Source: Aliamphritea spongicola | GTDB taxonomy: Bacteria > Pseudomonadota > Gammaproteobacteria > Pseudomonadales > Balneatricaceae | Assembly: GCA_024347235.1 (NCBI GenBank) | Contig: AP025283.1 | Location: 2,790,001-2,854,000, forward strand | DNA length: 64,000 nucleotides | Direction: 5' to 3' | Shown: positions 1 through 64,000 of the stretch, piece after piece | How positions within the stretch are numbered: position 1 is the first letter of the stretch | Layout: each line of letters begins with the position of its first letter | Translations under genes and position numbers: made by a program | The notes under the pieces: generated by a model | The model's database searches: none | Seen by the model: only the letters and a program-made list of their open reading frames with translations | Told to the model about the DNA's origin: nothing

Positions 1-928
1 AGCAAGGTATCGCCCAGTGTACTTTTACCACACCCGCTGTCACCGACAACACCGACAACTTCACCTGGATGCACCTTAAAATCCAGCCCGGAAACCAGCG
101 CCTGTTTACCCCGCCCAACCGTTAACTGACGGGCACTGATAAGAGGTTTACTGTCTTCAGCAAATACCTTGCGCGGTGGCTGCCACCACTTAGCCGGATC
201 AGCACTGATCAGTTCACGGGTGTAAGCATGCTGCGGGTTGCTGAGAACGTCCTCTGCCAGCCCTTCTTCCAGTAATACGCCGTCTTTCATCACCATGATC
301 CGGCCACCGATCTGACGGGCAACAGCAACATCATGGGTGATAGTCAGCAACACACCGTCTGCCGCCTGACTGATAAGCTGACTGACAACATGATCACGCC
401 GGGATATGTCCAGTCCCTTGGTGGGCTCGTCTGCCAGCAGCACCTGAGCACCGCCCGCCATGGCACAGGCAATGGCCACCCGCTGGGCCATACCCCGGAC
501 AGCTGATCTACCCGTTTCTCTGCACCAGCCTGTAAACCTAACCGGAACAAATCATCTTCTGTCCGGCTACGCGCTTCACTTTCAGTCAGTCCGCCTACCA
601 GATGATAGGTTTCCTTCAGTTGATTACGGGCACTCATCAGCGGCGACAGTGCATTCCAGGGTTCCTGAGGCAACAGAGTAAGTTGCCGCCCCCAAAGCCC
701 CTGCCTTTCACTCATACTCTGCGCTTTGCCGAACAGTTCCAACCGCCCTTCACAGTGCAAAGTGTCAGCCAAATTCCCCATAATCGCCTGCGCAAGGAGG
801 CTTTTACCCGATCCGGTCTGCCCTAAAATGGTTAACCGCTCCCCCGCATCCAGCGTCAGGCTCAGCGATTGCAATAACTCAACATTGCCGGCGTATACGG
901 CCAGGTCTGTTGTCTTAATCAGGTGCAT
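1..928 (-). CDS. Peptide/nickel-type ABC transporter, fused double ATPase (5'-complete, runs off window)
   Basis: This is the ATPase that powers the adjacent family-5 importer in the cytoplasm. The first nucleotide-binding domain has Walker A GQTGSGKS, the Q-loop region LLPQEP and, after a frameshift, MAQRVAIACAMAGG and LLADEPTKGLD (signature, Walker B). Reading on toward position 1, a second domain starts and shows Walker A GDSGCGKS at about 15-40, so the gene encodes two tandem ABC domains as in YejF-type fusions. The frame breaks at the C run 493-496; one extra base restores LSGGMAQR. The chosen start (MHLIKTTDL) overlaps the restored permease stop as TAATG, which suggests translational coupling. 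The 3' end lies outside the window. Family confidence is high; the substrate is unknown. Confidence 0.87.
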
Positions 929-1717
929 TACCGCCCCTCCTGCCACAAAGATGGAATGCCAGTACCAGTAATGCCAACGCCAGTAATGGCTGTGCTAACA
1001 GCCAGGGGCTTCCTGATAATACGGGAACAGCTCGACGATCATTTGCCCCAGCTCTGCCGTCGGCGGCTGAATACCTACGTATACAAACCCTAACGATGCC
1101 ATCATCAGTACAGCATTAGCGGCACCAAAGGCAGCCAGCGTCAGCAGCTGCGGTGCCAGCGCCGGCCAGTAATGACGCCGGAACAGATACCATAAACTGA
1201 AACCCATTAACCGGGATGACTCAACGGCCGGAGAGGTATCCACCCGCTGGATCACTGCACGGGTCAGGCGAAAATATTCAACCCACTGGATCAGTGCAAT
1301 GGCGATATACAGGACCAACAGGGAGCCAGGCGCGATTGAAGCAAAGATCATCACCAGCACCAGCCCGGGCAGCGCCATAATCAGCGTCACCAGCATATCG
1401 ATCAGCCGGTCAACCCAGCCGCCCCGGGTCGCTGCCAGCACGCCTAACATCACGCCGGTCAGCGCTGATGTCACTACACATGCCAGCGCCAGAAGCAGCG
1501 ATAACCGCAGGGCATCCGCCAGCCTTAGCCACATATTGCGGCCGAAATGATCAGTTCCCAGTAAAAGCTCGGCATTGGGAATGCTCAGTATCTGATTAAG
1601 ATTCTGACTGTTACCGTCACCGGCAAATAAAAAGGCGGTACCAAAGCTGTACACGCAAAGCACGGCTAACAGGACTAATCCCAGCCCCTGCGCATTAATA
1701 AGCGTACGGTCACTCAT
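928..1717 (-). CDS. ABC transporter permease, DppC/OppC type (C-terminal frameshifts)
   Basis: Inner-membrane permease subunit of the peptide/nickel importer. The protein has an N-terminal membrane segment, the family signature LLGTDHFGRNMWLRL around residue 55, and several further hydrophobic helices. The EAA-like cytoplasmic loop reads AVESSRLMGFSLWYLFRRHYWPA. The literal frame ends at EAPGC (stop near 995). Adding one base to the C run near 1007 gives a hydrophobic last helix (PWLLAQPLLALALL), and a second correction leads to a stop overlapping the ATPase ATG. The ATG start overlaps the stop of the upstream permease (ATGA). Subunit identity is clear; the exact C-terminus is inferred. Confidence 0.87.
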
Positions 1718-2656
1718 TGCAGTCGCCCTCCCCGCGGATCCAGATAGTAGCAGGCAATATCAACGGCGGTATTCAGAAGGACAAAGAGTATGCCCATCAT
1801 CAGAGCAGCCCCTGTATTACCGGAATGTCACGGGCAAAAATGGCATGGGCCAGACCATGGCCCACCCGGGCCAGGAAAGAGTGATTCAATCATCACCACC
1901 CCTTCCACCAGAGTAATCAGCTGAATCCCCATGAAAGCAACCACAGGCACCGCGAGATTCCGCAGCCCATGACGGTAAAGCACCTGCCAGTTGCTCAGGC
2001 CTTTAGTACGGGCAAACTCAAAAACGGGCTTTGAATCACCTTACGTGCTTCGTTATGCACCACCCGGTTAGATACCGCTGCAAGGCTCAGACCTAACGCC
2101 AGCATGGGCAAGACCAGATGGCTGGCACTGCCAAAACCGGCAACCGGAAACCACTGTAATTCCAGCGCGAAAAGAATGATCACTAACAGGCCGGTTACAA
2201 ATACCGGCAATGCCCGCATCAGGGTTGAAAGCGTCAGCATCAGCCGGTCAAACCAGCCCCCCACCATGCGGTGGCAATGCCTAACGGCACAGCAATCAGC
2301 ATAGAAAGAGCGACACCTGCCATTGCCAGATAAAATGAATGGCTCAGCATATGCCAGAGCTCATCCACCACCGGCATACCACTCACCAGAGAGTTGCCAA
2401 GGTTGCCTGTCAGCAGGTCTGCAAACCATTGCAGATAGGCCTGAAACGGCCCCTGATCAAGGCCTAACTCGGCCCTGACCAGATCCGCAGACGTTGTATC
2501 AACCGCATCCATTCCGTAACGCCCCGCCGCAATACGGTAGGCCATATCTCCGGGAAGGCTGCGCATCAGCAAAAATGTCAGGGTACTGACACCCCAGGCC
2601 ACACCCAACAACTGCAGCAGGCGCTTTATCAGTAACTGCGCCACTAACGGTTCCAC
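1714..2656 (-). CDS. ABC transporter permease, DppB/OppB type (several frameshifts)
   Basis: First inner-membrane permease of the importer. The N-terminal part is typical of the family: a first helix (LLQLLGVAWGVSTLTFLLM), the periplasmic stretch RSLPGDMAYRIAAG and then further helices. The frame breaks near 2250, 2025, 1875 and 1815; at 1875 and 1815, adding single bases to T, G or C runs restores the usual family ending (ESLFSWPGLGHGLAHAIFAR, then DIACYYLDPRGGRLQ). The start is GTG, overlapping the binding-protein stop by 13 bp; a second GTG just downstream is possible. The end overlaps the next permease start as ATGA. Four genes packed this way form one operon. Confidence 0.85.
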
Positions 2657-4175
2657 TTAATCTCGTTCAGAAAGTAGCTACGCTCATAGGGATCGAAGCG
2701 GAAACCCTCAACGTCTTTCTGAACCGCGGTATGCTGAACATAGTGCGCGATGGCAATCAGCGGCTTATCTTCATAAATAGCCTGGGCGATTTGCTGCGCC
2801 TGCTGACGGTATTTTGCCGTATCGTTCTGCTGAACCAGCTGACTTAAAGATGCCTGAATCGCCGGTTGAGACCAGTTCATGCTTCCCCAGTCACCGCCAC
2901 TGCTGTTACCAAAATCTTTAATCAACACGCCCAGAGGATCAGCAATGGTGCCGTAGTTACGTGCGATCAGCGCCACTTCCAGTGAACCGTCCTGATGCCC
3001 GGAAGGAATAGCACTGGAGTTAGTAACATTCACGTTCAGCTTAACCCCGATGCGTTTCCACTGATCCTGCAGTGCTGTTGCAACTGTCACCAGCTCCGGC
3101 CGGTCGGCATAAGTAATCAGTGTCAGTTCAAACGGCTGACCGGCTTTTTCCATCCAGCCATCGCTGTTTTTCTGCCAGCCATCAGCCATCAATAATGATT
3201 GGGCACGTTCAAGATCCTGCGCTGCAGAGGTATCACCGATATGCCAGTCAGACATATAAGACGGCAGCAACTGAGCCGTTGCTGATTCAGGGCTGCGCAA
3301 CACAGCGGATGCAATACCATGGCGGTTAATTGCCAGGCTCAGTGCCTCCCGGCTTGACTGGCTCGCCAATAGCGGATGCGCCAGGTTCAGCTTAATGGAC
3401 AACACCCGTGGTAAATCCGTACGCAAAATTTCCACCTGAGGCAGCATGCGCAGTGCAGGTACAGACGCTGCATCCAGGCCAAATACAATATCACCTTCCC
3501 CGCTGCGCACCTGTAATACTCGGCTTTCCGCCCGGTGACCGGTCAGATAGCTGGCATACTCTATTGACGCTTTTTACCCCAGTAATCATCAAAACGCTCC
3601 ACCACCAGCTTGTGCGGCATCGCAATTTCATAGGCAGTGAATGCCCCGGTACCGATAACAGCGATTACATTGGATTCAGCATCGAACGCTTCCGGCGCCA
3701 GAATAGCGGTTGAATAGTTAGCCATGATTGCCCCTAACGGGCTGTAAGGATTGGCAAGGTTAACTCTCATTTTCTGGGGATCCAGCACTTCAATGCCGGT
3801 AATCGGCGCCCCCTGCATAAGGCTTGGCTTGGCACGGGCAATATTCAGGCTGTTAACCACCGCGGTAGCATCCAGGGCAGAACCATTGTGAAACTTAACA
3901 TCCGGCTGCAGGGTAAATGTCCATGCTTTGCCGTCTTCACTGATCTCCCACTTGCTGGCCAGACCTGGCGTCAGATTTCCTTTCGCGTCGACATTCACCA
4001 GTGTTTCAAGTACCTGCATCCGCTGAAAGACATAGCCCCGGCGCGTCGGATCCAGGCTGGCAAATTCAAACTGTCCCTTTATCGCTAATGTATTTTCTTT
4101 TGTCGGCTCAGCCAGTAAAGGGGCTGAGAGTGACAAAGCACCAGCGACACCCAACGCAGAAATAACCTTCAACAT
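2644..4175 (-). CDS. Extracellular solute-binding protein, family 5 (peptide/nickel/metallophore type)
   Basis: Periplasmic ligand-binding protein of the importer, about 510 residues, normal for the family. A signal peptide ends near residue 22 (SAPLLAEP). The conserved SBP_bac_5 blocks are visible: LVNVDAKGNLTPGLASKWEI, AWTFTLQPDVKFHNGSALDA, GTGAFTAYE and FDDYWGKK. The frame breaks at the T run about 3571-3575; one added base gives YWGKKASIEYASYLTG and joins the two halves. It heads the four-gene operon. A Zur-like palindrome lies 37 bp upstream of the ATG, so a zinc or opine-metallophore substrate is possible, but peptide or nickel transport fits the sequence equally well. Confidence 0.88.
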
Positions 4176-4212
4176 CTGTCCAATTCCTTACACATAACAT
4201 GAAAGCTAAAAA

Positions 4213-4227
4213 TGTTACGTTATAACA
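4213..4227 (-). promoter_or_regulatory. Zur-like operator palindrome upstream of the ABC importer
   Basis: The sequence TGTTACGTTATAACA is a 5-5-5 dyad (TGTTA/TAACA). It lies 37 bp upstream of the binding-protein start. It agrees at most positions with the gammaproteobacterial Zur consensus as I remember it (TGTTATAnTATAACA). Operator function is inference. Confidence 0.4.
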
Positions 4228-4532
4228 AACCAATTGAAAACAGTTATTATTCTGTTTAAAGAACACAGACATCTGACGAAGCAATACCCATCAGCAGGTC
4301 AGGCATGCAAAGATGCCACTTTACTGAGCGATACGCTTATTCATCCCTGAACAGCTGTAGCTTCAGAGAAACCTGACAAGAAAATCTCTGAAAACCGGAA
4401 AGACCTGCCGGCTGAAGAATGAATGATCTTGCAGGCACGGTGAATGAAACAGACTTCCCGTGAATACCTGTTTCCGGTGAAAGCCTGTCAGTGATGAGAA
4501 TGGATGCGCTAATCTGATATCAATTGTTGCAA
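4228..4532. other. Intergenic region without a recognised gene
   Basis: About 300 bp between the importer operon promoter and the stop of the next minus-strand gene. The part next to 4228 is AT-rich and could carry the importer promoter. I see no ORF with a ribosome-binding site, no clear terminator hairpin and no repeat in the remainder. Confidence 0.5.
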
Positions 4533-5300
4533 TTACTCTTCAACAAACTGATATTTCTGCAGAATTTTCTGATAAATGCCCTGCTCCTTTATCCGTAACA
4601 GTGCACCGTTAAAATCACTCAAAAGACGCTGGTGTCCGGGATAATTACGGGACACCATCAGCCGGAGGGGCTCTTGCTGTACAGAGGTTTTGGCAGCATC
4701 CGGTAATCAGCCTGACGATCCCCCAGCATGTCTGCTAACAATAAGCGGCCACCGAGGGTATCCAATGCAGCAAAATCTATTCGCTGCGACGCCAACATTT
4801 TCACCAGCTGAACATCGGAATTCACGACAGTCAGTTCGGCACCGACACTCTCAAAATCCCCACGTAGCTGTAGCCCCGAACACCGCCAATCAATACACCC
4901 TTAAGATCTGAAAACTTTTCGAAGGTTACCGGCTCTGTACGCTCAGCATCAAAGAATAAGCGGGTTGTGGTAAAGATCAGCGGATCAGAAAATGCAAACT
5001 CACTGCTGCGTTCAAGGGTTTTGCGGTAAGGAAATGCCGCAAAAACTTTACCCTGCCTGAGCAGTACTTCGTTACGTTTCAGGGTAACCACTGAACCTCT
5101 GTGTGCATCCCCATTTCAGCAATCACGGCACTCACTATTTCAGTGGTCAGACCATAGTCACCGGGTACGTTTTGAGTATAGGGAGGCCAGTCACCACTGG
5201 CTAAAGGCAAAGTATCTGATGCCCTGACAAAACCAGAAATCAGAAACAGCACCAGCGGAATACACCAACCAAAGATAAAGCACTTACGCATACAACCCAT
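4533..5300 (-). CDS. Transporter substrate-binding domain protein (SBP_bac_3 type), frameshifted
   Basis: Predicted periplasmic amino-acid-type binding protein of about 255 residues. It starts with a signal peptide (hydrophobic WCIPLVLFLISGFVRA). The mature part begins LPLASGDWPPYTQNVPGDYG, followed by TTEIVSAVIAEMG, the classic opening of family-3 binding proteins. The second piece has LRQGKVFAAFPYRKT and FSDPLIFTTTRLFF. The last piece ends in GIYQKILQKYQFVEE before TAA at 4533-4535, a typical family ending. Frame breaks near 5085 and 4855 split it into three readable parts. No permease is adjacent, so it may be a stand-alone or sensory binding protein. Confidence 0.72.
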
Positions 5301-5380
5301 TTGCCAGCCTTTACTTGAAAGATACGGGCTACAGTATAGGCAGATTAAAAGGCATTAAAAACAGGGTGATGAATGAAAAT

Positions 5381-5416
5381 CACACAGTCACGGGTGATGT
5401 TGTCCGAGACTGTGTG
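5381..5416 (-). terminator. Possible terminator hairpin after the 5441-5893 gene
   Basis: The arms CACACAGTC (5381-5389) and GACTGTGTG (5408-5416) form a perfect 9-bp stem. On the minus strand it is followed by ATTTTC, only a weak U run, so it may be a weak or Rho-assisted terminator. Confidence 0.4.
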
Positions 5417-5440
5417 ACAGGGGAAAAGCAAAACTGACTG

Positions 5441-5893
5441 TTATGTCATGCCAGCGTCGGCCTGATTGTAATAAGTAACTGTTGATGGCTGGCCGGTTCT
5501 GAGTACCCGGTTATCGGCCGACTCAAACTCATCGACATCATACCGGCGATCAATGGGTGCATTCGCCAGGCCGTACAGTGAATACTTCTGCGCAGCGAGA
5601 ATAAAATCCGTCTGACGGATCTGCTCCAACTGTCTGATAAAGGCATCATCATCCAGATCCCGCTGTCGCTGAACCTCAATACGCTCTTCATTCAGTCGCT
5701 CCAATTCCAGCTGCTCCCGGGCCAGTGCTTCGCGGGCTGCATCGCTGATGCTTACCTGAACCCCTGGCTGCTCAACACGCGGTGGCTCAAGGTTTTCGGT
5801 ATATGCCGCAATGGCCCGTTCCGCCCTGCTAACGGGTGCTGTAGCAGTGATCTGACCGACCGCTGCTGAAGTAATATGTGAAATGCCGTCCAT
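5441..5893 (-). CDS. Hypothetical protein with charged coiled-coil centre
   Basis: I do not recognise this 150-residue protein. It has no signal peptide or membrane segment. Residues about 45-60 read VQVSISDAAREALAREQLEL, a short motif of a kind seen near the start of flagellar or phage-structural-like small proteins (recollection only). Residues 55-95 are strongly charged (LERLNEERIEVQRQRDLDD) and likely form a coiled coil. The C-terminal third is rich in Asp, Tyr and Asn. A strong Shine-Dalgarno, AAGGAGG, precedes the ATG at the usual spacing, which supports translation. The neighbours do not reveal a role. Confidence 0.6.
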   Translation of the reverse strand: MDGISHITSAAVGQITATAPVSRAERAIAAYTENLEPPRVEQPGVQVSISDAAREALAREQLELERLNEERIEVQRQRDLDDDAFIRQLEQIRQTDFILAAQKYSLYGLANAPIDRRYDVDEFESADNRVLRTGQPSTVTYYNQADAGMT

Positions 5894-6076
5894 AACCGAT
5901 CCTCCTTATCCCTGCTATCCGATTAGTTAAAAGAAGTAAGACCACGACCCACCATTGATCAGTATATAAACACCTGTAACTGAAATGTTACTGAAAGAGT
6001 TATCACAGCTTCAGAAACAACAACGATAAGGGCTGAACAAGCGTAGTTACCTGTTACCGGTAGCAGGGTACCAGCA

Positions 6077-6107
6077 CAAAAACCGGCAGCCTTTCGACTG
6101 CCGGTTT
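6077..6107 (-). terminator. Intrinsic terminator of the inverse-autotransporter gene
   Basis: On the minus strand AACCGGCAG and CTGCCGGTT form a 9-bp GC-rich stem followed by TTTTTG. It lies 26 bp after the stop at 6133. Confidence 0.8.
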
Positions 6108-6132
6108 GGACTCCCGGACAACTTCAATCCGG

Positions 6133-8732
6133 TTATTGCTGAGTTACAGTAAAGCCCTGCAGGTTAGTCAGATCCAGCGCTAGCGCTCCGGTATTCGTCA
6201 GATTAAGGTTACTCAGTAATAACTGTCTGCTAATCGCCAGATTATCGCCGGCGCCGTTAAATGACACACCGGAACCCGCGGTGTTATCTACCCGAATATT
6301 GTCCAGCTCAACCCGGTAGCTCAGGCCATTTGCCGGTATTGATGTGAACTGATTAAACGATCCCTGTAGCGATACACCCTCATTCAGGACAATATCACTC
6401 ACCCGGATGTTACGCAGGGCTAATGTCGCTGTCCCGCTTGAATTAGTGATCTCATCGTAGGCGTGGCTGATATCAATACCGTTTGGTGCACCGCTTACAA
6501 CAATGTTACTCAGTACAGTCGTGCTGTTAACCCTGCTGTTCACCGTCTCGTCAAAACTGCCACTCATATCAAGTGCATCGGAATTCGGATTGAGAATCCC
6601 GGCATCAATCACTGTGATGTTATCCAGTGTTACCTGGGCATTCACTGTACTATCTGTGAATTCATCAAGGATCTGTAAATTGATGCCGTCATCAGCGACT
6701 CGGTTAACGGTGATATTACTCAGCGCCAACTTCGCAGTTAAAGTACTGCCGGTTGCTTCATCCAGCCCGCCACCAAAATCAATACCATCTCCTGCCCCTG
6801 TAAAACCGGCATCTTCAATGGTGATATTGTTCATGACAATATCGATATCCGATACAGCATTATCAAACTCATCAAAAGAACCATTCAGGGCAATCGCCGT
6901 TTCCGGTGCTCCCCGCACAGTCACGTTGTTAAACCCAAGCTTAAGCTTACCGTTACCGCCATGAAACTGATCAAAAAAGTTAGACATACTGAAGCCCCGT
7001 GATTCGGGATCAATTATGCCAACACTGTCGATGGTGACGTTGTTGAAAGCAATATCAAAATCTGCCGTGCCGTTTACAAAGCGGTTAAAGGCACTGCGCA
7101 TACTGATCCCGTCGTCACCGGTATTGGATATATCCAAACCGTTAAATCTGAGTATGCCGGTGCCTGTTTTAAAACTGTGGACCGAGCTCTGGAAATCAAT
7201 ACCGGTCTGGGCGATATCATGAAGCGTAATGTCATTAAGTTGCACATCCAGATGAATCCTGTCCGCATTTATCAACCCGCCCAAGCCAGTAAAATCAAAA
7301 CCGGAACCGCCAACCTGATGCATATCGACGTTATTTGCCCGTAGCGTCAGATCCGATGCGCCCCCTAACCGGATACCGGCACCGCCCACGTCGGAAATAT
7401 TAATATCATCAAATGCCAGTATCTGACGGGGTAATACAGCGCCGGTCACCTCCTGTACCAAATGCCGGTCACTGAAACCATGGTTAAAAATACTGCCGGA
7501 CATAAAGCCCGCACCGCTGACATCCAACCCGATAAAGTGATTACCATCTGCCACCTGAAAAACCGCTTCATTAAGTGTATGGCTGATACGCGGGCGGCTG
7601 CCCGGTGCTGTATAAACACCGCTGCCGCCGGTTTTAGCACCGCGCAACTGCACGGTTCCTGCACTGCCCACCAGTGTCTGATCAGCCGCCATCACACGGC
7701 CACCGGTGAACGTACCGGCGGTGCCGTCCAGCACGATTAATGTATTGGCACCTTTATTAATTGCCTGTGTCAGATCGGCATCATCAGTTGCAAAGGCCAC
7801 TTGAGATAACGCAACACCGGTGGTGGCATCTTCTACCGCTTCGCGGCCGGAATCAGCGGCAATGATATCAGTATCTCTTTCCAGCGCTGCCAGCATCCGC
7901 TGTTCCTGAACAGATAAACGGCTGGCGGGCCGGTCATATTCCGGCACGAGAGGAATGGTCAGTTTCAGGCCGAGTTCCCAGTTATCGTCCCGTACCTGAT
8001 CATGGCTGTAACCGGCTTCCCATGTCAGTGATGAACCGGGGATTGCCGCAAAGACATTGTTCAGTCGCCACTGTGCCCGTACCTTGGGGCCCGTCACGGC
8101 TTCAGCGGCCAGTTCATCATCAAACCAGAAGCCGCCACCATGTAACCAGAGTTCGCTGTCAGCCCCCAGGTTAATCGGCAGGCGATAACCGGCTTCCAGA
8201 TCCACCCCGTGTAAAGGTACCTCTGCCGCACCGGTAATAAATAACTGATTGCCCACCAGCTCAGCCTTTACCGGCGTGCTGTAGGCTTTAGCATCAGACA
8301 ACGGATAATAACCATTGAAACGCAGATCCCAGTTGGCACTCAGTGCCTCAAGCCCACCTGCCACCTGTTTAAAGCGGTTGCCGGACTCAGACGTCCGGGC
8401 ATCCAGCCCGAGCCAGCCGCCGATGTTCCAGCTGGAATCCAGCATTTGCCGGTAACCCAGCGCCACATTGCCTTCCCGGCTGCCTTCGGTAAATAACTTG
8501 CCCCGTAACTCAGTGAACACCATCCGGTCATCCAACTGATACAGGGGATAAACAACGCGGCTTCACCGCGGCTGACATTATCGGAGCCGGCAAAACCGCC
8601 GACTTCCAGCCAGGGCTGCCACTTATTTGCTTCATGTGTATCTGCCGTTGCGTGACCGGCGAGAGATATTCCAGAAATAATCAGGCAAGCTGAAATTGCT
8701 TTATTAAGACACAGTGGATTCAGAGTCGACAT
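6133..8732 (-). CDS. Inverse-autotransporter-like outer-membrane protein with beta-helix passenger (one frameshift)
   Basis: Predicted surface protein of about 866 residues. After a signal peptide (to about residue 30), an N-terminal beta-barrel-like region follows (GYRQMLDSSWNIGGWLGLDA, LEAGYRLPINLGADSELWLH, WEAGYSHDQVRDDNWELGLK), resembling the inverse autotransporter (intimin/invasin type) barrel. From about residue 330 it becomes a parallel beta-helix, with at least seven roughly 45-residue repeats of the form NITV..AG....GI...GSFDEF..S. The frame breaks once at the C run near 8545; one added base gives LFIPLYQLDDRMVF and joins the 130-residue N-terminal ORF to the 800-residue ORF. No C-terminal Ig-like adhesin domains are seen. 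Binding partner unknown. Confidence 0.75.
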
Positions 8733-8782
8733 CTTGGTTTGTGCTCCGTCAACGGTTAGTCAGCGGCAGCCGGATGAAACAG

Positions 8783-8860
8783 AAAAGCCCGCCGGCAGAT
8801 ACTCCAAATCCATCTGTTCTGCCGGTCCCCCTGATCGGACAGAACCACCTGCCAGCGGGC
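8783..8860 (-). promoter_or_regulatory. Structured 5' leader with terminator-like hairpin
   Basis: Outer arms at 8787-8798 and 8849-8860 pair over 12 positions. On the minus-strand RNA the one deviation is a G-U wobble, whereas on the plus strand it would be a mismatch. An inner stem pairs 8816-8821 with 8840-8845. The minus strand then runs into TTTT (8783-8786), 51 bp before the ATG at 8732. This looks like an attenuator in the leader of the beta-helix gene. Confidence 0.5.
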
Positions 8861-8866
8861 ATCTTT

Positions 8867-9220
8867 TCCTGTTCAGCACATACTGCCAGTCAAAGATGTT
8901 CTGACGGGGACGTCTCTCCACGACACTGATTATCCTCCTGTGCTGTTGGGTATACACCGCAACAACTGATGATGACCGCCATCAGAACGACACAGAGTTT
9001 TACAAAGAAAACTTAAGAAACTCTTAAGCCTTTTCAATCTCTTACTGAAAAACGGAATAAACACAGTAATCTGACGCGCCACTGATATCTCTGCTTCACC
9101 GGAGATAAACAGCCAGGCAGGATCAGGCACCCTTAAGGCAGCCTGCCGGAAAATGACTGGGCTGATTGGATTGGACTGAACATCAACAAGGAACGCCCAC
9201 GGGGGCATTTGGAACACACA
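8867..9220. other. Divergent intergenic region before pseudoazurin
   Basis: This stretch separates the minus-strand beta-helix leader from the plus-strand pseudoazurin gene and should hold both promoters. It includes a purine-rich AGGAGG (minus strand, near 8935) and AT-rich DNA around 9000-9060. I find no convincing FNR or NnrR box and no credible ORF. Confidence 0.4.
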
Positions 9221-9661
9221 ATGAAAACCAGAATATTCTCAGCGCTGCTACTCTCGGCACTCACCGTTACGCCGGCATACGCTGCCGAGTATGAAGTCAA
9301 AATGCTTAACGCCAATGAAGAAGGCAACATGGTATTTGAACCTTCTGTTTTACAGGTGGAAGTGGGCGATACAGTAACCTTTATACCCAGCGACCCCGTT
9401 CATGATTCAATCTCAGTGCTGACACCAGCCGGCGCCAACAGCTGGCACGGTAAGAGAGACCAGAAAATAAGCGTCGTGATTAATAAAGAAGGCGTTTATA
9501 TCTACAAATGTGCGCCCCATTACTACTACGGCATGGTGGGAGTCATCCACGCAGGTAACCCCGTAAACCTGGCTGAAGCACAGCAGGCCGCTAAAGACAT
9601 CAGCTCTAAATTCCTGATGAACAAAGACCGGCTGATCAACTATGTGGACCAGCTGAAATAG
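9221..9661 (+). CDS. Pseudoazurin (periplasmic type I copper protein)
   Basis: Blue copper electron carrier, typically donating electrons to nitrite or nitrous oxide reductases or to cytochromes in the periplasm. The 146-residue precursor starts with a signal peptide cleaved near TPAYA-AEYEV. The four copper ligands are visible: His61 (VHDS), then Cys97, His100 and Met105 in YKCAPHYYYGM. The length is normal for the family. ATG 9221 is preferred to the upstream in-frame ATG at 9209 because it opens the signal peptide directly. No denitrification genes are in the window, so the partner is unknown. Confidence 0.93.
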   Translation: MKTRIFSALLLSALTVTPAYAAEYEVKMLNANEEGNMVFEPSVLQVEVGDTVTFIPSDPVHDSISVLTPAGANSWHGKRDQKISVVINKEGVYIYKCAPHYYYGMVGVIHAGNPVNLAEAQQAAKDISSKFLMNKDRLINYVDQLK

Positions 9662-9700
9662 CCTTTCACATCAAGCCCTTTTACAGAAAGAGCTTTCATA

Positions 9701-9726
9701 AAGGGCTTCCGTCAGAAGCCCTTTTT
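9701..9726 (+). terminator. Intrinsic terminator after pseudoazurin
   Basis: AAGGGCTT and AAGCCCTT form an 8-bp stem with a 6-nt loop, followed by TTTCTTT. An additional AAGCCCTTT copy at about 9673 could form an alternative stem with the same arm. Confidence 0.8.
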
Positions 9727-9789
9727 CTTTGAAGCTGTTTGCACGTCAACAACCAGCCAGTTAAACAACCTTTCGATCAAACCCAGCAG

Positions 9790-11171
9790 TTAAACAGGGA
9801 GTGTGATCTGCACCGTCAGGCCGCCTTCCGGCGTATCCGACAGTTCATAACGGCCCTGGTGAAGCTCAACAATGGTTTTCACAATCGTCATGCCCAGCCC
9901 GGCACCTGGCAGGTGCTTATTCCCTGCCCGGTAAAAACGTTCGAACACCTGGGCTTTTTGCTCATCACTCAACCCGGCACCGTGGTCAATCACCCGCACC
10001 TGTAACTGCTGCCCTGCCGGCTCGATCTCAACCTGAATGCTGTCACCTTCATTACTGTAGCGAATGGCATTCTCGATCAGGTTACGTAACAGAATTCCCA
10101 GCAAGACCGGCTGGCCCTGCATACTCAATTCTGCATCAGAAGCGCTGCATTTGAGTTCAACATCCATGCGCCGGCTCAGGGCCTGCGGATACAGATCCGC
10201 AATCACATCACCGGCTACAGCTGGCAAAGCCACGGCTTCAGTTTTCATGCCGGTGGCATTTTGCGGATTCAGCCGCGCCAGCTCCAGCAACTGATTAATC
10301 AGCCGTTCCATCCGGGCTACCCCTTCATTCAGCTGAGTCTCGTTAGAAGTATCCGTATTAATGAACATTCTCAGTGCCGCCAGCGGAGTACGTAACTCAT
10401 GGGCAGCATCATCGGTAAAACGCCGCTCCCGTTCCAGCATCACCTCCACCTTGGCAAACATCGAGTTCAATGCGTCAATCGGTGCATTCAGCTCCGCTGC
10501 CAGATCCGGTTTCGCCAGCGGGGTCAGGTTATCCGGGTCACGTTCACTCAGTTCATTACTCAGCTTCACCAGCGGCTCCATGCCCTTGCGTACCACCAGA
10601 TAAATAGCCAGACACAGCAGCACAGCAGCCACTGTCAGTGCGGGAATGAAACTGAAGCTGATCTCAAGACTCAGGTAAGACCGCAGGGGATATTCTGAGC
10701 GCTGCGAATCCACAGCTGACGCTGCTCATCAAAAATGCTGAATACCCGCCAGGCATCATCCTCCAGTTCAATATCCTGAAATCCTGACACCGGAGCACTC
10801 AGCCCTGCACCCTGTTCTAACGAACTGAACAGCACCTCACCTTCACGGTTCTGAATGATCACCCCAAGGCCGTCTGCGAAATATTCAACGGACTCCTCTT
10901 CCTCATGATCCAGATCCTGATCAAAGTACTGCGACAGATCACCGCTGTGGTCTGCCTGCTGTTCCGGTCCAGCCACTCAACACTTCCTGAAGATCATCCT
11001 GTTCATGGGGTAGCAGAGTATCTATAAGGGAACTGGCCTGAATCAGCCCGGCATCAAACACCTCTTCCGTTTCATGCTGCGCCATGTACACCGCACTGAG
11101 CAGTGAAGCAAAGCCCCCAGACAAATCAGCGCCAGCGTCCAGTAAAGAATATACGTCTGAATTGAATACAC
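9790..11171 (-). CDS. Two-component sensor histidine kinase, QseC/TctE type (frameshifted)
   Basis: Membrane sensor kinase of about 460 residues that phosphorylates the neighbouring response regulator. In order it shows an N-terminal membrane helix (YILYWTLALICLGG), a periplasmic region rich in acidic residues (DLDHEEEESVEYFADG), and a second helix (IPALTVAAVLLCLAIYLVV). Then come a HAMP-like linker, the H-box FTDDAAHELRTPLAAL, the N-box LLRNLIENAIRYSNEG and the G-boxes (DHGAGLS, GAGLGMTIV). Breaks near 11128, 10960 and 10690 divide it; the first is a G run. The start is a GTG (11169-11171) or an upstream TTG overlapping the regulator stop, so it is co-transcribed with it. Confidence 0.85.
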
Positions 11172-11172
11172 C

Positions 11173-11818
11173 TTAGCTTTCAACAAAATAACCCACCCCT
11201 CTCACGGTTTTGACTAATTCTTTACCCAGCTTTTACGCAGGTTATGGACGTGCACTTCCAGCGCATTACTTTCCAGATCATTCTCGTAAAGCTGTTCTTC
11301 TATCTGACGCCGGGTCAGTACCCGTCCGGCACTTTCCAGCAAATACACCAGTAATTCGTATTCCCGGCGCCCCAGCGTGATTAACTCTTCAAGGAAGAAC
11401 ACCTGTCGCGCCTGGGTGTCTATCCGGATATCCCGGTACGTCAGCATGGCCTGGCTGCGGCCCGCAGCTCTGCGCTGCAAAGCCCGTAACCGCGCTTCCA
11501 GCTCATCCAGATCAAACGGCTTCACCAGATAATCATCAGCACCGTTATCCAGCCCTTCAATACGGTGGTTCACTGCATCCCGGGCAGTCAGAATCAGCAC
11601 CGGCAACTCAACCTCCCGGCGAATCCGGCGCAGCACCTCCAGCCCGTCTATATCCGGCAAGTTAAGATCCAGAATCACCAGCTCAGGCTGCAGCTCAAAC
11701 ACCGCATTGACTCCCGGCTCCCCGGCTTCAACCCAGTCAACCCGGTAACCCCGTTGCTGCAGATTCAGCTGAACCCCTGCCCCAGCAAAGGATCATCTTC
11801 AATTAAAAGAATTCTCAT
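11173..11818 (-). CDS. OmpR/PhoB-family response regulator (QseB-like), frameshifted
   Basis: DNA-binding response regulator of about 216 residues, partner of the sensor kinase that follows. The receiver starts MRILLIEDDPLLGQG, carries the phospho-acceptor in LVILDLNLPDIDG and the conserved Lys in DDYLVKPFDLDEL. The C-terminal winged helix shows LGRREYELLVYLLESAGRVL and EVHVHNLRKK. Two breaks are repaired by adding one base: a G run near 11778 and an A run near 11232 that restores HNLRKKLGKELVKTVRGVGY before TAA at 11173. The stop region overlaps the kinase start. Signal unknown. Confidence 0.88.
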
Positions 11819-11954
11819 AGACATCAACACACACAATTAACAACTGCCCGATGTAGCACATAGCTTCGGCTTATAATTGGCAGCCAGCATACACTATTGA
11901 ACTCCTTTAAGGCCTGACCAAAAGTACCAAAGAGAGTAATCTCCCGGCCAGATA

Positions 11955-11988
11955 CAAAAAACCAACAACCTTTAGGGCTGTTGGTTTT
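11955..11988 (-). terminator. Intrinsic terminator of the chemoreceptor gene
   Basis: On the minus strand AACCAACA pairs with TTGTTGGTT around a short loop and is followed by TTTTTT. It sits 20 bp past the stop at 12008. Confidence 0.85.
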
Positions 11989-12007
11989 GAAAACGCCACC
12001 GAACGGA

Positions 12008-13891
12008 TCAGACGCGGAAAGCAGCCACTGACTGATTAAGCTCATCTGCCACCGTGGCTAAACTCTGGGCCAGCGCCTTGTTCTGCTCGGACGTATCGAA
12101 CGTATTTTTCGCCAGATCATTAATCTCAACAATGCTGACATTAATGGTTTCAGCCACCGCAGACTGCTCTTCTGCCGCCGTGGCTATCTGGCTGTTCATA
12201 TCCTGAATGCTCACCGCTTCACCACCGATCACCGCCAGAGCCTGATTGGCATCCGCCGAGCGGGCTCCGGTTTCACCTGCACCGGCGGCATTCTCCTCCA
12301 TCAGTTTTACAGCACTTTCAGCGGCATTCTGTAAGTTGGTAATCATGTTCTGAATTTCACTGGTGCTGGCCTGGGTCTGATTCGCTAGGCCACGGATCTC
12401 ATCGGCAACAACCGCAAATCCCCGACCGGCCTCACCGGCACGGGCCGCTTCAATTGCCGCGTTGAGTGCCAGCAGATTGGTTTGTTCAGAAATGCCGTTA
12501 ATCACATCCAGAATGCTGCCCACCCGGTTGGTTTCGCTGTCCAATTGAACAATCACTTCCTGAACATGGCCGATGCCGGAAATCAGCTCGGTAATCTGGG
12601 TGTTCATATCAGCCACCACGGAAGTACCATGCCCAGCCGATTCATGGGCCTGATTGGCAGAATCCGCAGCCGTCTGGGCACTGCGTGCCACTTCTTCAAC
12701 GGTCATCGTCATTTCATTCATCGCCGTTGCCGTGTGTTCCAGCTGCTCCATTTGCTGATGAGAACTCTGATGCACCTGGCTGGCGGAGACCATAATATTC
12801 TGAGATGCATCACTGAGCTGGCCGGCAGTGCTGTTGATCGTGCCAACGGTCTTCCGCAAGCTGGCGATCATCGACAATACCTGCGCATAAATACCGGTTT
12901 CACTGCCCTTAATCTCAACATCGTGACTCAGGTCACCCGACGCAACCCGTTTGACCAGCGCCTCAATATCCCGGGGTTCACCACCAATCGGAACATACAT
13001 CAGACGGTGAATACAGTAATACACCACGAACAACGTGATCACGATAAACACCAGCGCCAACAGGCTGGCCAGCATCAGGTTTTCATTGGATGCCTGTAAA
13101 ATCTCATCCCAGGACACCCAAGCCCACACCATCCAGCCGAACTCCTCCACCCGGGTAGACACCACAAAATACTCGTTACCATCAAAAACATAACTGTGTT
13201 CACTGGTTGGCTGATCTTTGAAAGGCACATAGCTGGGACGCTGCTCATACAGGTTGGTGCCGATATAATCCGGATACTTCGCCGCCATAATGAAGCCATC
13301 CGCCCGGCTGACGAACAACTGATTGTTCTCATCCAGCCCCTGAATAAAATCAGTAATCTCATTCAGCGACAGGTTAATAGAAAGCACGCCCACAACGGCG
13401 TTACTGCGGATCACCGGAACAGCCACCGCCATCACCATATTGCCGGATGCACTGAGGTAAGGCGTGGTCATAATTTTACGTTCACCCGCCAGCGCCCGCA
13501 GATACCATTCACGCTGCTTCTGCTTGGCATTAAAGCCGGGAATCAGGCCATTCTTATTTACCGAATAGGTACGACCGTCCCGCAGCCCCACATATGCATT
13601 CAGCACACCGAACTGGCTTTTCAGCGCCTGAAGCTGCGGTAACAGCTGCTCAGAATTAACCTCACCATCAACGATCTGCACTTCACCGGAAATCAGTTCC
13701 AGTGCGTCAAACATACGGTTCAGTTTTTCGCTGATCGCTCTTGAAATCAGAAAAGACTGATTCTGCAACTTCCGCTCATAGTCATGAACCGAAGCGGTTT
13801 TAAAGTGATAAAAACCGACAACGGATATGCTGACAATCGCCAGCGCAAACAGCATACCCACGTAAATTAACAACTTTGCTTTAACACTCAT
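12008..13891 (-). CDS. Methyl-accepting chemotaxis protein with double-Cache sensor
   Basis: Intact 627-residue chemoreceptor. A first membrane helix (residues 7-27) is followed by a periplasmic dCache region with [20 protein letters not shown], the family motif [12 protein letters not shown] and [17 protein letters not shown] second helix ([16 protein letters not shown]) lies near residue 280, followed by a HAMP segment and a long cytoplasmic coiled coil. The invariant signalling tip [16 protein letters not shown] is present near residue 480. The ligand cannot be read directly; dCache receptors often bind amino acids or organic acids. An AT-rich Fur-like dyad lies about 75 bp upstream. Confidence 0.95.
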
Positions 13892-13965
13892 TCATCATTC
13901 TCCCAGGGAATTCCTGACAGAGAATATCCTGTAAGACGCGTTAAACCCAAACACTTACAACCCAA

Positions 13966-13988
13966 AATGAAAATCAAATTCTCATTTT
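13966..13988 (-). promoter_or_regulatory. Fur-box-like inverted repeat upstream of the chemoreceptor
   Basis: AAATGAAAAT and ATTCTCATTT are 10-bp arms with one mismatch, separated by CAA. The arms resemble the Fur consensus halves (AAATGATAAT / ATTATCATTT), but the centre is 3 bp instead of 1, so Fur binding is uncertain. Confidence 0.3.
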
Positions 13989-14064
13989 AGATACTTTATG
14001 TTGTTTTTAGTATTCATTTTAAAGGCGGAATTGACTGACATCCGCAGAGAGTCTGGAGCTTTTT

Positions 14065-14425
14065 ATGGCTTACATTTCCATTTTCTGTATGACTGATTCT
14101 CCAGATAACAGCAATTCAGCAAAGCTCTCACAGATCACAGTGATGAATGTTGAGCTATCAGCAGGTGCAGAGAGGTACATAGAAGAAGAGAACATCATCG
14201 ACTTTATGGCTGTCTATAAAGACTGGATCTACGGCTACTAGTTGGCCAAGAAATGCCTAGCGATCGTGAACGTCTCAGTGATTCGATGATTCTCCGCTTA
14301 CAGATGGCGACATGCTGTTGATCGATTCTGCAGATAGATGTGCCCAGTTCGGAAATATCTATGTGGTAGAGATTAGGAGTGAGTTGCGCGTGAAATGCTT
14401 AATGAAGCGGATGGATAGACGTTGA
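14065..14425 (+). pseudogene. Decayed S24/LexA-like phage repressor remnant
   Basis: A plus-strand coding relic read in three segments. The first ORF (58 codons from ATG 14065) ends at TAG 14239, with ELSAGAERYIEEENIIDFMA. In-frame past the stop comes LAKKCLAIVNVS. One added base gives GDSM, the catalytic serine motif of S24 peptidases, and one more gives DGDMLLIDSADRC, then FGNIYVVEI and LRVKCLMKRMD before TGA at 14423-14425. This is the C-terminal autoprotease and dimerisation part of a CI-type repressor. The N-terminal HTH is missing and an internal TAG is present, so it is a real pseudogene, perhaps also affected by indel errors. It marks the edge of an integrated element. Confidence 0.7.
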
Positions 14426-14449
14426 GCCATCAGCTCAGATAATAAGAGT

Positions 14450-14516
14450 GCCCGGCCTATCAAAATGAAATTATCTCGCATTACAAGTTTGAGCTATTAC
14501 GAGTGATAGGCCAGGC
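14450..14516 (-). terminator. Nested inverted repeat downstream of hamB
   Basis: The outer arms GGCCTATCA (14454-14462) and TGATAGGCC (14504-14512) are perfectly complementary. Inside them CTCG and CGAG pair. It lies about 35 bp past the hamB stop and may act as a terminator, although no strong U run follows on the minus strand; a T run follows on the plus strand. Confidence 0.4.
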
Positions 14517-14548
14517 TTTTCTGATATTAAAAGGTAAGCTTTGAATAT

Positions 14549-17038
14549 TTAATTACCAAGTAAGCTCAAAACTTCTTGTTTGCATAACTCAGGAATTTCA
14601 AGACGATCAAAATTTACATTCTTTAATTCTTTATAATAATCTTCGGTATCTAAATTATTAGCATCAAATTTTAAAACTTTACTCAGATAAATAGCTGTAA
14701 ATCTAGATACACCTAAAGCCATAATTTGTAAGGTATGGCGGTTACACGAACCAAATTCAAAATAAATATGATATGGTTCTAAGCTAATATTTTCTTCTCC
14801 GTTTTTCTTTTCGATAAGATATCTTAAAATATCATTATACGCGGAGAAAAACTTAACCATGTTAAATCGTACTTCTTGATCAAGTAGTTTCAAATGATCT
14901 CTAATAACAGAAGAAATGCTTTTTCTGTGTTAGCTAGAATATACTTAACTCTAGTATTCAGTATATCTTTTAAACTGTCTCCCTTAATCCAAGAATAAGC
15001 CAAACCGCTAATTAAGTTCTTATAAGATTCACTTTTAAGATCCCAACCTAGGCATAAAGCAAACAACTCAATAACGGTTATCATTTTGCTCTTTGCACCT
15101 GTAGCATATGGGTAGAGCAATTTTAAATCATTAAGGTCATCATAGTTCTCAATAAAGTCATACAGAAACTGCAAATAGTCAGCTCTAATAGCTTTATTTT
15201 TTTCTAATATTTCATCAGGAACCGTCACTGACAAACTAGTAACTTTTTCAATGGTTTTATCCAACTCGACAGTATTAGAATCAGTTCTAAATCTTTCAAA
15301 AATTTCAAGAGAATCTGTAGAGCGATAATCGTTGTATAGTTTACCAAAAGCCATTTCAGCTTTGCCGTACTCTTTTGAATTTAAGTCGAAATTAGATATT
15401 AACTCTTGAATAGTTCGTCCACCATCTTTCATTATGCTATCTAAGGATGACTCTATAATTTGAAGTTTCTCTCCTTTATAAACAGATTCTTCCCACTCAT
15501 CAGGTTGTACACACCAAATGTTTCCCTGAAACTCTTTCACTAGACGACCTGCACGACCCGATAAATTCAGAAAATCTGAACGATTCATCGGAGAGTCACC
15601 AGACTTTGGATTTTCAATAACAATGTGCTTAGCAGGAGATTTACCCCTGTAACAAGGTACTGGTACAACATATGAATTTAATTTCGTCATCTTTGAATAA
15701 ATTTTCAACACCCTGTCTAACTGTAGAAGGCATATGTCCATAGTGAAAACCAACTCCTTTCTCTAAACAAGAAATCAAAGGGTAATCAGGATGTATTTCC
15801 TTCTTTATAAAATCAATAAAGACTTTAACTTTATCACTTATAACGAAACTGCTATTTAATTCTGATATCTGAAACGCAACATTTTCTGCATCACCAGGAC
15901 CGTTTGAAAAAACTATAACAGAATCTATATCTTTCGATATAGCTTTTGCAACATAAGAGCGCCTCTTAACTTTCGGTTCTCTATAAGTGAAATTAACCGA
16001 TATTTCCCTATATTAATAGAGCTTGTATCTGTTAGTAAGTCTACATTTATAAACTTAGGTTTCATTCTAACCGAATTCAACAAGAATATATTTTGAGACA
16101 CCGGAGAAATAATTTCTGTGAAATATTTTCCTTCTTCATTAAGATTAAAAACATTTAAGAAATAATTAGGATTTTTTATTAACGGTGAAGCAAATAATAT
16201 ATTAATAGCAGGAAACATTTTAAGTGAATAGTCTATTACACTCTGAAGTAGAATACCTCTTTTTCCTTTTTGTATTTCATGAGCTTCATCAACAATCAAA
16301 GAGGAAATATATGGTTCATTATCTTCATGAGAGTTTAAAAAGCTCATCAATCTTTCTTGAGTAAAGACAAAAACACTTCCTGACTGCAATTGTTCTTCAT
16401 TTGAAGGAAACGGCGCAGTTCTTACAAGAACATCACTCAAACCTTTATCTCTAAGCAAACTCCTTAACCTTGAAGAAACTTCAGTTATTAAAGCTCTAGT
16501 AGGAACTATATAAACTATGGACTTCTTACGGACCTTTTAGTTTATCTATCAAATCCATGCCGAGTATGAACGACTTTCCTGCCGATGTAGGTGCAGAAAC
16601 ACTGAGAAATTTTTCTTTTTAATGATGTATAAAATTTATATTGAAAATCTGTAAGTTGAATTTTTCGATCATCATCAAAAACAGAGTTTTCAATTTCTCT
16701 AGATAAAGTCTCTAGTTTGAGAAAGCTTGGTACTTTATTACTTTCCCCAAACCTATTTCTTAACAAAGCCCTACCAGGAAAATTCCCAAGCCTAGATAAA
16801 ATAACATCTGCAGCACCTAGCACTTTTTCATCATCTATTATATTTAACAGATCTGATATTATACTATAAGCATCAGTTTTATCTTGATCTCTATCTGATA
16901 AAGACTTCATAGATGATATCGCTATCAATCTATTTATTTCCTTTTCAGTCAGCTTATCCGATTCAGAAGTACTTTCACCTGGCATATATATTAGTGAGCT
17001 ATTCTTTTTAACTTGATAATTAAGTCAGAATATTCCAT
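14549..17038 (-). CDS. hamB: Hachiman anti-phage defence helicase HamB (multiple frameshifts)
   Basis: Superfamily-2, Ski2-like DNA helicase of about 830 residues that works with HamA in Hachiman defence. The motifs occur in order: Walker A SAPTSAGKSF (near residue 155), motif Ia IVPTRALITEV, DEAH in LIVDEAHEIQKGKRG (near 250), SPLIKNP, VIVFSNGPGDAENVA, GVGFHYGHMPSTVRQGVE, motif V CTSTLLQG-VNLPAKHIVI and motif VI LNLSGRAGRLVKEFQG (near 495). The chosen start, ATG 17036-17038 (MEYSDLIIKLKRIAH), is two bases after the restored hamA stop, indicating a two-gene operon. Breaks near 16995, 16600, 16525, 15945, 15665 and 14888 interrupt the frame. The DNA is far more AT-rich than the flanks. Whether the gene is functional depends on the frameshifts being artefacts. 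Confidence 0.85.
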
Positions 17039-17040
17039 TT

Positions 17041-17939
17041 TCAACCTAACGCTTTATTAAATTCGTTTCTAAATTCGACCACAGAAGGAAATGGTATAAA
17101 AATACATCAAAGCATAAGTGTTTTTATCGAAGACATCAAACTTTTCTGTATATTTTTACAAGCCTTTGGCTATCTTTCAAAAATTCAATTCTAAAGTTAT
17201 TATTTTTCTCTAGCAATATCGCCTACAGCCTCATCATAGCCCTTATAATCATAGCCAATCAAGCATGCATGATTTATCCTTACTGCCTCACTGGGTGCTC
17301 CGTTAACAAACAGGTTACCAATTTCTTCTTTAACAACCTCATCGGCATATTTATAATGCTTTGTAACCATCGAGAACTCATGTTCGAGCATATCTATATC
17401 GTGAAAATCACTTATACTCTGAAGTGCAGATGTTATTGCAGACGTGGCGCTTTTATATAATTTAGATTCACCAAAGTAAAAATCAACAAGCTTTAATTCT
17501 TTATTCCACTTAGCATGAATGCCATCTGATCCTTTAATTTCATCTTTATGATTAGTTTTAAGTTCCATCTTTGCTACAACTTGCGGAGCCTTAATTACTG
17601 CTTCCATTAAAAGAACAAAAGTGTCTCACCAGCTTCACCTGTTTTATCTGGAGAATCATCATAAACTTCTGGATTTCTAAATAAACTTCTGGCTTCTTTA
17701 GTTAGAATTGCTGATTGAACCGGGTCCAAACTTTCACTTCTATTTCTAGAAGAAATACAGTAGTGAATTATATATGCATAAAGAGTATTGGCTAAAGCTT
17801 TAATCATTGGTTGCTTATTTCCATCAAACTTAAGGTGATGAAAACGCAACTTAGCTTCAATTCCATTAATGGTATGTTGATGCTCTATAACATCAATACA
17901 TGTTGAAAAATGAGTAGGATCAACTGAAACATTTTTCAA
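17041..17939 (-). CDS. hamA: Hachiman anti-phage defence nuclease HamA (DUF1837), frameshifted
   Basis: Nuclease partner of HamB, about 299 residues. The DUF1837 signature is clear: TGEAGETLLFF-LMEAVIKAPQ, then KMELKTNHKD, GSDGIH near residue 138 and FYFGESKLY near 158. The Asp, Glu and Lys of these last two motifs are the expected nuclease centre. Breaks at about 17608, 17210 and 17110 are repairable; restoration gives an ending IPFPSVVEFRNEFNKALG before TGA at 17041. The literal ORF opens with TTG at 17939; an ATG at 17956-17958 lies in another frame, so the N-terminus is uncertain. AT-rich like hamB. HamA-HamB pairing is established for Hachiman; activity here is inference. Confidence 0.85.
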
Positions 17940-17958
17940 ATTCAGATTCGAAATTCAT

Positions 17959-18347
17959 CTACTATCTATCACCTATTTAGATTTACAATCTAAAGGCGAA
18001 AGAAAAACAATCGATACTGTATCCTTGCTCTCTAACGCCTGCTGCCGTTATTTATCAATATCCAGCTCGTCGCTGTATCAGTTACTCCAATTATCCACTG
18101 AAAGACTATACACCACCTATCAATTCAATCCCTATAACTTATACATAATATTAAACAACAATTTACATAAATATTTGATTAAACCTAACCAAACATAACT
18201 ACAATGATTGCATAAGTTATATATATATAAAACAACTTAAGTTATTTTGCATAAAACAACCTAAGAATTTACTATTATTCCTAAACCAAACAATGGTGCT
18301 ATCAAAATCACTTCAGTAATTAGCTATAGCTGATTTTGTTCACTGTA
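17959..18347. other. AT-rich intergenic DNA upstream of hamA with palindromic repeats
   Basis: About 390 bp with no credible gene. Positions 18205-18275 are very AT-rich and contain the palindrome AACTTAAGTT (18234-18243), an ATATATATATA run, two TTGCATAA copies and two AAAACAAC-TAAG copies. It may hold the promoter or operator of the defence operon. Confidence 0.45.
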
Positions 18348-18521
18348 TTAATAAATATGCCCCTTTTGGCGCCCCAATATGTCAGAGCCTTTATAGCCCC
18401 AAATATCCGCAATCTGCTTATAAGTAGTCGTCTGGCGGTTATACGCTATTTTTATTAAAACCGGCCAAGTCTGAGCTGCACGGTACCCTAAGGATGGAGT
18501 GCCTGATAAATAACTGATCAT
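18348..18521 (-). CDS. Small unidentified ORF, probably a truncated or frameshifted gene
   Basis: A 57-codon ORF (ATG 18519-18521, TAA 18348-18350). It reads YRAAQTWPVLIKIAYNRQTT, then TYKQIADIWGYKGSDILGR. The second half resembles a winged-helix-like fold. Past the TAA the same strand, with one-base shifts, continues YSEQNQL and LITEVILIAPLFG, so the gene was probably longer. I recall a small family with TY..LA..LGYKG and a following hydrophobic strand but cannot name it. It is oriented like hamAB, about 400 bp upstream, and may be an accessory or regulatory gene of the island. Confidence 0.4.
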   Translation of the reverse strand: MISYLSGTPSLGYRAAQTWPVLIKIAYNRQTTTYKQIADIWGYKGSDILGRQKGHIY

Positions 18522-18812
18522 AATGTAACAGCTCTCTGTGGCTAGAATTCAACGCAGTTTTATTAGCATCGATTAAACACAGTCACATCACAAAAACAGT
18601 ATCATCTTGGTATCAGTTAAGGGGACATTGAGCCAGATCAGAGGACCTATTGATCAAGAAGTGAACACCGCCAACAAAAATTACGAGTGAGTACGCAGAT
18701 TGTTCACCCCTCCGGGGCTATCGTCGCAAGCTCCGATGTGGTCTCGCTTCGCTCGGCTCGACTGCCTTCGGCAGTTCTCATCTGCCTATTAATTCCCACG
18801 CCGTAGAATGCA

Positions 18813-18839
18813 AAAGCCCGCAGTAAATGCGGGCTTTTT
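18813..18839 (-). terminator. Second copy of the tRNA terminator
   Basis: AAAGCCCGCA and TGCGGGCTTT form a 10-bp stem flanked by A and T runs, so it can act in both directions. It is the duplicated version of the hairpin at 18989-19015. Confidence 0.65.
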
Positions 18840-18988
18840 ATATCTGGTAGGACTAGGCAGATTATTCACGGCTTCGCCGCTCACCCCTTCGGGGCTATCG
18901 TCGCAGGCTCCGATGTGGTCTCGCTTCGCTCGGCTCGACTGCCTTCGGCAGTTCTCATCTGCCTGTAATTTCTCACACCGCAGAATGC

Positions 18989-19015
18989 AAAAAGCCCGCA
19001 GTAAATGCGGGCTTT
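18989..19015 (-). terminator. Intrinsic terminator of tRNA-Val
   Basis: AAAGCCCGCA and TGCGGGCTTT form a strong stem. On the minus strand it ends in TTTTTGC, directly after the tRNA 3' end. Confidence 0.75.
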
Positions 19016-19023
19016 CGGTATTC

Positions 19024-19100
<77 letters not shown>

Positions 19101-19113
19101 GAAGTGGGGTCGT

Positions 19114-19141
19114 ATTATAGGCAAATCGTTCCCGGACGCAA
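19114..19141 (-). promoter_or_regulatory. tRNA-Val promoter
   Basis: On the minus strand a -35 TTGCGT is followed after 16 bp by a perfect -10 TATAAT. The -10 lies about 14 bp before the mature tRNA 5' end, with a GC-rich discriminator in between. Confidence 0.75.
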
Positions 19142-19378
19142 GCAGTTTTTACCTGTGTTTTAACAACTTATGCATCATGAAAGACAAAACGCCTGATTAT
19201 CTGAATTAAACTCAATGTAATTCAGCTGCAGCTCATAAAACGCCCGTTAGACTTTAGTCAATGCTCAGCTTCTGACTGTTCTTTTACTCATTAAACACAT
19301 TACTCACACTTACACCCGCTCAGCCATGTATACTTTTCCAATCCAGACCGCTGAAGCATTTATCTGACAGGTTGTTTT

Positions 19379-20259
19379 ATGATTGCTGTTGTTCGCTCTC
19401 TGGCCTGTGTACTGCTTTTGCTGTTCGGTACCGTTGTACACAGTACGCCTCTGACACTGAAATTCTTTCAGACCGATTCCCGGTATAACTACCGGATCGA
19501 TCTGCTTAAACTTGCGCTGGATAAAACCGCCGCAACCGATGGTCCGTATCTGCTCAGCCCTGTTACGGAAGAGATGACTCAGGCCCGTGGCCTGCAGTCT
19601 CTGGAAATGAAACAGGAGATTAATATTGCGTTTCTTTCCGCAACCGCTGAGCGAGAAGCACGTTTTCTGTCGGTTAAAGTGCCTCTCCTTCAGGGCATTC
19701 TTGGCTACCGGATTGCGATGATTCATGAGCGTCAGGCGGATACTTTTGCCGGCATTAAGACCCTTGATGATCTGCGCCAGTTAAACGCCGGCTTTGGTAG
19801 CCACTGGGCCGACCTTTCTATTCTCGAAGCGAATCAATTACCGGTAACAGGCGTCGCCCGCTACCCTAATCTGTTCTCTATGCTCAACGCCGGTCGCTTT
19901 GATTACTTCCCCGGGGCATTAATGAAATCTATAAAGAGCTGGAAGAACGGAAACCGGATTATCCGCGATTAACGGCGGATAAAGGCTTTGCCTTTTATTA
20001 CCCCTACCCGGTATTTTTCTATGTCAGTAAGGATAATCAGGCGCTTGCTGACCGTCTGACCCGCGGGCTTGAGATGGCTAAGGCGGACAGTTCCTTTCAT
20101 CAGTTATTCATGAGCTACCACCGGGATACGATTAACCGGGCACGTTTACCGGAGCGGCGAATTTTCATTCTTAACAATCCTTCTCTCCCGACTGACCTAC
20201 CCCGCCCGAATACCCGTTGGTGGTTTGAGGAAGCTTTCCGCTCGGTCAGGGCTGACTGA
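19379..20259 (+). CDS. Periplasmic solute-binding-like protein (one frameshift)
   Basis: A 290-residue protein with a signal peptide (LACVLLLLFGTVVHS). The body resembles transporter-type binding folds without the usual ligand motifs: KTLDDLRQLNAGFGSHWADL, ILEANQLPVTGVARYPNLFS, ALADRLTRGLEMAKADSSFH. One break at the C run near 19910-19914; adding a C gives FDYFPRGINEIYKELEERKP and joins both parts. Such proteins occur as stand-alone sensors or periplasmic partners in marine gammaproteobacteria. It lies upstream of the H-NOX gene on the same strand with a 126-bp gap, so a link to it is possible but not shown. Ligand unknown. Confidence 0.65.
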
Positions 20260-20385
20260 ACATCTGCAGTCCTGTAACGGGGACATCTCAACAGTCCCCG
20301 CAATGGGTAACTAACGTACTGCAAACATCTGAATTCCCGTTATATTTAAAGGATATAGGTGAACAGCTACGTCAGGAGGACGTCC

Positions 20386-20932
20386 ATGAAAGGAGTAATC
20401 TTCAACATTCTTGAAGAAATGGTCATCGAGAAATGCGGCATGATGGCCTGGAACGATATTCTCGAAACCCTCGGCCAGGATGGTATCTACACCGCTGGCA
20501 AAAGTTATCCGGATGATAAGCTCTTCGCACTGGTCGGTGAAGTTTCCGCCCGGCTGGAGCTACCGGCTGAAGCCGTTGTCGGCGCGTTCGGTGAGTTTCT
20601 GTTCGACCAGTTGGCCCGGCGTTATCCGGTGTTTCTGGAAACCCAGCCTACCCTCAAAGACTTCCTGAAAAGCATCGACTCTGTGATTCACGTTGAAGTG
20701 CGTAAGCTTTATGAATCGCCGGATCTACCTTCCATCATCTGCCATGAGCCTGACGAGCATACCCTTGTCATGGAATACCGCTCCCCCGCCAGCTTTGTCT
20801 GTTAGCTGAGGGGCTGATTCGCGGTGCTGCCAGCCGCTACAACGAAGCCATTGAAATGACCCATCCGGTCTGCACCCATCAGGGGCCGATCATTGTGATC
20901 TGATCATCCGCTTTACTGAGCAGGCAGCATGA
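20386..20932 (+). CDS. H-NOX heme nitric oxide-binding sensor (frameshifted near C-terminus)
   Basis: Cytoplasmic heme protein of about 181 residues that binds NO and controls the adjacent kinase. It opens with the family signature MKGVIFNILEEMVIEKCG. The proximal heme ligand His102 sits in SVIHVEVRKLY. The literal frame breaks in a C run near 20785; adding one C gives Tyr131, Ser133 and Arg135 (YRSPR), exactly the YxSxR motif that holds the heme propionates. A second base added in the G run near 20883 leads to DHCDLIIRFTEQAA and a stop that overlaps the kinase ATG (ATGA). A Shine-Dalgarno AGGAGG precedes ATG 20386. H-NOX identity is very secure. Confidence 0.93.
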
Positions 20933-21935
20933 ACAAAGAAGCCGAAGCGTATAAAACAGCCTATGCCCGGGAACGGGCTGCCCGCCTGGAAGCGGAGCAG
21001 TTACTGGATGATAAAAGCCGGGAGCTGTTTCTGAAAAACCAGCAGTTAGAAGCCTCTAACACACGGCTGAAAGAGCAGCATAATGCCCTTGTGCGTAACG
21101 AAAGCTGGCAACCCTGGGCACACTGTCCGCCGGTGTTGCCCATGAGATCAATAATCCGCTAGCCTTTGTTTACAGTAACCTTGGCAGCCTGAACGGCTAT
21201 ATCGGCGGATACCAAAAATTGCTGCAGATGGTGCAGTGCTGGCAGGCGGATGAGCAGCTGAGTCCACAACAGGCTGAGGCGCTCAGCCAGCTGATAGAAG
21301 CCGAAGATCTGGTGTTTATCAGCGAGGACATTACAGGCCTGCTGGCTGATTCACAGGAAGGTCTGGACCGCCTGAAAGACATTGTGCAGAACCTCAGACG
21401 CTTTGCCCATTCTCAGGATACCGACTGGGAAGATGTGGATGTGACCGACGGCCTGGAAAGCACCCTGAAAATTCTCAACAGCCAGCTGAAAAATACCGTC
21501 ACGCTGGAAAAACACTTTGCTGAATTACCCATGGTGCCCGGCAAAGCTAACGAACTGAATCAGACATTCCTGAACATCATCGTAAATGCCTGCCACGCCA
21601 TGAAAGATACAGAACGGCCATTACTGCGCATTGAGACCCGCAAGGAAGAAGACGAGGTCCTTGTTCAGATCACGGATAACGGCTGCGGTATGGATGAAGC
21701 GGTGCTTAAGTCCCTGTTTGATCCCTTCTTCACCACGAAACCCGTGGGCGAAGGCACCGGCATGGGCATGTCGATTACCTATTCAATTATTAAGAATCAT
21801 CAGGGGCGTTTGAAGGTGGCCAGTAAACCAGGCGTTGGTAGCCGCTTCAGTATTTATCTGCCACTGAAACGCAGTGAGTCGGCAAATAAGGATACGTTGT
21901 CAGACCCTCAGGATCTGACAGAAGAGCCGGTTTAA
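20929..21935 (+). CDS. H-NOX-associated sensor histidine kinase (HnoK-like), one frameshift
   Basis: Soluble kinase of about 335 residues without membrane segments. It starts with a charged coiled coil (ARERAARLEAEQLLDDKSRE), then the H-box [15 protein letters not shown], the N-box NELNQTFLNIIVNACHAM, and the G-boxes DNGCGMDE and GEGTGMGMSITYSI. A frame break in the A run near 21104 is repaired by one base (NEKLATLGTLSAGV). The start overlaps the H-NOX stop, so both are translated together. In H-NOX/HnoK systems NO-bound H-NOX inhibits the kinase, which feeds regulators affecting c-di-GMP; the convergent GGDEF-EAL gene fits this, but no dedicated regulator is adjacent. Confidence 0.88.
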
Positions 21936-21982
21936 TACCACACTCAGAGAGATATAGTCAGAGTATTTATTAATCAGTTTTA

Positions 21983-24667
21983 TTAATCCGTCAGCCCGGG
22001 CTGTGAAGCAGGCACAGCGGCTTCTTCAACAGCCTCTTCATGCACAGCAGATGAGTTCATCACCTGCTCAGCAAAAACCTCTGCAGACATCGGCCGGCCT
22101 AACAGGTATCCCTGCACCGCATCACATCCGGCGGTGTGCAGGAAGTCATACTGATAGGCGTCTTCCACCCTTCTGCCACGACCTTCAGTCCCAGACCTTT
22201 AGCCATCGCAATCGACGCCAGAATCAGTTTCTGATCACTCGGATCACTGGCCAGATCCCGCACAAAACTGCGGTCAATCTTCAGCACGTCAAACGGGAAC
22301 TGTTTCAGATAACTCAGCGAAGAATAACCGGTACCGAAATCATCCATCGACAGGCAGATACCCATATCCTTGATTTGCTGCAGAACAGTTTTGGTGCTGG
22401 CATCGTGTTTGATCAACAGGCCTTCGGTGATCTCAAGTACCAGCTGATGAGCCGGGAAACCGCTCTGCTCCAGCGCCTGATGCAACACCTGAACGATATG
22501 GCCATCCTTAAATTGCCGGGGAGACACGTTAATCCCCAGAGTAAACTCACCGTTAAGCTGCTCACTCCAGCGCTTCGCCTGATGGCAGGCGCGGGTCAGA
22601 ATCCATTCGCCCAGCGGGACGATTAAGCCGGTTTGCTCGGCAACCGGAATAAACACATCCGGCGGCACCATGCCCAGCTGCTGATTATCCCAGCGCACCA
22701 GTACTTCCGCGCCCAGCAGCTGCTGTTCCTTAAATGAATAGATCGGCTGGAAGTTGAGATAGATTTCATCCCGTTCCAGCGCACCCCGTAACTGATCTTC
22801 CACTTCCAGCCGGTCGGTAATCTCGTTATTCATTTCCGGCGTATAGAAGGCAAAATTATTACGCCCTTCCGCCTTAACGTGGTACATGGCGGTGTCGGCC
22901 TTTTTCAGCAACTCTTCCGGCTGGGTACCATCCTGCGGCGCAATCACCAGCCCGATGCTGCCGGAAATAAAGTAACTGCGGCCCTGCAGCTGAAATTCCA
23001 TCGCCAGCGCCACCAGTATTTTGCGGGCAATGGCTTCGGCATCCGCCTGACTTTGCTGGTTTTCAAGAATCAGAATGAATTCGTCACCGCCATAACGGGC
23101 CAGGGTATCGTCTTCGTGGATCACGTCCTGCAACCGCTGGGAGACGGATATCAGCAGCTCATCGCCCACTTTATGCCCGAGGCTGTCGTTGATCTTTTAA
23201 AGTCATCCAGATCAATAAACATCAGCACCACAAAGCCATCATTCAGCATTGAGCGGCCAATGGCCCTCTCCAGGCGCTGGGTCATCAACGTACGGTTAGG
23301 CAGGTTGGTCAGGGCGTCAAACTGGGCCTGATAACGGACCAGCTTTTCACGCTGGCGGCGGACGGTAATGTCCTGCAAATTGATAATCGTCGCGGGGCCG
23401 TCATCCAGAATGATATGTTTGGTATTCAGTTCAACCGGAAAGCTCATGCCGTCACGGCGCAGTGCTTCAACCTCAATATGCTGCTCACTGTTAGCCATGG
23501 CCTTCTGCACCAGTTCAGCCTGGGCACTGCCCCACAGATCCGGCATTTCGGTACTGAGTAATTCACTACGGGTATAACCAAACATGCTTTCAGCAACTTC
23601 GTTGAAATCGATGATCTGGTTGTCCCGCAACATAAAGACGGCTTCACTGCCGGTATGGGTCAGTTGCCGTAAACGGGATTCACTGGTACGTAAATTCTGA
23701 ATATCACGCATCAGCTCCTCAATATACACCCGCCCCTTACTGAGCAACATCCAGGTAATCATCGCCAGAATCACCGCCACCAGCGACAACAGGGTTATTA
23801 CCGATACATCTGCAAAATGGCTGGAAGGCAGATAGTTTTCATCTTCCAGATACAGCCAGCGCCATCCGGGTAGCCGCTCAATTTCAGCCGTCGATACCCG
23901 GTAGGTATTGCTGAACTCATCGGTCACCACCGGCGAGCCGGTTTTCCAGACAAACGGCAATGTCTCGGTCACTCTCACCAAACTGACGCCCGTCAACCAG
24001 CAACTGCTGCTGCCAGCTATCCAGCGGGTTCATGCTTCTGAACACCCATTCACGGATGTTTGACGCCATGACAATGCTGTCCGGCGATAACAGCACCATT
24101 TTGCCCGGTACATCAGAAAACCGATCTTCCAGACCGGAAATATCAACCTTATTAACAATCACCCCCAGTAACTGGCCATCATCACCGCGCACCTGATGGG
24201 AAAAATACAGCCCCGCTTTTTCGTGCGGTATCCCAGTGCCAGATACACAGATGAGATCCCGGACAGCGCCTGGCTGAAATAAGGACGGTAGGCAAAATTG
24301 TTGCCCAGAATCTGCTGTTTCAGCGGATTATCATTCACAGCCACCATATAGCCGTCGAGATCCATGAGGTAACACAGGGATGCAGAGTTAATTTCACAGA
24401 TACTGTTAAGCAGCGGCGTCGGGTCGCCACCGGGGCTGGTGTAAAAATCTTTACCTCAGTCATGCTGGCTTGCAGATTTAACTGCCGGGACTGAGCCCGC
24501 AAATATGCATCGAGTTCTGCATTCACTTTTTCCACATAACTGTCGGCCCGCTGCCGGGACTGATGTTCAGCGTCGGTTTCAAGCAGCCAGAGATAACCGC
24601 CAAAACTGCCAAATACCGTCAGCAGACAGAGCAACGCCAGAGAAAACTGAATGGATTTAAGCTTCAT
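21983..24667 (-). CDS. Membrane c-di-GMP protein: Cache, PAS, GGDEF, EAL (frameshifted)
   Basis: A sensor of about 895 residues. N-terminal helix SLALLCLLTVFGSFGGYLWL, then a periplasmic Cache domain (LDGYMVAVNDNPLKQQILGN, FAYRPYFSQALSG). A second helix (VITLLSLVAVILAMITWMLL) follows, then a PAS domain (GSEAVFMLRDNQIIDFNEVA), then GGDEF with an intact YGGDEF active site. Last is EAL with EVLVRW, the loop DDFGTGYSSLSYL, the Lys in LKIDRSF and QGYLLGRP. Both catalytic sites look complete, so it may make and break c-di-GMP. Frame breaks at about 24440, 24200, 23960, 23200 (A run, restoring FKKINDSLGHKVGDE) and 22170. It faces the H-NOX operon. Confidence 0.88.
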
Positions 24668-25064
24668 GACACAGGTTTAAGCACTGACCGGTTGGGTTGG
24701 AATTAACATAAGACCTCTCTGTAAGCGTGTTTGCTGATACGTCAGAGTGGCCAGAGAATTATTTGAGAAAACATAAAATGCCGTTATTACATGCATAGTA
24801 CTGCTCCGGGATTGCTTACCGGTGATTCGACATCCGTTAAACATCCCGTGTTTCCGGCAAACTTATAATCTTCTGCGCTGTCCGGACGTAATTACATGAA
24901 ACTTAGGGTTAAGCCTACAACGATACTGGCAGTTTATCTGCTCATGAAGCGGGAGAACTCACCAGACTGGGTATACCCTGCCTTAAAATCAAACAGTTAT
25001 ATTACGGCCGGAGGCTGACTCTATCCTTAAGAACAGCCGGCAGAACAGCTGCTCAGCCCTTGCC
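24668..25064. other. Intergenic region without a recognised gene
   Basis: About 400 bp between the Cache-GGDEF-EAL start and the stop of the REC-HD gene. It must hold the promoter of the former. I see no credible ORF, terminator or repeat in it. Confidence 0.45.
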
Positions 25065-26344
25065 TCATTTACGCTGCTGAATATAAATCCGGAAGTGCTC
25101 TCCCAGATTAAATTCCATTTCCCGCAAGCGTTCGATGGCCACGTCATCCATGACCATACCGGCACTGAGCAGGAGTACATGCTGTTCACTGAGAAGGTCA
25201 CGGGTCAGCTTCATACCCGGCTTCAGTTCCACACTGCCAATATATTCATCCTTAAGAGCAGCCCCCTGCTTATTAAGTTCCTGCAGAGCCTTAACCAGTG
25301 TTTTCAGTGCTTCAGGGTTATAACGTTCTTCAGCGGTGTCCTGCATATAACGGATGGCTTCTGCGGTGCTGTAAGCCCGCTCAGAATAATGACCGTTCAC
25401 CAGCTCCACGTAGTCATTTACGACGCACAGATACTGGGCTCCAAGGCTTATTTCGTCCGCCTTCAGGCCTGAGGGATATCCGCTGCCATCCAGATATTCT
25501 TTATGCTGAGCAATAATCTTGCCGGCGTCATAAAGCGGCTTAACCAGCATAATCTGTGCCTGTGCCAGCAGAGGATGTCGGCGATACAGACGCTGCCGGG
25601 CCGGCGACAGCTGGAGATAGGCAGGCTTAATGAGTTGATCATCAAAACTCAGTTTGCCGATGTTACGTAACTGCCAGGCGTAATAGAGCTGCTTTAAATC
25701 GCCGCCCTTCAGAGGGCTGAGTTTGGCCACTGTGACCATCAGCTTATTCAGCCTGACATTGTCTTCCGCCAATTGTCCCAGTCGTCGGGCAGTCAGTGCG
25801 GAAAACATCCGCACCACTGAACGGTAACTGCTCTTAAGCTCGGTATGGCTATGTAACAACCGGGCAGTCCGGTCTTCAACGGCACCGGCCAGTTTACGGG
25901 TGAGTTTTTCAGCTGCTTATTACTTTCCAGCGTCAATTCATGCAGCTGTTCGTTTTCCCGTTTTAGCTGCCCCAGCTGTAAACATTTCTCCACCGCCTGC
26001 AACATTTCGTCATCTTCCCAGGGTTTGAGAAGAAAACGGCTGACCTTACCTTTATTGATGGCCCGAACGGTTACTTCCGACTCAACGGACGCGGTCATGC
26101 CGATGCGTTCAGTTTCCGGCCATTTGGCAGCCACTTCACTGAGAAACTCATCGCCGCTCATGTTGGGCATGTTCATGTCACTGATCACCAAATCCATGGG
26201 AATATCTTCCAGAATAGCCAGACCGGCCTCTCCGGATTCAGCGCAGTGTATATGGTGCCCGACAGGCTCCAGCAGCGCTTTCAGCGCCGCCAGGTATTCA
26301 GCGTCATCATCCACCAGAAGAATCGATCGGTAATCAGTATCCAT
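25065..26344 (-). CDS. Response regulator with degenerate HD-GYP-like output domain
   Basis: A 426-residue protein that starts with a receiver domain: SILLVDDDAEYLAAL, phospho-Asp in DLVISDMNMPNMSGDEFLSE and conserved Lys in FLLKPWEDDE. A coiled coil follows, then an HD-GYP-type domain (RLYRRHPLLAQAQIML, YLDGSGYPSGLKADEISLGA). The metal-binding HD signature, normally LHDIGK, reads LRNIGK, and the HHE motif reads QHKEYLDGSGYP. Loss of these ligands suggests no phosphodiesterase activity, perhaps c-di-GMP binding or protein interaction. One break at an A run near 25907 is repaired by a base (QLKKLTRKLAGAVEDRTARL). It is the last gene of a four-gene signalling operon. Confidence 0.85.
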
Positions 26345-26382
26345 GCCGCTCCCTGTAAATAGGTAAAACCTGCCGGTTGTGT

Positions 26383-28248
26383 TTAATCCTGCTGTACCGC
26401 TGCGGTATTTGCCGGCAGTGAGATCTGGAATTCAGTGCCCTTGCCAGGCTCGCTGGTAACCTTTATCGAACCGCCATGCTTTTCGATAATGCCATGGCTG
26501 ATAGAAAGGCCCAACCCGGTACCTTCACCCACTTTTTGCTGGTATAGAACGGCGTAAACAGGTCTTTCATGTTGTCGGCAGCGATCCCACAACCTGTATC
26601 CCGAACGCTGATTATTATCTGACCGTCACAATAACGGCTGGCTATAAATATATCCCCGCGGGTCTCAATCGCCTGTACGGCATTCATCAGTAAATTAATA
26701 ATCACCTGCTGAAGCTGGCCGGCATTGGCATCAATTTCCGGTAAATCACCATAGTCTTCATACACAGAGGTTTTGTATTTCAACTCGTTCCAGATGACCT
26801 TCAGGGTATCCTGAATAATGACATTCATATCCACCCGGGCCATTTCCGTTTCACCCACATGGGCAAAGCTCTTCAGGTTAGTAACGATATCCGCCACCCT
26901 TTCAACCCCGGCTGTGGATTCACTGATCAGTTGCGGTGCATCTTCCATGACATAGTCAATATCAGCGCTCTGCCTGAGTTCAGCCAGTTGCTTACGTTGC
27001 TCAGGAAAGGCTTCCAGCCATGCTTCACTGTGCCGGTCAATGAACTGCTGATAGCGCAGCATAGATGCCAGGTATCCCTCAAGGGTGCCCAGATTACTTT
27101 TGACATAACCGATCGGGTTATTGATTTCATGAGCAACCCCAGCTGCCAGCGTACCCAGACTGGCCATTTTCTCTGCATGGACCAGTTGATCCTGGCTTTG
27201 CTGCAATTGCCGGTTCATGCGGGCAAGGTCCTGATTAGAATGCTTTAACTGCTGTTCTCGCCGGTCGATCCGTCGCAGCATCCGGTTAAAGCCTCTGGCC
27301 ACATCCTGAACTTCCCGCCATGCACTGGTTTCATCGATCGGGTCTTTGTTTTTACTGACACTCAGGCGGCGTATCTCCTGCTGCAGATACAGAATCGGCC
27401 GGGCAATCGCCCTTTGTCCCCAGCGGTAGGCCAGCAACACCATGGCGATGGCCACCGATGCCACCAGCAACACCAGTTGCATCAAAATTTCCCAGCGCTG
27501 GTTATGCATGGCTGTATCGTCTACCTGAAACTCAAACCGCAGGTTCTGTGCCGGCCAATCAGCCAGGTACACCGCACCGCCCGGTTGTGGCTGGCCGTAA
27601 TGGGCCACTTCCTGATCCCCTGCAGCAGGCGAATATACATATCACTGAGACGCTCATTCAGTTGGTAATCGTTACTCATGGCACTCAGGGGATTTCTGTA
27701 ATCAGTGCCCCTTCCGCAAATCCCTGATATTCCACCGGAATGACAATGCACCAGTAATATTCACCGCGGATGGCATGCAGCATCACCAGTTCGGATACCT
27801 CACCGCTGATCACTTTTTGCATCCATGGGGCATGGCTGTAATCCGCCTCCAGTTCCGGCCGGGTCGAATAAACTGTACGCCCCTGAAAATCCACCAGGGT
27901 TTCTTTATAACGACGGCCAATCACCGAGAGATTCTGCATAAAGTCACTGACATAGCCGCGCATCTGTTCAGGCTGCAGTACCCCCTGACGCATCACCGGG
28001 AACGCCGCATGGTCACGTAACACGATCATTTGATTGGCAAGAAAACGTTCAAACTCAGCCACCAGAATCTGGCTTTCATGATGCAGATGCTCCTGCCGCA
28101 ACTCCTGCATGACACCGTTAATCCGTAAACCAACCAGCAGCACCACCAGAATGCCCATGATCGCAATACTAAGGGCGGTCAGGCGGGCAACCCCTCTGGC
28201 AATACTGGGTTTACGTGCATTTTGCTGCGGTGCTTGCTGTACTGACAT
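26383..28248 (-). CDS. Membrane sensor histidine kinase (frameshifted)
   Basis: Kinase of about 620 residues. N-terminal helix [17 protein letters not shown], then a periplasmic sensor region ([34 protein letters not shown]) resembling a Cache fold. A second helix ([20 protein letters not shown]), HAMP, coiled coil, the H-box [16 protein letters not shown], the N-box [18 protein letters not shown], and G-boxes DTGCGIA and [14 protein letters not shown]. Breaks near 27620 and at the A run near 26535 are repaired by single bases. It begins 2 bp after the stop of the periplasmic binding protein, suggesting that protein delivers a signal to this kinase; the REC-HD protein downstream is a likely phosphate acceptor. 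Confidence 0.88.
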
Positions 28249-28250
28249 AG

Positions 28251-29458
28251 TTATTCAGACTCCAGAATGATATTCCCCTGCCCGTTGTAGCGGGCCATGC
28301 GCAAATCCTCAGTCCCGAGGGCCTCATGGGCATCCGGCTGATCCGGGCTGAACGCAGAAAAAGGTTGCCGGTAGGTTTTGATCAGCCCTTCAACCGGTAC
28401 CTGCAACCGGTTAAGCGCAGCGCGGATAGCCGCCCGGTCAGCGATCACATCTCCCGTCAGCCCCGCCTGTTCGATGGCGGCGATCATCAACCGGGTCAGG
28501 TCATAGGCATGAATAAATCCTGCCGGGGCCTTAATATCCCGGGCGCTGATCACATCGGAAAAGTTCTCGCGGGTTTGTTGCAGCACCTGCTCTGCCAGCG
28601 GCGTCCGGGGCAATTCGAGAAATGAAAAACGGGTCTGGATAAATTTAAGGTCAGCCTGCTGGCGGGCTTCAGCAGATACATCTGTGGCGAAATCGCCGCC
28701 GGTAATCCCCAGTGACTGCGAACCGGTAACTTCAGGGAAGGATCTTCCGCCATTGCCTGCAGCAACACTTTGCCTTCCGGCGCGTTGGCCACCAGAAAGA
28801 TCACATCCGCACCGGAGTCACGGGCCGTACGTAAAATGGTTCTGGCATTGTATTGCCCCAGCGACCAGTTAAACCAGCTGACCCCGGCCGCCTTCAGGTT
28901 TCTGGCTGCCAGCGCGCGGAGCATATTTTTCGTTTGAACGTCCCCAGCCGGTATTTTCAAGCAACAGATAGGGACGGCTGAAACCTTCAGTATCCACTGA
29001 GTAGGCAGTGATAAACTCACCGGCCTTACTGTCATCCACCGACAACCGGTAGATCCAGTTTTCCGCCTCTTTACTGCGGGTAATAGGCGCCGCTGCCGCC
29101 CAGGGGTCCAGTAACAGAATTTTTGCCGGTTAATGAATGACTGATTCGCCAGCAGCGGAGGCGAATGCAAACCGCTGAACACCAACAGGCCCCGATCATC
29201 CTTCAGAAAGGCTTCCAAGTTTACCTTGCTGCGGGACGAGTTGCCCCGGTGATCCCGGATTACTATTTCAAACAGATAGCCTTCGATCAGAAAGTCACGT
29301 TCCTTCAGCGCCGTATAAATGCCCCGGTAAATCGATTCAGTTGCCTGCCGCGAAATGCTGTTGTCCGCATCAATATACAGCCGCATGAGGTTATCCCGGG
29401 CGAGAACCGGCCATGCCAGGACACACACCATCAGAAAAATGATCAGACGTAGCTGCAT
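28251..29458 (-). CDS. Periplasmic binding protein of the branched-chain amino-acid type (sensor component), frameshifted
   Basis: A secreted protein of about 400 residues with a signal peptide (IIFLMVCVLAWPVLA). It resembles ABC-type Leu/Ile/Val or amide binding proteins: LMRLYIDADNSISRQATESI, LLVFSGLHSPPLLAN, ARDSGADVIFLVANAPEGKV and the C-terminal PAGFIHAYDLTRLMIAAIEQ. No transporter genes are nearby. It sits directly upstream of a membrane kinase in the same operon, as in two-component systems that use a periplasmic binding protein as the sensor. Frame breaks lie near 29110, 28950, 28720 and 28625. The ligand cannot be named. Confidence 0.75.
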
Positions 29459-29498
29459 ATCGGTTACTCCTATTCATAAGGCAAATATGTTCGGACGT

Positions 29499-30117
29499 TC
29501 AGGCTTCCTTACGGTTTGAATTCATGACCAGTTGTTGTGCCAGTTCCCGCAGCCTCTGGTTATCAAAAGGCTTGGCCAGAACCTCATCGGCACCGCTATC
29601 CAAAGCCTTTTTCAGTGCAGCCGGTGGCAAGGCAGAAATCACCAGAATCCGGCAGTCACTAATCTGCCGGTTCCCCGGATATAGCGGATGACTTCATAGC
29701 CATCGAGCCCGGGCATACTCAGATCCAATAACACCAGATCCGGCTTTTCCTGCAGCATCAGGCTACCGGCCTGAAATCCGTCAGCCGCTTCATGTAACTC
29801 CCAGCGTAATGGCCGTAATACCCGGTTAATGGCCCGGCGGACATCTTTTTCATCGTCAACAATCAGCACCTTAGGAACACTGACGCCTGCCGTTTCTGTT
29901 GCAGAAGGTTTGCCTTCAGGGCTGGCTGTGCCCTGCAATTCAGCCGGAACAGGCAGCCCGTTTTCTTCCAGAAAGGCGATAAAATCACCTTCCTGTACCC
30001 GGTGATTGCCCCGGGCAAGCGGAATGCTTTCAGCTTGCCGCTGGTGATCCAGCGCAATACCGTTCGGGGATTTACGTTACACAGAGTGGCAATCTTGCCA
30101 CTGGTCAATGTCTGCAT
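29499..30117 (-). CDS. BldC/MerR-like HTH fused to a receiver domain (DNA-binding regulator)
   Basis: About 205 residues. The N-terminus reads MQTLTSGKIATLCNVNPRTV then LRWITSGKLKAFRLPGGNHR, a winged-helix HTH of the excisionase/BldC/MerR kind. A Pro/Ala-rich linker follows, then a receiver: VPKVLIVDDEKDVRRAINRV, phospho-Asp in DLVLLDLSMPGLDGYEVI, and restored CRILVISALPPAALKKAL with Lys in LAKPFDNQRL. The order HTH then REC is the reverse of most response regulators. Breaks at 30008 (C/G run) and near 29670. It heads the operon with the binding protein, kinase and REC-HD protein. Shine-Dalgarno AAAGGAG precedes ATG 30117, and an array of 9-bp direct repeats lies just upstream. Confidence 0.82.
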
Positions 30118-30153
30118 GGAGGCTCCTTTATTCCTCTCTATACTAGACACCTT

Positions 30154-30207
30154 TTCAGACAAATGCGACTTATCAGACAAACCGGACATTCAGGACATAT
30201 CCGACAA
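30154..30207. repeat. Six tandem 9-bp iterons upstream of the HTH-REC operon
   Basis: On the plus strand GAC recurs at 30158, 30167, 30176, 30185, 30194 and 30203, exactly every 9 bp. The units are TTCAGACAA, ATGCGACTT, ATCAGACAA, ACCGGACAT, TCAGGACAT and ATCCGACAA (consensus about WTCMGACAW). A further GAC at 30146 is out of phase. The array ends 37 bp before the HTH-REC start codon, so it overlaps the expected promoter. Confidence 0.75.
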
Positions 30208-30235
30208 GTTAAGTTTATTAAGCAAACCGCAGGCA

Positions 30236-30262
30236 CAAAAAGCCCGGCAGGTGCCGGGCTTT
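30236..30262 (-). terminator. Intrinsic terminator of uvrB
   Basis: On the minus strand AAAGCCCGGCA and TGCCGGGCTTT form a strong stem with a tiny loop, followed by TTTTTG. It begins 16 bp after the uvrB stop. Confidence 0.88.
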
Positions 30263-30277
30263 CCGTTAAGTTCGATC

Positions 30278-32293
30278 TTATAAGCCGCTGTGCTTGAGCT
30301 TTTCCAGCTGATCCCGGAAATGGGCGGCTTTCTCAAACTCAAGGTTTTTCGCCGCTTCATACATCTGATCTTCCAGCTTGCTCATGGCTTTAGCCAGCTC
30401 CGGCCCGCTCAGTTGTGACGGATCAACATTGTACTCTGCGGTCGCTTCAGCCACCTTCTTCGCCGCCTTAGTACTCTTACGGCCCGGAATAGACGAAGCC
30501 CCTTCCATAATGTCGGCAACCGACTTCTTAATGCCCTGCGGCACAATGCCGTGTTTCTCGTTATGCAGCATCTGCTTTTCACGGCGACGCTCGGTTTCAT
30601 CCATCGCCCGCTGCATGGAGCCCGTTACCCGGTCCGCATACAGAATCGCCCGGCCATTGATGTTACGGGCCGCCCGGCCAATGGTCTGAATCATCGAGGT
30701 TTCAGAACGCAGGAAGCCTTCCTTATCTGCATCAAGTATGGCCACCAGCCCTACTTCCGGCATATCAATACCTTCACGCAGCAGGTTGATCCCTACCAGC
30801 ACGTCGAACTCACCGATCCGCAGATCGCGGATAATTTCCACCCGTTCCACGGTATCGATATCCGAGTGGAGATAACGCACCCGAACCCCGTGCTCATCCA
30901 GATACTCAGTAAGGTCTTCCGCCATCCGCTTGGTCAAGACGGTAACGATGACACGTTCTTTATTGGCGGTGACTTTATTAATTTCACCCAGCAGGTTATC
31001 GACCTGGGTTTGTGCCGGCCGCACTTCCACCACCGGATCCAGCAGACCGGTTGGGCGTACTACCTGCTCCACCACCTGCCCGGCATTTTCTGCCTCATAT
31101 TTACCCGGTGTTGCGGAGACAAAAATCATCTGTGGAGAGACAGACTCCCACTCCTCAAAACGCATCGGCCGGTTATCCAGCGCAGACGGCAGCCGGAAAC
31201 CGTATTCCACCAAAGTTTCCTTACGGGAACGGTCACCTTTATACATGGCACCTAACTGCGGCACCGTCACGTGGGATTCATCAATGACTACCAGTGCGTT
31301 GTCCGGCAGGTAGTCGAATAATGTTGGTGGTGCTGCACCGGGATCACGGCCGGACAGGTAACGGGAATAGTTTTCGATCCCCGAGCAGTAGCCAAGCTCC
31401 ATGATCATTTCCATATCATAGAGGGTGCGCTGTTCAAGACGCTGGGCTTCCACCAGTTTATCGTGGTCACGTAACTGCTTAAGGCGTTCCTGCAGTTCCA
31501 CTTTGATCTTGTCGACCGCAGCCACCAGAATTTCCCGCGGGGTAACATAGTGGGATTTCGGGTAAATGGTTGCCCGGGGCACTTTGCGCAGCACTTCACC
31601 GGTCAGCGGGTCGAAGTAGCTGATGTTTTCCACTTCGTCATCAAACAGCTCGATACGCACCGCTTCTTTTTCGGATTCCGCCGGGAAGACATCAATCACA
31701 TCCCCGCGCACCCGGTAAGTACCCCGGTGCAGCTCGATATCATTACGGGTGTACTGAAGCTCAGCTAAACGGCGCAGAATAAAGCGCTGATCAATCTCAT
31801 CGCCCCGGTCCAGATGCAGCATCATACCCAGATAAGACTTAGGATCACCCAGACCGTAAATCGCCGATACCGTCGCAACAATGATGGCGTCTTCACGTTC
31901 CAGCAGCGCTTTGGTGGCCGACAATCGCATCTGTTCGATGTGATCGTTTATGGATGCATCTTTCTCGATGAAAGTATCTGAAGAAGGTACGTAGGCTTCC
32001 GGCTGGTAATAATCGTAGTAAGACACGAAGTACTCAACCGAGTTATTCGGGAAGAACTCTCTGAACTCACCGTAAAGCTGGGCTGCCAGGGTTTTGTTAT
32101 GGGCCAGCACGATGGTTGGCCGCTGCAGCTCTGCCACCACATTCGCAACGGTAAAGGTTTTGCCTGATCCGGTTACCCCAAGCAAAGTCTGCGCAGTTAA
32201 TCCTGCATTGATACCCGTAACCAGCCCTTCAATTGCGGTTGGCTGATCGCCGGCCGGCTGGAAATTCGACTTTACCTGAAAGCGTTGCTTCAT
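30278..32293 (-). CDS. uvrB: UvrABC excinuclease subunit UvrB
   Basis: Nucleotide-excision repair helicase-like subunit that verifies damage handed over by UvrA and recruits UvrC. Intact, 671 residues, the normal length. Walker A is [13 protein letters not shown]; the beta-hairpin contains [20 protein letters not shown]; the DEAD-like box reads VVIDESHVT; motifs V/VI are [14 protein letters not shown] and QTIGRAARN. The C-terminal UVR motif, [20 protein letters not shown], contacts UvrC. The start [10 protein letters not shown] is preferred over an ATG nine codons upstream because it matches the family. No LexA box is visible upstream. Confidence 0.98.
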
Positions 32294-32525
32294 AATGTGA
32301 GTTCGCTTGTGCTGCTGCAAAAATAAGAGAATCGGGGATTATACCCGGCAGGCCGAAAGAGGGACAAACGAATCTGTAGCACGAATTTAAAAAACAAAGC
32401 GTTATTTCACAAATATGTCGCTTTTTACGGTTCAGGGGATGCTTCCTCACATTGGTTTCCGGTATGATTGTGCGGTTAATCGACCGTGGAATAAATCCAC
32501 ATTTTCAGAGGATATGGGCTTGGAT

Positions 32526-33706
32526 ATGCAACTTTCCGACCGCGTAAACAGTATCAAACCTTCCCCGACACTGGCGGTGACCAACCGTGCTGCCGAATTA
32601 CGTGCAGCGGGTCAAAACATTATCGGCCTGGGTGCCGGCGAACCAGATTTTGACACCCCGGAACACATTAAAACCGCAGCGATTACCGCGCTGAACAACG
32701 GCTTCACCAAATACACCGCTGTTGACGGTACGCCAGCTCTGAAAACCGCGATTATTAATAAATTTAAACGTGATAACGGCTTTGATTACGAAGCTAACCA
32801 GATTCTGGTGTCATGTGGTGGTAAGCAGAGCTTCTTCAACCTGTCGATGGCCCTGCTGAACAAAGGTGATGAAGTCATCATCCCTGCGCCGTACTGGGTG
32901 TCTTACCCGGACATGGTTCTGATGGGTGAAGGTAAGCCGGTTATCGTGACCACTGAACAGGCTGCCCGTTTCAAAATTACGCCGGAACAGCTGGAAGCGG
33001 CCATCACTGAACGCACCAAGCTGCTGGTTCTGAACAGCCCCTCTAACCCGACCGGTGTTGCTTACGAACTGGACGAGCTGAAAGCTCTGGGTGAAGTGCT
33101 GAAGAAGCATCCGCACGTGATGGTTGCCAGCGATGACATGTACGAGCACATCATGTTCGACGACAAACCATTCGTGAACATCCTGAATGCCTGCCCTGAA
33201 CTGTATGACCGTACCATCGTACTGAACGGTGTATCCAAGGCTTACTCTATGACAGGCTGGCGTATCGGTTACGCAGCAGGTCCTGCGAAGCTGATCGGTG
33301 CAATGAAAAGATTCAGTCTCAGAGCACATCAAACCCGACTTCTATCTCTCAGGTAGCAGCTGAAGCTGCGCTGGAAGGTGGTCTGGAATGTGTTAACGAA
33401 ATGCTGGTTGCGTTCCAGGAACGTCGTGACTTCGTTGTTAGCAAGCTGAATGAAATCGAAGGCGTTGACTGCCTGGACGTTGATGGCACGTTCTACGCGT
33501 TCCCAAGCTTCCACGCTGTTATCGACAACGATGACCGTTTTGCTGATGACATCGCACTGGCTGAATTCCTGCTGCAGGAAGCCGGTGTTGCACTGGTACC
33601 GGGTTCTGCGTTCGGTGCACCGGGCAACATGCGTCTGTCTTTCGCTACCTCTATGGATGTACTGGACGACGCCATCGGCCGCATCAAGAAAGCACTGCAG
33701 GGCTAA
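32526..33706 (+). CDS. Aspartate aminotransferase, class I PLP enzyme (one frameshift)
   Basis: PLP-dependent transaminase interconverting aspartate and oxaloacetate with glutamate/2-oxoglutarate, about 393 residues. Hallmarks: IIGLGAGEPDFDTPEHIK, KYTAVDGTPALK, the substrate/PLP-binding NSPSNPTGVAY, ASDDMYEHIMFDDKPF, and the PLP-lysine in NGVSKAYSMTGWRIGYAAGP. One break in the A run near 33309; adding A restores MKKIQSQSTSNPTSISQVA, a near-invariant stretch of the subgroup I-gamma enzymes. The frame break in this core gene argues for sequencing error. An alternative ATG at 32514, closer to an AGAGGA, would add four residues. Confidence 0.93.
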
Positions 33707-33722
33707 TTCTGCTGCTAAAAGA

Positions 33723-33746
33723 AAACCGGGCAACTGCCCGGTTTTT
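33723..33746 (+). terminator. Intrinsic terminator of the aminotransferase gene
   Basis: AAACCGGGCA and TGCCCGGTTT form a stem with a 2-4 nt loop followed by TTATT, starting 17 bp after the stop. Confidence 0.88.
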
Positions 33747-34065
33747 ATTGCCTGTCCGCTATAAAACAACCGCAAAACAGCCATAAAACAGCCGTTTCAT
33801 TTTGACATCCGGTCAGAAAATAACTTGAAGAACACTCCAACCCGGACTGTACTTACCGGTACTTAGATTCATTTTGAATAGTGTTTTTAGCCGCTACATA
33901 GCAAGACCGCAGCATGACCGGGAACATCTCAGCTGCTCGCCACTATGCAGTAATTCTGTGGGAGCCACCGGAATAAAGAACGACTGACAGCATACATTTT
34001 GCAGGCACTGCCCGCTTCACCACCGACAGTCGCTGACCGGCTTCACCCGCAGGGAGGAGTATGTC
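33747..34065. other. Intergenic region before the L,D-transpeptidase
   Basis: About 320 bp, no credible ORF. The last bases carry a strong ribosome-binding site (AGGGAGGAG near 34051). AT-rich patches at 33780-33895 may contain the promoter. Confidence 0.5.
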
Positions 34066-35367
34066 ATGTTTTGCCGAACGATCCGTCAGCCAGCACTGCC
34101 CCCGTTTACCTTGCACACTTTCGTCTTCTTTCTGCTGCTCTGCTTAGCAGCAACAGCATGTGCCAACCGCCCTTCTATTACCCCCTGGATACCAAACCCT
34201 ACGATTTTAAAAACCTGCAACAGGCAATCGGCTTTTATCAGACCCTGAGTACCTTGCCCTGGCCCACTCTGCGGAAAACCAACAAACTGCTACGGCTGGA
34301 TGACAACCACCCGGATCTGGCAATCATGCGCCAGCAGCTGTTACTGCTGGGTGATCTCTCCGCGCCGTATACCGATCCGGACACTGCTGGAAGCAATGAG
34401 TATTTCGACATTCATCTGGAGCAGGCGCTGATGCATTTTCAGCAACGCCACGGCATTAAAGTGGATGGCATCCTCGGCCCGCAAAGCCGCAAAGCACTGA
34501 ATATTCCACCGGCCCACCGCATTCAGCAGCTAGCCCTGAACATTCATCGCCAGAACCAGTTTGCTGAGAAAATCAGTAACCGGTTTATTCAGGTGAATAT
34601 TCCGGAATTTCGTCTGCGGTTATTTGATCAGCAGAAACTCCTGCTGGAGATGAAAACCATCGTCGGCAGAAAAACCCGTAAAACCCCGGTATTCGACACC
34701 CATATCCAGGCACTGGTAATTAACCCCTCCTGGAACGTGCCCCGCAGCATTGCCTTCAAAGATATTCTGCCCCGTTGGCAGGCAGACCCGAGTATCTGGC
34801 ACGGAAAAACCTGCAGGTACTCTCCGGCTGGCACTCATCCACCCCGGTTGCTGAGGAAAATATAGATCTGAATAAAATGTATCAGGGTGAAGAATTCCAA
34901 CGGTTATGGGAACCGCCCGGCGCCGGCAACACACTGGGACGGATTAAGTTTGTCTCCCAAAGCCAGTATGCAATCTACCTGCACGACACCTCCGCACCGC
35001 GGCTGTTCGATGAACACCGCCGGGCATTCAGTTCCGGCTGCATACGGGTAGCTAAAGCACGGGAGCTGGCAGACACCCTGTTGGCACTGAGTGAACCGGA
35101 AACGGTACCGCTGGACCCCATACTTGAGCATTCCGAAACCGAAACATTACCGCTTCAGGAACCGGTTAATCTGCATGTTACCTACTGGACGGCCTGGATT
35201 GCCCTCAGGGGACATTAAATTTTCGCGAAGATTTGTATAAACGCGACCGCTGGCAAATTCAGGAACACCAGCAGCAACTTGCTGATATCATAAATAAAAC
35301 CACTGCTCAGCCGGTACTGGAGACCGCACAGGCAGACATATCATCATCGCCTGAAGCACATAATTAG
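34066..35367 (+). CDS. L,D-transpeptidase, YcbB/LdtD-like (frameshifted)
   Basis: Periplasmic enzyme of about 433 residues that makes 3-3 cross-links in peptidoglycan. An N-terminal hydrophobic signal or anchor (TFVFFLLLCLAATACA) is followed by an LdtD-type scaffold, a peptidoglycan-binding repeat (QALMHFQQRHGIKVDGILG) and the YkuD catalytic domain. The active site is HDTSAPRLFDEHRRAF then SSGCIRV, with the catalytic Cys. Frame breaks near 34165, 34815 and 35210 are spanned by good family sequence on both sides. Restored reading ends at TAG 35365. A YcbK-like gene follows, the same pairing as ycbB-ycbK in E. coli; the nearby aspartate aminotransferase fits too. Confidence 0.87.
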
Positions 35368-35481
35368 TGATCATTTTATGTACAGCACAGGTGCTTTCGG
35401 GCATAATCCCCAGCCATGATTCAGGGCGGCCAATGCGGCCGCCCTGGTAGTATTCGTTGACTGGTAACACCCACGCACACT

Positions 35482-36082
35482 ATGTCTAAACAGCTTCACA
35501 GCCGCAGAAAATTTCTGCGCACCCTCAGCGGCTTCACCGGCCTGTCTCTGGCCCCTAACGCCTTTTCACAGATCAACCAGATGCAGATGCCTGCCCCGTT
35601 AGCATCCGGTAAAGAAATGCCACTAGCTTCTCATGCAGACAAGCAACTGGATTTCTTACACCTACATACCGGTGAATCCCTGTCGACGACGTTTTCAGTG
35701 GCAACCAGTTTGTCGCTACAGAAATGTCCGACGTGAACTACCTGTTACGGGATCATCATAACGGTGAGGTATATACCATGAACCCGGAACTGCTGAACCT
35801 GTTGTACGACGTACGTACCGCACTGGGAACTAATAAACCCTTCCATGTCATTTCCGCTTACCGTTCACCGGCCACCAACGAAAAGTTGCGCAAGAACAGC
35901 ACCAAGGTTGCGAAAAAGAGCCTGCACATGCAGGGCAAAGCCATCGACATCCGTATCCCGGGAGTTGATGTGAAAGACATCAGAAAGCAGCACTGGCTGT
36001 TAAAGGCGGCGGCGTTGGTCTCTATACCCGCAGTGACTTTGTTCACCTGGATGTGGGCCGGGTTCGCCGCTGGGGCAAATAG
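35482..36082 (+). CDS. YcbK/MepK-like peptidoglycan endopeptidase (DUF882, M15 fold), frameshifted
   Basis: Exported zinc peptidase of about 200 residues. It carries a twin-arginine signal (SRRKFLRTLSG...LSLAPNAF), as YcbK does. The catalytic part shows VISAYRSPATNEKLR, the zinc motif SLHMQGKAIDIRIPGVDV and, after repair, GVGLYTRSDFVHLDVGRVRR with the last His ligand. Breaks near 35690 and 35990 are bridged by single bases; the real stop is TAG 36080-36082 rather than the later one in the literal frame. In E. coli the enzyme cleaves cross-links, including the 3-3 bonds made by L,D-transpeptidases, which fits its place just after one. Confidence 0.87.
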
Positions 36083-36140
36083 AAGCAACCAGGTAAAACC
36101 AGCTAAGTAAAAACAGCCAGGTAAAACCCGGCAAGCAAAA

Positions 36141-36542
36141 TCAGGAACCGGCAGCAGTCCCCTGCCGGTGCGGCCAGAGCAGCGCCGACAATCCTGTCAG
36201 CGACAGCAGCCCCAGCAAGACAGCCGTTCCCGCATTCTCTGAAGACAGGTTGAAACCGCCGCCGAGTGTGCCGGCGGCGATCAGCAGAATCAGCGCAAAT
36301 ACCGACAAGATGCCCGACACCCGGGCGAGTGCAACCGCCAGGGTATTCAGTGCAGCGACCTTCACCGATGCAGCGACCGTACCGCTGAGCAGAAGCCCGG
36401 CGATCGCCAGCACCAAATCAGCCATCGTGAACCCTTCACCCTCCGACGAACTGAACAGCAAAACCCCGGCTATAAGCACAACCAGGATGGCAAAGCCTAA
36501 CTTAAGCCGGTTAACCAGCCGAACAGGCAACATCAGTTTCAC
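36141..36542 (-). CDS. Hypothetical inner-membrane protein with four hydrophobic segments
   Basis: A 133-residue protein that I cannot assign to a family. Four hydrophobic stretches are visible: LKLGFAILVVLIAGVLLF, DLVLAIAGLLLSGTVAA, ARVSGILSVFALILLIAAG and GTAVLLGLLSLTGLSALL. The start overlaps the end of the upstream hydrolase ORF by about 30 bp (GTG 36542 or a nearby ATG), so both are probably co-transcribed. No catalytic motif is evident. Confidence 0.65.
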   Translation of the reverse strand: MKLMLPVRLVNRLKLGFAILVVLIAGVLLFSSSEGEGFTMADLVLAIAGLLLSGTVAASVKVAALNTLAVALARVSGILSVFALILLIAAGTLGGGFNLSSENAGTAVLLGLLSLTGLSALLWPHRQGTAAGS

Positions 36543-37487
36543 TCACACGCAGCAAGCCTGTCAGCCGGCTAATAAACCAGTCATGCATGCTGTCGGGTAA
36601 GTCATGCCCCCAGCCTGCCAGCACTTCCAGACGGGCACCGTCTATGCTGTCGGCAATGCTTTGTGCGCAGGCAACCGGAAAGATCGGGTCCGCTGCACCG
36701 TGAAATATCAGCGCCGGCGCGGTTATCGACCGGTTAGCTTCCCGTAAATCAGAATGACAGAGAATCGCCAGTAACTGGCGCATATAGCCTTCAGGGCAAT
36801 AACAGCGGCTTAGCGCCTGCTCCGCCAACTGCAGTTGCTGTTCATCAGTCGGCCGATGGTCTGTGCCGGTGTACAGGGCACTCTCTGCGGCTGAAGCCCG
36901 GACCATATCTGCAAATGTATTCGGGTCATCAGGAAGGCTTCTCGGTGCTGCCACCGGGGCCTGATTATCGTCATAGAGTAAATGCCAGCCATGGCCTTTG
37001 GGTAACTGAGGATCAAGCGAGGTGGAAAACACCACGCTCAGACTCAGGGTTCTCTCCGGCCAGTGAGCGGCAAAAATCTGGGCGATCAGCCCTCCCATTG
37101 ATCCGCCCAGAATATGGGCTTCAGGAATCTCCAGCTCGTCCATCAGACGCGCCACATCTGCTGCCATATCCGTGAGGGTATAAGCCGGGGTAACGGTTTC
37201 TCCCCGCCAGGCCTGCTGTAATCGTTGCGCCAGCATGTTGCCGGTCAGTGCCTGATGTTTATCAGACAGTCCGGAATCCCGGTTATCAAATACCACCACC
37301 CGGTAACCTTCACCGGCGATACGCTGCAACAGATTTTCCGGCCAGTGAATCAGCTGTGATCCCAGCCCCGGATCATCAGCACCACAGGATCAGCCACATG
37401 ACCATACGCCTGCCAGTAAAGGCCGCTGGATTGCGCATATCCCTGGTCGACGGGTCCGGTTAAAACCGTATTATCTGTCTGTAGCAT
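36511..37487 (-). CDS. Alpha/beta-fold hydrolase (one frameshift)
   Basis: Cytoplasmic hydrolase of about 325 residues. The nucleophile elbow is HILGGSMGGLIAQI (Ser in GxSxG), the oxyanion region LMIRGLGSQLIHWPENL appears after repair of the G run near 37369, the acid lies near FHGAADPIFPV, and the catalytic His in LAGWGHDLPDS. The conserved block FDNRDSGLSDKH is typical of the family that includes epoxide hydrolase and haloperoxidase-like enzymes. Start ATG 37487 begins MLQTDNTVLTGPVDQG. The substrate is unknown. Confidence 0.88.
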
Positions 37488-37528
37488 CACTGTTCCTGTT
37501 AAGTCTGTTGCTGTTAATTCTGGGCCTG

Positions 37529-38599
37529 CTAATCATGCTCACGGTTTTTCTGCAGCTGTTCTTCATTATTCAGCAACTGTTGCTTGCGCTCTGTTCCCCA
37601 GCGGTAACCGCTCAAACCGCCGTCGCTGCGTACAATCCGGTGACAGGGCACCAGCACCGCCAGCTTATTCGCACCACAGGCACCAGCCACTGCCCGGCTT
37701 GCGGTGGGTTGCCCTACCGATGCTGCGAGCTGACTATAACTCATTGTCTGGCCCACCGGAATTTCCTGCAGCGCCTGCCAGACCCGCTCCTGAAACGCGG
37801 TTCCCTGAATATCCAGCGGTAACTCACAGTCCGCCTGGGGTGCCTCTACAAATGCCAGTACTTCCGCCAGTAAATCAGATAATTCATGCCTGGCAGCAAT
37901 CAGCTCTGCTGCGGGAAAACGCGCCTTCAGTACCTGTTGCACATCCGCACCGGCATCCAGAAATTCAACACAGCAGATACCCCGGGCACTTACTGCCATG
38001 ACCAGCGGACCGAGCACGCTTGCGCCGGTGCAATAATAAATCTGCTGACCTTTTCCGCCTTTACGGAACTGCGAAGGGGTCATTCCCAGCCGGTTATGGC
38101 TGTACACGGAAGCCGCTGAGCCAATACCGGAGGCATAGACTGCCTCCGTCACACTGACCTGATCCAGCAACGCCTCACTAAAACGCTTATTCCGGTGGTT
38201 GCGCTGATAGGCTTTCGGACTCACGCCAACCAGCCGGGTAAACAACCGCTGAAAGTGCCAGATACTTAATTGCGCATGCTCTGCCAGTTCAGCAAGATCA
38301 ACACTGTCTTCGGCCTGCTCAATATACCGGCAGGCCTTCACCACCACTTCAACCAGTGCATCTGTCGCGGAGCTGTCCTGCGGTTTACAACGCTTACAGG
38401 CACGAAACCCCGCTTCTGTCGCCTTCTCGGTATTTTCAAAGAAGCGAACATTTTCCCGTTTTGGCTGCCGGGACGAACATCCCGGACGGCAGTAAATACC
38501 GGTACTCAGCACCGCATAATAAAACTGACCGCTGGCCGCCAGGTTCCGGTCGCATACCGCCTGCCAGCGGCTGTCATCATCAGCAAACAACATACTCAT
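37529..38599 (-). CDS. ada: Bifunctional Ada: methyl-DNA repair and transcriptional activator
   Basis: Adaptive-response protein, intact at 356 residues. The N-terminal domain accepts methyl groups from phosphotriesters with the zinc Cys cluster YYAVLSTGIYCRPGCSSR and FRACKRCKP. An AraC-type HTH follows (IWHFQRLFTRLVGVSPKAY). The C-terminal methyltransferase has VPCHRIVRSDGGLSGYRWG, with the active-site Cys that takes O6-methyl from guanine. The ATG overlaps the end of the neighbouring exporter (ATGA), so both are in one transcript. Confidence 0.97.
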   Translation of the reverse strand: MSMLFADDDSRWQAVCDRNLAASGQFYYAVLSTGIYCRPGCSSRQPKRENVRFFENTEKATEAGFRACKRCKPQDSSATDALVEVVVKACRYIEQAEDSVDLAELAEHAQLSIWHFQRLFTRLVGVSPKAYQRNHRNKRFSEALLDQVSVTEAVYASGIGSAASVYSHNRLGMTPSQFRKGGKGQQIYYCTGASVLGPLVMAVSARGICCVEFLDAGADVQQVLKARFPAAELIAARHELSDLLAEVLAFVEAPQADCELPLDIQGTAFQERVWQALQEIPVGQTMSYSQLAASVGQPTASRAVAGACGANKLAVLVPCHRIVRSDGGLSGYRWGTERKQQLLNNEEQLQKNREHD

Positions 38600-39529
38600 T
38601 TCATTACCTCCTGCTGATTCACCTTTGAACCGGCGAACAGTTTCACCGCCCTGCCGTCGATCGCCAGCAATCCGGCTCCCACCAGAAGAATGCCCAGATA
38701 ATGCTCAGCAGATAAAGACTGACCAAGAAATACCGCCCCCAGACTAATAGCACTAACCGGCGCCAAAAACGTTACCAGAAGTAAGTTGGTCGGGCCCGCC
38801 GTGGAAAGAATCCGGAAATAAATAATATAGGCAAGCGCCGTACAGATCAGGGCCAGTGCCGCAACAGCCAGTAATACGTTGGTATCCGGCATAGGCAGTA
38901 ACCATGGCTGATCGGCCCATAGCACCACCGGCAATAACAGCAGCGTAGAAGCGGTGACCTGACCGGCAGTTATGACCAGCGTACTGTAACCCTGGCCCTG
39001 CAAACGTTTACCGTACACACCGGCACAGGCATAACTGAATGCCGCCAGCAGAATCGCCAGCTGCGCGGTAAGATCTCCTTTCAGACCGGCAAACACATCC
39101 GGGCCGATAATCACTGCAACACCGGTGATACCCAGCACCAGCCCCACCAGTTTACCGGCACCTATCTGCTTTTCGATGCCCAGCCCCCGCAATACCAGAA
39201 TACTGAACACCGGCGTCATCGCGATCAGCACCGACGCCAGCCCGCCACTGATGTAGGTCTGCCCCCAGACGATCAGGCAAAAGGTGCCGCATTATTCAAC
39301 AACCCGATACAGAGCATCCCCGCCAGGCCGGCCAGTTGAACGGCATCCGCTGCCCCAGCATATATACCAGCGCAAACAGCAACAGCGCCGCACCGGCAAC
39401 CCGCAACAGTACAATGCTGAAAACCGGCAACTGTGTCAGTGCAATATCGACAAAGAAATACGAGCCTCCCCAGATAATTGCCAGACTGATTAACAGCCCC
39501 CACTCCTGAAGATTCATTGTCTGTTTCAT
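38596..39529 (-). CDS. EamA/DMT-family inner-membrane exporter (two frameshifts)
   Basis: A ten-helix drug/metabolite transporter of about 311 residues. The first repeat opens with WGLLISLAIIWGGSYFFVDI and VFSIVLLRVAGAALLLFALV; after breaks near 39330 and 39290 it continues LCIGLLNNAAPFA, SGGLASVLIAMTPVF. The second EamA repeat shows KGDLTAQLAILLAAFSYACA and AYIIYFRILSTAGPTNLLLV. Start MKQTMNLQEWG at 39529 follows an AAGGAA motif. The ada gene follows with an ATGA overlap. Substrate unknown. Confidence 0.88.
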
Positions 39530-39965
39530 ATAAATTCCTTTCACCGGCTACTGATATAGCCAATGTATGCCAGCGCCCCGGGTAAAACACTCAGGTTCTT
39601 GCGTTCTATTCAGAAACAATTTTTCTGGCGTGTAATAACAACTGTAATCACTGACCGATAACGTAAACAGAAGCCGGCCCGGAACATAGCCAGATTACAG
39701 CATCACTGCAGTCTGCCAATATAAAAATCAGTATGTTATGCACTCCCGATGTACAGTAAAAAAACCGTTTAACAGGCAAGAATACCTAATATGGGCACCC
39801 GCAGCCCATAACAGAAAATACTGCTTATAAACATATAACTATATGATTTTAAATATAAAATCCATCCATCTTACAGAATCAAAAAACAGACCCGTCAGTC
39901 AGCTTATAGCCCCAGCCGATCCAAAGTGTCTCTTTTATGCTACAAAGGTGACCAGTTAGGCTGAA
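39530..39965. other. Intergenic region upstream of the Cache-SBP-HD-GYP gene
   Basis: About 435 bp without a credible gene. AT-rich DNA at 39765-39880 probably includes the promoters for both divergent transcripts. I found no clear dyad operator in this part. Confidence 0.45.
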
Positions 39966-40083
39966 GTCTGTTGCTTGATGTACCTCCCCAACAATCAGTT
40001 TTCTCGCGAAAACCTGAGGATTAGCGGCAAGAACCGGAACACTTACAGACATCGTCAGGTGCCATGGGAGGGTACATCAGACA
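39966..40083 (+). promoter_or_regulatory. Structured leader: long inverted repeat that can sequester the Shine-Dalgarno
   Basis: Arm 1 at 39976-39988 (TGATGTACCTCCC) is complementary to arm 2 at 40066-40079 (GGGAGGGTACATCA) over 13 pairs with one bulge. GTCTG (39966) and CAGAC (40079) extend the stem. The loop holds a second hairpin (TTTTC-TCGC-GAAAA, near 40000). Arm 2 contains GGGAGGG, the ribosome-binding site of the gene starting at 40083. It matches no riboswitch class I recognise. Confidence 0.5.
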
Positions 40084-43000
40084 TGGATAATGCCGTACTG
40101 CACGCCAGAAAATTTTCCATCCGGTTTACCGTTGGATGCATCTTTTGATGGTCACCGGTTTAACCGCTGTCTTTGCACTCAGCCTGCAATTTCATTTTGG
40201 CCGGGCCATGTCAGAAGAGCTGGTATTAACCAAGCTCACGACAGCCTCTTCCAAAATAAGCGCCTACATCCAGGGGATCGACATTGATGCCTCCAGAAGT
40301 ATAAAGGTTCTGAAAGACGTTTCAGTCACCAGCCAGCATAAATTCTCTGAACAGGAAATCCGGGATCTGCTAGTTCAGGTACTGCAGGACAACCCGATGT
40401 TTTACAGCATCTACTACGGTAAGCCTGACGAAGATTTCTACCAGGTGATTAATCTTGAATCGTCACCGGTGGTTCGCGAAAAATATTCGCCGCCGATAAA
40501 GACCACTGGGTTATCATAAAAATCAGCAGTGAAACCGGCCAGCGCATCAGAAACACCCATTACTACGACAGTCAGTTAAACCTGACCAACAGCACTTCAA
40601 AAATCAGTAACTACTTTCCAACCCAGCGCCCCTGGTATAACGCAGCCACAGCAAATAAGGTTCATAAAACAGATCCCTATCTTTTCAAACACCTGAAACT
40701 CACCGGCCAGACTTATTCAATCAGAACTCCTAAAGCCGTGCTGGGTATCGATATCGTGCTTTCCTCAGTGAATTCAAAACTCTCGGCAGCATCACTGGGG
40801 CTGGAAGATCAGCAGGGTATCGAGTCATTTATATTCAGTCATAACGGCGAGCTCATCGCTTCAAACCAGAATACGGCCCAGCAACTTGAGATCCCCGCCT
40901 CTGAGCCACTTCAACTATCCCCAGACCAGCAGCGGCTGATTAATGCTATCAGCTCCTGACGGTGTCTAACCAGACCAACTGGCCACCGCTGGACTATTCA
41001 GTCGCCGGCGAACCTAAAGGTTATGCCATTGATTTGTTAACCCTGGTTTCTGAAATGACCGGCCTGAAATTTGAGTTCATCAACGGCTTCAGCCTCAACG
41101 AACTGCAAAGTAAATTTCACGACGGGGATATCGACATACTGCATTCGGTGTCCGGCCTGAAAGCCAACCGGGGCGAAATCAGTCAGCCCATGTATACCAA
41201 AGCACTGGCCGTTGCGGTTGAAAAGCACACCACCGGTATCTCAAAGCTGAGCGACCTGAACGGTCTGAGGCTGGGACTGCCCTATGGTCAGGGATTAACT
41301 GAATTACTCAAACGTCAGGGCGTTGAAGCAACCCTGCAGGGTTTTCCTGATCTGGAAACCACCATTAAGGCATTACAGAACGGCCGCATCGACGCCATTG
41401 TCCATGTCAGTTCCACCCTCAAGCATTTCAGCAAAACCAGTATTGGCAACATGCTGAAGGTCATTATGCTCCCGGAGCTGAAAAACTGGACCTGCACCTG
41501 TATCTGCAACCTGACCAGGCAGAACTGATGGAGATCATGAATCTCGCGCTGGCAAATGTTACGCCGGCACAGAGAGAAGTGCTCGATGAAAAATGGCTCA
41601 GTGAAGGCATTCACACGCAACACAATAACTTTGTCCCTTACGATCAGCTACTGGACTTATCACGGAATCCGTCTGTACAGCAGAACATGATCAAAATGGA
41701 GGTTAACGGCAGCAACAAATTCTTTTATGTCACCCCGCTGCACGGTCAGGGCTGGAATAAGGAGTTTTTGCCGTCGTCATACCGGAAAAATTGTCACTGA
41801 AGCCGTCTTTGGGCAGATCATTACCTCTACCCTGATGACCGGCGCCGTTCTGTTGTTACTGGTGCCTTTCGCCTGGTGGTTCGGTTCCCCGATTGTGCGG
41901 GCGATCACCTCACTGAAAGAAGAAACCAAGAAAGTGAAAGAACGCCGTTTTGATGAAATACAACTGGTGGACACCCGCATAAAAGAAATCTGGCAGCTGT
42001 CTAACTCTGTGCTGGACATGTCCAAAGATATTAAGAAACACCAACAGGATCAGAATGATTTCATCGAAGCCTTTATTCGCCTGACCGCTCAGGCGATCGA
42101 TGATAAATCCCTTACACTGCCGGACACTGTAACCGGGTGCCGGAACTGGGCCTGATGCTGGCGAAAGCCGCTGAAGACAGCAACAAAGGCAAATTCAGAA
42201 AATTCCGTTTTGCCAATGACAACGAACGCCGGGAATTCCGCATCGCCGCCTGGTTACACGACTGCGGAAAGATCACCACGCCGGAGTTTATCGTCGATAA
42301 AGGCACCAAGCTTGAAGCCAATTACAACCGGATTCATGAAGTACGGACCCGCTTTGAAGTGCTCTGGCGGGACGCAGAAATTGAGTACCTGAAAACCCTG
42401 CAGAAGAACCCTGAATCTGAAAGCATTGCTGCCGCCAAACTGCAGCAACAGCAAAACCGTTTACAGGAAGAATTCCGCTTTATTGCCAGCGCCAATGTCG
42501 GTGGTGAATTTATCAGTGATGAGAAGGTAGAACGGATCAAAGCGATCAGCCAGCAAACCTGGATGCGCCATTTCGACGACCGTCTGGGACTCGGCCCGCT
42601 GGAAGAAATGAACCGCCCCGCAACAGAACAATCTTTACCGGTGGCGGAACCCTGCTGGCAGACCGGCCCGAACACATCATTAAACGGGACCGGGAAATGC
42701 AGTTCGATCCGAAGTTTAATATAAAAATGGACGTACCGGAGCACCTCTACAATCAGGGTGAAATTTATAACCTGTCTATCGGACGTGGCACCTTAAATGC
42801 CGAGGACCGCTTTAAAATTAACGAACACGTCATCAGTGGTATCAAGATCCTTGAAGCACTGCCCTTCCCGGAAGAGCTCAGCAAGGTACCCCGCTATGCC
42901 ACTACCCATCATGAAACCCTTAAGGGCACCGGTTACCCCCGTAAACTGACAGCCGAGGACCTTTCAATACCGGAACGTATCCTGGTGATTGCCGATATTT

Positions 43001-43221
43001 TTGAAGCCCTCACCGCCGCAGACCGGCCATATAAAAGCCAAACCGCTCAGTGTTGCCGTCGATATCATGTACAAAATGGCGCTGGATGAACACGTCGACA
43101 TGGAACTGTTCCTCCTCTTCCTGGAAAGCGGTACTTATCTGCAATACGCCAAAAGTTTCTCCCGGATGAACAGATCGATCCGGTTGATTTGCGCAAATAT
43201 CTGGAACAGGCCGCGGCATAA
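40083..43221 (+). CDS. Cache / SBP_bac_3 / HD-GYP membrane sensor phosphodiesterase (frameshifted)
   Basis: A very large protein of about 1045 residues. Order: N-terminal helix (IFLMVTGLTAVFALSLQF), a Cache-type region (FSEQEIRDLLVQVLQDNPMF, FPTQRPWYNAATANKVH), a family-3 solute-binding domain (WPPLDYSVAGEPKGYAIDLL, GLRLGLPYGQGLTELLKRQ), a second helix (LMTGAVLLLLVPFAWWF), a HAMP-like linker and an HD-GYP domain. The catalytic motifs are intact: WLHDCGKITTPE and TTHHETLKGTGYPRKLT. This predicts c-di-GMP degradation controlled by a periplasmic ligand. Breaks near 40490, 40960, 41480, 41770, 42130, 42640, 43050 and 43165 are all bridged. A structured leader overlaps its ribosome-binding site. 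Confidence 0.85.
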
Positions 43222-43240
43222 CCCCCGCTTTTACAGGCAT

Positions 43241-43268
43241 AAAAACGCAGTCAGATGACTGCGTTTTT
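43241..43268. terminator. Bidirectional intrinsic terminator
   Basis: AAAAACGCAGTCA and the complementary arm TGACTGCGTTTTT (loop of 2-4 nt) give a strong stem with A and T runs on both sides. It can end the plus-strand HD-GYP transcript and the minus-strand htpG transcript. Confidence 0.85.
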
Positions 43269-43334
43269 CTGTTTATGGCCGGCGGATACAAAAACGCCGG
43301 CTTTAACACAAACGGCTTTTAACCGATCCGGCTG

Positions 43335-45242
43335 TTAACCAATCATAGTTACCAGCAGCTTGTTCAGACGGTTAACGTAAGCCGCCGGATCATCCAGCGT
43401 GCCGCCGGCCGCAAGCTGAGCCTGCTCGAATACCACCAGGCTCAGTTCGTTGAAGCGGTCTTCATCCGCTTCCTGATCCAGCTTGGTAATCAGCGGGTGC
43501 TCAGGGTTAACTTCAAAGATCGGCTTGCTTTCCGGTACTTCCTGACCGGCCGCTTCCATGATCTTACGCATCTGCATGCCCATATCGTAAGCACCCAGAA
43601 CCACACAGGCCGGAGAATCCGTCAGACGGTGAGTAATGCGTACTTCGCTTACTTTGTCACCCAGACCAGTGGTCAGGCGCTCAACCAGACCTTCCAGTTC
43701 CTTAGCGACTTCTTCCTGTGCCTGCTTCTCTTCTTCGTTCTCAACTTCACCCAAATCCAGCTCGCCTTTGCTCACGTCCTGGAATGACTTGCCGTCGAAG
43801 TCGAACAGGTGGCTCATCAACCACTCATCAACCCGGTCAGACATCAGCAGAACTTCGATGCCCTTCTTACGGAAAATTTCCAGATGCGGGCTGTTCTTCG
43901 CGGTGTTGTAGTTTTCAGCAACGGTGTAGTAAATCTTTTCCTGACCTTCCTGCATGCGGGAAACGTAATCTTCCAGCGATACACTCTGGGCAGAGTCAGC
44001 GTTGTGAGTAGAAGCAAAACGCAGCAGCTTACAAACGGTTTCACGGTTAGCGTGATCTTCCGCCGGACCTTCTTTCAGCACTTCACCGAAGGAAGACCAC
44101 AGAGACGCGTATTTTTCCGGATCGTTTTTAGCCACTTTACCCAGCATATCCAGCGCACGCTTGGTCAGTGCTGCACGCAGCTTATCAACCACCGGATCCT
44201 TCTGCAGAATCTCACGGGATACGTTCAGGGACAGATCATTAGTGTCCACCACACCCTTCATGAAACGCAGGTACATTGGCAGGAACTGATCAGCGTCATC
44301 CATGATGAATACACGCTGCACGTACAGTTTCAGGCCACGGGGAGTATCACGGTTCCACAGGTCATGGGGTGCGTGGGAAGGTACGTATAACAGGCTGGTG
44401 TATTCCAGCTTACCTTCAACCCGGTTGTGGCTCCATTTCGCCGGCTCCTGGAAGTCGTGGGAAATGTGCTTGTAGAACTCACCGTATTCTTCGTCAGAGA
44501 TTTCACTCTTGGAACGGGTCCACAGCGCTGTTGCAGTGTTAACGGTTTCATCTTCCGGCTCTTTCTGCTCTTCACCTTCAGCCGCAGGCATTGGCTCAGA
44601 CTGCATGATCACCGGCAGGGAGATGTGGTCGGAATATTTACGGATCAGGGTACGCAGGCGGAAACCGTTAGCAAACTCTTCTTCACCTTCTTTCAGGTGC
44701 AGTACGATACGGGTACCACGCTCGGCTTTTTCAACGGTTTCAACGCTGAACTCACCTTCACCGGCAGATGCCCAGTGAACACCTTCTGCAGCAGACTCAC
44801 CTGCTTTACGGGTGTAAACGTCAACTTTATCAGCCACGATGAAAGCCGAGTAGAAACCTACCCCGAACTGACCGATCAGCTGAGAATCTTTCTTCTGGTC
44901 GCCGCTCAGGGACGACAGGAACTGAGAGGTACCGGACTTAGCGATAGTACCCAGGTGATCAACAACGTCCTGACGGTTCATACCGATGCCGTTGTCATCA
45001 ATGGTGACGGTTTTGGCATCAGCATCAAAGTCGATACGAATACGCAGTTCGCCGTCACCTTCATATAAGGCGTTGTCAGAAAGCGCCTGGAAACGCAGCT
45101 TGTCAGCAGCATCCGATGCATTGGATACCAGCTCACGCAGGAAGATCTCTTTGTTGGAGTACAAAGAGTGAATCATTAAATGTAAAAGCTGCTTAACTTC
45201 GGTCTGAAAACCAAGTGTTTCTTTCTGAGTATCTGTGCTCAT
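43335..45242 (-). CDS. htpG: Molecular chaperone HtpG (bacterial Hsp90)
   Basis: Intact, 635 residues, normal for HtpG. The GHKL ATPase domain shows [40 protein letters not shown] and [20 protein letters not shown]. The middle domain includes [20 protein letters not shown] and [20 protein letters not shown]; the C-terminal dimerisation part ends [10 protein letters not shown]. HtpG remodels client proteins with DnaK in the cytoplasm. No heat-shock promoter was confidently identified. Confidence 0.98.
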
Positions 45243-45429
45243 TATTCAATCCCAAGCTTGAAACAATAATTACGGAATCTGCTGTAAAACAGCTGCTCGG
45301 TGAAAGCAGGCGGCAAAATTAAATGTCAGATTCCTTAACCCTGCATTCAAAATGGGGGTAGGCAAACAGATTTCAAGGCCGGCAGGGATAAAAATAATAC
45401 CTGTCACCGGCCCCTTTCTTCAGATGCGC

Positions 45430-46369
45430 TCAGCGGTTCTTTTCCCAGCGGTAGAATGCCCGGACGTTGCCTTCAAACCAGTCATCGTAGTTAGCAAAGT
45501 GCCGGAACGCTTCAAGCTCGATACGCTCTGCGGCCTGATCTTCCGTCCACCCGGCAGCAAGCGCTTTGCGTGCTTCAGCCTGAAGCGCAGTAAAATAATC
45601 AATCTGCCGCTGCAGCGTGGCTTTATTACCCGGTGCACCGTGACCGAATAAAAACGTATCGGCATCCAGCTCAAGGGTTCTGCGCTGCTGGGCCATCAGC
45701 ACATCCAGATTGATACCCGGCAAGTCGGTCCAGCCCACCACATCACCGTTGATATAATCCACGGTATAGGCCACACGCTTCTCAGGCAGCACCGGCACCA
45801 GGATGGAGGCGGTGTGTACATCCCCAGATACTGCAGCTGAATCTCGGTATCGCCGAACTGATAGGTTTTACCTTCGTCTCCCACGACCTCGGTGGGCATA
45901 TCAATAAACGGCACCTTCCTGATACTGAAATACCGTCGGGTACGTTTATGGGCGATGATCGGAGTATCTGAACCAAACGCTTTACGCAGCACCCGGGCAC
46001 CAGCGATATGGTCCGTATGCAGGTGGGAATACACAATAGCAGCCAGCGGCTGGCCCGGTGCTTTTCCCGGATAACATCCACCATGGCTTCGGCGGCGCTG
46101 TCTGACAGGGGATCAAATACCACAACACCTGCGGAGGTCACCACAAAGTGGTTGTAGTAGAACTCCTGCTCATTTTTAAATTTCAGGGAGAAAACACCCG
46201 GTACAGTTTCCTTCACATCCACAAAGTCAAACCAGTTATAGAAGGTGCCCCGGTCATTAAAATACGCTGATTTTTCTGCCAGATGATTCGCCTGTAACGC
46301 AATACTGAAAGACGTCACGCTCAGGGTTAACATCCCGGCGATAATCCACCCTGCCGCTTTATTCATCAT
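45430..46369 (-). CDS. MBL-fold metallo-hydrolase, secreted (two frameshifts)
   Basis: A predicted exported metallo-beta-lactamase-fold enzyme of about 312 residues. After a signal sequence (WIIAGMLTLSVTSFSIALQA) comes VFSLKFKNEQEFYYNHFVVT, the zinc motif YSHLHTDHIAGARVL (HxHxDH), and later FLFGHGAPGN with another ligand. Frame breaks near 46055 and 45820 are bridged by single bases (second: GDVHTASILVPVLPEKR). It follows yceI and cytochrome b561 genes on the same strand, so a role in periplasmic isoprenoid or redox metabolism is possible, but the substrate is not known. Confidence 0.82.
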
Positions 46370-46386
46370 GCTTCTCCTGAATACGG

Positions 46387-46953
46387 TTACGGTGCAAAGC
46401 TTAGCCTGGCACTGAATTTAACGGCTGCCCCCACGACGGCTGTGTCCAGCCATTCGCCGCTGCCAAGCCCAAAGGCCAGACGGTCGAACTCCCCTTCGGC
46501 ACTGAGGCTCACCAGACGGTTTTCTGTGTCAGTGTTCACCGCCAGATCCAGTGGCAAGGTTTTATCACGGATGGTGAGAAAGCCACGGATAAACTCACCG
46601 TCAGCAGACTGGCCTTCGAAGCGCATTTCAGGAAACACCGCCGCATCCAGCCACTCATCTCCGTGCAGCACCTGATCCCGTTCAGCATTCTGAGTATCCA
46701 GCGAATCCGCACGGATCTGTAACTGCAGGGCGGTCAGTTGGCCTGCTGCGCTGAAATCAGCCGTTGCCGTGTATGTGTCCGCCTGACCTTCAAATACTCT
46801 GCCCATCTGTGTACCACTGAAGCGGATCTCACTGTTTTCCCTGACCAGCTCTGCTGCGCTGGCAGCCGCACTGATCAGCATACCTAACCCCAGCGTCAGC
46901 GCCAGCAGACTCTGCTTTACTCTTCTCACACCGCTACTCCGGTTATTAATCAT
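46387..46953 (-). CDS. YceI-family periplasmic lipid-binding protein (second copy)
   Basis: A secreted lipocalin-like protein of about 189 residues. The signal peptide QSLLALTLGLGMLISAAASA is followed by VRENSEIRFSGTQMGRVFEG, the family fold with polyprenyl-chain-binding strands (DEWLDAAVFPEMRFEGQSAD, GFLTIRDKTLPLDLAV). It is more divergent than the YceI copy at 47473. The ATG 46953 overlaps the cytochrome b561 stop; a GTG at 46929 preceded by CGGAG is an alternative start. Confidence 0.88.
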   Translation of the reverse strand: MINNRSSGVRRVKQSLLALTLGLGMLISAAASAAELVRENSEIRFSGTQMGRVFEGQADTYTATADFSAAGQLTALQLQIRADSLDTQNAERDQVLHGDEWLDAAVFPEMRFEGQSADGEFIRGFLTIRDKTLPLDLAVNTDTENRLVSLSAEGEFDRLAFGLGSGEWLDTAVVGAAVKFSARLSFAP

Positions 46954-47467
46954 AAGGACGCATCCGCTGCCAGACATCATCTTTCAGCCAGCAGCGGTGC
47001 CATATCACCGCACCGATATGCCCCACCAGTAATGCACACAAGCCCCAGCCCAGCCATTCATGCACAGCAGTAAACACATCTCTGAGAAACGGGTTTTCCG
47101 CCAGTAATACCGGCAAAGTAGCCGTGCCATAAACCGTAACACTGAACCCTGCTGCGTTAGACATCAGCCAGCCACTCAGCGGCAGGCCGAGCAAACACAA
47201 ATACAGTAACCGGTGGGCCATTCTGGCTGCCGCATTCGCGGGCATCTGCGCAGCCGGCCTGATCACCCAGTGGTGTAACAGGCGCATCAGCGTCAGCAGT
47301 AACAGCAGCACTCCGAGGGACTTATGCAGATTGACCGTATCAAACCGCTTCAGCCCCAATGGCATATCTACCATCAGCCAGCCAATCACCAGCAGTGTCA
47401 GCACCAGAGGAACGGTCAGCCAGTGAAATATCCGGCTGACCCGGTCATACCGTTGCGATCCCGACAT
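46946..47467 (-). CDS. Cytochrome b561-family protein
   Basis: A 173-residue di-heme inner-membrane cytochrome. Four hydrophobic helices carry the usual histidines: RIFHWLTVPLVLTLLVIGWL, VNLHKSLGVLLLLLTLMRLL, AHRLLYLCLLGLPLSGWLMS and VHEWLGWGLCALLVGHIGAV. Such proteins (YodB/CybB group) transfer electrons from quinol. In many bacteria they lie next to yceI, as here between two yceI genes. Complete. Confidence 0.93.
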   Translation of the reverse strand: MSGSQRYDRVSRIFHWLTVPLVLTLLVIGWLMVDMPLGLKRFDTVNLHKSLGVLLLLLTLMRLLHHWVIRPAAQMPANAAARMAHRLLYLCLLGLPLSGWLMSNAAGFSVTVYGTATLPVLLAENPFLRDVFTAVHEWLGWGLCALLVGHIGAVIWHRCWLKDDVWQRMRPYD

Positions 47468-47472
47468 AGCCG

Positions 47473-48057
47473 TTACGGTGTACGCTTCAGTTCAGTTTCG
47501 ATGGTAATGTTTACCTGATCCCCCAGCATTGGCGCGTAGGTCATCATGCCAAAATCTGTACGGCGGATACTGGTGGTCGCAGAAAAGCCCAGGTACTGGG
47601 TGTCATAGGCCGGGAAGAAATCTGCCAGCGGGTGCCGGCCCTGAAAGTTCAGACGGGCATCCAGCGTGACCGGCAGGGTTTTATCCAGCATGGTCAGCTG
47701 GCCTTCCACGGCATACTTATCCGCAGCGACCTGCACAATCCGCTCACTCTTGAAGCGCATTTCCGGGTATTTAGTCACGTCGAAGAAATCTTCATTCTTC
47801 AGGTGATCATCCAGCGCCGGTACATCGGTATCTACACTGGCGGTTTTAATCACCACATCAAAGGAAGACTGGGTCAGATCTTCTTCGTTGATATCGAACT
47901 TGCCGGTAAAATCCTGAAACTGACCCAGAAAATTGGAAATGCCGTTGTGGTTAACACCGAACTGAATGTTGGTGTGCGCCTTATCAAACTCATAATCTGC
48001 CGCAGATACAGGCAGTGCCATCGCTAATCTAAGGAACACAGTGCGAGTGTTTTTCAT
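47473..48057 (-). CDS. YceI-family periplasmic lipid-binding protein (first copy)
   Basis: A 194-residue precursor with a short signal ending VSAADYEFDKAHT. The YceI hallmarks are strong: HTNIQFGVNHNGISNFLGQF, FDVVIKTASVDTDVPALDDH, DFFDVTKYPEMRFKSERIV and GQLTMLDKTLPVTLDA. YceI proteins bind long isoprenoid chains such as polyprenyl phosphate or ubiquinone-8. It starts a run of yceI, cytochrome b561, yceI, MBL hydrolase with gaps of 5, -8 and about 17 bp, clearly an operon. A perfect dyad lies 144 bp upstream. Confidence 0.95.
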   Translation of the reverse strand: MKNTRTVFLRLAMALPVSAADYEFDKAHTNIQFGVNHNGISNFLGQFQDFTGKFDINEEDLTQSSFDVVIKTASVDTDVPALDDHLKNEDFFDVTKYPEMRFKSERIVQVAADKYAVEGQLTMLDKTLPVTLDARLNFQGRHPLADFFPAYDTQYLGFSATTSIRRTDFGMMTYAPMLGDQVNITIETELKRTP

Positions 48058-48200
48058 AATAATCTCATTCTCGGTCAGTGAGTCCGGCGCTTAGCTTTGC
48101 AACTTTTCTTTGCAAGCTCTGGCCGTACCCGGTTAATTAATCGACGGATATGAGAATACTATTGTTGCCCGTATATGATTAGACAGGTTATTTGAGAAGG

Positions 48201-48222
48201 ATTGTTCCACTCAAGGAACAAT
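48201..48222. promoter_or_regulatory. Perfect palindromic operator candidate upstream of the yceI operon
   Basis: ATTGTTCC and GGAACAAT are perfect 8-bp arms separated by 6 bp. It lies between the LysR-type gene stop and the first yceI start. A further GGAAC half-site follows 14 bp on. Confidence 0.5.
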
Positions 48223-48299
48223 AAATAAGGAACTTTTAGCTGATACGCTGAAACGTAAAATTCCCGGGAAACTTAAAAGGTATTTACTCAGTGACCGGG

Positions 48300-49184
48300 C
48301 TAAGCCTCAGCAAAATATTCCCGGAGATGATCAACAAAGCTGCGTACCTTAGGGGACATCAGCTTACGGTGAGGATACACCGCGTACACACCGCCCTCCG
48401 GGTAGCGCCATTCGGGCAAAAACGCCACCAGCTCGCCGCTTGCCTCTTCCTGTTTACACAGGTGTTTCGGCAGAAAACCTATGCCCCCTCCCCGCAGGGT
48501 GACATTTTTAATAAACCCCAGGCTGTTCACCGCCATACGGCCTGACAAGATGACTTTGTCGCGCTTACCGTCGTTGATGAACTGATGAACGACCTTGGCA
48601 GTGCGTTCACCATAAAGAAAACAGCTATGTTCCGCCAACTGAGCAATGTCTGTCGGCGTACCGTGTTTCTGCAGGTACTCCGGCGATGCATAAGGGTCAT
48701 GGTTTCGCTGAATAACTTCACCGCGATCAGAGATGAGTCCGGCAATTCGCCGGCCCGGACGGCAACGTCATACTCGCCCCCACCAGGTCCACGAATTCAT
48801 TGGTCAGGTGCAGCTGTAACTCAACTTCCGGGTACTTCATCAGGTAATCTGCAATGACCGGCCCCAGCACATCGTTACCTTCTTCTACCGGGGCCGAGAC
48901 CCGCAGTATGCCCCGGGGTGCCGCCAGGCTGTCCAGCATTTCACTTTCAGCATCCTGCGCCTGCTGCACGATCAAACGGCAGCGCTGATAAAACGTACTG
49001 CCCTGTTCGGTGAGGGTCAGTGAGCGGGTGGAGCGCTTCAGTAAACGCACCCCAGATCAGATTCCAGTTGAGACAGCTTACGGCTAATGGTGGATTTTGG
49101 CAGCCCCAGCACTCTGCCGGCAGCACTGAAACCACCGGCATCCACTACCTGGACAAAAATCCGTACGCCGTTTAGGTCCAGCAA
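48300..49184 (-). CDS. LysR-family transcriptional regulator (frameshifted)
   Basis: A regulator of about 294 residues. The N-terminal HTH reads LNGVRIFVQVVDAGGFSAAG, RVLGLPKSTISRKLSQLE; after a G-run break near 49053 it continues RLLKRSTRSLTLTEQGSTFY. The effector domain shows GILRVSAPVEEGNDVLGPVI and FIKNVTLRGGGIGFLPKHLC. More breaks lie near 48780 and 48680. The first codon is probably TTG (49182-49184), overlapping the DUF599 stop. It lies upstream of the yceI operon on the same strand and is its likely regulator (inference). Confidence 0.85.
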
Positions 49185-49186
49185 AA

Positions 49187-49944
49187 TTAATCCTTGAGCC
49201 CCGGATCAGCCTGACTGCTGACCAGTTGCAGTAATGTGGCCGACTTAAATTCACGTCGGTAGAGTACAAACAGTACCCCGCCTGACAGTGCCATGAACAG
49301 CCAGGGATTAATGAACCAGCCCAGTACCGCCATGCTGAAGTAATAGGTGCGTAGCCCCAGGTTAAAGTTATTGGCCGCCAGCGAGCTCATGATGGCAATA
49401 CGGTTAGCATGGCTCATCAGCTCTTTTCCTGCACGCCTTCACTGGGCATCGGCGCACCACCGATCATCACCGAGGTAAAGCCGTACTGCCGCAGGCTCAG
49501 GTGAACTTGAAGAAGGCATAAATAAACATGCCAATCAGCACCAGCAGTTTCAGCTCCCATTCGGCCTTGGTGGCATGGGTGGCAAACGGAATATCACCGA
49601 CAATGTCGATGGCTTTTCAGTGGATCCGAGCACGGTCATTAAACCGGCCAGTATCAGGATTGTAGAAGAGGCAAAGAAAGATACCCCCGTTCCAGATTGG
49701 AAATCACTGTTGCATCGGCAATCCGGACATCCCGGTGCAGCACCTGAGTCATCCAGTCGAGCCGGTAAGAGTGCATCACACTGGCAAGGCAGTGACAGGT
49801 TTTGGCCTTCTTCTTGCTGTAAAGGTTATAGCCCTTGAAACACATTAAAAACCAAACAAGTGCCAGTATATTCAGCCAGTTTTCTTGAACAAACAGGGAC
49901 AACGGTTCCACATTCACAACCCGGTAGCAGAAAGGAGCCTTCAT
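49187..49944 (-). CDS. DUF599-family membrane protein (frameshifted)
   Basis: An inner-membrane protein of about 250 residues with no known function. Landmarks: LNILALVWFLMCFKGYNLYS, a C-rich loop KKKAKTCHCLASVMHSYRLD, DVRIADATVISNLERG, LLVLIGMFIYAFFKFTWSLR and NNFNLGLRTYYFSMAVLGWF. Breaks near 49680, 49620, 49500 and 49420 split it. The start is uncertain (MKAPFCYRV at 49944 or a downstream GTG). The stop overlaps the start of the LysR gene, suggesting co-transcription. Confidence 0.75.
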
Positions 49945-50087
49945 TCTAATCATGCCGGGGTTAAATTGCACTGTATAAACATAGGCTTATACGGTATAGC
50001 CAAATGCCGGAGCCAGCCTTACAGCCGGTTGGCATCCCCGGCAGCTATGCTAACTTGCCAGTGTGTCTTTCCAGTAGAAATGCCCGT

Positions 50088-50405
50088 ATGTATATAGATT
50101 TAAAAGCTTTATTCTGGCTATGCCTGATTTGTGTCGGTTGCTGGCACTGGTGGCATTCACTGAAAGTAAAAGACATCGCCCTGCGTGCGGCAAAAGCCTA
50201 CTGCAAAGATATGGACGTCCAGCTGCTGGATGAAAGTATCTATTTACGGGGTTTCTGGCTGAAGCGGGATGAAACCGGCCGGTTCCGTATCTGGCGTTCT
50301 TACCTGTTCGATTTCACCGCCAATGGCGAAGACCGCGCCCGTGGCAGAGTGGTTCTGCTGGGCTATAAGGTAACCAGTACACAACTTGATCCCCACAGGA
50401 TCTGA
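50088..50405 (+). CDS. DUF3301-type small membrane-anchored protein
   Basis: A 105-residue protein with one N-terminal membrane helix (LKALFWLCLICVGCWHWW) and a conserved body: IALRAAKAYCKDMDVQLLDE, then RGFWLKRDETGRFRIWRSYL and FDFTANGEDRARGRVVLLG. This matches the DUF3301 family as I remember it; its role is unknown. The start MYIDLK at 50088 is chosen because the upstream extension lacks family-like sequence. It converges on the lipase-like gene. Confidence 0.78.
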   Translation: MYIDLKALFWLCLICVGCWHWWHSLKVKDIALRAAKAYCKDMDVQLLDESIYLRGFWLKRDETGRFRIWRSYLFDFTANGEDRARGRVVLLGYKVTSTQLDPHRI

Positions 50406-50421
50406 ATACTGGCCTTCTGTT

Positions 50422-51053
50422 TCAGCGCTTAAAAGTACCGTTGCGCAGGAAAAACAATGTCTGGGCCATCACCTTGCGGTTCTGCATCATGAAGGTATGG
50501 GTCACCGGCATGATCAGATGATCCTGCATTCCTTCAAGCCGGGTATGTACCACCGACACCTTACCGTCATTAGTGCCGGGTATCAGTAAAGATAACCAGG
50601 GATTCACACTGCGGGTACCGGCGATAATGCCCAGTTCACCACTGAACGGTCCCAGTTGCACCGGTAGACCGCGGGTGCCCAGCTGTAAGCCGGCCGGGCC
50701 GTTTATCCAACGGAACGGCGGTAACCAGCCCAGCTTATCAACCACTTCACTGCCACCGTTTGGCGGCCCGAGCATGACCACCCGGCCAAGTCCGGTAATG
50801 GTTTGCTGACGCAAAAATAACGCAGTAAGATACCGCCCATGGAGTGAGTTACAAAATGCACTCTGGAAGCCCCTTTGCAGGCTTCAAGGGCAGTGCTGAT
50901 CGCCGGCTCTGCCAGCGCTTCAACCGGTTCAGATGTGGATGGATAGCCCTGATTCACAACCTGATAACCGGCCTCTTCCAGAAACCGGGCCAGAAGGTTA
51001 AATGCTGCCGGCGTTCGGGCCAGGCCATGCAGTAATACCACCGCTTCTTTCAC
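50422..51053 (-). CDS. Lipase-like alpha/beta hydrolase (one frameshift)
   Basis: A hydrolase of about 211 residues (226 if an upstream ATG at 51102 is used after repair of an A run). [20 protein letters not shown] carries the oxyanion HG motif, and [16 protein letters not shown] the nucleophile Ser. After a break near 50815 it continues [18 protein letters not shown], with a possible acid in [10 protein letters not shown] and the catalytic His in PVTHTFMMQ. This is the PGAP1/triacylglycerol-lipase-like group often annotated as a class 2 lipase. Substrate not known. Confidence 0.85.
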
Positions 51054-51151
51054 ATTTTCTGCTGCCGTTGCAGTGGTTTTTCAGCGTTCTGATCGTCCAT
51101 GGGCATCCCTGTCATTTCTGAAAAATATACGTGAGCCTACCGGCCTCCTGA

Positions 51152-52159
51152 CTATAACTGTAACACAGCGATTTTCAGCGGATGACAACCGTCAGTGCTC
51201 GGGAAATCCGCTTCCGGGGTAATCAGCTGGATATCCTTCACCGGTCGTCCGGCTTTGGTGGCACAGCGCTTTATCACATCGAGCCAGTCTTCAAGGCTGA
51301 CCTTGGCAACGTTATTGGTACACACCAACTGCCCACCTTCACTGACAGCCAGCAATGAGGGTTTAAGCACGCTCGGGTAATCGCGAATCAGATCCACTGT
51401 ACCGAAATGACTCTTCGCCCAGCGGGGCGGATCCAGGTACACCAGATCAAACTGTTCAGCTTCAATGCGGGAACTGCCGGGGTTTCTGCCCTCTTTTCAC
51501 CCGCTGTTTAATTTCAATACCTGCCAGTTGCTTGGCCGCGGTAAAAAATCACTCTGGAAGAAACCGATACGGGACTCATCCAGATCATTCAGACGGGCGT
51601 TCTCGCGACCAACATCCAGGCTGCGGGTGGCAAAATCCACATTCAGCACCCGGCTGGCACCGGCCTTAGCCGCCACGACGCCAACACCGCAGGTATAAGA
51701 GAACAAATTCAATACTGATTTTCCGGCGGCATTCGCCTGCAGCCAGCGGCGTCCGGCCCGCATATCCAGGAACAGTAACGGGTCCTGACCTTTGTGCTTG
51801 CCTTTCACCAGATAATTCACGCCCAGTTCCTGCCCGGTCAGTTGCTGACGGTCAACAACGTGATCATCACTGCGACGGGAGTTACTGCTGCTGCGGTCGT
51901 TATATACCCGCTGCAGATTTTCCACTCCGGCAGGTTGCAGGAACGCTTCAGCCTGATCAAACAGCACATCCGCTTCAGACTCGCTCAGCGGTGTATGAAA
52001 ACTCTGCAGCAACAGCTGATCACCGTAGCGGTCCAGCGTCAGCCCCGGTGTACCTTCAGTGGTGCCGTGATACAGCCGGTAACAGCTGGTAGCTTCAGCG
52101 TGCAGATCTGCCAGCAGTGCCTCCCGGCGTTGCAGTGCAGCTTGGAATAGGTCAGACAT
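51152..52159 (-). CDS. Class I SAM-dependent methyltransferase, RlmI/RlmK-like (one frameshift)
   Basis: A protein of about 336 residues resembling the rRNA m5C/m7G methyltransferases RlmI and the RlmK half of RlmKL. The SAM motif I is SVLNLFSYTCGVGVVAAKAG; motif IV is LVYLDPPRWAKSHFGTVDL; after these comes LVCTNNVAKVSLEDWLDVIK. The N-terminal part contains LYHGTTEGTPGLTLDRYGD, the usual RlmI-like lead-in, but lacks a PUA domain. One break near 51490 in a C/T run is bridged. Target position on rRNA cannot be decided. Confidence 0.85.
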
Positions 52160-52264
52160 TCAATCAATCTCAGTAAGTGCGGCTCGGCGGGCAGTATACG
52201 TGGATAGCCAGTGACATCAACTAAACATCACTGGATGGTCGCAACTGCCCGCGGCGGTTTCAGC

Positions 52265-54290
52265 TCATTTCCAAAGCTTAGCGCCCAGACCACTGGCCCG
52301 CTCCGTACGACGGGACGTGGCGCCTTTCAGGCTGGACAGACGGGCGTACAGCTCGAGCCGCTGTTTTGCCCGGGTCACCCCGGTATATACCAGCTCGCGG
52401 GTCATCAGCGGACCGTCTTCCGGTGGCAGGATCATCAGCACCCGGGCAAACTCTGAACCCTGACTTTTATGCACCGTCATCGCAAACACGGTTTCATGGC
52501 CCGGCAACCGGCTGGGTAACACACCCCGCACACCGTCCGGGTGGTGCGGATCTTCAAACCAGACTCTCACCCGACCATCCTGATCCGGCTGAACAATGCC
52601 GATATCGCCGTTATACAGCCCTAACTGGTGGTCATTCTGGACGATCATTACCGGCCTGCCCGCATACCATTGCTGGCTGGTCTGAATCAGCCCCATGCGG
52701 TTTAGCCGCTGCTCCAGCGCCTGATTAAGGCCTTCTACTCCGTAAACACCCTGACGCAGTACCGCCAGCAGCTGAACCCGGGCAAAAACCTTCAGTACCT
52801 CCAGTGGCGCAGTACCGGCCCGCAACGCCCGCAGATACTCTGAATACCCTTGTGCCGCAGCCTCTATCAGTTGCGGATAACTGTCAGAAGATAACGGTAT
52901 AAAATCAATATCCTCATAACCTTTATTCAGCACCGGCTCAACCTGCGCGGCATCACCGGCATTGATCGCCGCCGCCAGCTGACCAATTCCGCTGGCAGCA
53001 TCAAACCGGTAACTGTGCCGTAACAGCGCAAGACTGTCGGCCACTGCTTTCCTCCGCCGGCAACACTGCGGGCATCAAACCACACCCGGCTCAGGTACCC
53101 TGCCTGATCAGCACTGTACTGCAGCTCAGCAGATGTAACAGACTGGCTATTGCCCGCCTGCAAATGCCAGGCACAGATGTCGCCCAGCACACTGCCCGCT
53201 TCCACAGAGGCCAGCTGATGTTTATCACCGATCAGAATGATGCGCCCCTGCGGCGGCAACGCTGCCAACAGCCGGGCCATCATAGGCAAATCGATCATGG
53301 AGGCTTCATCAACTACCAGTAACTCAAGATGCAGCGGGTTTTCCGCGTTATGCCGGAAGGATTTACTGTTAGGGATCGTGCCGAGTAAACGGTGAATGGT
53401 AGTGGCTTCCACCGGAATCCGCTGAATAATCTCCGGGGAAATATTCAGCTGATCACGGGCCTGAGCAATGGATTCACTCAGCCTTGCTGCCGCCTTACCT
53501 GTGGGGGCTGCCAGTTTAATCGCCGGTACAAAATCTGCGCCATGCTGTAAACACTGTTGCTGAATGTACAGCGCCAGTAACCGGGTCACGGTGGTGGTCT
53601 TGCCGGTACCCGGGCCACCGCTGATAATACTGAAACGCCGCCGCAGGGCGACAGCAACCGCCACCTGCTGCCAGTCAACCGTCTGTGCCGGATCAGGTTT
53701 GAACAGCTGTGCCAGCCCCTGCTTAAGACTTGACTCATCAACGTCCAGCGGCTGAGCAAGACGGTTAATCTGGCTGTTCAGGTAGGCTTCAAAACTGAAA
53801 TACCGCTGCAGATAGACACGCTCACCGTCAAAGATCAGCGGCGCTTCTTCACCCGGCTCACCCATGCTGCTGTAACGGTCACTTAAAGATGTGGCTGACA
53901 CGAAGCCTGCCGGTACCTGAGGCGCTGGCGGCTCTGCAAACATGTCGAGGGTAACCGGCGTATCATCGACAACAGGGACTGTTTCAACAGCAGGCTGCGG
54001 CCGCAAACAGTCGCTCTCCAGTGCGTTAAATAACAGCCGGAACTCTTTACGCAACACTTTCGGCCATTCATCCACCAGACTGGCAATCCGGTCCAGTGGT
54101 AAACAGACATCTCCCGGCCCAACTGATAACTGGTAAACGCCGCCAGTAATGCCAGATGCTGATCTGCAGCGCTGTCCTGTTCGCAGATAAAACGGGCAAA
54201 CTGATAATCCAGCGGCCTCAGCAGGTTCTGCTGACGGGCCCGGAGCAAAGGTTCAAAATAAGCATTCAGAGCAGACTCATGCGGTTTCAT
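52265..54290 (-). CDS. recD: RecBCD subunit alpha RecD (two frameshifts)
   Basis: The 5'-to-3' helicase of the RecBCD enzyme. The N-terminus is MKPHESALNAYFEPLLRARQ. Walker A is FSIISGGPGTGKTTTVTRLL, then KLAAPTGKAAARLSES, VVDEASMIDLPMMARLLAAL, IILIGDKHQLASVEAGSVLG, and the C-terminal UvrD-like motif FAMTVHKSQGSEFARVLM and LVYTGVTRAK. Breaks near 54115 and 53050 are bridged. The ATG overlaps the recB stop by several bases (order recC, recB, recD), as in enterics. Confidence 0.93.
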
Positions 54291-57200
54291 CGCCAGCGCC
54301 CTCCATCGCAGGAATATCCTTCAGTTCAGCTTTAAACAACGCATCCATTTCGGTCACCAGTGCCAGTGAGGGCCGGTTATAAAACACACCGTAGCCTGGC
54401 ATACCGGCCCGCATGCCCCGCAGGAACAGATAGTAAACGCCGCCGAAATGCTGCTCATAGCGGTAGCCGGGCAAACGGCTGGCAAGCAGACGGTGCAGCG
54501 CCAGCGTATACAGCTGATACTGCAGGTCATAACGGTGCTCCAGCATGGCCTGATCAAGTTTTTCAGGGCTGTAATCGTCGGTCGAACTGCCCAGATGATT
54601 GGATTTGTAATCGAGAATGTAATAGCGCCCCTGATACTCAAACACCAGATCGATAAAGCCTTTCAACATGCCCCGTAACGGCGCGAAATCCAGCGGCGGC
54701 GCATGTTGAGAAAGCGGGTCATGACGGGCAACCAGCGCATTTAACCCGCCGGCATTCAGGCCTTCAGAAGGCAGCATAAACTCCATTTCCACCAAACGCT
54801 GCGCATTGCTGATCTGCCCCAGGGTCAGTCCGGTTTCAGTATTCAGCGGGCATTGCAGTACATCGTCCAGCAGTTGCTGCAGTACGGGCAGCCATTCCGG
54901 CTCATAGCCCATGACCAGGCTGCGGGCTTCCAGCAATTCCGCCACCTCAGGGTGCGGTAATCGGTGAAATCCACCGATTCAAAAATTTCGTGCAAAAACG
55001 TACCGGCCTGCGCTCCTTGTGAAAGGTAAAAATATCGTAAACCGGCGTGGCATCCGCGCCGCTATCGGAGCCGCTGTCAGCCTCATCCGCCACTTCAAGA
55101 TCCAGCCCCGGCAGGTTTGGCAGCTGTGGCTGGCGTGGCTGGTCAGCGCTGAATAACTGGAGATACGCCAGTCACGCAGTAAGCGGCGGGCAAACGTCCG
55201 GGCCTGTGGTTCTGCAGCTTCAATATCGGGAGAAATACCGACATCCGCTGCATCATGATCGTCGTCAGCAAACAGTGACTGTTGTTCTGCAGCTACCGGT
55301 TTCGGCGGTTCAGTGACGGTTATTGAGCCTTCAGCAGTCGCCAGTAGGCTGTCCAGCTGGGCATCCAGATCCGGCACGGGGGCTTTTACCCGGCACCATA
55401 TCGGCATCGCCCTGTAACAGCAGATAACCCAGTGCGCTGCGAGCCAGACCACTGGCTTTGCGGCGGCCGTCCTGCAGGTTTGCCAGCCCCACATAGCAGG
55501 CATATACCGACCGGGTAAGTGCCACATATAGCAGGCGGACGTCTTCCGCCAGCCGTTCTTTATCGGCAGCAGCCAGTGCTTCATCTGCAGCCGTCAGGTC
55601 AATCTTATAGCGGCCGTCATCATCGTGATAACTGGCCTGAGTAGCCGGTTTAAAGGTGCAGGCAAAAGGCAGATACACCAGCGGATACTCCAGACCTTTA
55701 CTCTTATGCACGGTGATCACCGTCACCAGCGCCCGGTCACTTTCCAGCCGCAGACGCTGCTCATCATTTTCACCGTTGGGTGACAGCAGTTGATCGCTGA
55801 ACCAGCGCATCAGGCTGGTCATGCTGTCCTGTTCAAGGCTCACCCGCTGGAGTATTTCACCGAGATGCAGCAGGTCCGTCAGTCGGCGCTCCCTGTTCCC
55901 CGGCCAGTAGCTGTTCGGCCAGTTGCCGGCGAGCAAGTAAGCGCCGCAGCATGGGCAAGATACCCAGGTTCAGCCAGCAATCGTGATAGCCACTGAACTC
56001 TGCCACCAGGCTTTCCCACAGCTGTTCATCCCGGTTTAACCGTTCTAAAAAGCTTGCCGGGTAATCTAACAGGCCGGTCGCCAGTGCAGCCCGAAGCCGG
56101 CGTTCGTCCTGCGGATGCTGGATGGCCTGCAGAATCAGATTCAGATCCACCGCTTCCTGGCTATTAAACACACTTTCCCGGCCACTGAGGTAGACACTGG
56201 CCACTGCACGGCCGGCCAGCGCCTGACGCACCGCATTGGCTTCGGTCCGGTCACGCACCAGAATGGCAATGTCTTTTGCTTCCACCGGCCGGTCACCGAT
56301 CAGGGCTTCGCCCCGGGCGGCGGCCGCCAGTACATCTGCAATGTGGCTGGCACAGGCCTGCGCCATACTGTTCAGATAGGATTTCTTACTTTGAATTTCC
56401 CGTTCGCCAAACCAAAGATTCAGGGGTGTCTGTGGCTGACCGGCCAGGGTAAAAGGTGTTTTATCTGCTTTATTAGCGGCATCCACCGGCAGGAACGGAA
56501 TGTCCCGGTTATACATAAACGGCGCGGAATGATATTCGAACAGGCGGTTAACCCCTGAATCATCTTGCTGGCAGAGCGCCAGTTTGTGCCAAGGGTATAG
56601 TGTGCCTTTACCGCACGGCGGGCCTGAATGTAGGTAAAGATGTCCGCACCGCGGAAACCATAAATCGCCTGCTTCGGATCACCGATCATAAACAGGCCGG
56701 TGGTTTCGTTGCCCCCGTACAGATGACTGAAGATCCGATACTGCAGGGGATCGGTGTCCTGAAATTCATCAATCAGCGCCACCGGATACTGTTCAGCAAT
56801 ACGCTGTCCGAGAATATTGTGGGTATCCCGCTGCAACGCCTGATCAAGATTACTCAGCAGGTCATCAAACGAGAGTACGCTGAGCCGCTGCTTGAGCACG
56901 CTGTACCGCTTATTCAGTTGCTCAAGCCCCTGATGAAGCAGAATTTCCCGCAGAGGCAGACGCCACTCAAAGTAAGCATCACAAAGATCAAATAAAGGAT
57001 GTTCAGGCACCGCTTTGCCTGCCGGGGTTTTCGCCGCCAGCACCGATTGCCGGAAACGCTGCATTTCTGCTTCCGGAACCTGCCTGATGTCCCCGGGCGA
57101 AGCTGTCAATTACCCCGATGTATTTCGGGACCGAAGCTTTGCGGTAAGAATTCTTGTTCACGCCGGAGTTCTGGATCAGCTCAACCAGATCGGTTTCACT

Positions 57201-57959
57201 GGCCAGCCACTGTTCACGGAATCCCTGCAGCTTTTGCTGATAATCCTGCCAGCCACTAAGCAAGTCATAACCCCGGCAATCCGGGGTAAACTCTGCTTCG
57301 CTCTGCCCCAGGTACGGCCGCAGGGTTTGCATATAACGGTCGGGGGTCGGCCAGATTTGCAATAAAGCTTCGGTCAGCTCTTCCGGCAGGCAGTAACTGA
57401 GGCTACGCCAGGTATCCAGTAACGCCTGACGGCGCAGGTCCGCATCATCGGTCAGCAGCTCTGTGGCAAACAGTGCACCACTTTCAAAGGCATGCTGTTT
57501 GAGCATCCGCTGACAGAAACCATGAATGGTAAAAATGGCCGCTTCATCCATCTGCCGGGCAGCCAGCTCCAGCAGTTTTGCCGCCCGCAACTGTTCTTCG
57601 GCGTCGCCCTGATCCACCAGCAACTGACGCAGGATCGGATCATCCGACAGGGTGCCGTCGCCGGCAACCGCTAAAAACGCTTGCTGGGCTTGCTGAATCC
57701 GTGCCCGGATTCGCTCTCTCAACTCCTCAGTAGCCGCTTCGGTAAAGGTCACCACCAGTATCTGATCCACACTCAGTGGGGCTTCCCGGCCGGCACCGTC
57801 GGCGCCATGGCCCAGCAGCAGGCGTAAATACAGTGCTGCAATGGTGAAGGTTTTACCGGTACCGGCGCTGGCTTCTATCAGCCGCTGGCCATGCAGAGGA
57901 AACGTCAGCGGGTTCAGCTGTTCCGGTGTGACATCCCGTGGGATTACAGATTCAGTCAT
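54277..57959 (-). CDS. recB: RecBCD subunit beta RecB (at least five frameshifts)
   Basis: Helicase-nuclease of about 1228 residues for repair of double-strand breaks and degradation of foreign DNA. Motifs in order: Walker A RLIEASAGTGKTFTIAALYL, motif Ia ILVVTFTEAATEELRERIRA, motif II VALIDEFQDTDPLQYRIFSH, motif III FMIGDPKQAIYGFRGADIFT, motif V VITVHKSKGLEYPLVYLPFA, motif VI LLYVALTRSVYACYVG. The C-terminal nuclease has LKGFIDLVFEYQGRYYILDY followed by KSNHLG. Breaks near 57105, 56520, 55900, 55390 and 54970 fall at runs. Start MTESVIPRD overlaps the recC stop. Confidence 0.93.
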
Positions 57960-60900
57960 CGGCGTCCTGCTCATTTGAAGTTTCGTACCAGGCCAGCATC
58001 GGCTGGTAACACTGTTCGGTCAGCCGCACGAATGCTTCACCCAGTGAAGCAAACTCCGGATACACCCGGGCGATATAGGCATCTGCAGACTCCCCGGACT
58101 GAAGGCATCATGATTAAAACGGCTCTCGGCTTTCTGAGCGGCCGTCTCCGGCCTTTCTCTTCATTCACCGTCATCCATTCCCAGGCAGTGTCCGCAGGCA
58201 GTGGCAGCGGTTCACAGAGCCCCGACGATAAAGATTCAGCCAGTCCTGAAGATGACCCCGGGCTTTGGTCGCAGAAAACATTTTGAACCCGTGGCGGCCG
58301 TTCAGCCCGAAGAACCAGGAATCGTGATGATTGTCATGAGCCATACTGACCAGATGCTCAAGCCACAGGCTCACCATGTCCCGCCCTTTTGAATGAGCCG
58401 GACGGTAACGTAACAGACGGTTTTCATGGTAATCGTCCAGCCAGCCGGTCAGTTCTGTTTCGCTGCCATCTTCCAGTTCAAGGGTCAGACGGCATTCCCG
58501 GCGGGCAGGATGTCCGCTGTAATAGGCTTCCATCTTCTGTGCCATTTCCTGGCAGTCATGGACCAGCTTGCGGGTCTGCAGCTGCCCCGCCAGTCCGTAT
58601 GGCAGTTCGCCGGCCGCTTCAACCCGGGCCAGCAATTTACTCAGGCTTTCACCGTTCAGGGCCGCCAGCAGCAGGCGCTGCTTCAGCTGATAGCCTTCCA
58701 GACCATCCAGCTGAAACGGTTCTTCATCCTGGTTAACGATGCTGTGATCCAGAAAATACACCTGCAACCGGCGCTGGAAGAAATGCTTCACCGGGTTACG
58801 GGCAAACGCCAGCAGGTCTTTCAGCTCCAGCGTTGGCAGTGCCTCCGGCTCCAGTGGCTGGGTAAGGAACTGATCCGGCTGTTCGCCCCCGCCCCTGCCG
58901 CGGGTAACCATTCATCCGCATAACTGAATAATTGCGGGTGTTGCCCAAAATACGCCGGGTTAAACGGCTGCAAAGGGTGCTCGGTGAATTCTGTCACAGC
59001 TAGCCCACCCTGTTCATCGATATAGTTCTGCTGGCAGTATTCCAGCAGCTCACTGACCAGCACCGACGGCACCCGGGGAGTTATCCTGTGCGCTGCGTCC
59101 CAGATAACTGATGTAGAGCCGCTCCTGTGCAGACAGGAGGGCTTCAAGGAACAGATAGCGGTCATCATCCCGGCGGGAACGGTCCCGCGACGGGTGTGTT
59201 TCACCATCAGGTCGAAACCCACCGGCGCAATGCTGCGCGGGTAAACACTGTCATTCATACCAAGCAAACAGACCACCCTGAAAGGAATCGCCCGCATAGG
59301 CATCAGGGTACAGAAGTTAACCGCTCCGGCCAGGAAGCGCTGGCTGGAACGCTGACTGCCGAGATGCTCCTGCAGCCAGTCGTTGAAGACCTGCGCACTG
59401 AGCGGCGCTTCGAAACGGTTTTCCTGCAGGGTATTACTGAGATTCTCCAGCGCTTCACGGATCTGATTCAGGACCACTTCATCGGCGGCATCCGGATCAT
59501 ATGCACTGTTCAGCAGGTGGTTAATGATCTGTAACCAGTCTTCAATACTGCGGGGTTCACTGAGGCTGCTCAGGCAAAATTCCAGCAACTCGATGAATTC
59601 AGCCAGTTGCCCCAGATCCCGGGCTTCAATGCCTTCAATCTCGGCATAGGGATCAATGCCCTGCCACAGTTCATCGCTACCACCCATGGCGTAACCGGCC
59701 AGCATCCGCTTCAAGCCAAACTGCCAGGAGTTCTGTTCAAATGCCGGTAATTCCATGCCGGAGCGCTGACGGCTGTCCAGCCCCCAGCGGATATTGGTCT
59801 GATCAATCCAGCGCCGCAACCGTTCAAAGCCTGCTTCATCCAGCTGGAAGCGGCGTAATACGGCGGGCACTTCCAGAATGGCCAGCACATCAGACACGGT
59901 TAACCGGCTCTGCGGCAGGGATAGCAGCGCAAAAAACTCATCAGCAACGGGCTTTCCTGCTGGGCGGTCCGGTCGGAAATGGAATAGCCGATAAAGCGCC
60001 CTGCCGGCGCATTCCCAAACACCGCCTCAATATACGGCGCATAGGTGGCCACATCGGGCACCATGACAATAATGTCCCGGGGTGTCAGGCTATGATCTTC
60101 ATCCAGCATGGCCAGCAACTGATCGTACAGCACTTCCACTTCACGCAGGTGGCTGTGAGCACTGTGCAGCATCAGCGACTGATCATCGGAGGATATCTGA
60201 CGCTTTTCCTCATCGGACAGCAATTTATTGGCTGCCGGATCATCCAGATGCAAAATGTCGTTCTGAATGTGCTGTAACACCCCTGACGGCTCTCTGTCAG
60301 CGGAGATTCAAACAGTTCTACTTCCTGAGCGCCCAGTTCCTGAAGCTGATACAAATAGTCCCGGCCCAACTTGCCCATGGAAGACAGCAACGGATTACCG
60401 TGGCTGTAATAGTTCTGTTCTGTCATACCCGGTTTGGACAGCCAGCGCTGATGCAATCTTGCCAGATACTTAGGGTCGACAATGTCCCCCAGAAATAACG
60501 GCACGGATTATTCACCATCAGATGAACATCCACCTGCTGACCCAGCGCCTGCAATGCTTCGATGAAGTTACCAGGCAATGCCGAAATACCGAAGACATAG
60601 ACCCGCTCCGGCAGTTGCGAGGTGTCGAAAGCACCGCTGCGCAACGCTGCCAGGAAGTCATTGAACATATTACCCCGGTGCCAGTGGGGCTGCCCCAGCG
60701 CGGCCACCTCTGCCACCAGTGCCTGCCAAAGTTCAGGCTGCCAAGGTTGTGATTCGGTAATATCCTGCAGCGGATCACCCGCCTCCCAGGCAGCGATCCA
60801 GTCAGGGCGGTATACAAGATACTGGTCAAAAATATCGGCGACTTTGGCACTCAGTTGATAAAGCTTATAGCCGTTATCATCGCCTCGCAGGTATTGCTGC

Positions 60901-61232
60901 AGCGGCAGGAAAGCATCCTTAGAAAGATAATCCGGTAACAGTCTTACCAATAGCCAGGTCATGGCTTCTTTGTTAAACGCTGAGCGCTCCGGCACACTGG
61001 ATAATACCTGGGTAAAGATGCGCCACAGGAAAGATGCCGGTAAAGGGAATTCAATATTGGCGGCAATGCCCAGACGCTCTGCCAGTTCCAGCTTTAACCA
61101 CTGGGCCATGCCGGGACTCTGCACCAGAATCTGTTCCCGGCTGAAAGGATTGGGTAAAGGCTCACGGCGGATCATTTCCACCAGCAGATCTTTCTGTAAT
61201 TCCAGCGAGTTCGAGTGATAGATTCGGAACAT
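57952..61232 (-). CDS. recC: RecBCD subunit gamma RecC (several frameshifts)
   Basis: Chi-recognition and DNA-splitting subunit, about 1093 residues. The start [20 protein letters not shown] is the family N-terminus, chosen over an in-frame ATG 20 codons upstream. Typical blocks follow: [94 protein letters not shown] and the C-terminal [20 protein letters not shown]. Breaks near 60500, 60280, 59900, 59080, 58900 and 58180, plus a 3' shift, split it. A terminator separates it from the small gene upstream, so it has its own promoter. Confidence 0.92.
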
Positions 61233-61268
61233 AGGGTACGGGGCACTCAGTTGCGATAAGCCATATAA

Positions 61269-61296
61269 ACAAAAAAGCCCCTGCATCAGCAAGGGC
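61269..61296 (-). terminator. Intrinsic terminator of the small gene at 61331
   Basis: On the minus strand GCCCTTGC and GCAGGGGC pair around TGAT and are followed by TTTTTTG. It lies between the small gene and recC. Confidence 0.85.
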
Positions 61297-61330
61297 GGTC
61301 AGACCGGCGCAGCAAGGCTACGCGTATATA

Positions 61331-61534
61331 TCAGGTATCCGGCGCACCGGCGTCCGGCGGTAAAGCCGATTCACGTTCTTCGGGCGGCAACTCCCAGTTT
61401 TCCTCACCGGCAACCACGCTTACCACCCCTTTAAAGCGCTTACGAAGATAAACAATGGCTTCATCAAAATCTTCAATATCACACAGCATTACACCGCCGC
61501 GGTCATTCTCTGTAGTAAACAGATAACTCTTCAT
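61331..61534 (-). CDS. Small hypothetical protein
   Basis: A 67-residue protein of unknown function, MKSYLFTTENDRGGVMLCDI then EDFDEAIVYLRKRFKGVVSV. The sequence is acidic, without signal peptide or membrane helix; the pattern could be a small alpha/beta fold. It has its own downstream terminator, which supports expression. The neighbours give no functional clue. Confidence 0.65.
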   Translation of the reverse strand: MKSYLFTTENDRGGVMLCDIEDFDEAIVYLRKRFKGVVSVVAGEENWELPPEERESALPPDAGAPDT

Positions 61535-61632
61535 GTTCGCTCTTCAGGCATGTCTTTAAAACCAACATTTTACAAGAACCTTAACCGCACACAAGCCCAT
61601 TCACTGACTTTAAAAATACCTGGGTTCATCAC

Positions 61633-62460
61633 TTACTGCAGAGCTTTATGATCCAGTTCAGCAATCACGGCTTTATTCTGCTCAACAACAGCGGCGGTCT
61701 CTTCAGATAAAAGTGAAATACGGCTGGCAGAGTGTTCAGCGTGCCCCGCCACCGGTTCCGGACTGTCGCCTGCCTCTCCTGCTATACCCTGATACTGACC
61801 AGCGGGCGCGGTACGTAAAGAACGATGCCAACCGGTGAGATAGCGGTAAAACAGCAACCCGGCAAGCAGAACGACGGCAAGTGATGCCAGCATCAACGGC
61901 AAAACACTGGTAAATGCAGAATCAACCCGGGACTCAATTCTTTGAATATAGATTGCCAACAACTCAGTGTTACGGGCCTGCAAATCGGCAAGCCCCTTAA
62001 CTGCTGGGGCATCTGAAATCTTAACGCTCTTATCAATGCTGCCGCTGTCAGCACCCCGGGCCAGTAGATCCCTGACGGCAGTGGCTGAAGCCAGATACTC
62101 ATCGGCCACCTGCTGAATATTATCCAGTGCATTGCGTTCCGATATTGTCAGCCCGCCGAGCTGGCGATAGCGTTTAATTCCCAGGGTTACCGCTAAATGA
62201 TTTTCTGTGAATTGCAGGTAGTAGCTGTCCTGCCCCCGCAACACATAATTTTTGAAATTATGGATCAGTGACCCGTACCCCATTTGCGAGCGGATAACCG
62301 CTAACAGCTGTTCACGGGCAAGTGCTTGTTCCCGGAGGCCATTCCAGTCATTGCGCTGGCCCTTCAAAAACAAAGCCTGTACGGTACCGGCACTGGCAAA
62401 TGCCAGAATAATTACCGTCATGAAGCCTGCAAACCGGTGCCTGAGCCCCAATTCTTTCAT
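61633..62460 (-). CDS. Membrane sensor lacking an output domain (chemoreceptor-like)
   Basis: A 275-residue protein with two membrane helices (FAGFMTVIILAFASAGTVQA and VLPLMLASLAVVLLAGLLFY). The periplasmic part between them is a mainly helical bundle of about 165 residues (MGYGSLIHNFKNYVLRGQDS, ISERNALDNIQQVADEYLAS), like the sensor part of methyl-accepting proteins and some kinases. The cytoplasmic tail is only about 60 residues and ends in LLSEETAAVVEQNKAVIAEL, with no kinase, MCP or GGDEF domain. It may be a truncated gene, or the tail may have been altered by a frameshift near 61800. Function unknown. Confidence 0.6.
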   Translation of the reverse strand: MKELGLRHRFAGFMTVIILAFASAGTVQALFLKGQRNDWNGLREQALAREQLLAVIRSQMGYGSLIHNFKNYVLRGQDSYYLQFTENHLAVTLGIKRYRQLGGLTISERNALDNIQQVADEYLASATAVRDLLARGADSGSIDKSVKISDAPAVKGLADLQARNTELLAIYIQRIESRVDSAFTSVLPLMLASLAVVLLAGLLFYRYLTGWHRSLRTAPAGQYQGIAGEAGDSPEPVAGHAEHSASRISLLSEETAAVVEQNKAVIAELDHKALQ

Positions 62461-62855
62461 CGTCCTGAATCCCTGTCTTATCCCTGATTTACCCGCAAAC
62501 GGCCATGTAACTGTCGGCCCCGAAAGCGTAGTGAAACTATAGGTTAAAACCCAAGTTGGGATATAGGCAAAAGGTCGACAGACTAACCATTATGGGTTTG
62601 AAATCAAAACGCAAGGGCAGAAATCGGGACATCTGACGTGAAAGCAGCTTACACATATTTTTGCAGATGCGTCATGCAAAATTAATTCGGCCAGCCAGAT
62701 CCGAAAAAAATAAAGTATTTCATGATTAAATACATAAAATTTCATGAAGTTAGCATATTTTATTCATGTATTTAATAAAGATAGCTACCGGTCAGGCAAC
62801 TGAAGAGACACACTGAAAAGCGATAAATCAGACTAAAAATTAAGCAGAAAACCCC
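62461..62855. other. Non-coding region without a recognised gene
   Basis: AT-rich DNA upstream of the membrane sensor, up to the candidate sRNA promoter. The T-rich part near 62700-62780 contains short direct repeats of TTTCATGA/TTCATG/TATTTAATA kind, but no ORF. Confidence 0.4.
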
Positions 62856-62884
62856 TTGACGAATCCTTTATTGAGACCAATACT
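62856..62884 (+). promoter_or_regulatory. Sigma-70-like promoter of a candidate sRNA
   Basis: TTGACG (62856-62861), a 17-bp spacer and AATACT (62879-62884) match the sigma-70 pattern at nine of twelve positions. No protein gene follows before the terminator at 63011-63044. Confidence 0.5.
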
Positions 62885-62891
62885 TTTAATC

Positions 62892-63044
62892 CGCGCTGCA
62901 GAATTCGGCACTCACATCACAAGTAATAATTGCCGGAATTCAAACGCTAAGCAGTTATAATTAAGCCGCAGCGTTGTATTTCCCTAATGAAAGTTTCATC
63001 AACATTCATTAAGCCACGGTATCCCCTAATACCGTGGCTTTTTT
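62892..63044 (+). ncRNA. Candidate orphan small RNA
   Basis: About 150 nt bounded by a good sigma-70-like promoter and a strong plus-strand terminator, with no open reading frame of note. The internal sequence includes AATGAAAGTTTCATCAACATT, in which GAAAGTTTC-like short complementary pieces may form a hairpin. It matches no sRNA family I recognise. Confidence 0.4.
63011..63044 (+). terminator. Strong intrinsic terminator without an upstream protein gene
   Basis: AGCCACGGTAT and ATACCGTGGCT form an 11-bp stem with a short loop, followed by TTTTTT on the plus strand only. On the minus strand the U run is missing, so it serves a plus-strand transcript. Confidence 0.8.
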
Positions 63045-63069
63045 ATGTCAGCCATACCGGCCGCGGTGT

Positions 63070-63454
63070 TCAGTCCTGTGGTACTTCTGTCACAATCAGC
63101 CGGTCGGAATCCGCCACCCGGACAATCTGGCCTTCTACCGTGGTGAACCGGCGTAATTCAAGGTCCCGTTTATACACCTGATAGTCGCGACTCTCCCCTC
63201 CCTGCCGGTGTTAACTGCACTTGCAGCAGCGTACGGCCGTCATACCAGTGGTAAGCCGCAACCGAAGCACCACCTACCAGCGCCAGAACTACCAGGATAA
63301 CCGCCAGCAAGCGAAACGGAGGTCGTGGATCAATATCTGTATCAGGGATAACCCTTACCGCAGGCTGAGAAGCGGCGGCACGTTTGCGTTTGAATTTCAG
63401 ATAAAAGTAACAGGCAGCAATAACAGCGAGGGTAATTAAAATTTTGGTGATCAT
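63070..63454 (-). CDS. Small hypothetical membrane protein (frameshifted)
   Basis: About 127 residues. A first hydrophobic helix at the very N-terminus (MITKILITLAVIAACYFYLK) is followed by a basic stretch (FKRKRAAAS), a second helix (FRLLAVILVVLALVGGASVA) and a periplasmic-side tail. The tail after the break near 63190 reads DYQVYKRDLELRRFTTVEGQ, IVRVADSDRLIVTEVPQD before TGA 63070. I do not recognise the family with certainty. Start ATG 63454 is chosen because the upstream in-frame ATG gives non-conserved residues. Confidence 0.62.
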
Positions 63455-63728
63455 AGATGCCCGTTGTAACAACACATAAAAATTAGTCTCAGACGCTGGA
63501 AACCATCTGCAGCACATAATATCGCCCCAGCCTTCCAGCAATCAGAAGCTTACCTGCAAAGACGTACAGATACTACCGCAAGACAACCAGATACATCCTG
63601 ATTCAAACACTTCGCTCAGAAACAGCTACGAGCGCCATTCTGTTCAGCCAGATGACAGTATCAGCCGGTTATCATTTCCCGGTTTCCTGCTTAACTCATC
63701 AACTTACTCATACAAAAACGGTACACCT

Positions 63729-64000
63729 ATGGACATCTTACAGTCGCAATACGAGAACCTGATCAACCTCGCCACCATCTATGGCGGGCAGATACTGCTG
63801 GCAATCGTGGTTCTGATCGTGGGCCTCTGGGTCATAAAAATCAGCAACTTCGCTAAAACCACCATGATCCGCCATTTTCCGGATGAAACCCTCGCAAAAT
63901 TCCTTGGCGGTGCGCTGGATGTACTGCTGAAAGTGCTGCTGGTGATCAGCGTCGCCTCCATGGTCGGCATCGAAACAACTTCTTTCATCGCCGTTCTGGG
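63729..64000 (+). CDS. Small-conductance mechanosensitive channel MscS, 5' part
   Basis: First 90 residues of a channel protein that continues past the window. N-terminal sequence MDILQSQYENLINLATIYGG then QILLAIVVLIVGLWVIKISN (TM1), FPDETLAKFLGGALDVLLKV and LLVISVASMVGIETTSFIAV (TM2), exactly the layout of MscS. It protects the cell from hypo-osmotic shock by opening under membrane tension. The start ATG 63729 follows a short AT-rich leader. Confidence 0.92.
   Translation, partial: MDILQSQYENLINLATIYGGQILLAIVVLIVGLWVIKISNFAKTTMIRHFPDETLAKFLGGALDVLLKVLLVISVASMVGIETTSFIAVL

Follow-up and report, generated by a model that had tools for sequence, protein, structure and literature searches.

An array of six short direct repeats at an exact 9-bp spacing was found in front of a regulator gene in a 64,000-nucleotide stretch of Aliamphritea spongicola DNA (hereafter, the window), and this array is a conserved DNA element in front of the HnoC-family gene. 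The protein family is already known; judging from sequence, the 9-bp direct-repeat array as its operator appears to be the new part, and the operator looks like a receiver-gated, BldC-type direct-repeat array. We proposed, and consider it probable, that the array serves as operator for the HnoC-family repressor whose gene directly follows it, and that the protein would there form a head-to-tail filament, repress transcription and be released when its receiver is phosphorylated.

The HnoC family would thereby gain a defined and predictable operator, and the nitric oxide and c-di-GMP signalling of marine bacteria would be linked to a DNA-binding mode known from BldC. A direct-repeat HnoC operator was not found described in the literature searched (HnoC, H-NOX, HnoB/HnoD, BldC, excisionases, HTH_17 with a receiver), subscription papers lying outside its coverage.

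The repeat array and its conservation

The features of the promoter region and of the regulator gene were the following:
30278..32320, minus strand: uvrB-like gene (named from its sequence), upstream of the regulator
30230..30262, minus strand: terminator-like stem-loop between uvrB and the array (30230-30246 by the scan, a longer inverted repeat at 30239-30262 by eye)
30158..30206, minus strand: array of direct repeats with six units spaced by 9 bp, of which five read TGTC and one reads AGTC in the gene sense; conserved in orthologues
30146..30149, minus strand: seventh TGTC (GACA on the plus strand), separated from the array by a 12-bp step and directly beside the -10-like hexamer
30140..30145, minus strand: TAGTAT, a putative -10-like hexamer
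29502..30117, minus strand: regulator with HTH_17 and receiver domains, filed in the HnoC family and split over three frames in the present assembly
30010..30117, minus strand: N-terminal BldC-like HTH, first 36 residues (HTH_17, E 1.2e-6; the family profile matches BldC chains)

The array was located between the gene at 30278..32320, which we take to be uvrB-like, and the regulator start codon at 30117 on the minus strand. The trinucleotide GAC starts at 30158, 30167, 30176, 30185, 30194 and 30203, that is, six times at exact 9-bp steps. The original prediction of six exact 9-bp iterons was right about the spacing and the six GAC, though not about the units, which are not exact copies: only the core repeats, as five GACA (TGTC in the gene sense) and one GACT, and the remaining positions vary. 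When the whole window was shuffled with its dinucleotides preserved and any period from 6 to 20 was allowed, a run of six same trinucleotides at a fixed period was obtained in 0 of 150 shuffles, the largest run being 5. The bare count of TGTC-N5-TGTC pairs in the window (four, three of them within the array) is weak, because 5 of 100 shuffles reached four. Past the last array unit, AGTC or GGTC was seen by eye at 12 bp in five orthologous loci (L012, L013, L015, L017 and L036), and TGTC at 11 bp in L002.

Orthologues were collected with the 36-residue HTH as the query, which matched 32 of 95 related genomes, and named genomes (Marinobacterium, Amphritea, Pontibacterium, Neptuniibacter, Alteromonas, Paraglaciecola and others) were added, the best 80 of 519 confirmed stretches being taken. 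Seventy-five loci with an HTH match were reduced to 68 by dereplication and a length cut and then to the 49 used; the latter cut was made by hit-list rank and by hand, and the window is not among the 49. The 19 loci left out were L029 and L030 (another HTH subfamily), L075 and L078 (Glaciecola, divergent receiver) and 15 low-ranked or other-phylum loci.

The pair TGTC-N5-TGTC was present within 200 bp upstream of the gene in 38 of the 49 non-redundant promoters in the sense orientation and in two more in antisense, giving 40 of 49. The array had been expected to recur upstream of orthologous HTH-REC genes, its absence from close orthologues counting against the idea, and it was conserved there. 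In shuffled promoters the mean was 0.29 and the maximum 2 of 49 (200 shuffles, in which the relatedness of promoters was ignored). None of the 19 loci left out had an exact sense pair (antisense was viewed for six of them), therefore the sense count over all loci is 38 of 68. At other distances from 5 to 20, TGTC-TGTC occurred in 0 or 1 promoters, save for 18 promoters at 18 bp. With no motif preset, TGTC at lag 9 came top of all 256 tetramers and 26 lags (37 of 49 promoters, in 150 bp), lags 18 and 27 of the same tetramer coming next, and the autocorrelation peaked at 9, 18 and 27. Among 27 named loci (30 minus L056, L059 and L061, not dereplicated and with overlapping pairs counted apart), 38 pairs were located in the 5,400 bp upstream of the gene versus 8 in 325,889 bp elsewhere.

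Promoters that carry the array have 2 to 5 exact consecutive units, or up to 6 when one mismatch per unit is allowed, and in L047 and L049 the 9-bp phase is kept across a degenerate unit (by eye). No pair was present in 9 of the 49 promoters (L005, L009, L010, L014, L019, L021, L022, L025 and L026), even though the HTH of the first three is nearly identical to that of carriers. The array stays in place while the neighbours change (uvrB, H-NOX, REC-HD-GYP and others). On a quickly built protein tree with 69 members, of which 46 have the pair and 23 lack it, its distribution took 7 changes versus a shuffled mean of 19.5, and 0 of 500 shuffles were as low; near-copies contribute to this clustering and several branches are long. 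The same regulator promoter was found in genome G011 (L013), a relative assigned to the genus of the window, and in Amphritea sp. (L037).

The probability that the repeat arose by chance, as a repeat of coding sequence or by recent tandem duplication was judged to be negligible. Nine is a multiple of three, and open frames joined to the gene extend wholly or partly across the array in the window (29863-30189) and in L037, L048, L138 and L140, but the encoded peptides differ (LSD/LSE in the window, CHKCPIC in L138, NVTNVT in L037 and L140). With respect to the gene, the units stand in different frames in these relatives, and therefore no peptide is kept; the frame called in L139 begins only with the gene. 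Chance is opposed by the 150 window shuffles and contradicted by the conservation of the pair across the 49 promoters. Recent tandem duplication was rejected: the units are not copies of one another and the array went unreported by Tandem Repeats Finder, a score of 30 included.

Two further arrangements were observed. The pair stands in the opposite orientation in three orthologue promoters (L028, L063 and L179). The distant relatives L150, L151 and L152 have AGTC, TGAC or TGTC units at 9 bp that run up to TATAAT (by eye), with an exact TGTC pair in L152 only.

The regulator, its family and its neighbourhood

An N-terminal HTH_17 and a C-terminal receiver are both present in the regulator, the same architecture as in the protein of G852, a Shewanella oneidensis MR-1-like genome. 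In the window the gene is read in three frames (30117-30010, 30019-29660 and 29675-29502), and the Response_reg match lies in a piece of another frame. Further genes also seem split by single-base frameshifts, namely REC-HD-GYP, kinase, GGDEF-EAL and a gene that is presumably an aminotransferase (22102-30117 and 32415-33706). The genome is one contig with a listed completeness of 78.48%, and the regulator is intact in two congeners, G001 (206 aa) and G002; on these grounds the apparent frameshifts are more likely to be assembly indels than signs of decay. The receiver residues D89, D90, D133, S163 and K184 were invariant in 12 of 12 relatives and are visible in the window pieces too; by these residues the receiver is predicted to be phosphorylatable. 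The protein departs from classical MerR regulators, with a receiver in place of the effector or coiled-coil part and a direct repeat as the promoter element. NCBIfam gave no dedicated model for either protein queried among the best 25 of about 100 matches.

The neighbourhood of the regulator gene in the window comprised:
28553..29458, minus strand: gene that follows the regulator, periplasmic binding protein-like (Peripla_BP_6 match below the cut-off), frameshifted
26466..28248, minus strand: histidine kinase (sub-threshold Cache match and HATPase_c), in pieces, intact homologue in L138
25068..26344, minus strand: REC-HD_5 (HD-GYP-type) response regulator, HnoD-like, in pieces, intact homologue in L138
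22102..24667, minus strand: PAS-GGDEF-EAL protein, in pieces, that at 24338-24667 without a Pfam match
21219..21932, plus strand: histidine kinase (HATPase_c) adjoining H-NOX, HnoK-like by position
20359..20802, plus strand: H-NOX (HNOB) nitric oxide sensor, by domain match

The binding protein, kinase, REC-HD_5 and PAS-GGDEF-EAL genes share the strand of the regulator, and an intact homologue of the Peripla_BP_6 gene scores over the cut-off. Thus H-NOX, kinase, EAL and REC-HD-GYP genes accompany the regulator; the EAL protein of the window also bears PAS and GGDEF domains, and its broken pieces revealed no receiver. In relatives the regulator stands beside some of H-NOX, its kinase, REC-HD_5, REC-GGDEF-EAL, REC-HDOD and sigma-54 response regulators.

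Further, 129 genomes were searched from a genus chosen via its decahaem cytochromes. Seven of them matched the HTH, six at E < 1e-17, and all six of these Shewanella-like genomes encode H-NOX. The H-NOX of G852 is 98% identical to the query, PDB chain 4u99, which we take to be the S. oneidensis H-NOX. The HTH-receiver gene of this genome lies between a REC-EAL gene (658 aa, weak GGDEF) and a divergent REC-HD_5 gene (441 aa), and a FIST protein and a kinase are encoded farther along. HnoC is reportedly the repressor of NO signalling in Shewanella oneidensis, a finding said to go back to Plate and Marletta in 2013. In the accessible text of PMC6335343, the three response regulators of the H-NOX network are HnoC (a transcription factor), HnoB (EAL) and HnoD (a degenerate HD-GYP). 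By sequence and gene order, the window regulator is filed in the HnoC family of nitric-oxide signalling repressors, because the gene company in G852 matches the HnoB/HnoC/HnoD set and the H-NOX/c-di-GMP cluster of the window. The earlier statement that no described system combines a BldC-type HTH, REC and a 9-bp array was therefore not supported with regard to the HTH and REC: the HnoC family has been described in S. oneidensis, with a repressor that phosphorylation releases, as seen in the portions consulted of PMC8738867, PMC12471899, PMC9814549 and PMC9938897.

The likeness to HnoC covers the HTH_17-receiver family itself, the gene company (H-NOX, kinase, REC-EAL and REC-HD-GYP) and the TGTC pair, which also occurs in the promoters of the MR-1-like genome G852. 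By eye, the regulator promoter of G852 has TATC, TGTC and TGTC at 9 bp, and that of G813 has CGTC and three TGTC; a single exact pair was present in four of the six Shewanella-like regulator promoters, G852 included. The H-NOX promoters had the pair in five of the six genomes, namely G873 and G900 by pattern match and G852, G820 and G821 by eye. No pair was found in the H-NOX promoter of G813 or in that of the window.

The difference lies in the operator and the oligomer: an inverted repeat and a tetramer have been reported for HnoC, whereas the carrier orthologue promoters have direct repeats. According to the available parts of PMC12471899, PMC9814549 and PMC8738867, unphosphorylated HnoC forms a tetramer with tight DNA binding, its site being an inverted repeat that overlaps the promoter. 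Phosphorylation of HnoC is stated there to result in dissociation from the DNA and derepressed transcription. The site is given as an inverted repeat or palindrome overlapping the transcription start and the -10 (PMC9938897 and PMC9814549, both in part). In the accessible portion of PMC9938897, HnoC is placed among the MerR-type repressors and is said to bind a palindrome, in contrast to BldC, which binds direct repeats.

It is rather unlikely, in our estimate, that HnoC binds an inverted repeat at the -10 and transcription start as a symmetric tetramer, with the direct repeats as a by-product or partial view of that site. Besides secondary statements in the consulted parts of PMC9938897 and PMC9814549, such binding would agree with a 7-bp inverted repeat that surrounds two divergent -10-like boxes in G821 and in the hnoC/hnoD region of the MR-1-like genome, and with a 6-bp inverted repeat that encloses two units in G873. 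However, a search of the equivalent stretches in G813, G873 and G900 did not reveal the 7-bp repeat, and GACA..TGTC or TGTC..GACA occurred in at most 3 of the 49 promoters at any gap from 0 to 20. The best inverted pair of any tetramer, at gaps from 0 to 15, reached 8 of 49 versus 38 of 49 for the direct pair.

Likeness to BldC and the proposed mode of action

The predicted HTH was compared with solved structures. A profile of 13 HTH domains matched the BldC chains 6ama (3.1e-5) and 6amk (3.9e-5), with a cobalamin-binding protein first at 1.1e-5. For the predicted domain (pLDDT 88.8), BldC chains ranked first in both Foldseek and VIA-align; in the latter, BldC-DNA complexes were matched with Z of 9.1 (rmsd 1.1 Å over 51 residues) and 9.0, and the next was Pukovnik Xis with Z of 8.1. 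Thus, the BldC-like HTH of the original prediction, a winged HTH, was borne out both by the sequence profile (6ama and 6amk, E about 3e-5) and by the predicted fold, where BldC came first.

In the accessible text of PMC5859096, each BldC protomer covers 9 bp, the protomers are arranged head to tail, Arg30 reads the guanine of a TpG step, and apo BldC is a monomer. Residues 2-52 of the regulator match BldC 10-60. The equivalents of Arg30, Trp31, Val23, Gly44, Thr27 and Arg48 (R22, W23, V15, G36, T19 and R40) are invariant in both alignments, and Lys26 is replaced by an invariant Arg18. Of the head-to-tail interface, the equivalents of Val23, Trp31 and Gly44 are invariant and the Arg22-Glu16 salt bridge is not conserved (D/N14, mostly E/D8); in the wing, His46 corresponds to Asn38 in the regulator family. 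The BldC whiI-opt site reverse-complements to TGTCCGAATTGTCCGAATTG, that is, TGTC-N5-TGTC, and the orthologous promoter L003 has TGTCCGATTTGTC.

BldC is alike in being the closest solved fold, in the 9-bp direct repeats (for the regulator, a conserved promoter element and putative binding site), in the optimised whiI site with TGTC-N5-TGTC, in the invariant equivalent of Arg30 and in the reversible orientation of the array, as described at whiI. It differs in that its 68 residues make up an HTH protein with no other domain and no receiver, and in that it is a monomer when off DNA, whereas HnoC is reported as a tetramer. The salt bridge and wing His of BldC are also absent from the regulator family. 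Because of the fused receiver, the regulator was not filed as BldC, only as probably working like BldC.

Excisionases show a related winged-HTH fold. Lambda Xis, Pukovnik Xis and RdfS are recombination directionality factors, and to our knowledge they have no receiver. Lambda Xis and RdfS are described as oligomeric on DNA in the source text that was available. CvkR and McdR are non-classical MerR-type repressors that PMC9938897 compares with HnoC and BldC. In the accessible part of that source, McdR differs as a palindrome binder and CvkR by a motif located mainly in the -10/-35 spacer of one promoter; a receiver is mentioned there for neither protein.

The best reading by analogy appears to be a BldC-style, head-to-tail, autoregulatory mode. 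Each 9-bp unit, a TGTC core with an A/T-rich stretch, would be read by one N-terminal BldC-like HTH, and neighbouring protomers would pack head to tail into a short protein filament covering the stretch that directly precedes and adjoins the -10 box. Such a filament would repress the regulator and its operon, comprising the binding protein, kinase, REC-HD-GYP and GGDEF-EAL genes. Phosphorylation of the C-terminal receiver by H-NOX-controlled or other kinases would cause the filament to fall apart and transcription to rise, which would result in a feedback loop in the NO/c-di-GMP network. The array with its position and conservation, the HnoC-family identity, the gene cluster and the BldC-like domain with the matching site come from the present sequences. 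We infer that the regulator assembles head to tail, how far its operon reaches and which way regulation works in the present species; repression and its release upon phosphorylation were taken from the reports on S. oneidensis HnoC, not from the present DNA, and by the same analogy the receiver would control polymerisation of the regulator.

We also proposed, as a broader idea only slightly favoured over its opposite, that HnoC-family regulators are BldC-type filament formers in which the repeat number sets the filament length and receiver phosphorylation dissolves the filament. The natural series of operators with varying unit number is a test-bed for the phosphorylation control of filament assembly on DNA. 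If such a phosphorylation-gated filament is true, the published inverted-repeat operator would need revision, and the BldC binding mode, known from development in Streptomyces, would also serve nitric-oxide sensing in proteobacteria.

The same protein might act on the same operator as an activator, for example by replacing a missing -35 box, a reading to which we give a modest minority chance. The array sits at the place of the -35, and a scan of the window region for the sigma-70 promoter consensus reported none, but HnoC is reported, in the sources available in part, as a repressor released by phosphorylation. Moreover, TTGACT, a good -35, contains a unit in L016, L024 and L050, and therefore points to occlusion.

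Searches for the box and the family elsewhere

The strict box TGTCRCAWATGTCRYA was found at 16 sites in 95 genomes; 7 of them lie in the promoter of the gene itself and 3 less than 10 kb from the gene. The remaining 6 sites equal the 6 hits of the reversed control, therefore the distant sites prove no regulon by number, and the definition of a regulon by box search was rejected, as the distant strict-box sites stood at control level. A looser three-unit pattern, which does not match the window array, gave 22 sites in 57 genomes: 9, from 7 genomes, belong to the promoter of the gene itself, and the 13 found elsewhere compare with 17 in the reversed control. Own-genome scans revealed no further array that exceeded the control.

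We regard it as quite doubtful that another transcription factor binds the array and controls the HnoC-family gene. Five of the 95 genomes have the strict box at a place other than the gene promoter, among them G043, which gave no HTH match at E 1e-3; four of the five, however, encode the HTH protein versus 32 of 95 overall, the numbers being small. Binding by a different factor is also opposed by the agreement of the box with the known site of BldC, the nearest structural relative, and by the array following the gene through changing neighbourhoods.

Several strict boxes were observed beside signalling genes. In L266, L268, L272, L276 and L277 (G035, G053 and G037) they stand beside PAS, HAMP, Hpt-HD, MCP and dCache-HAMP genes. 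The boxes lie between called frames, that in L277 overlapping the first possible start of one, and their number is not above the reversed control. One FIST-domain gene, at L269 (G037:C1:33489), has a box in its upstream region, and another is located at L250 (9424-10611) in the hnoC neighbourhood of the MR-1-like genome G852. Both are presumably of the NosP type. The FIST-domain genes go with the H-NOX/HnoC system.

When a full-length alignment was used in the order around G439, 20 of 345 genomes matched, including another HTH-receiver subfamily in f226. This subfamily (L192 and L193) adjoins a 1205-residue protein, and no H-NOX was found among its neighbouring frames. A survey of H-NOX in the same order found it in 42 of 247 genomes, and among 30 of these loci no match to the S. 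oneidensis-type protein exceeded 51.7%.
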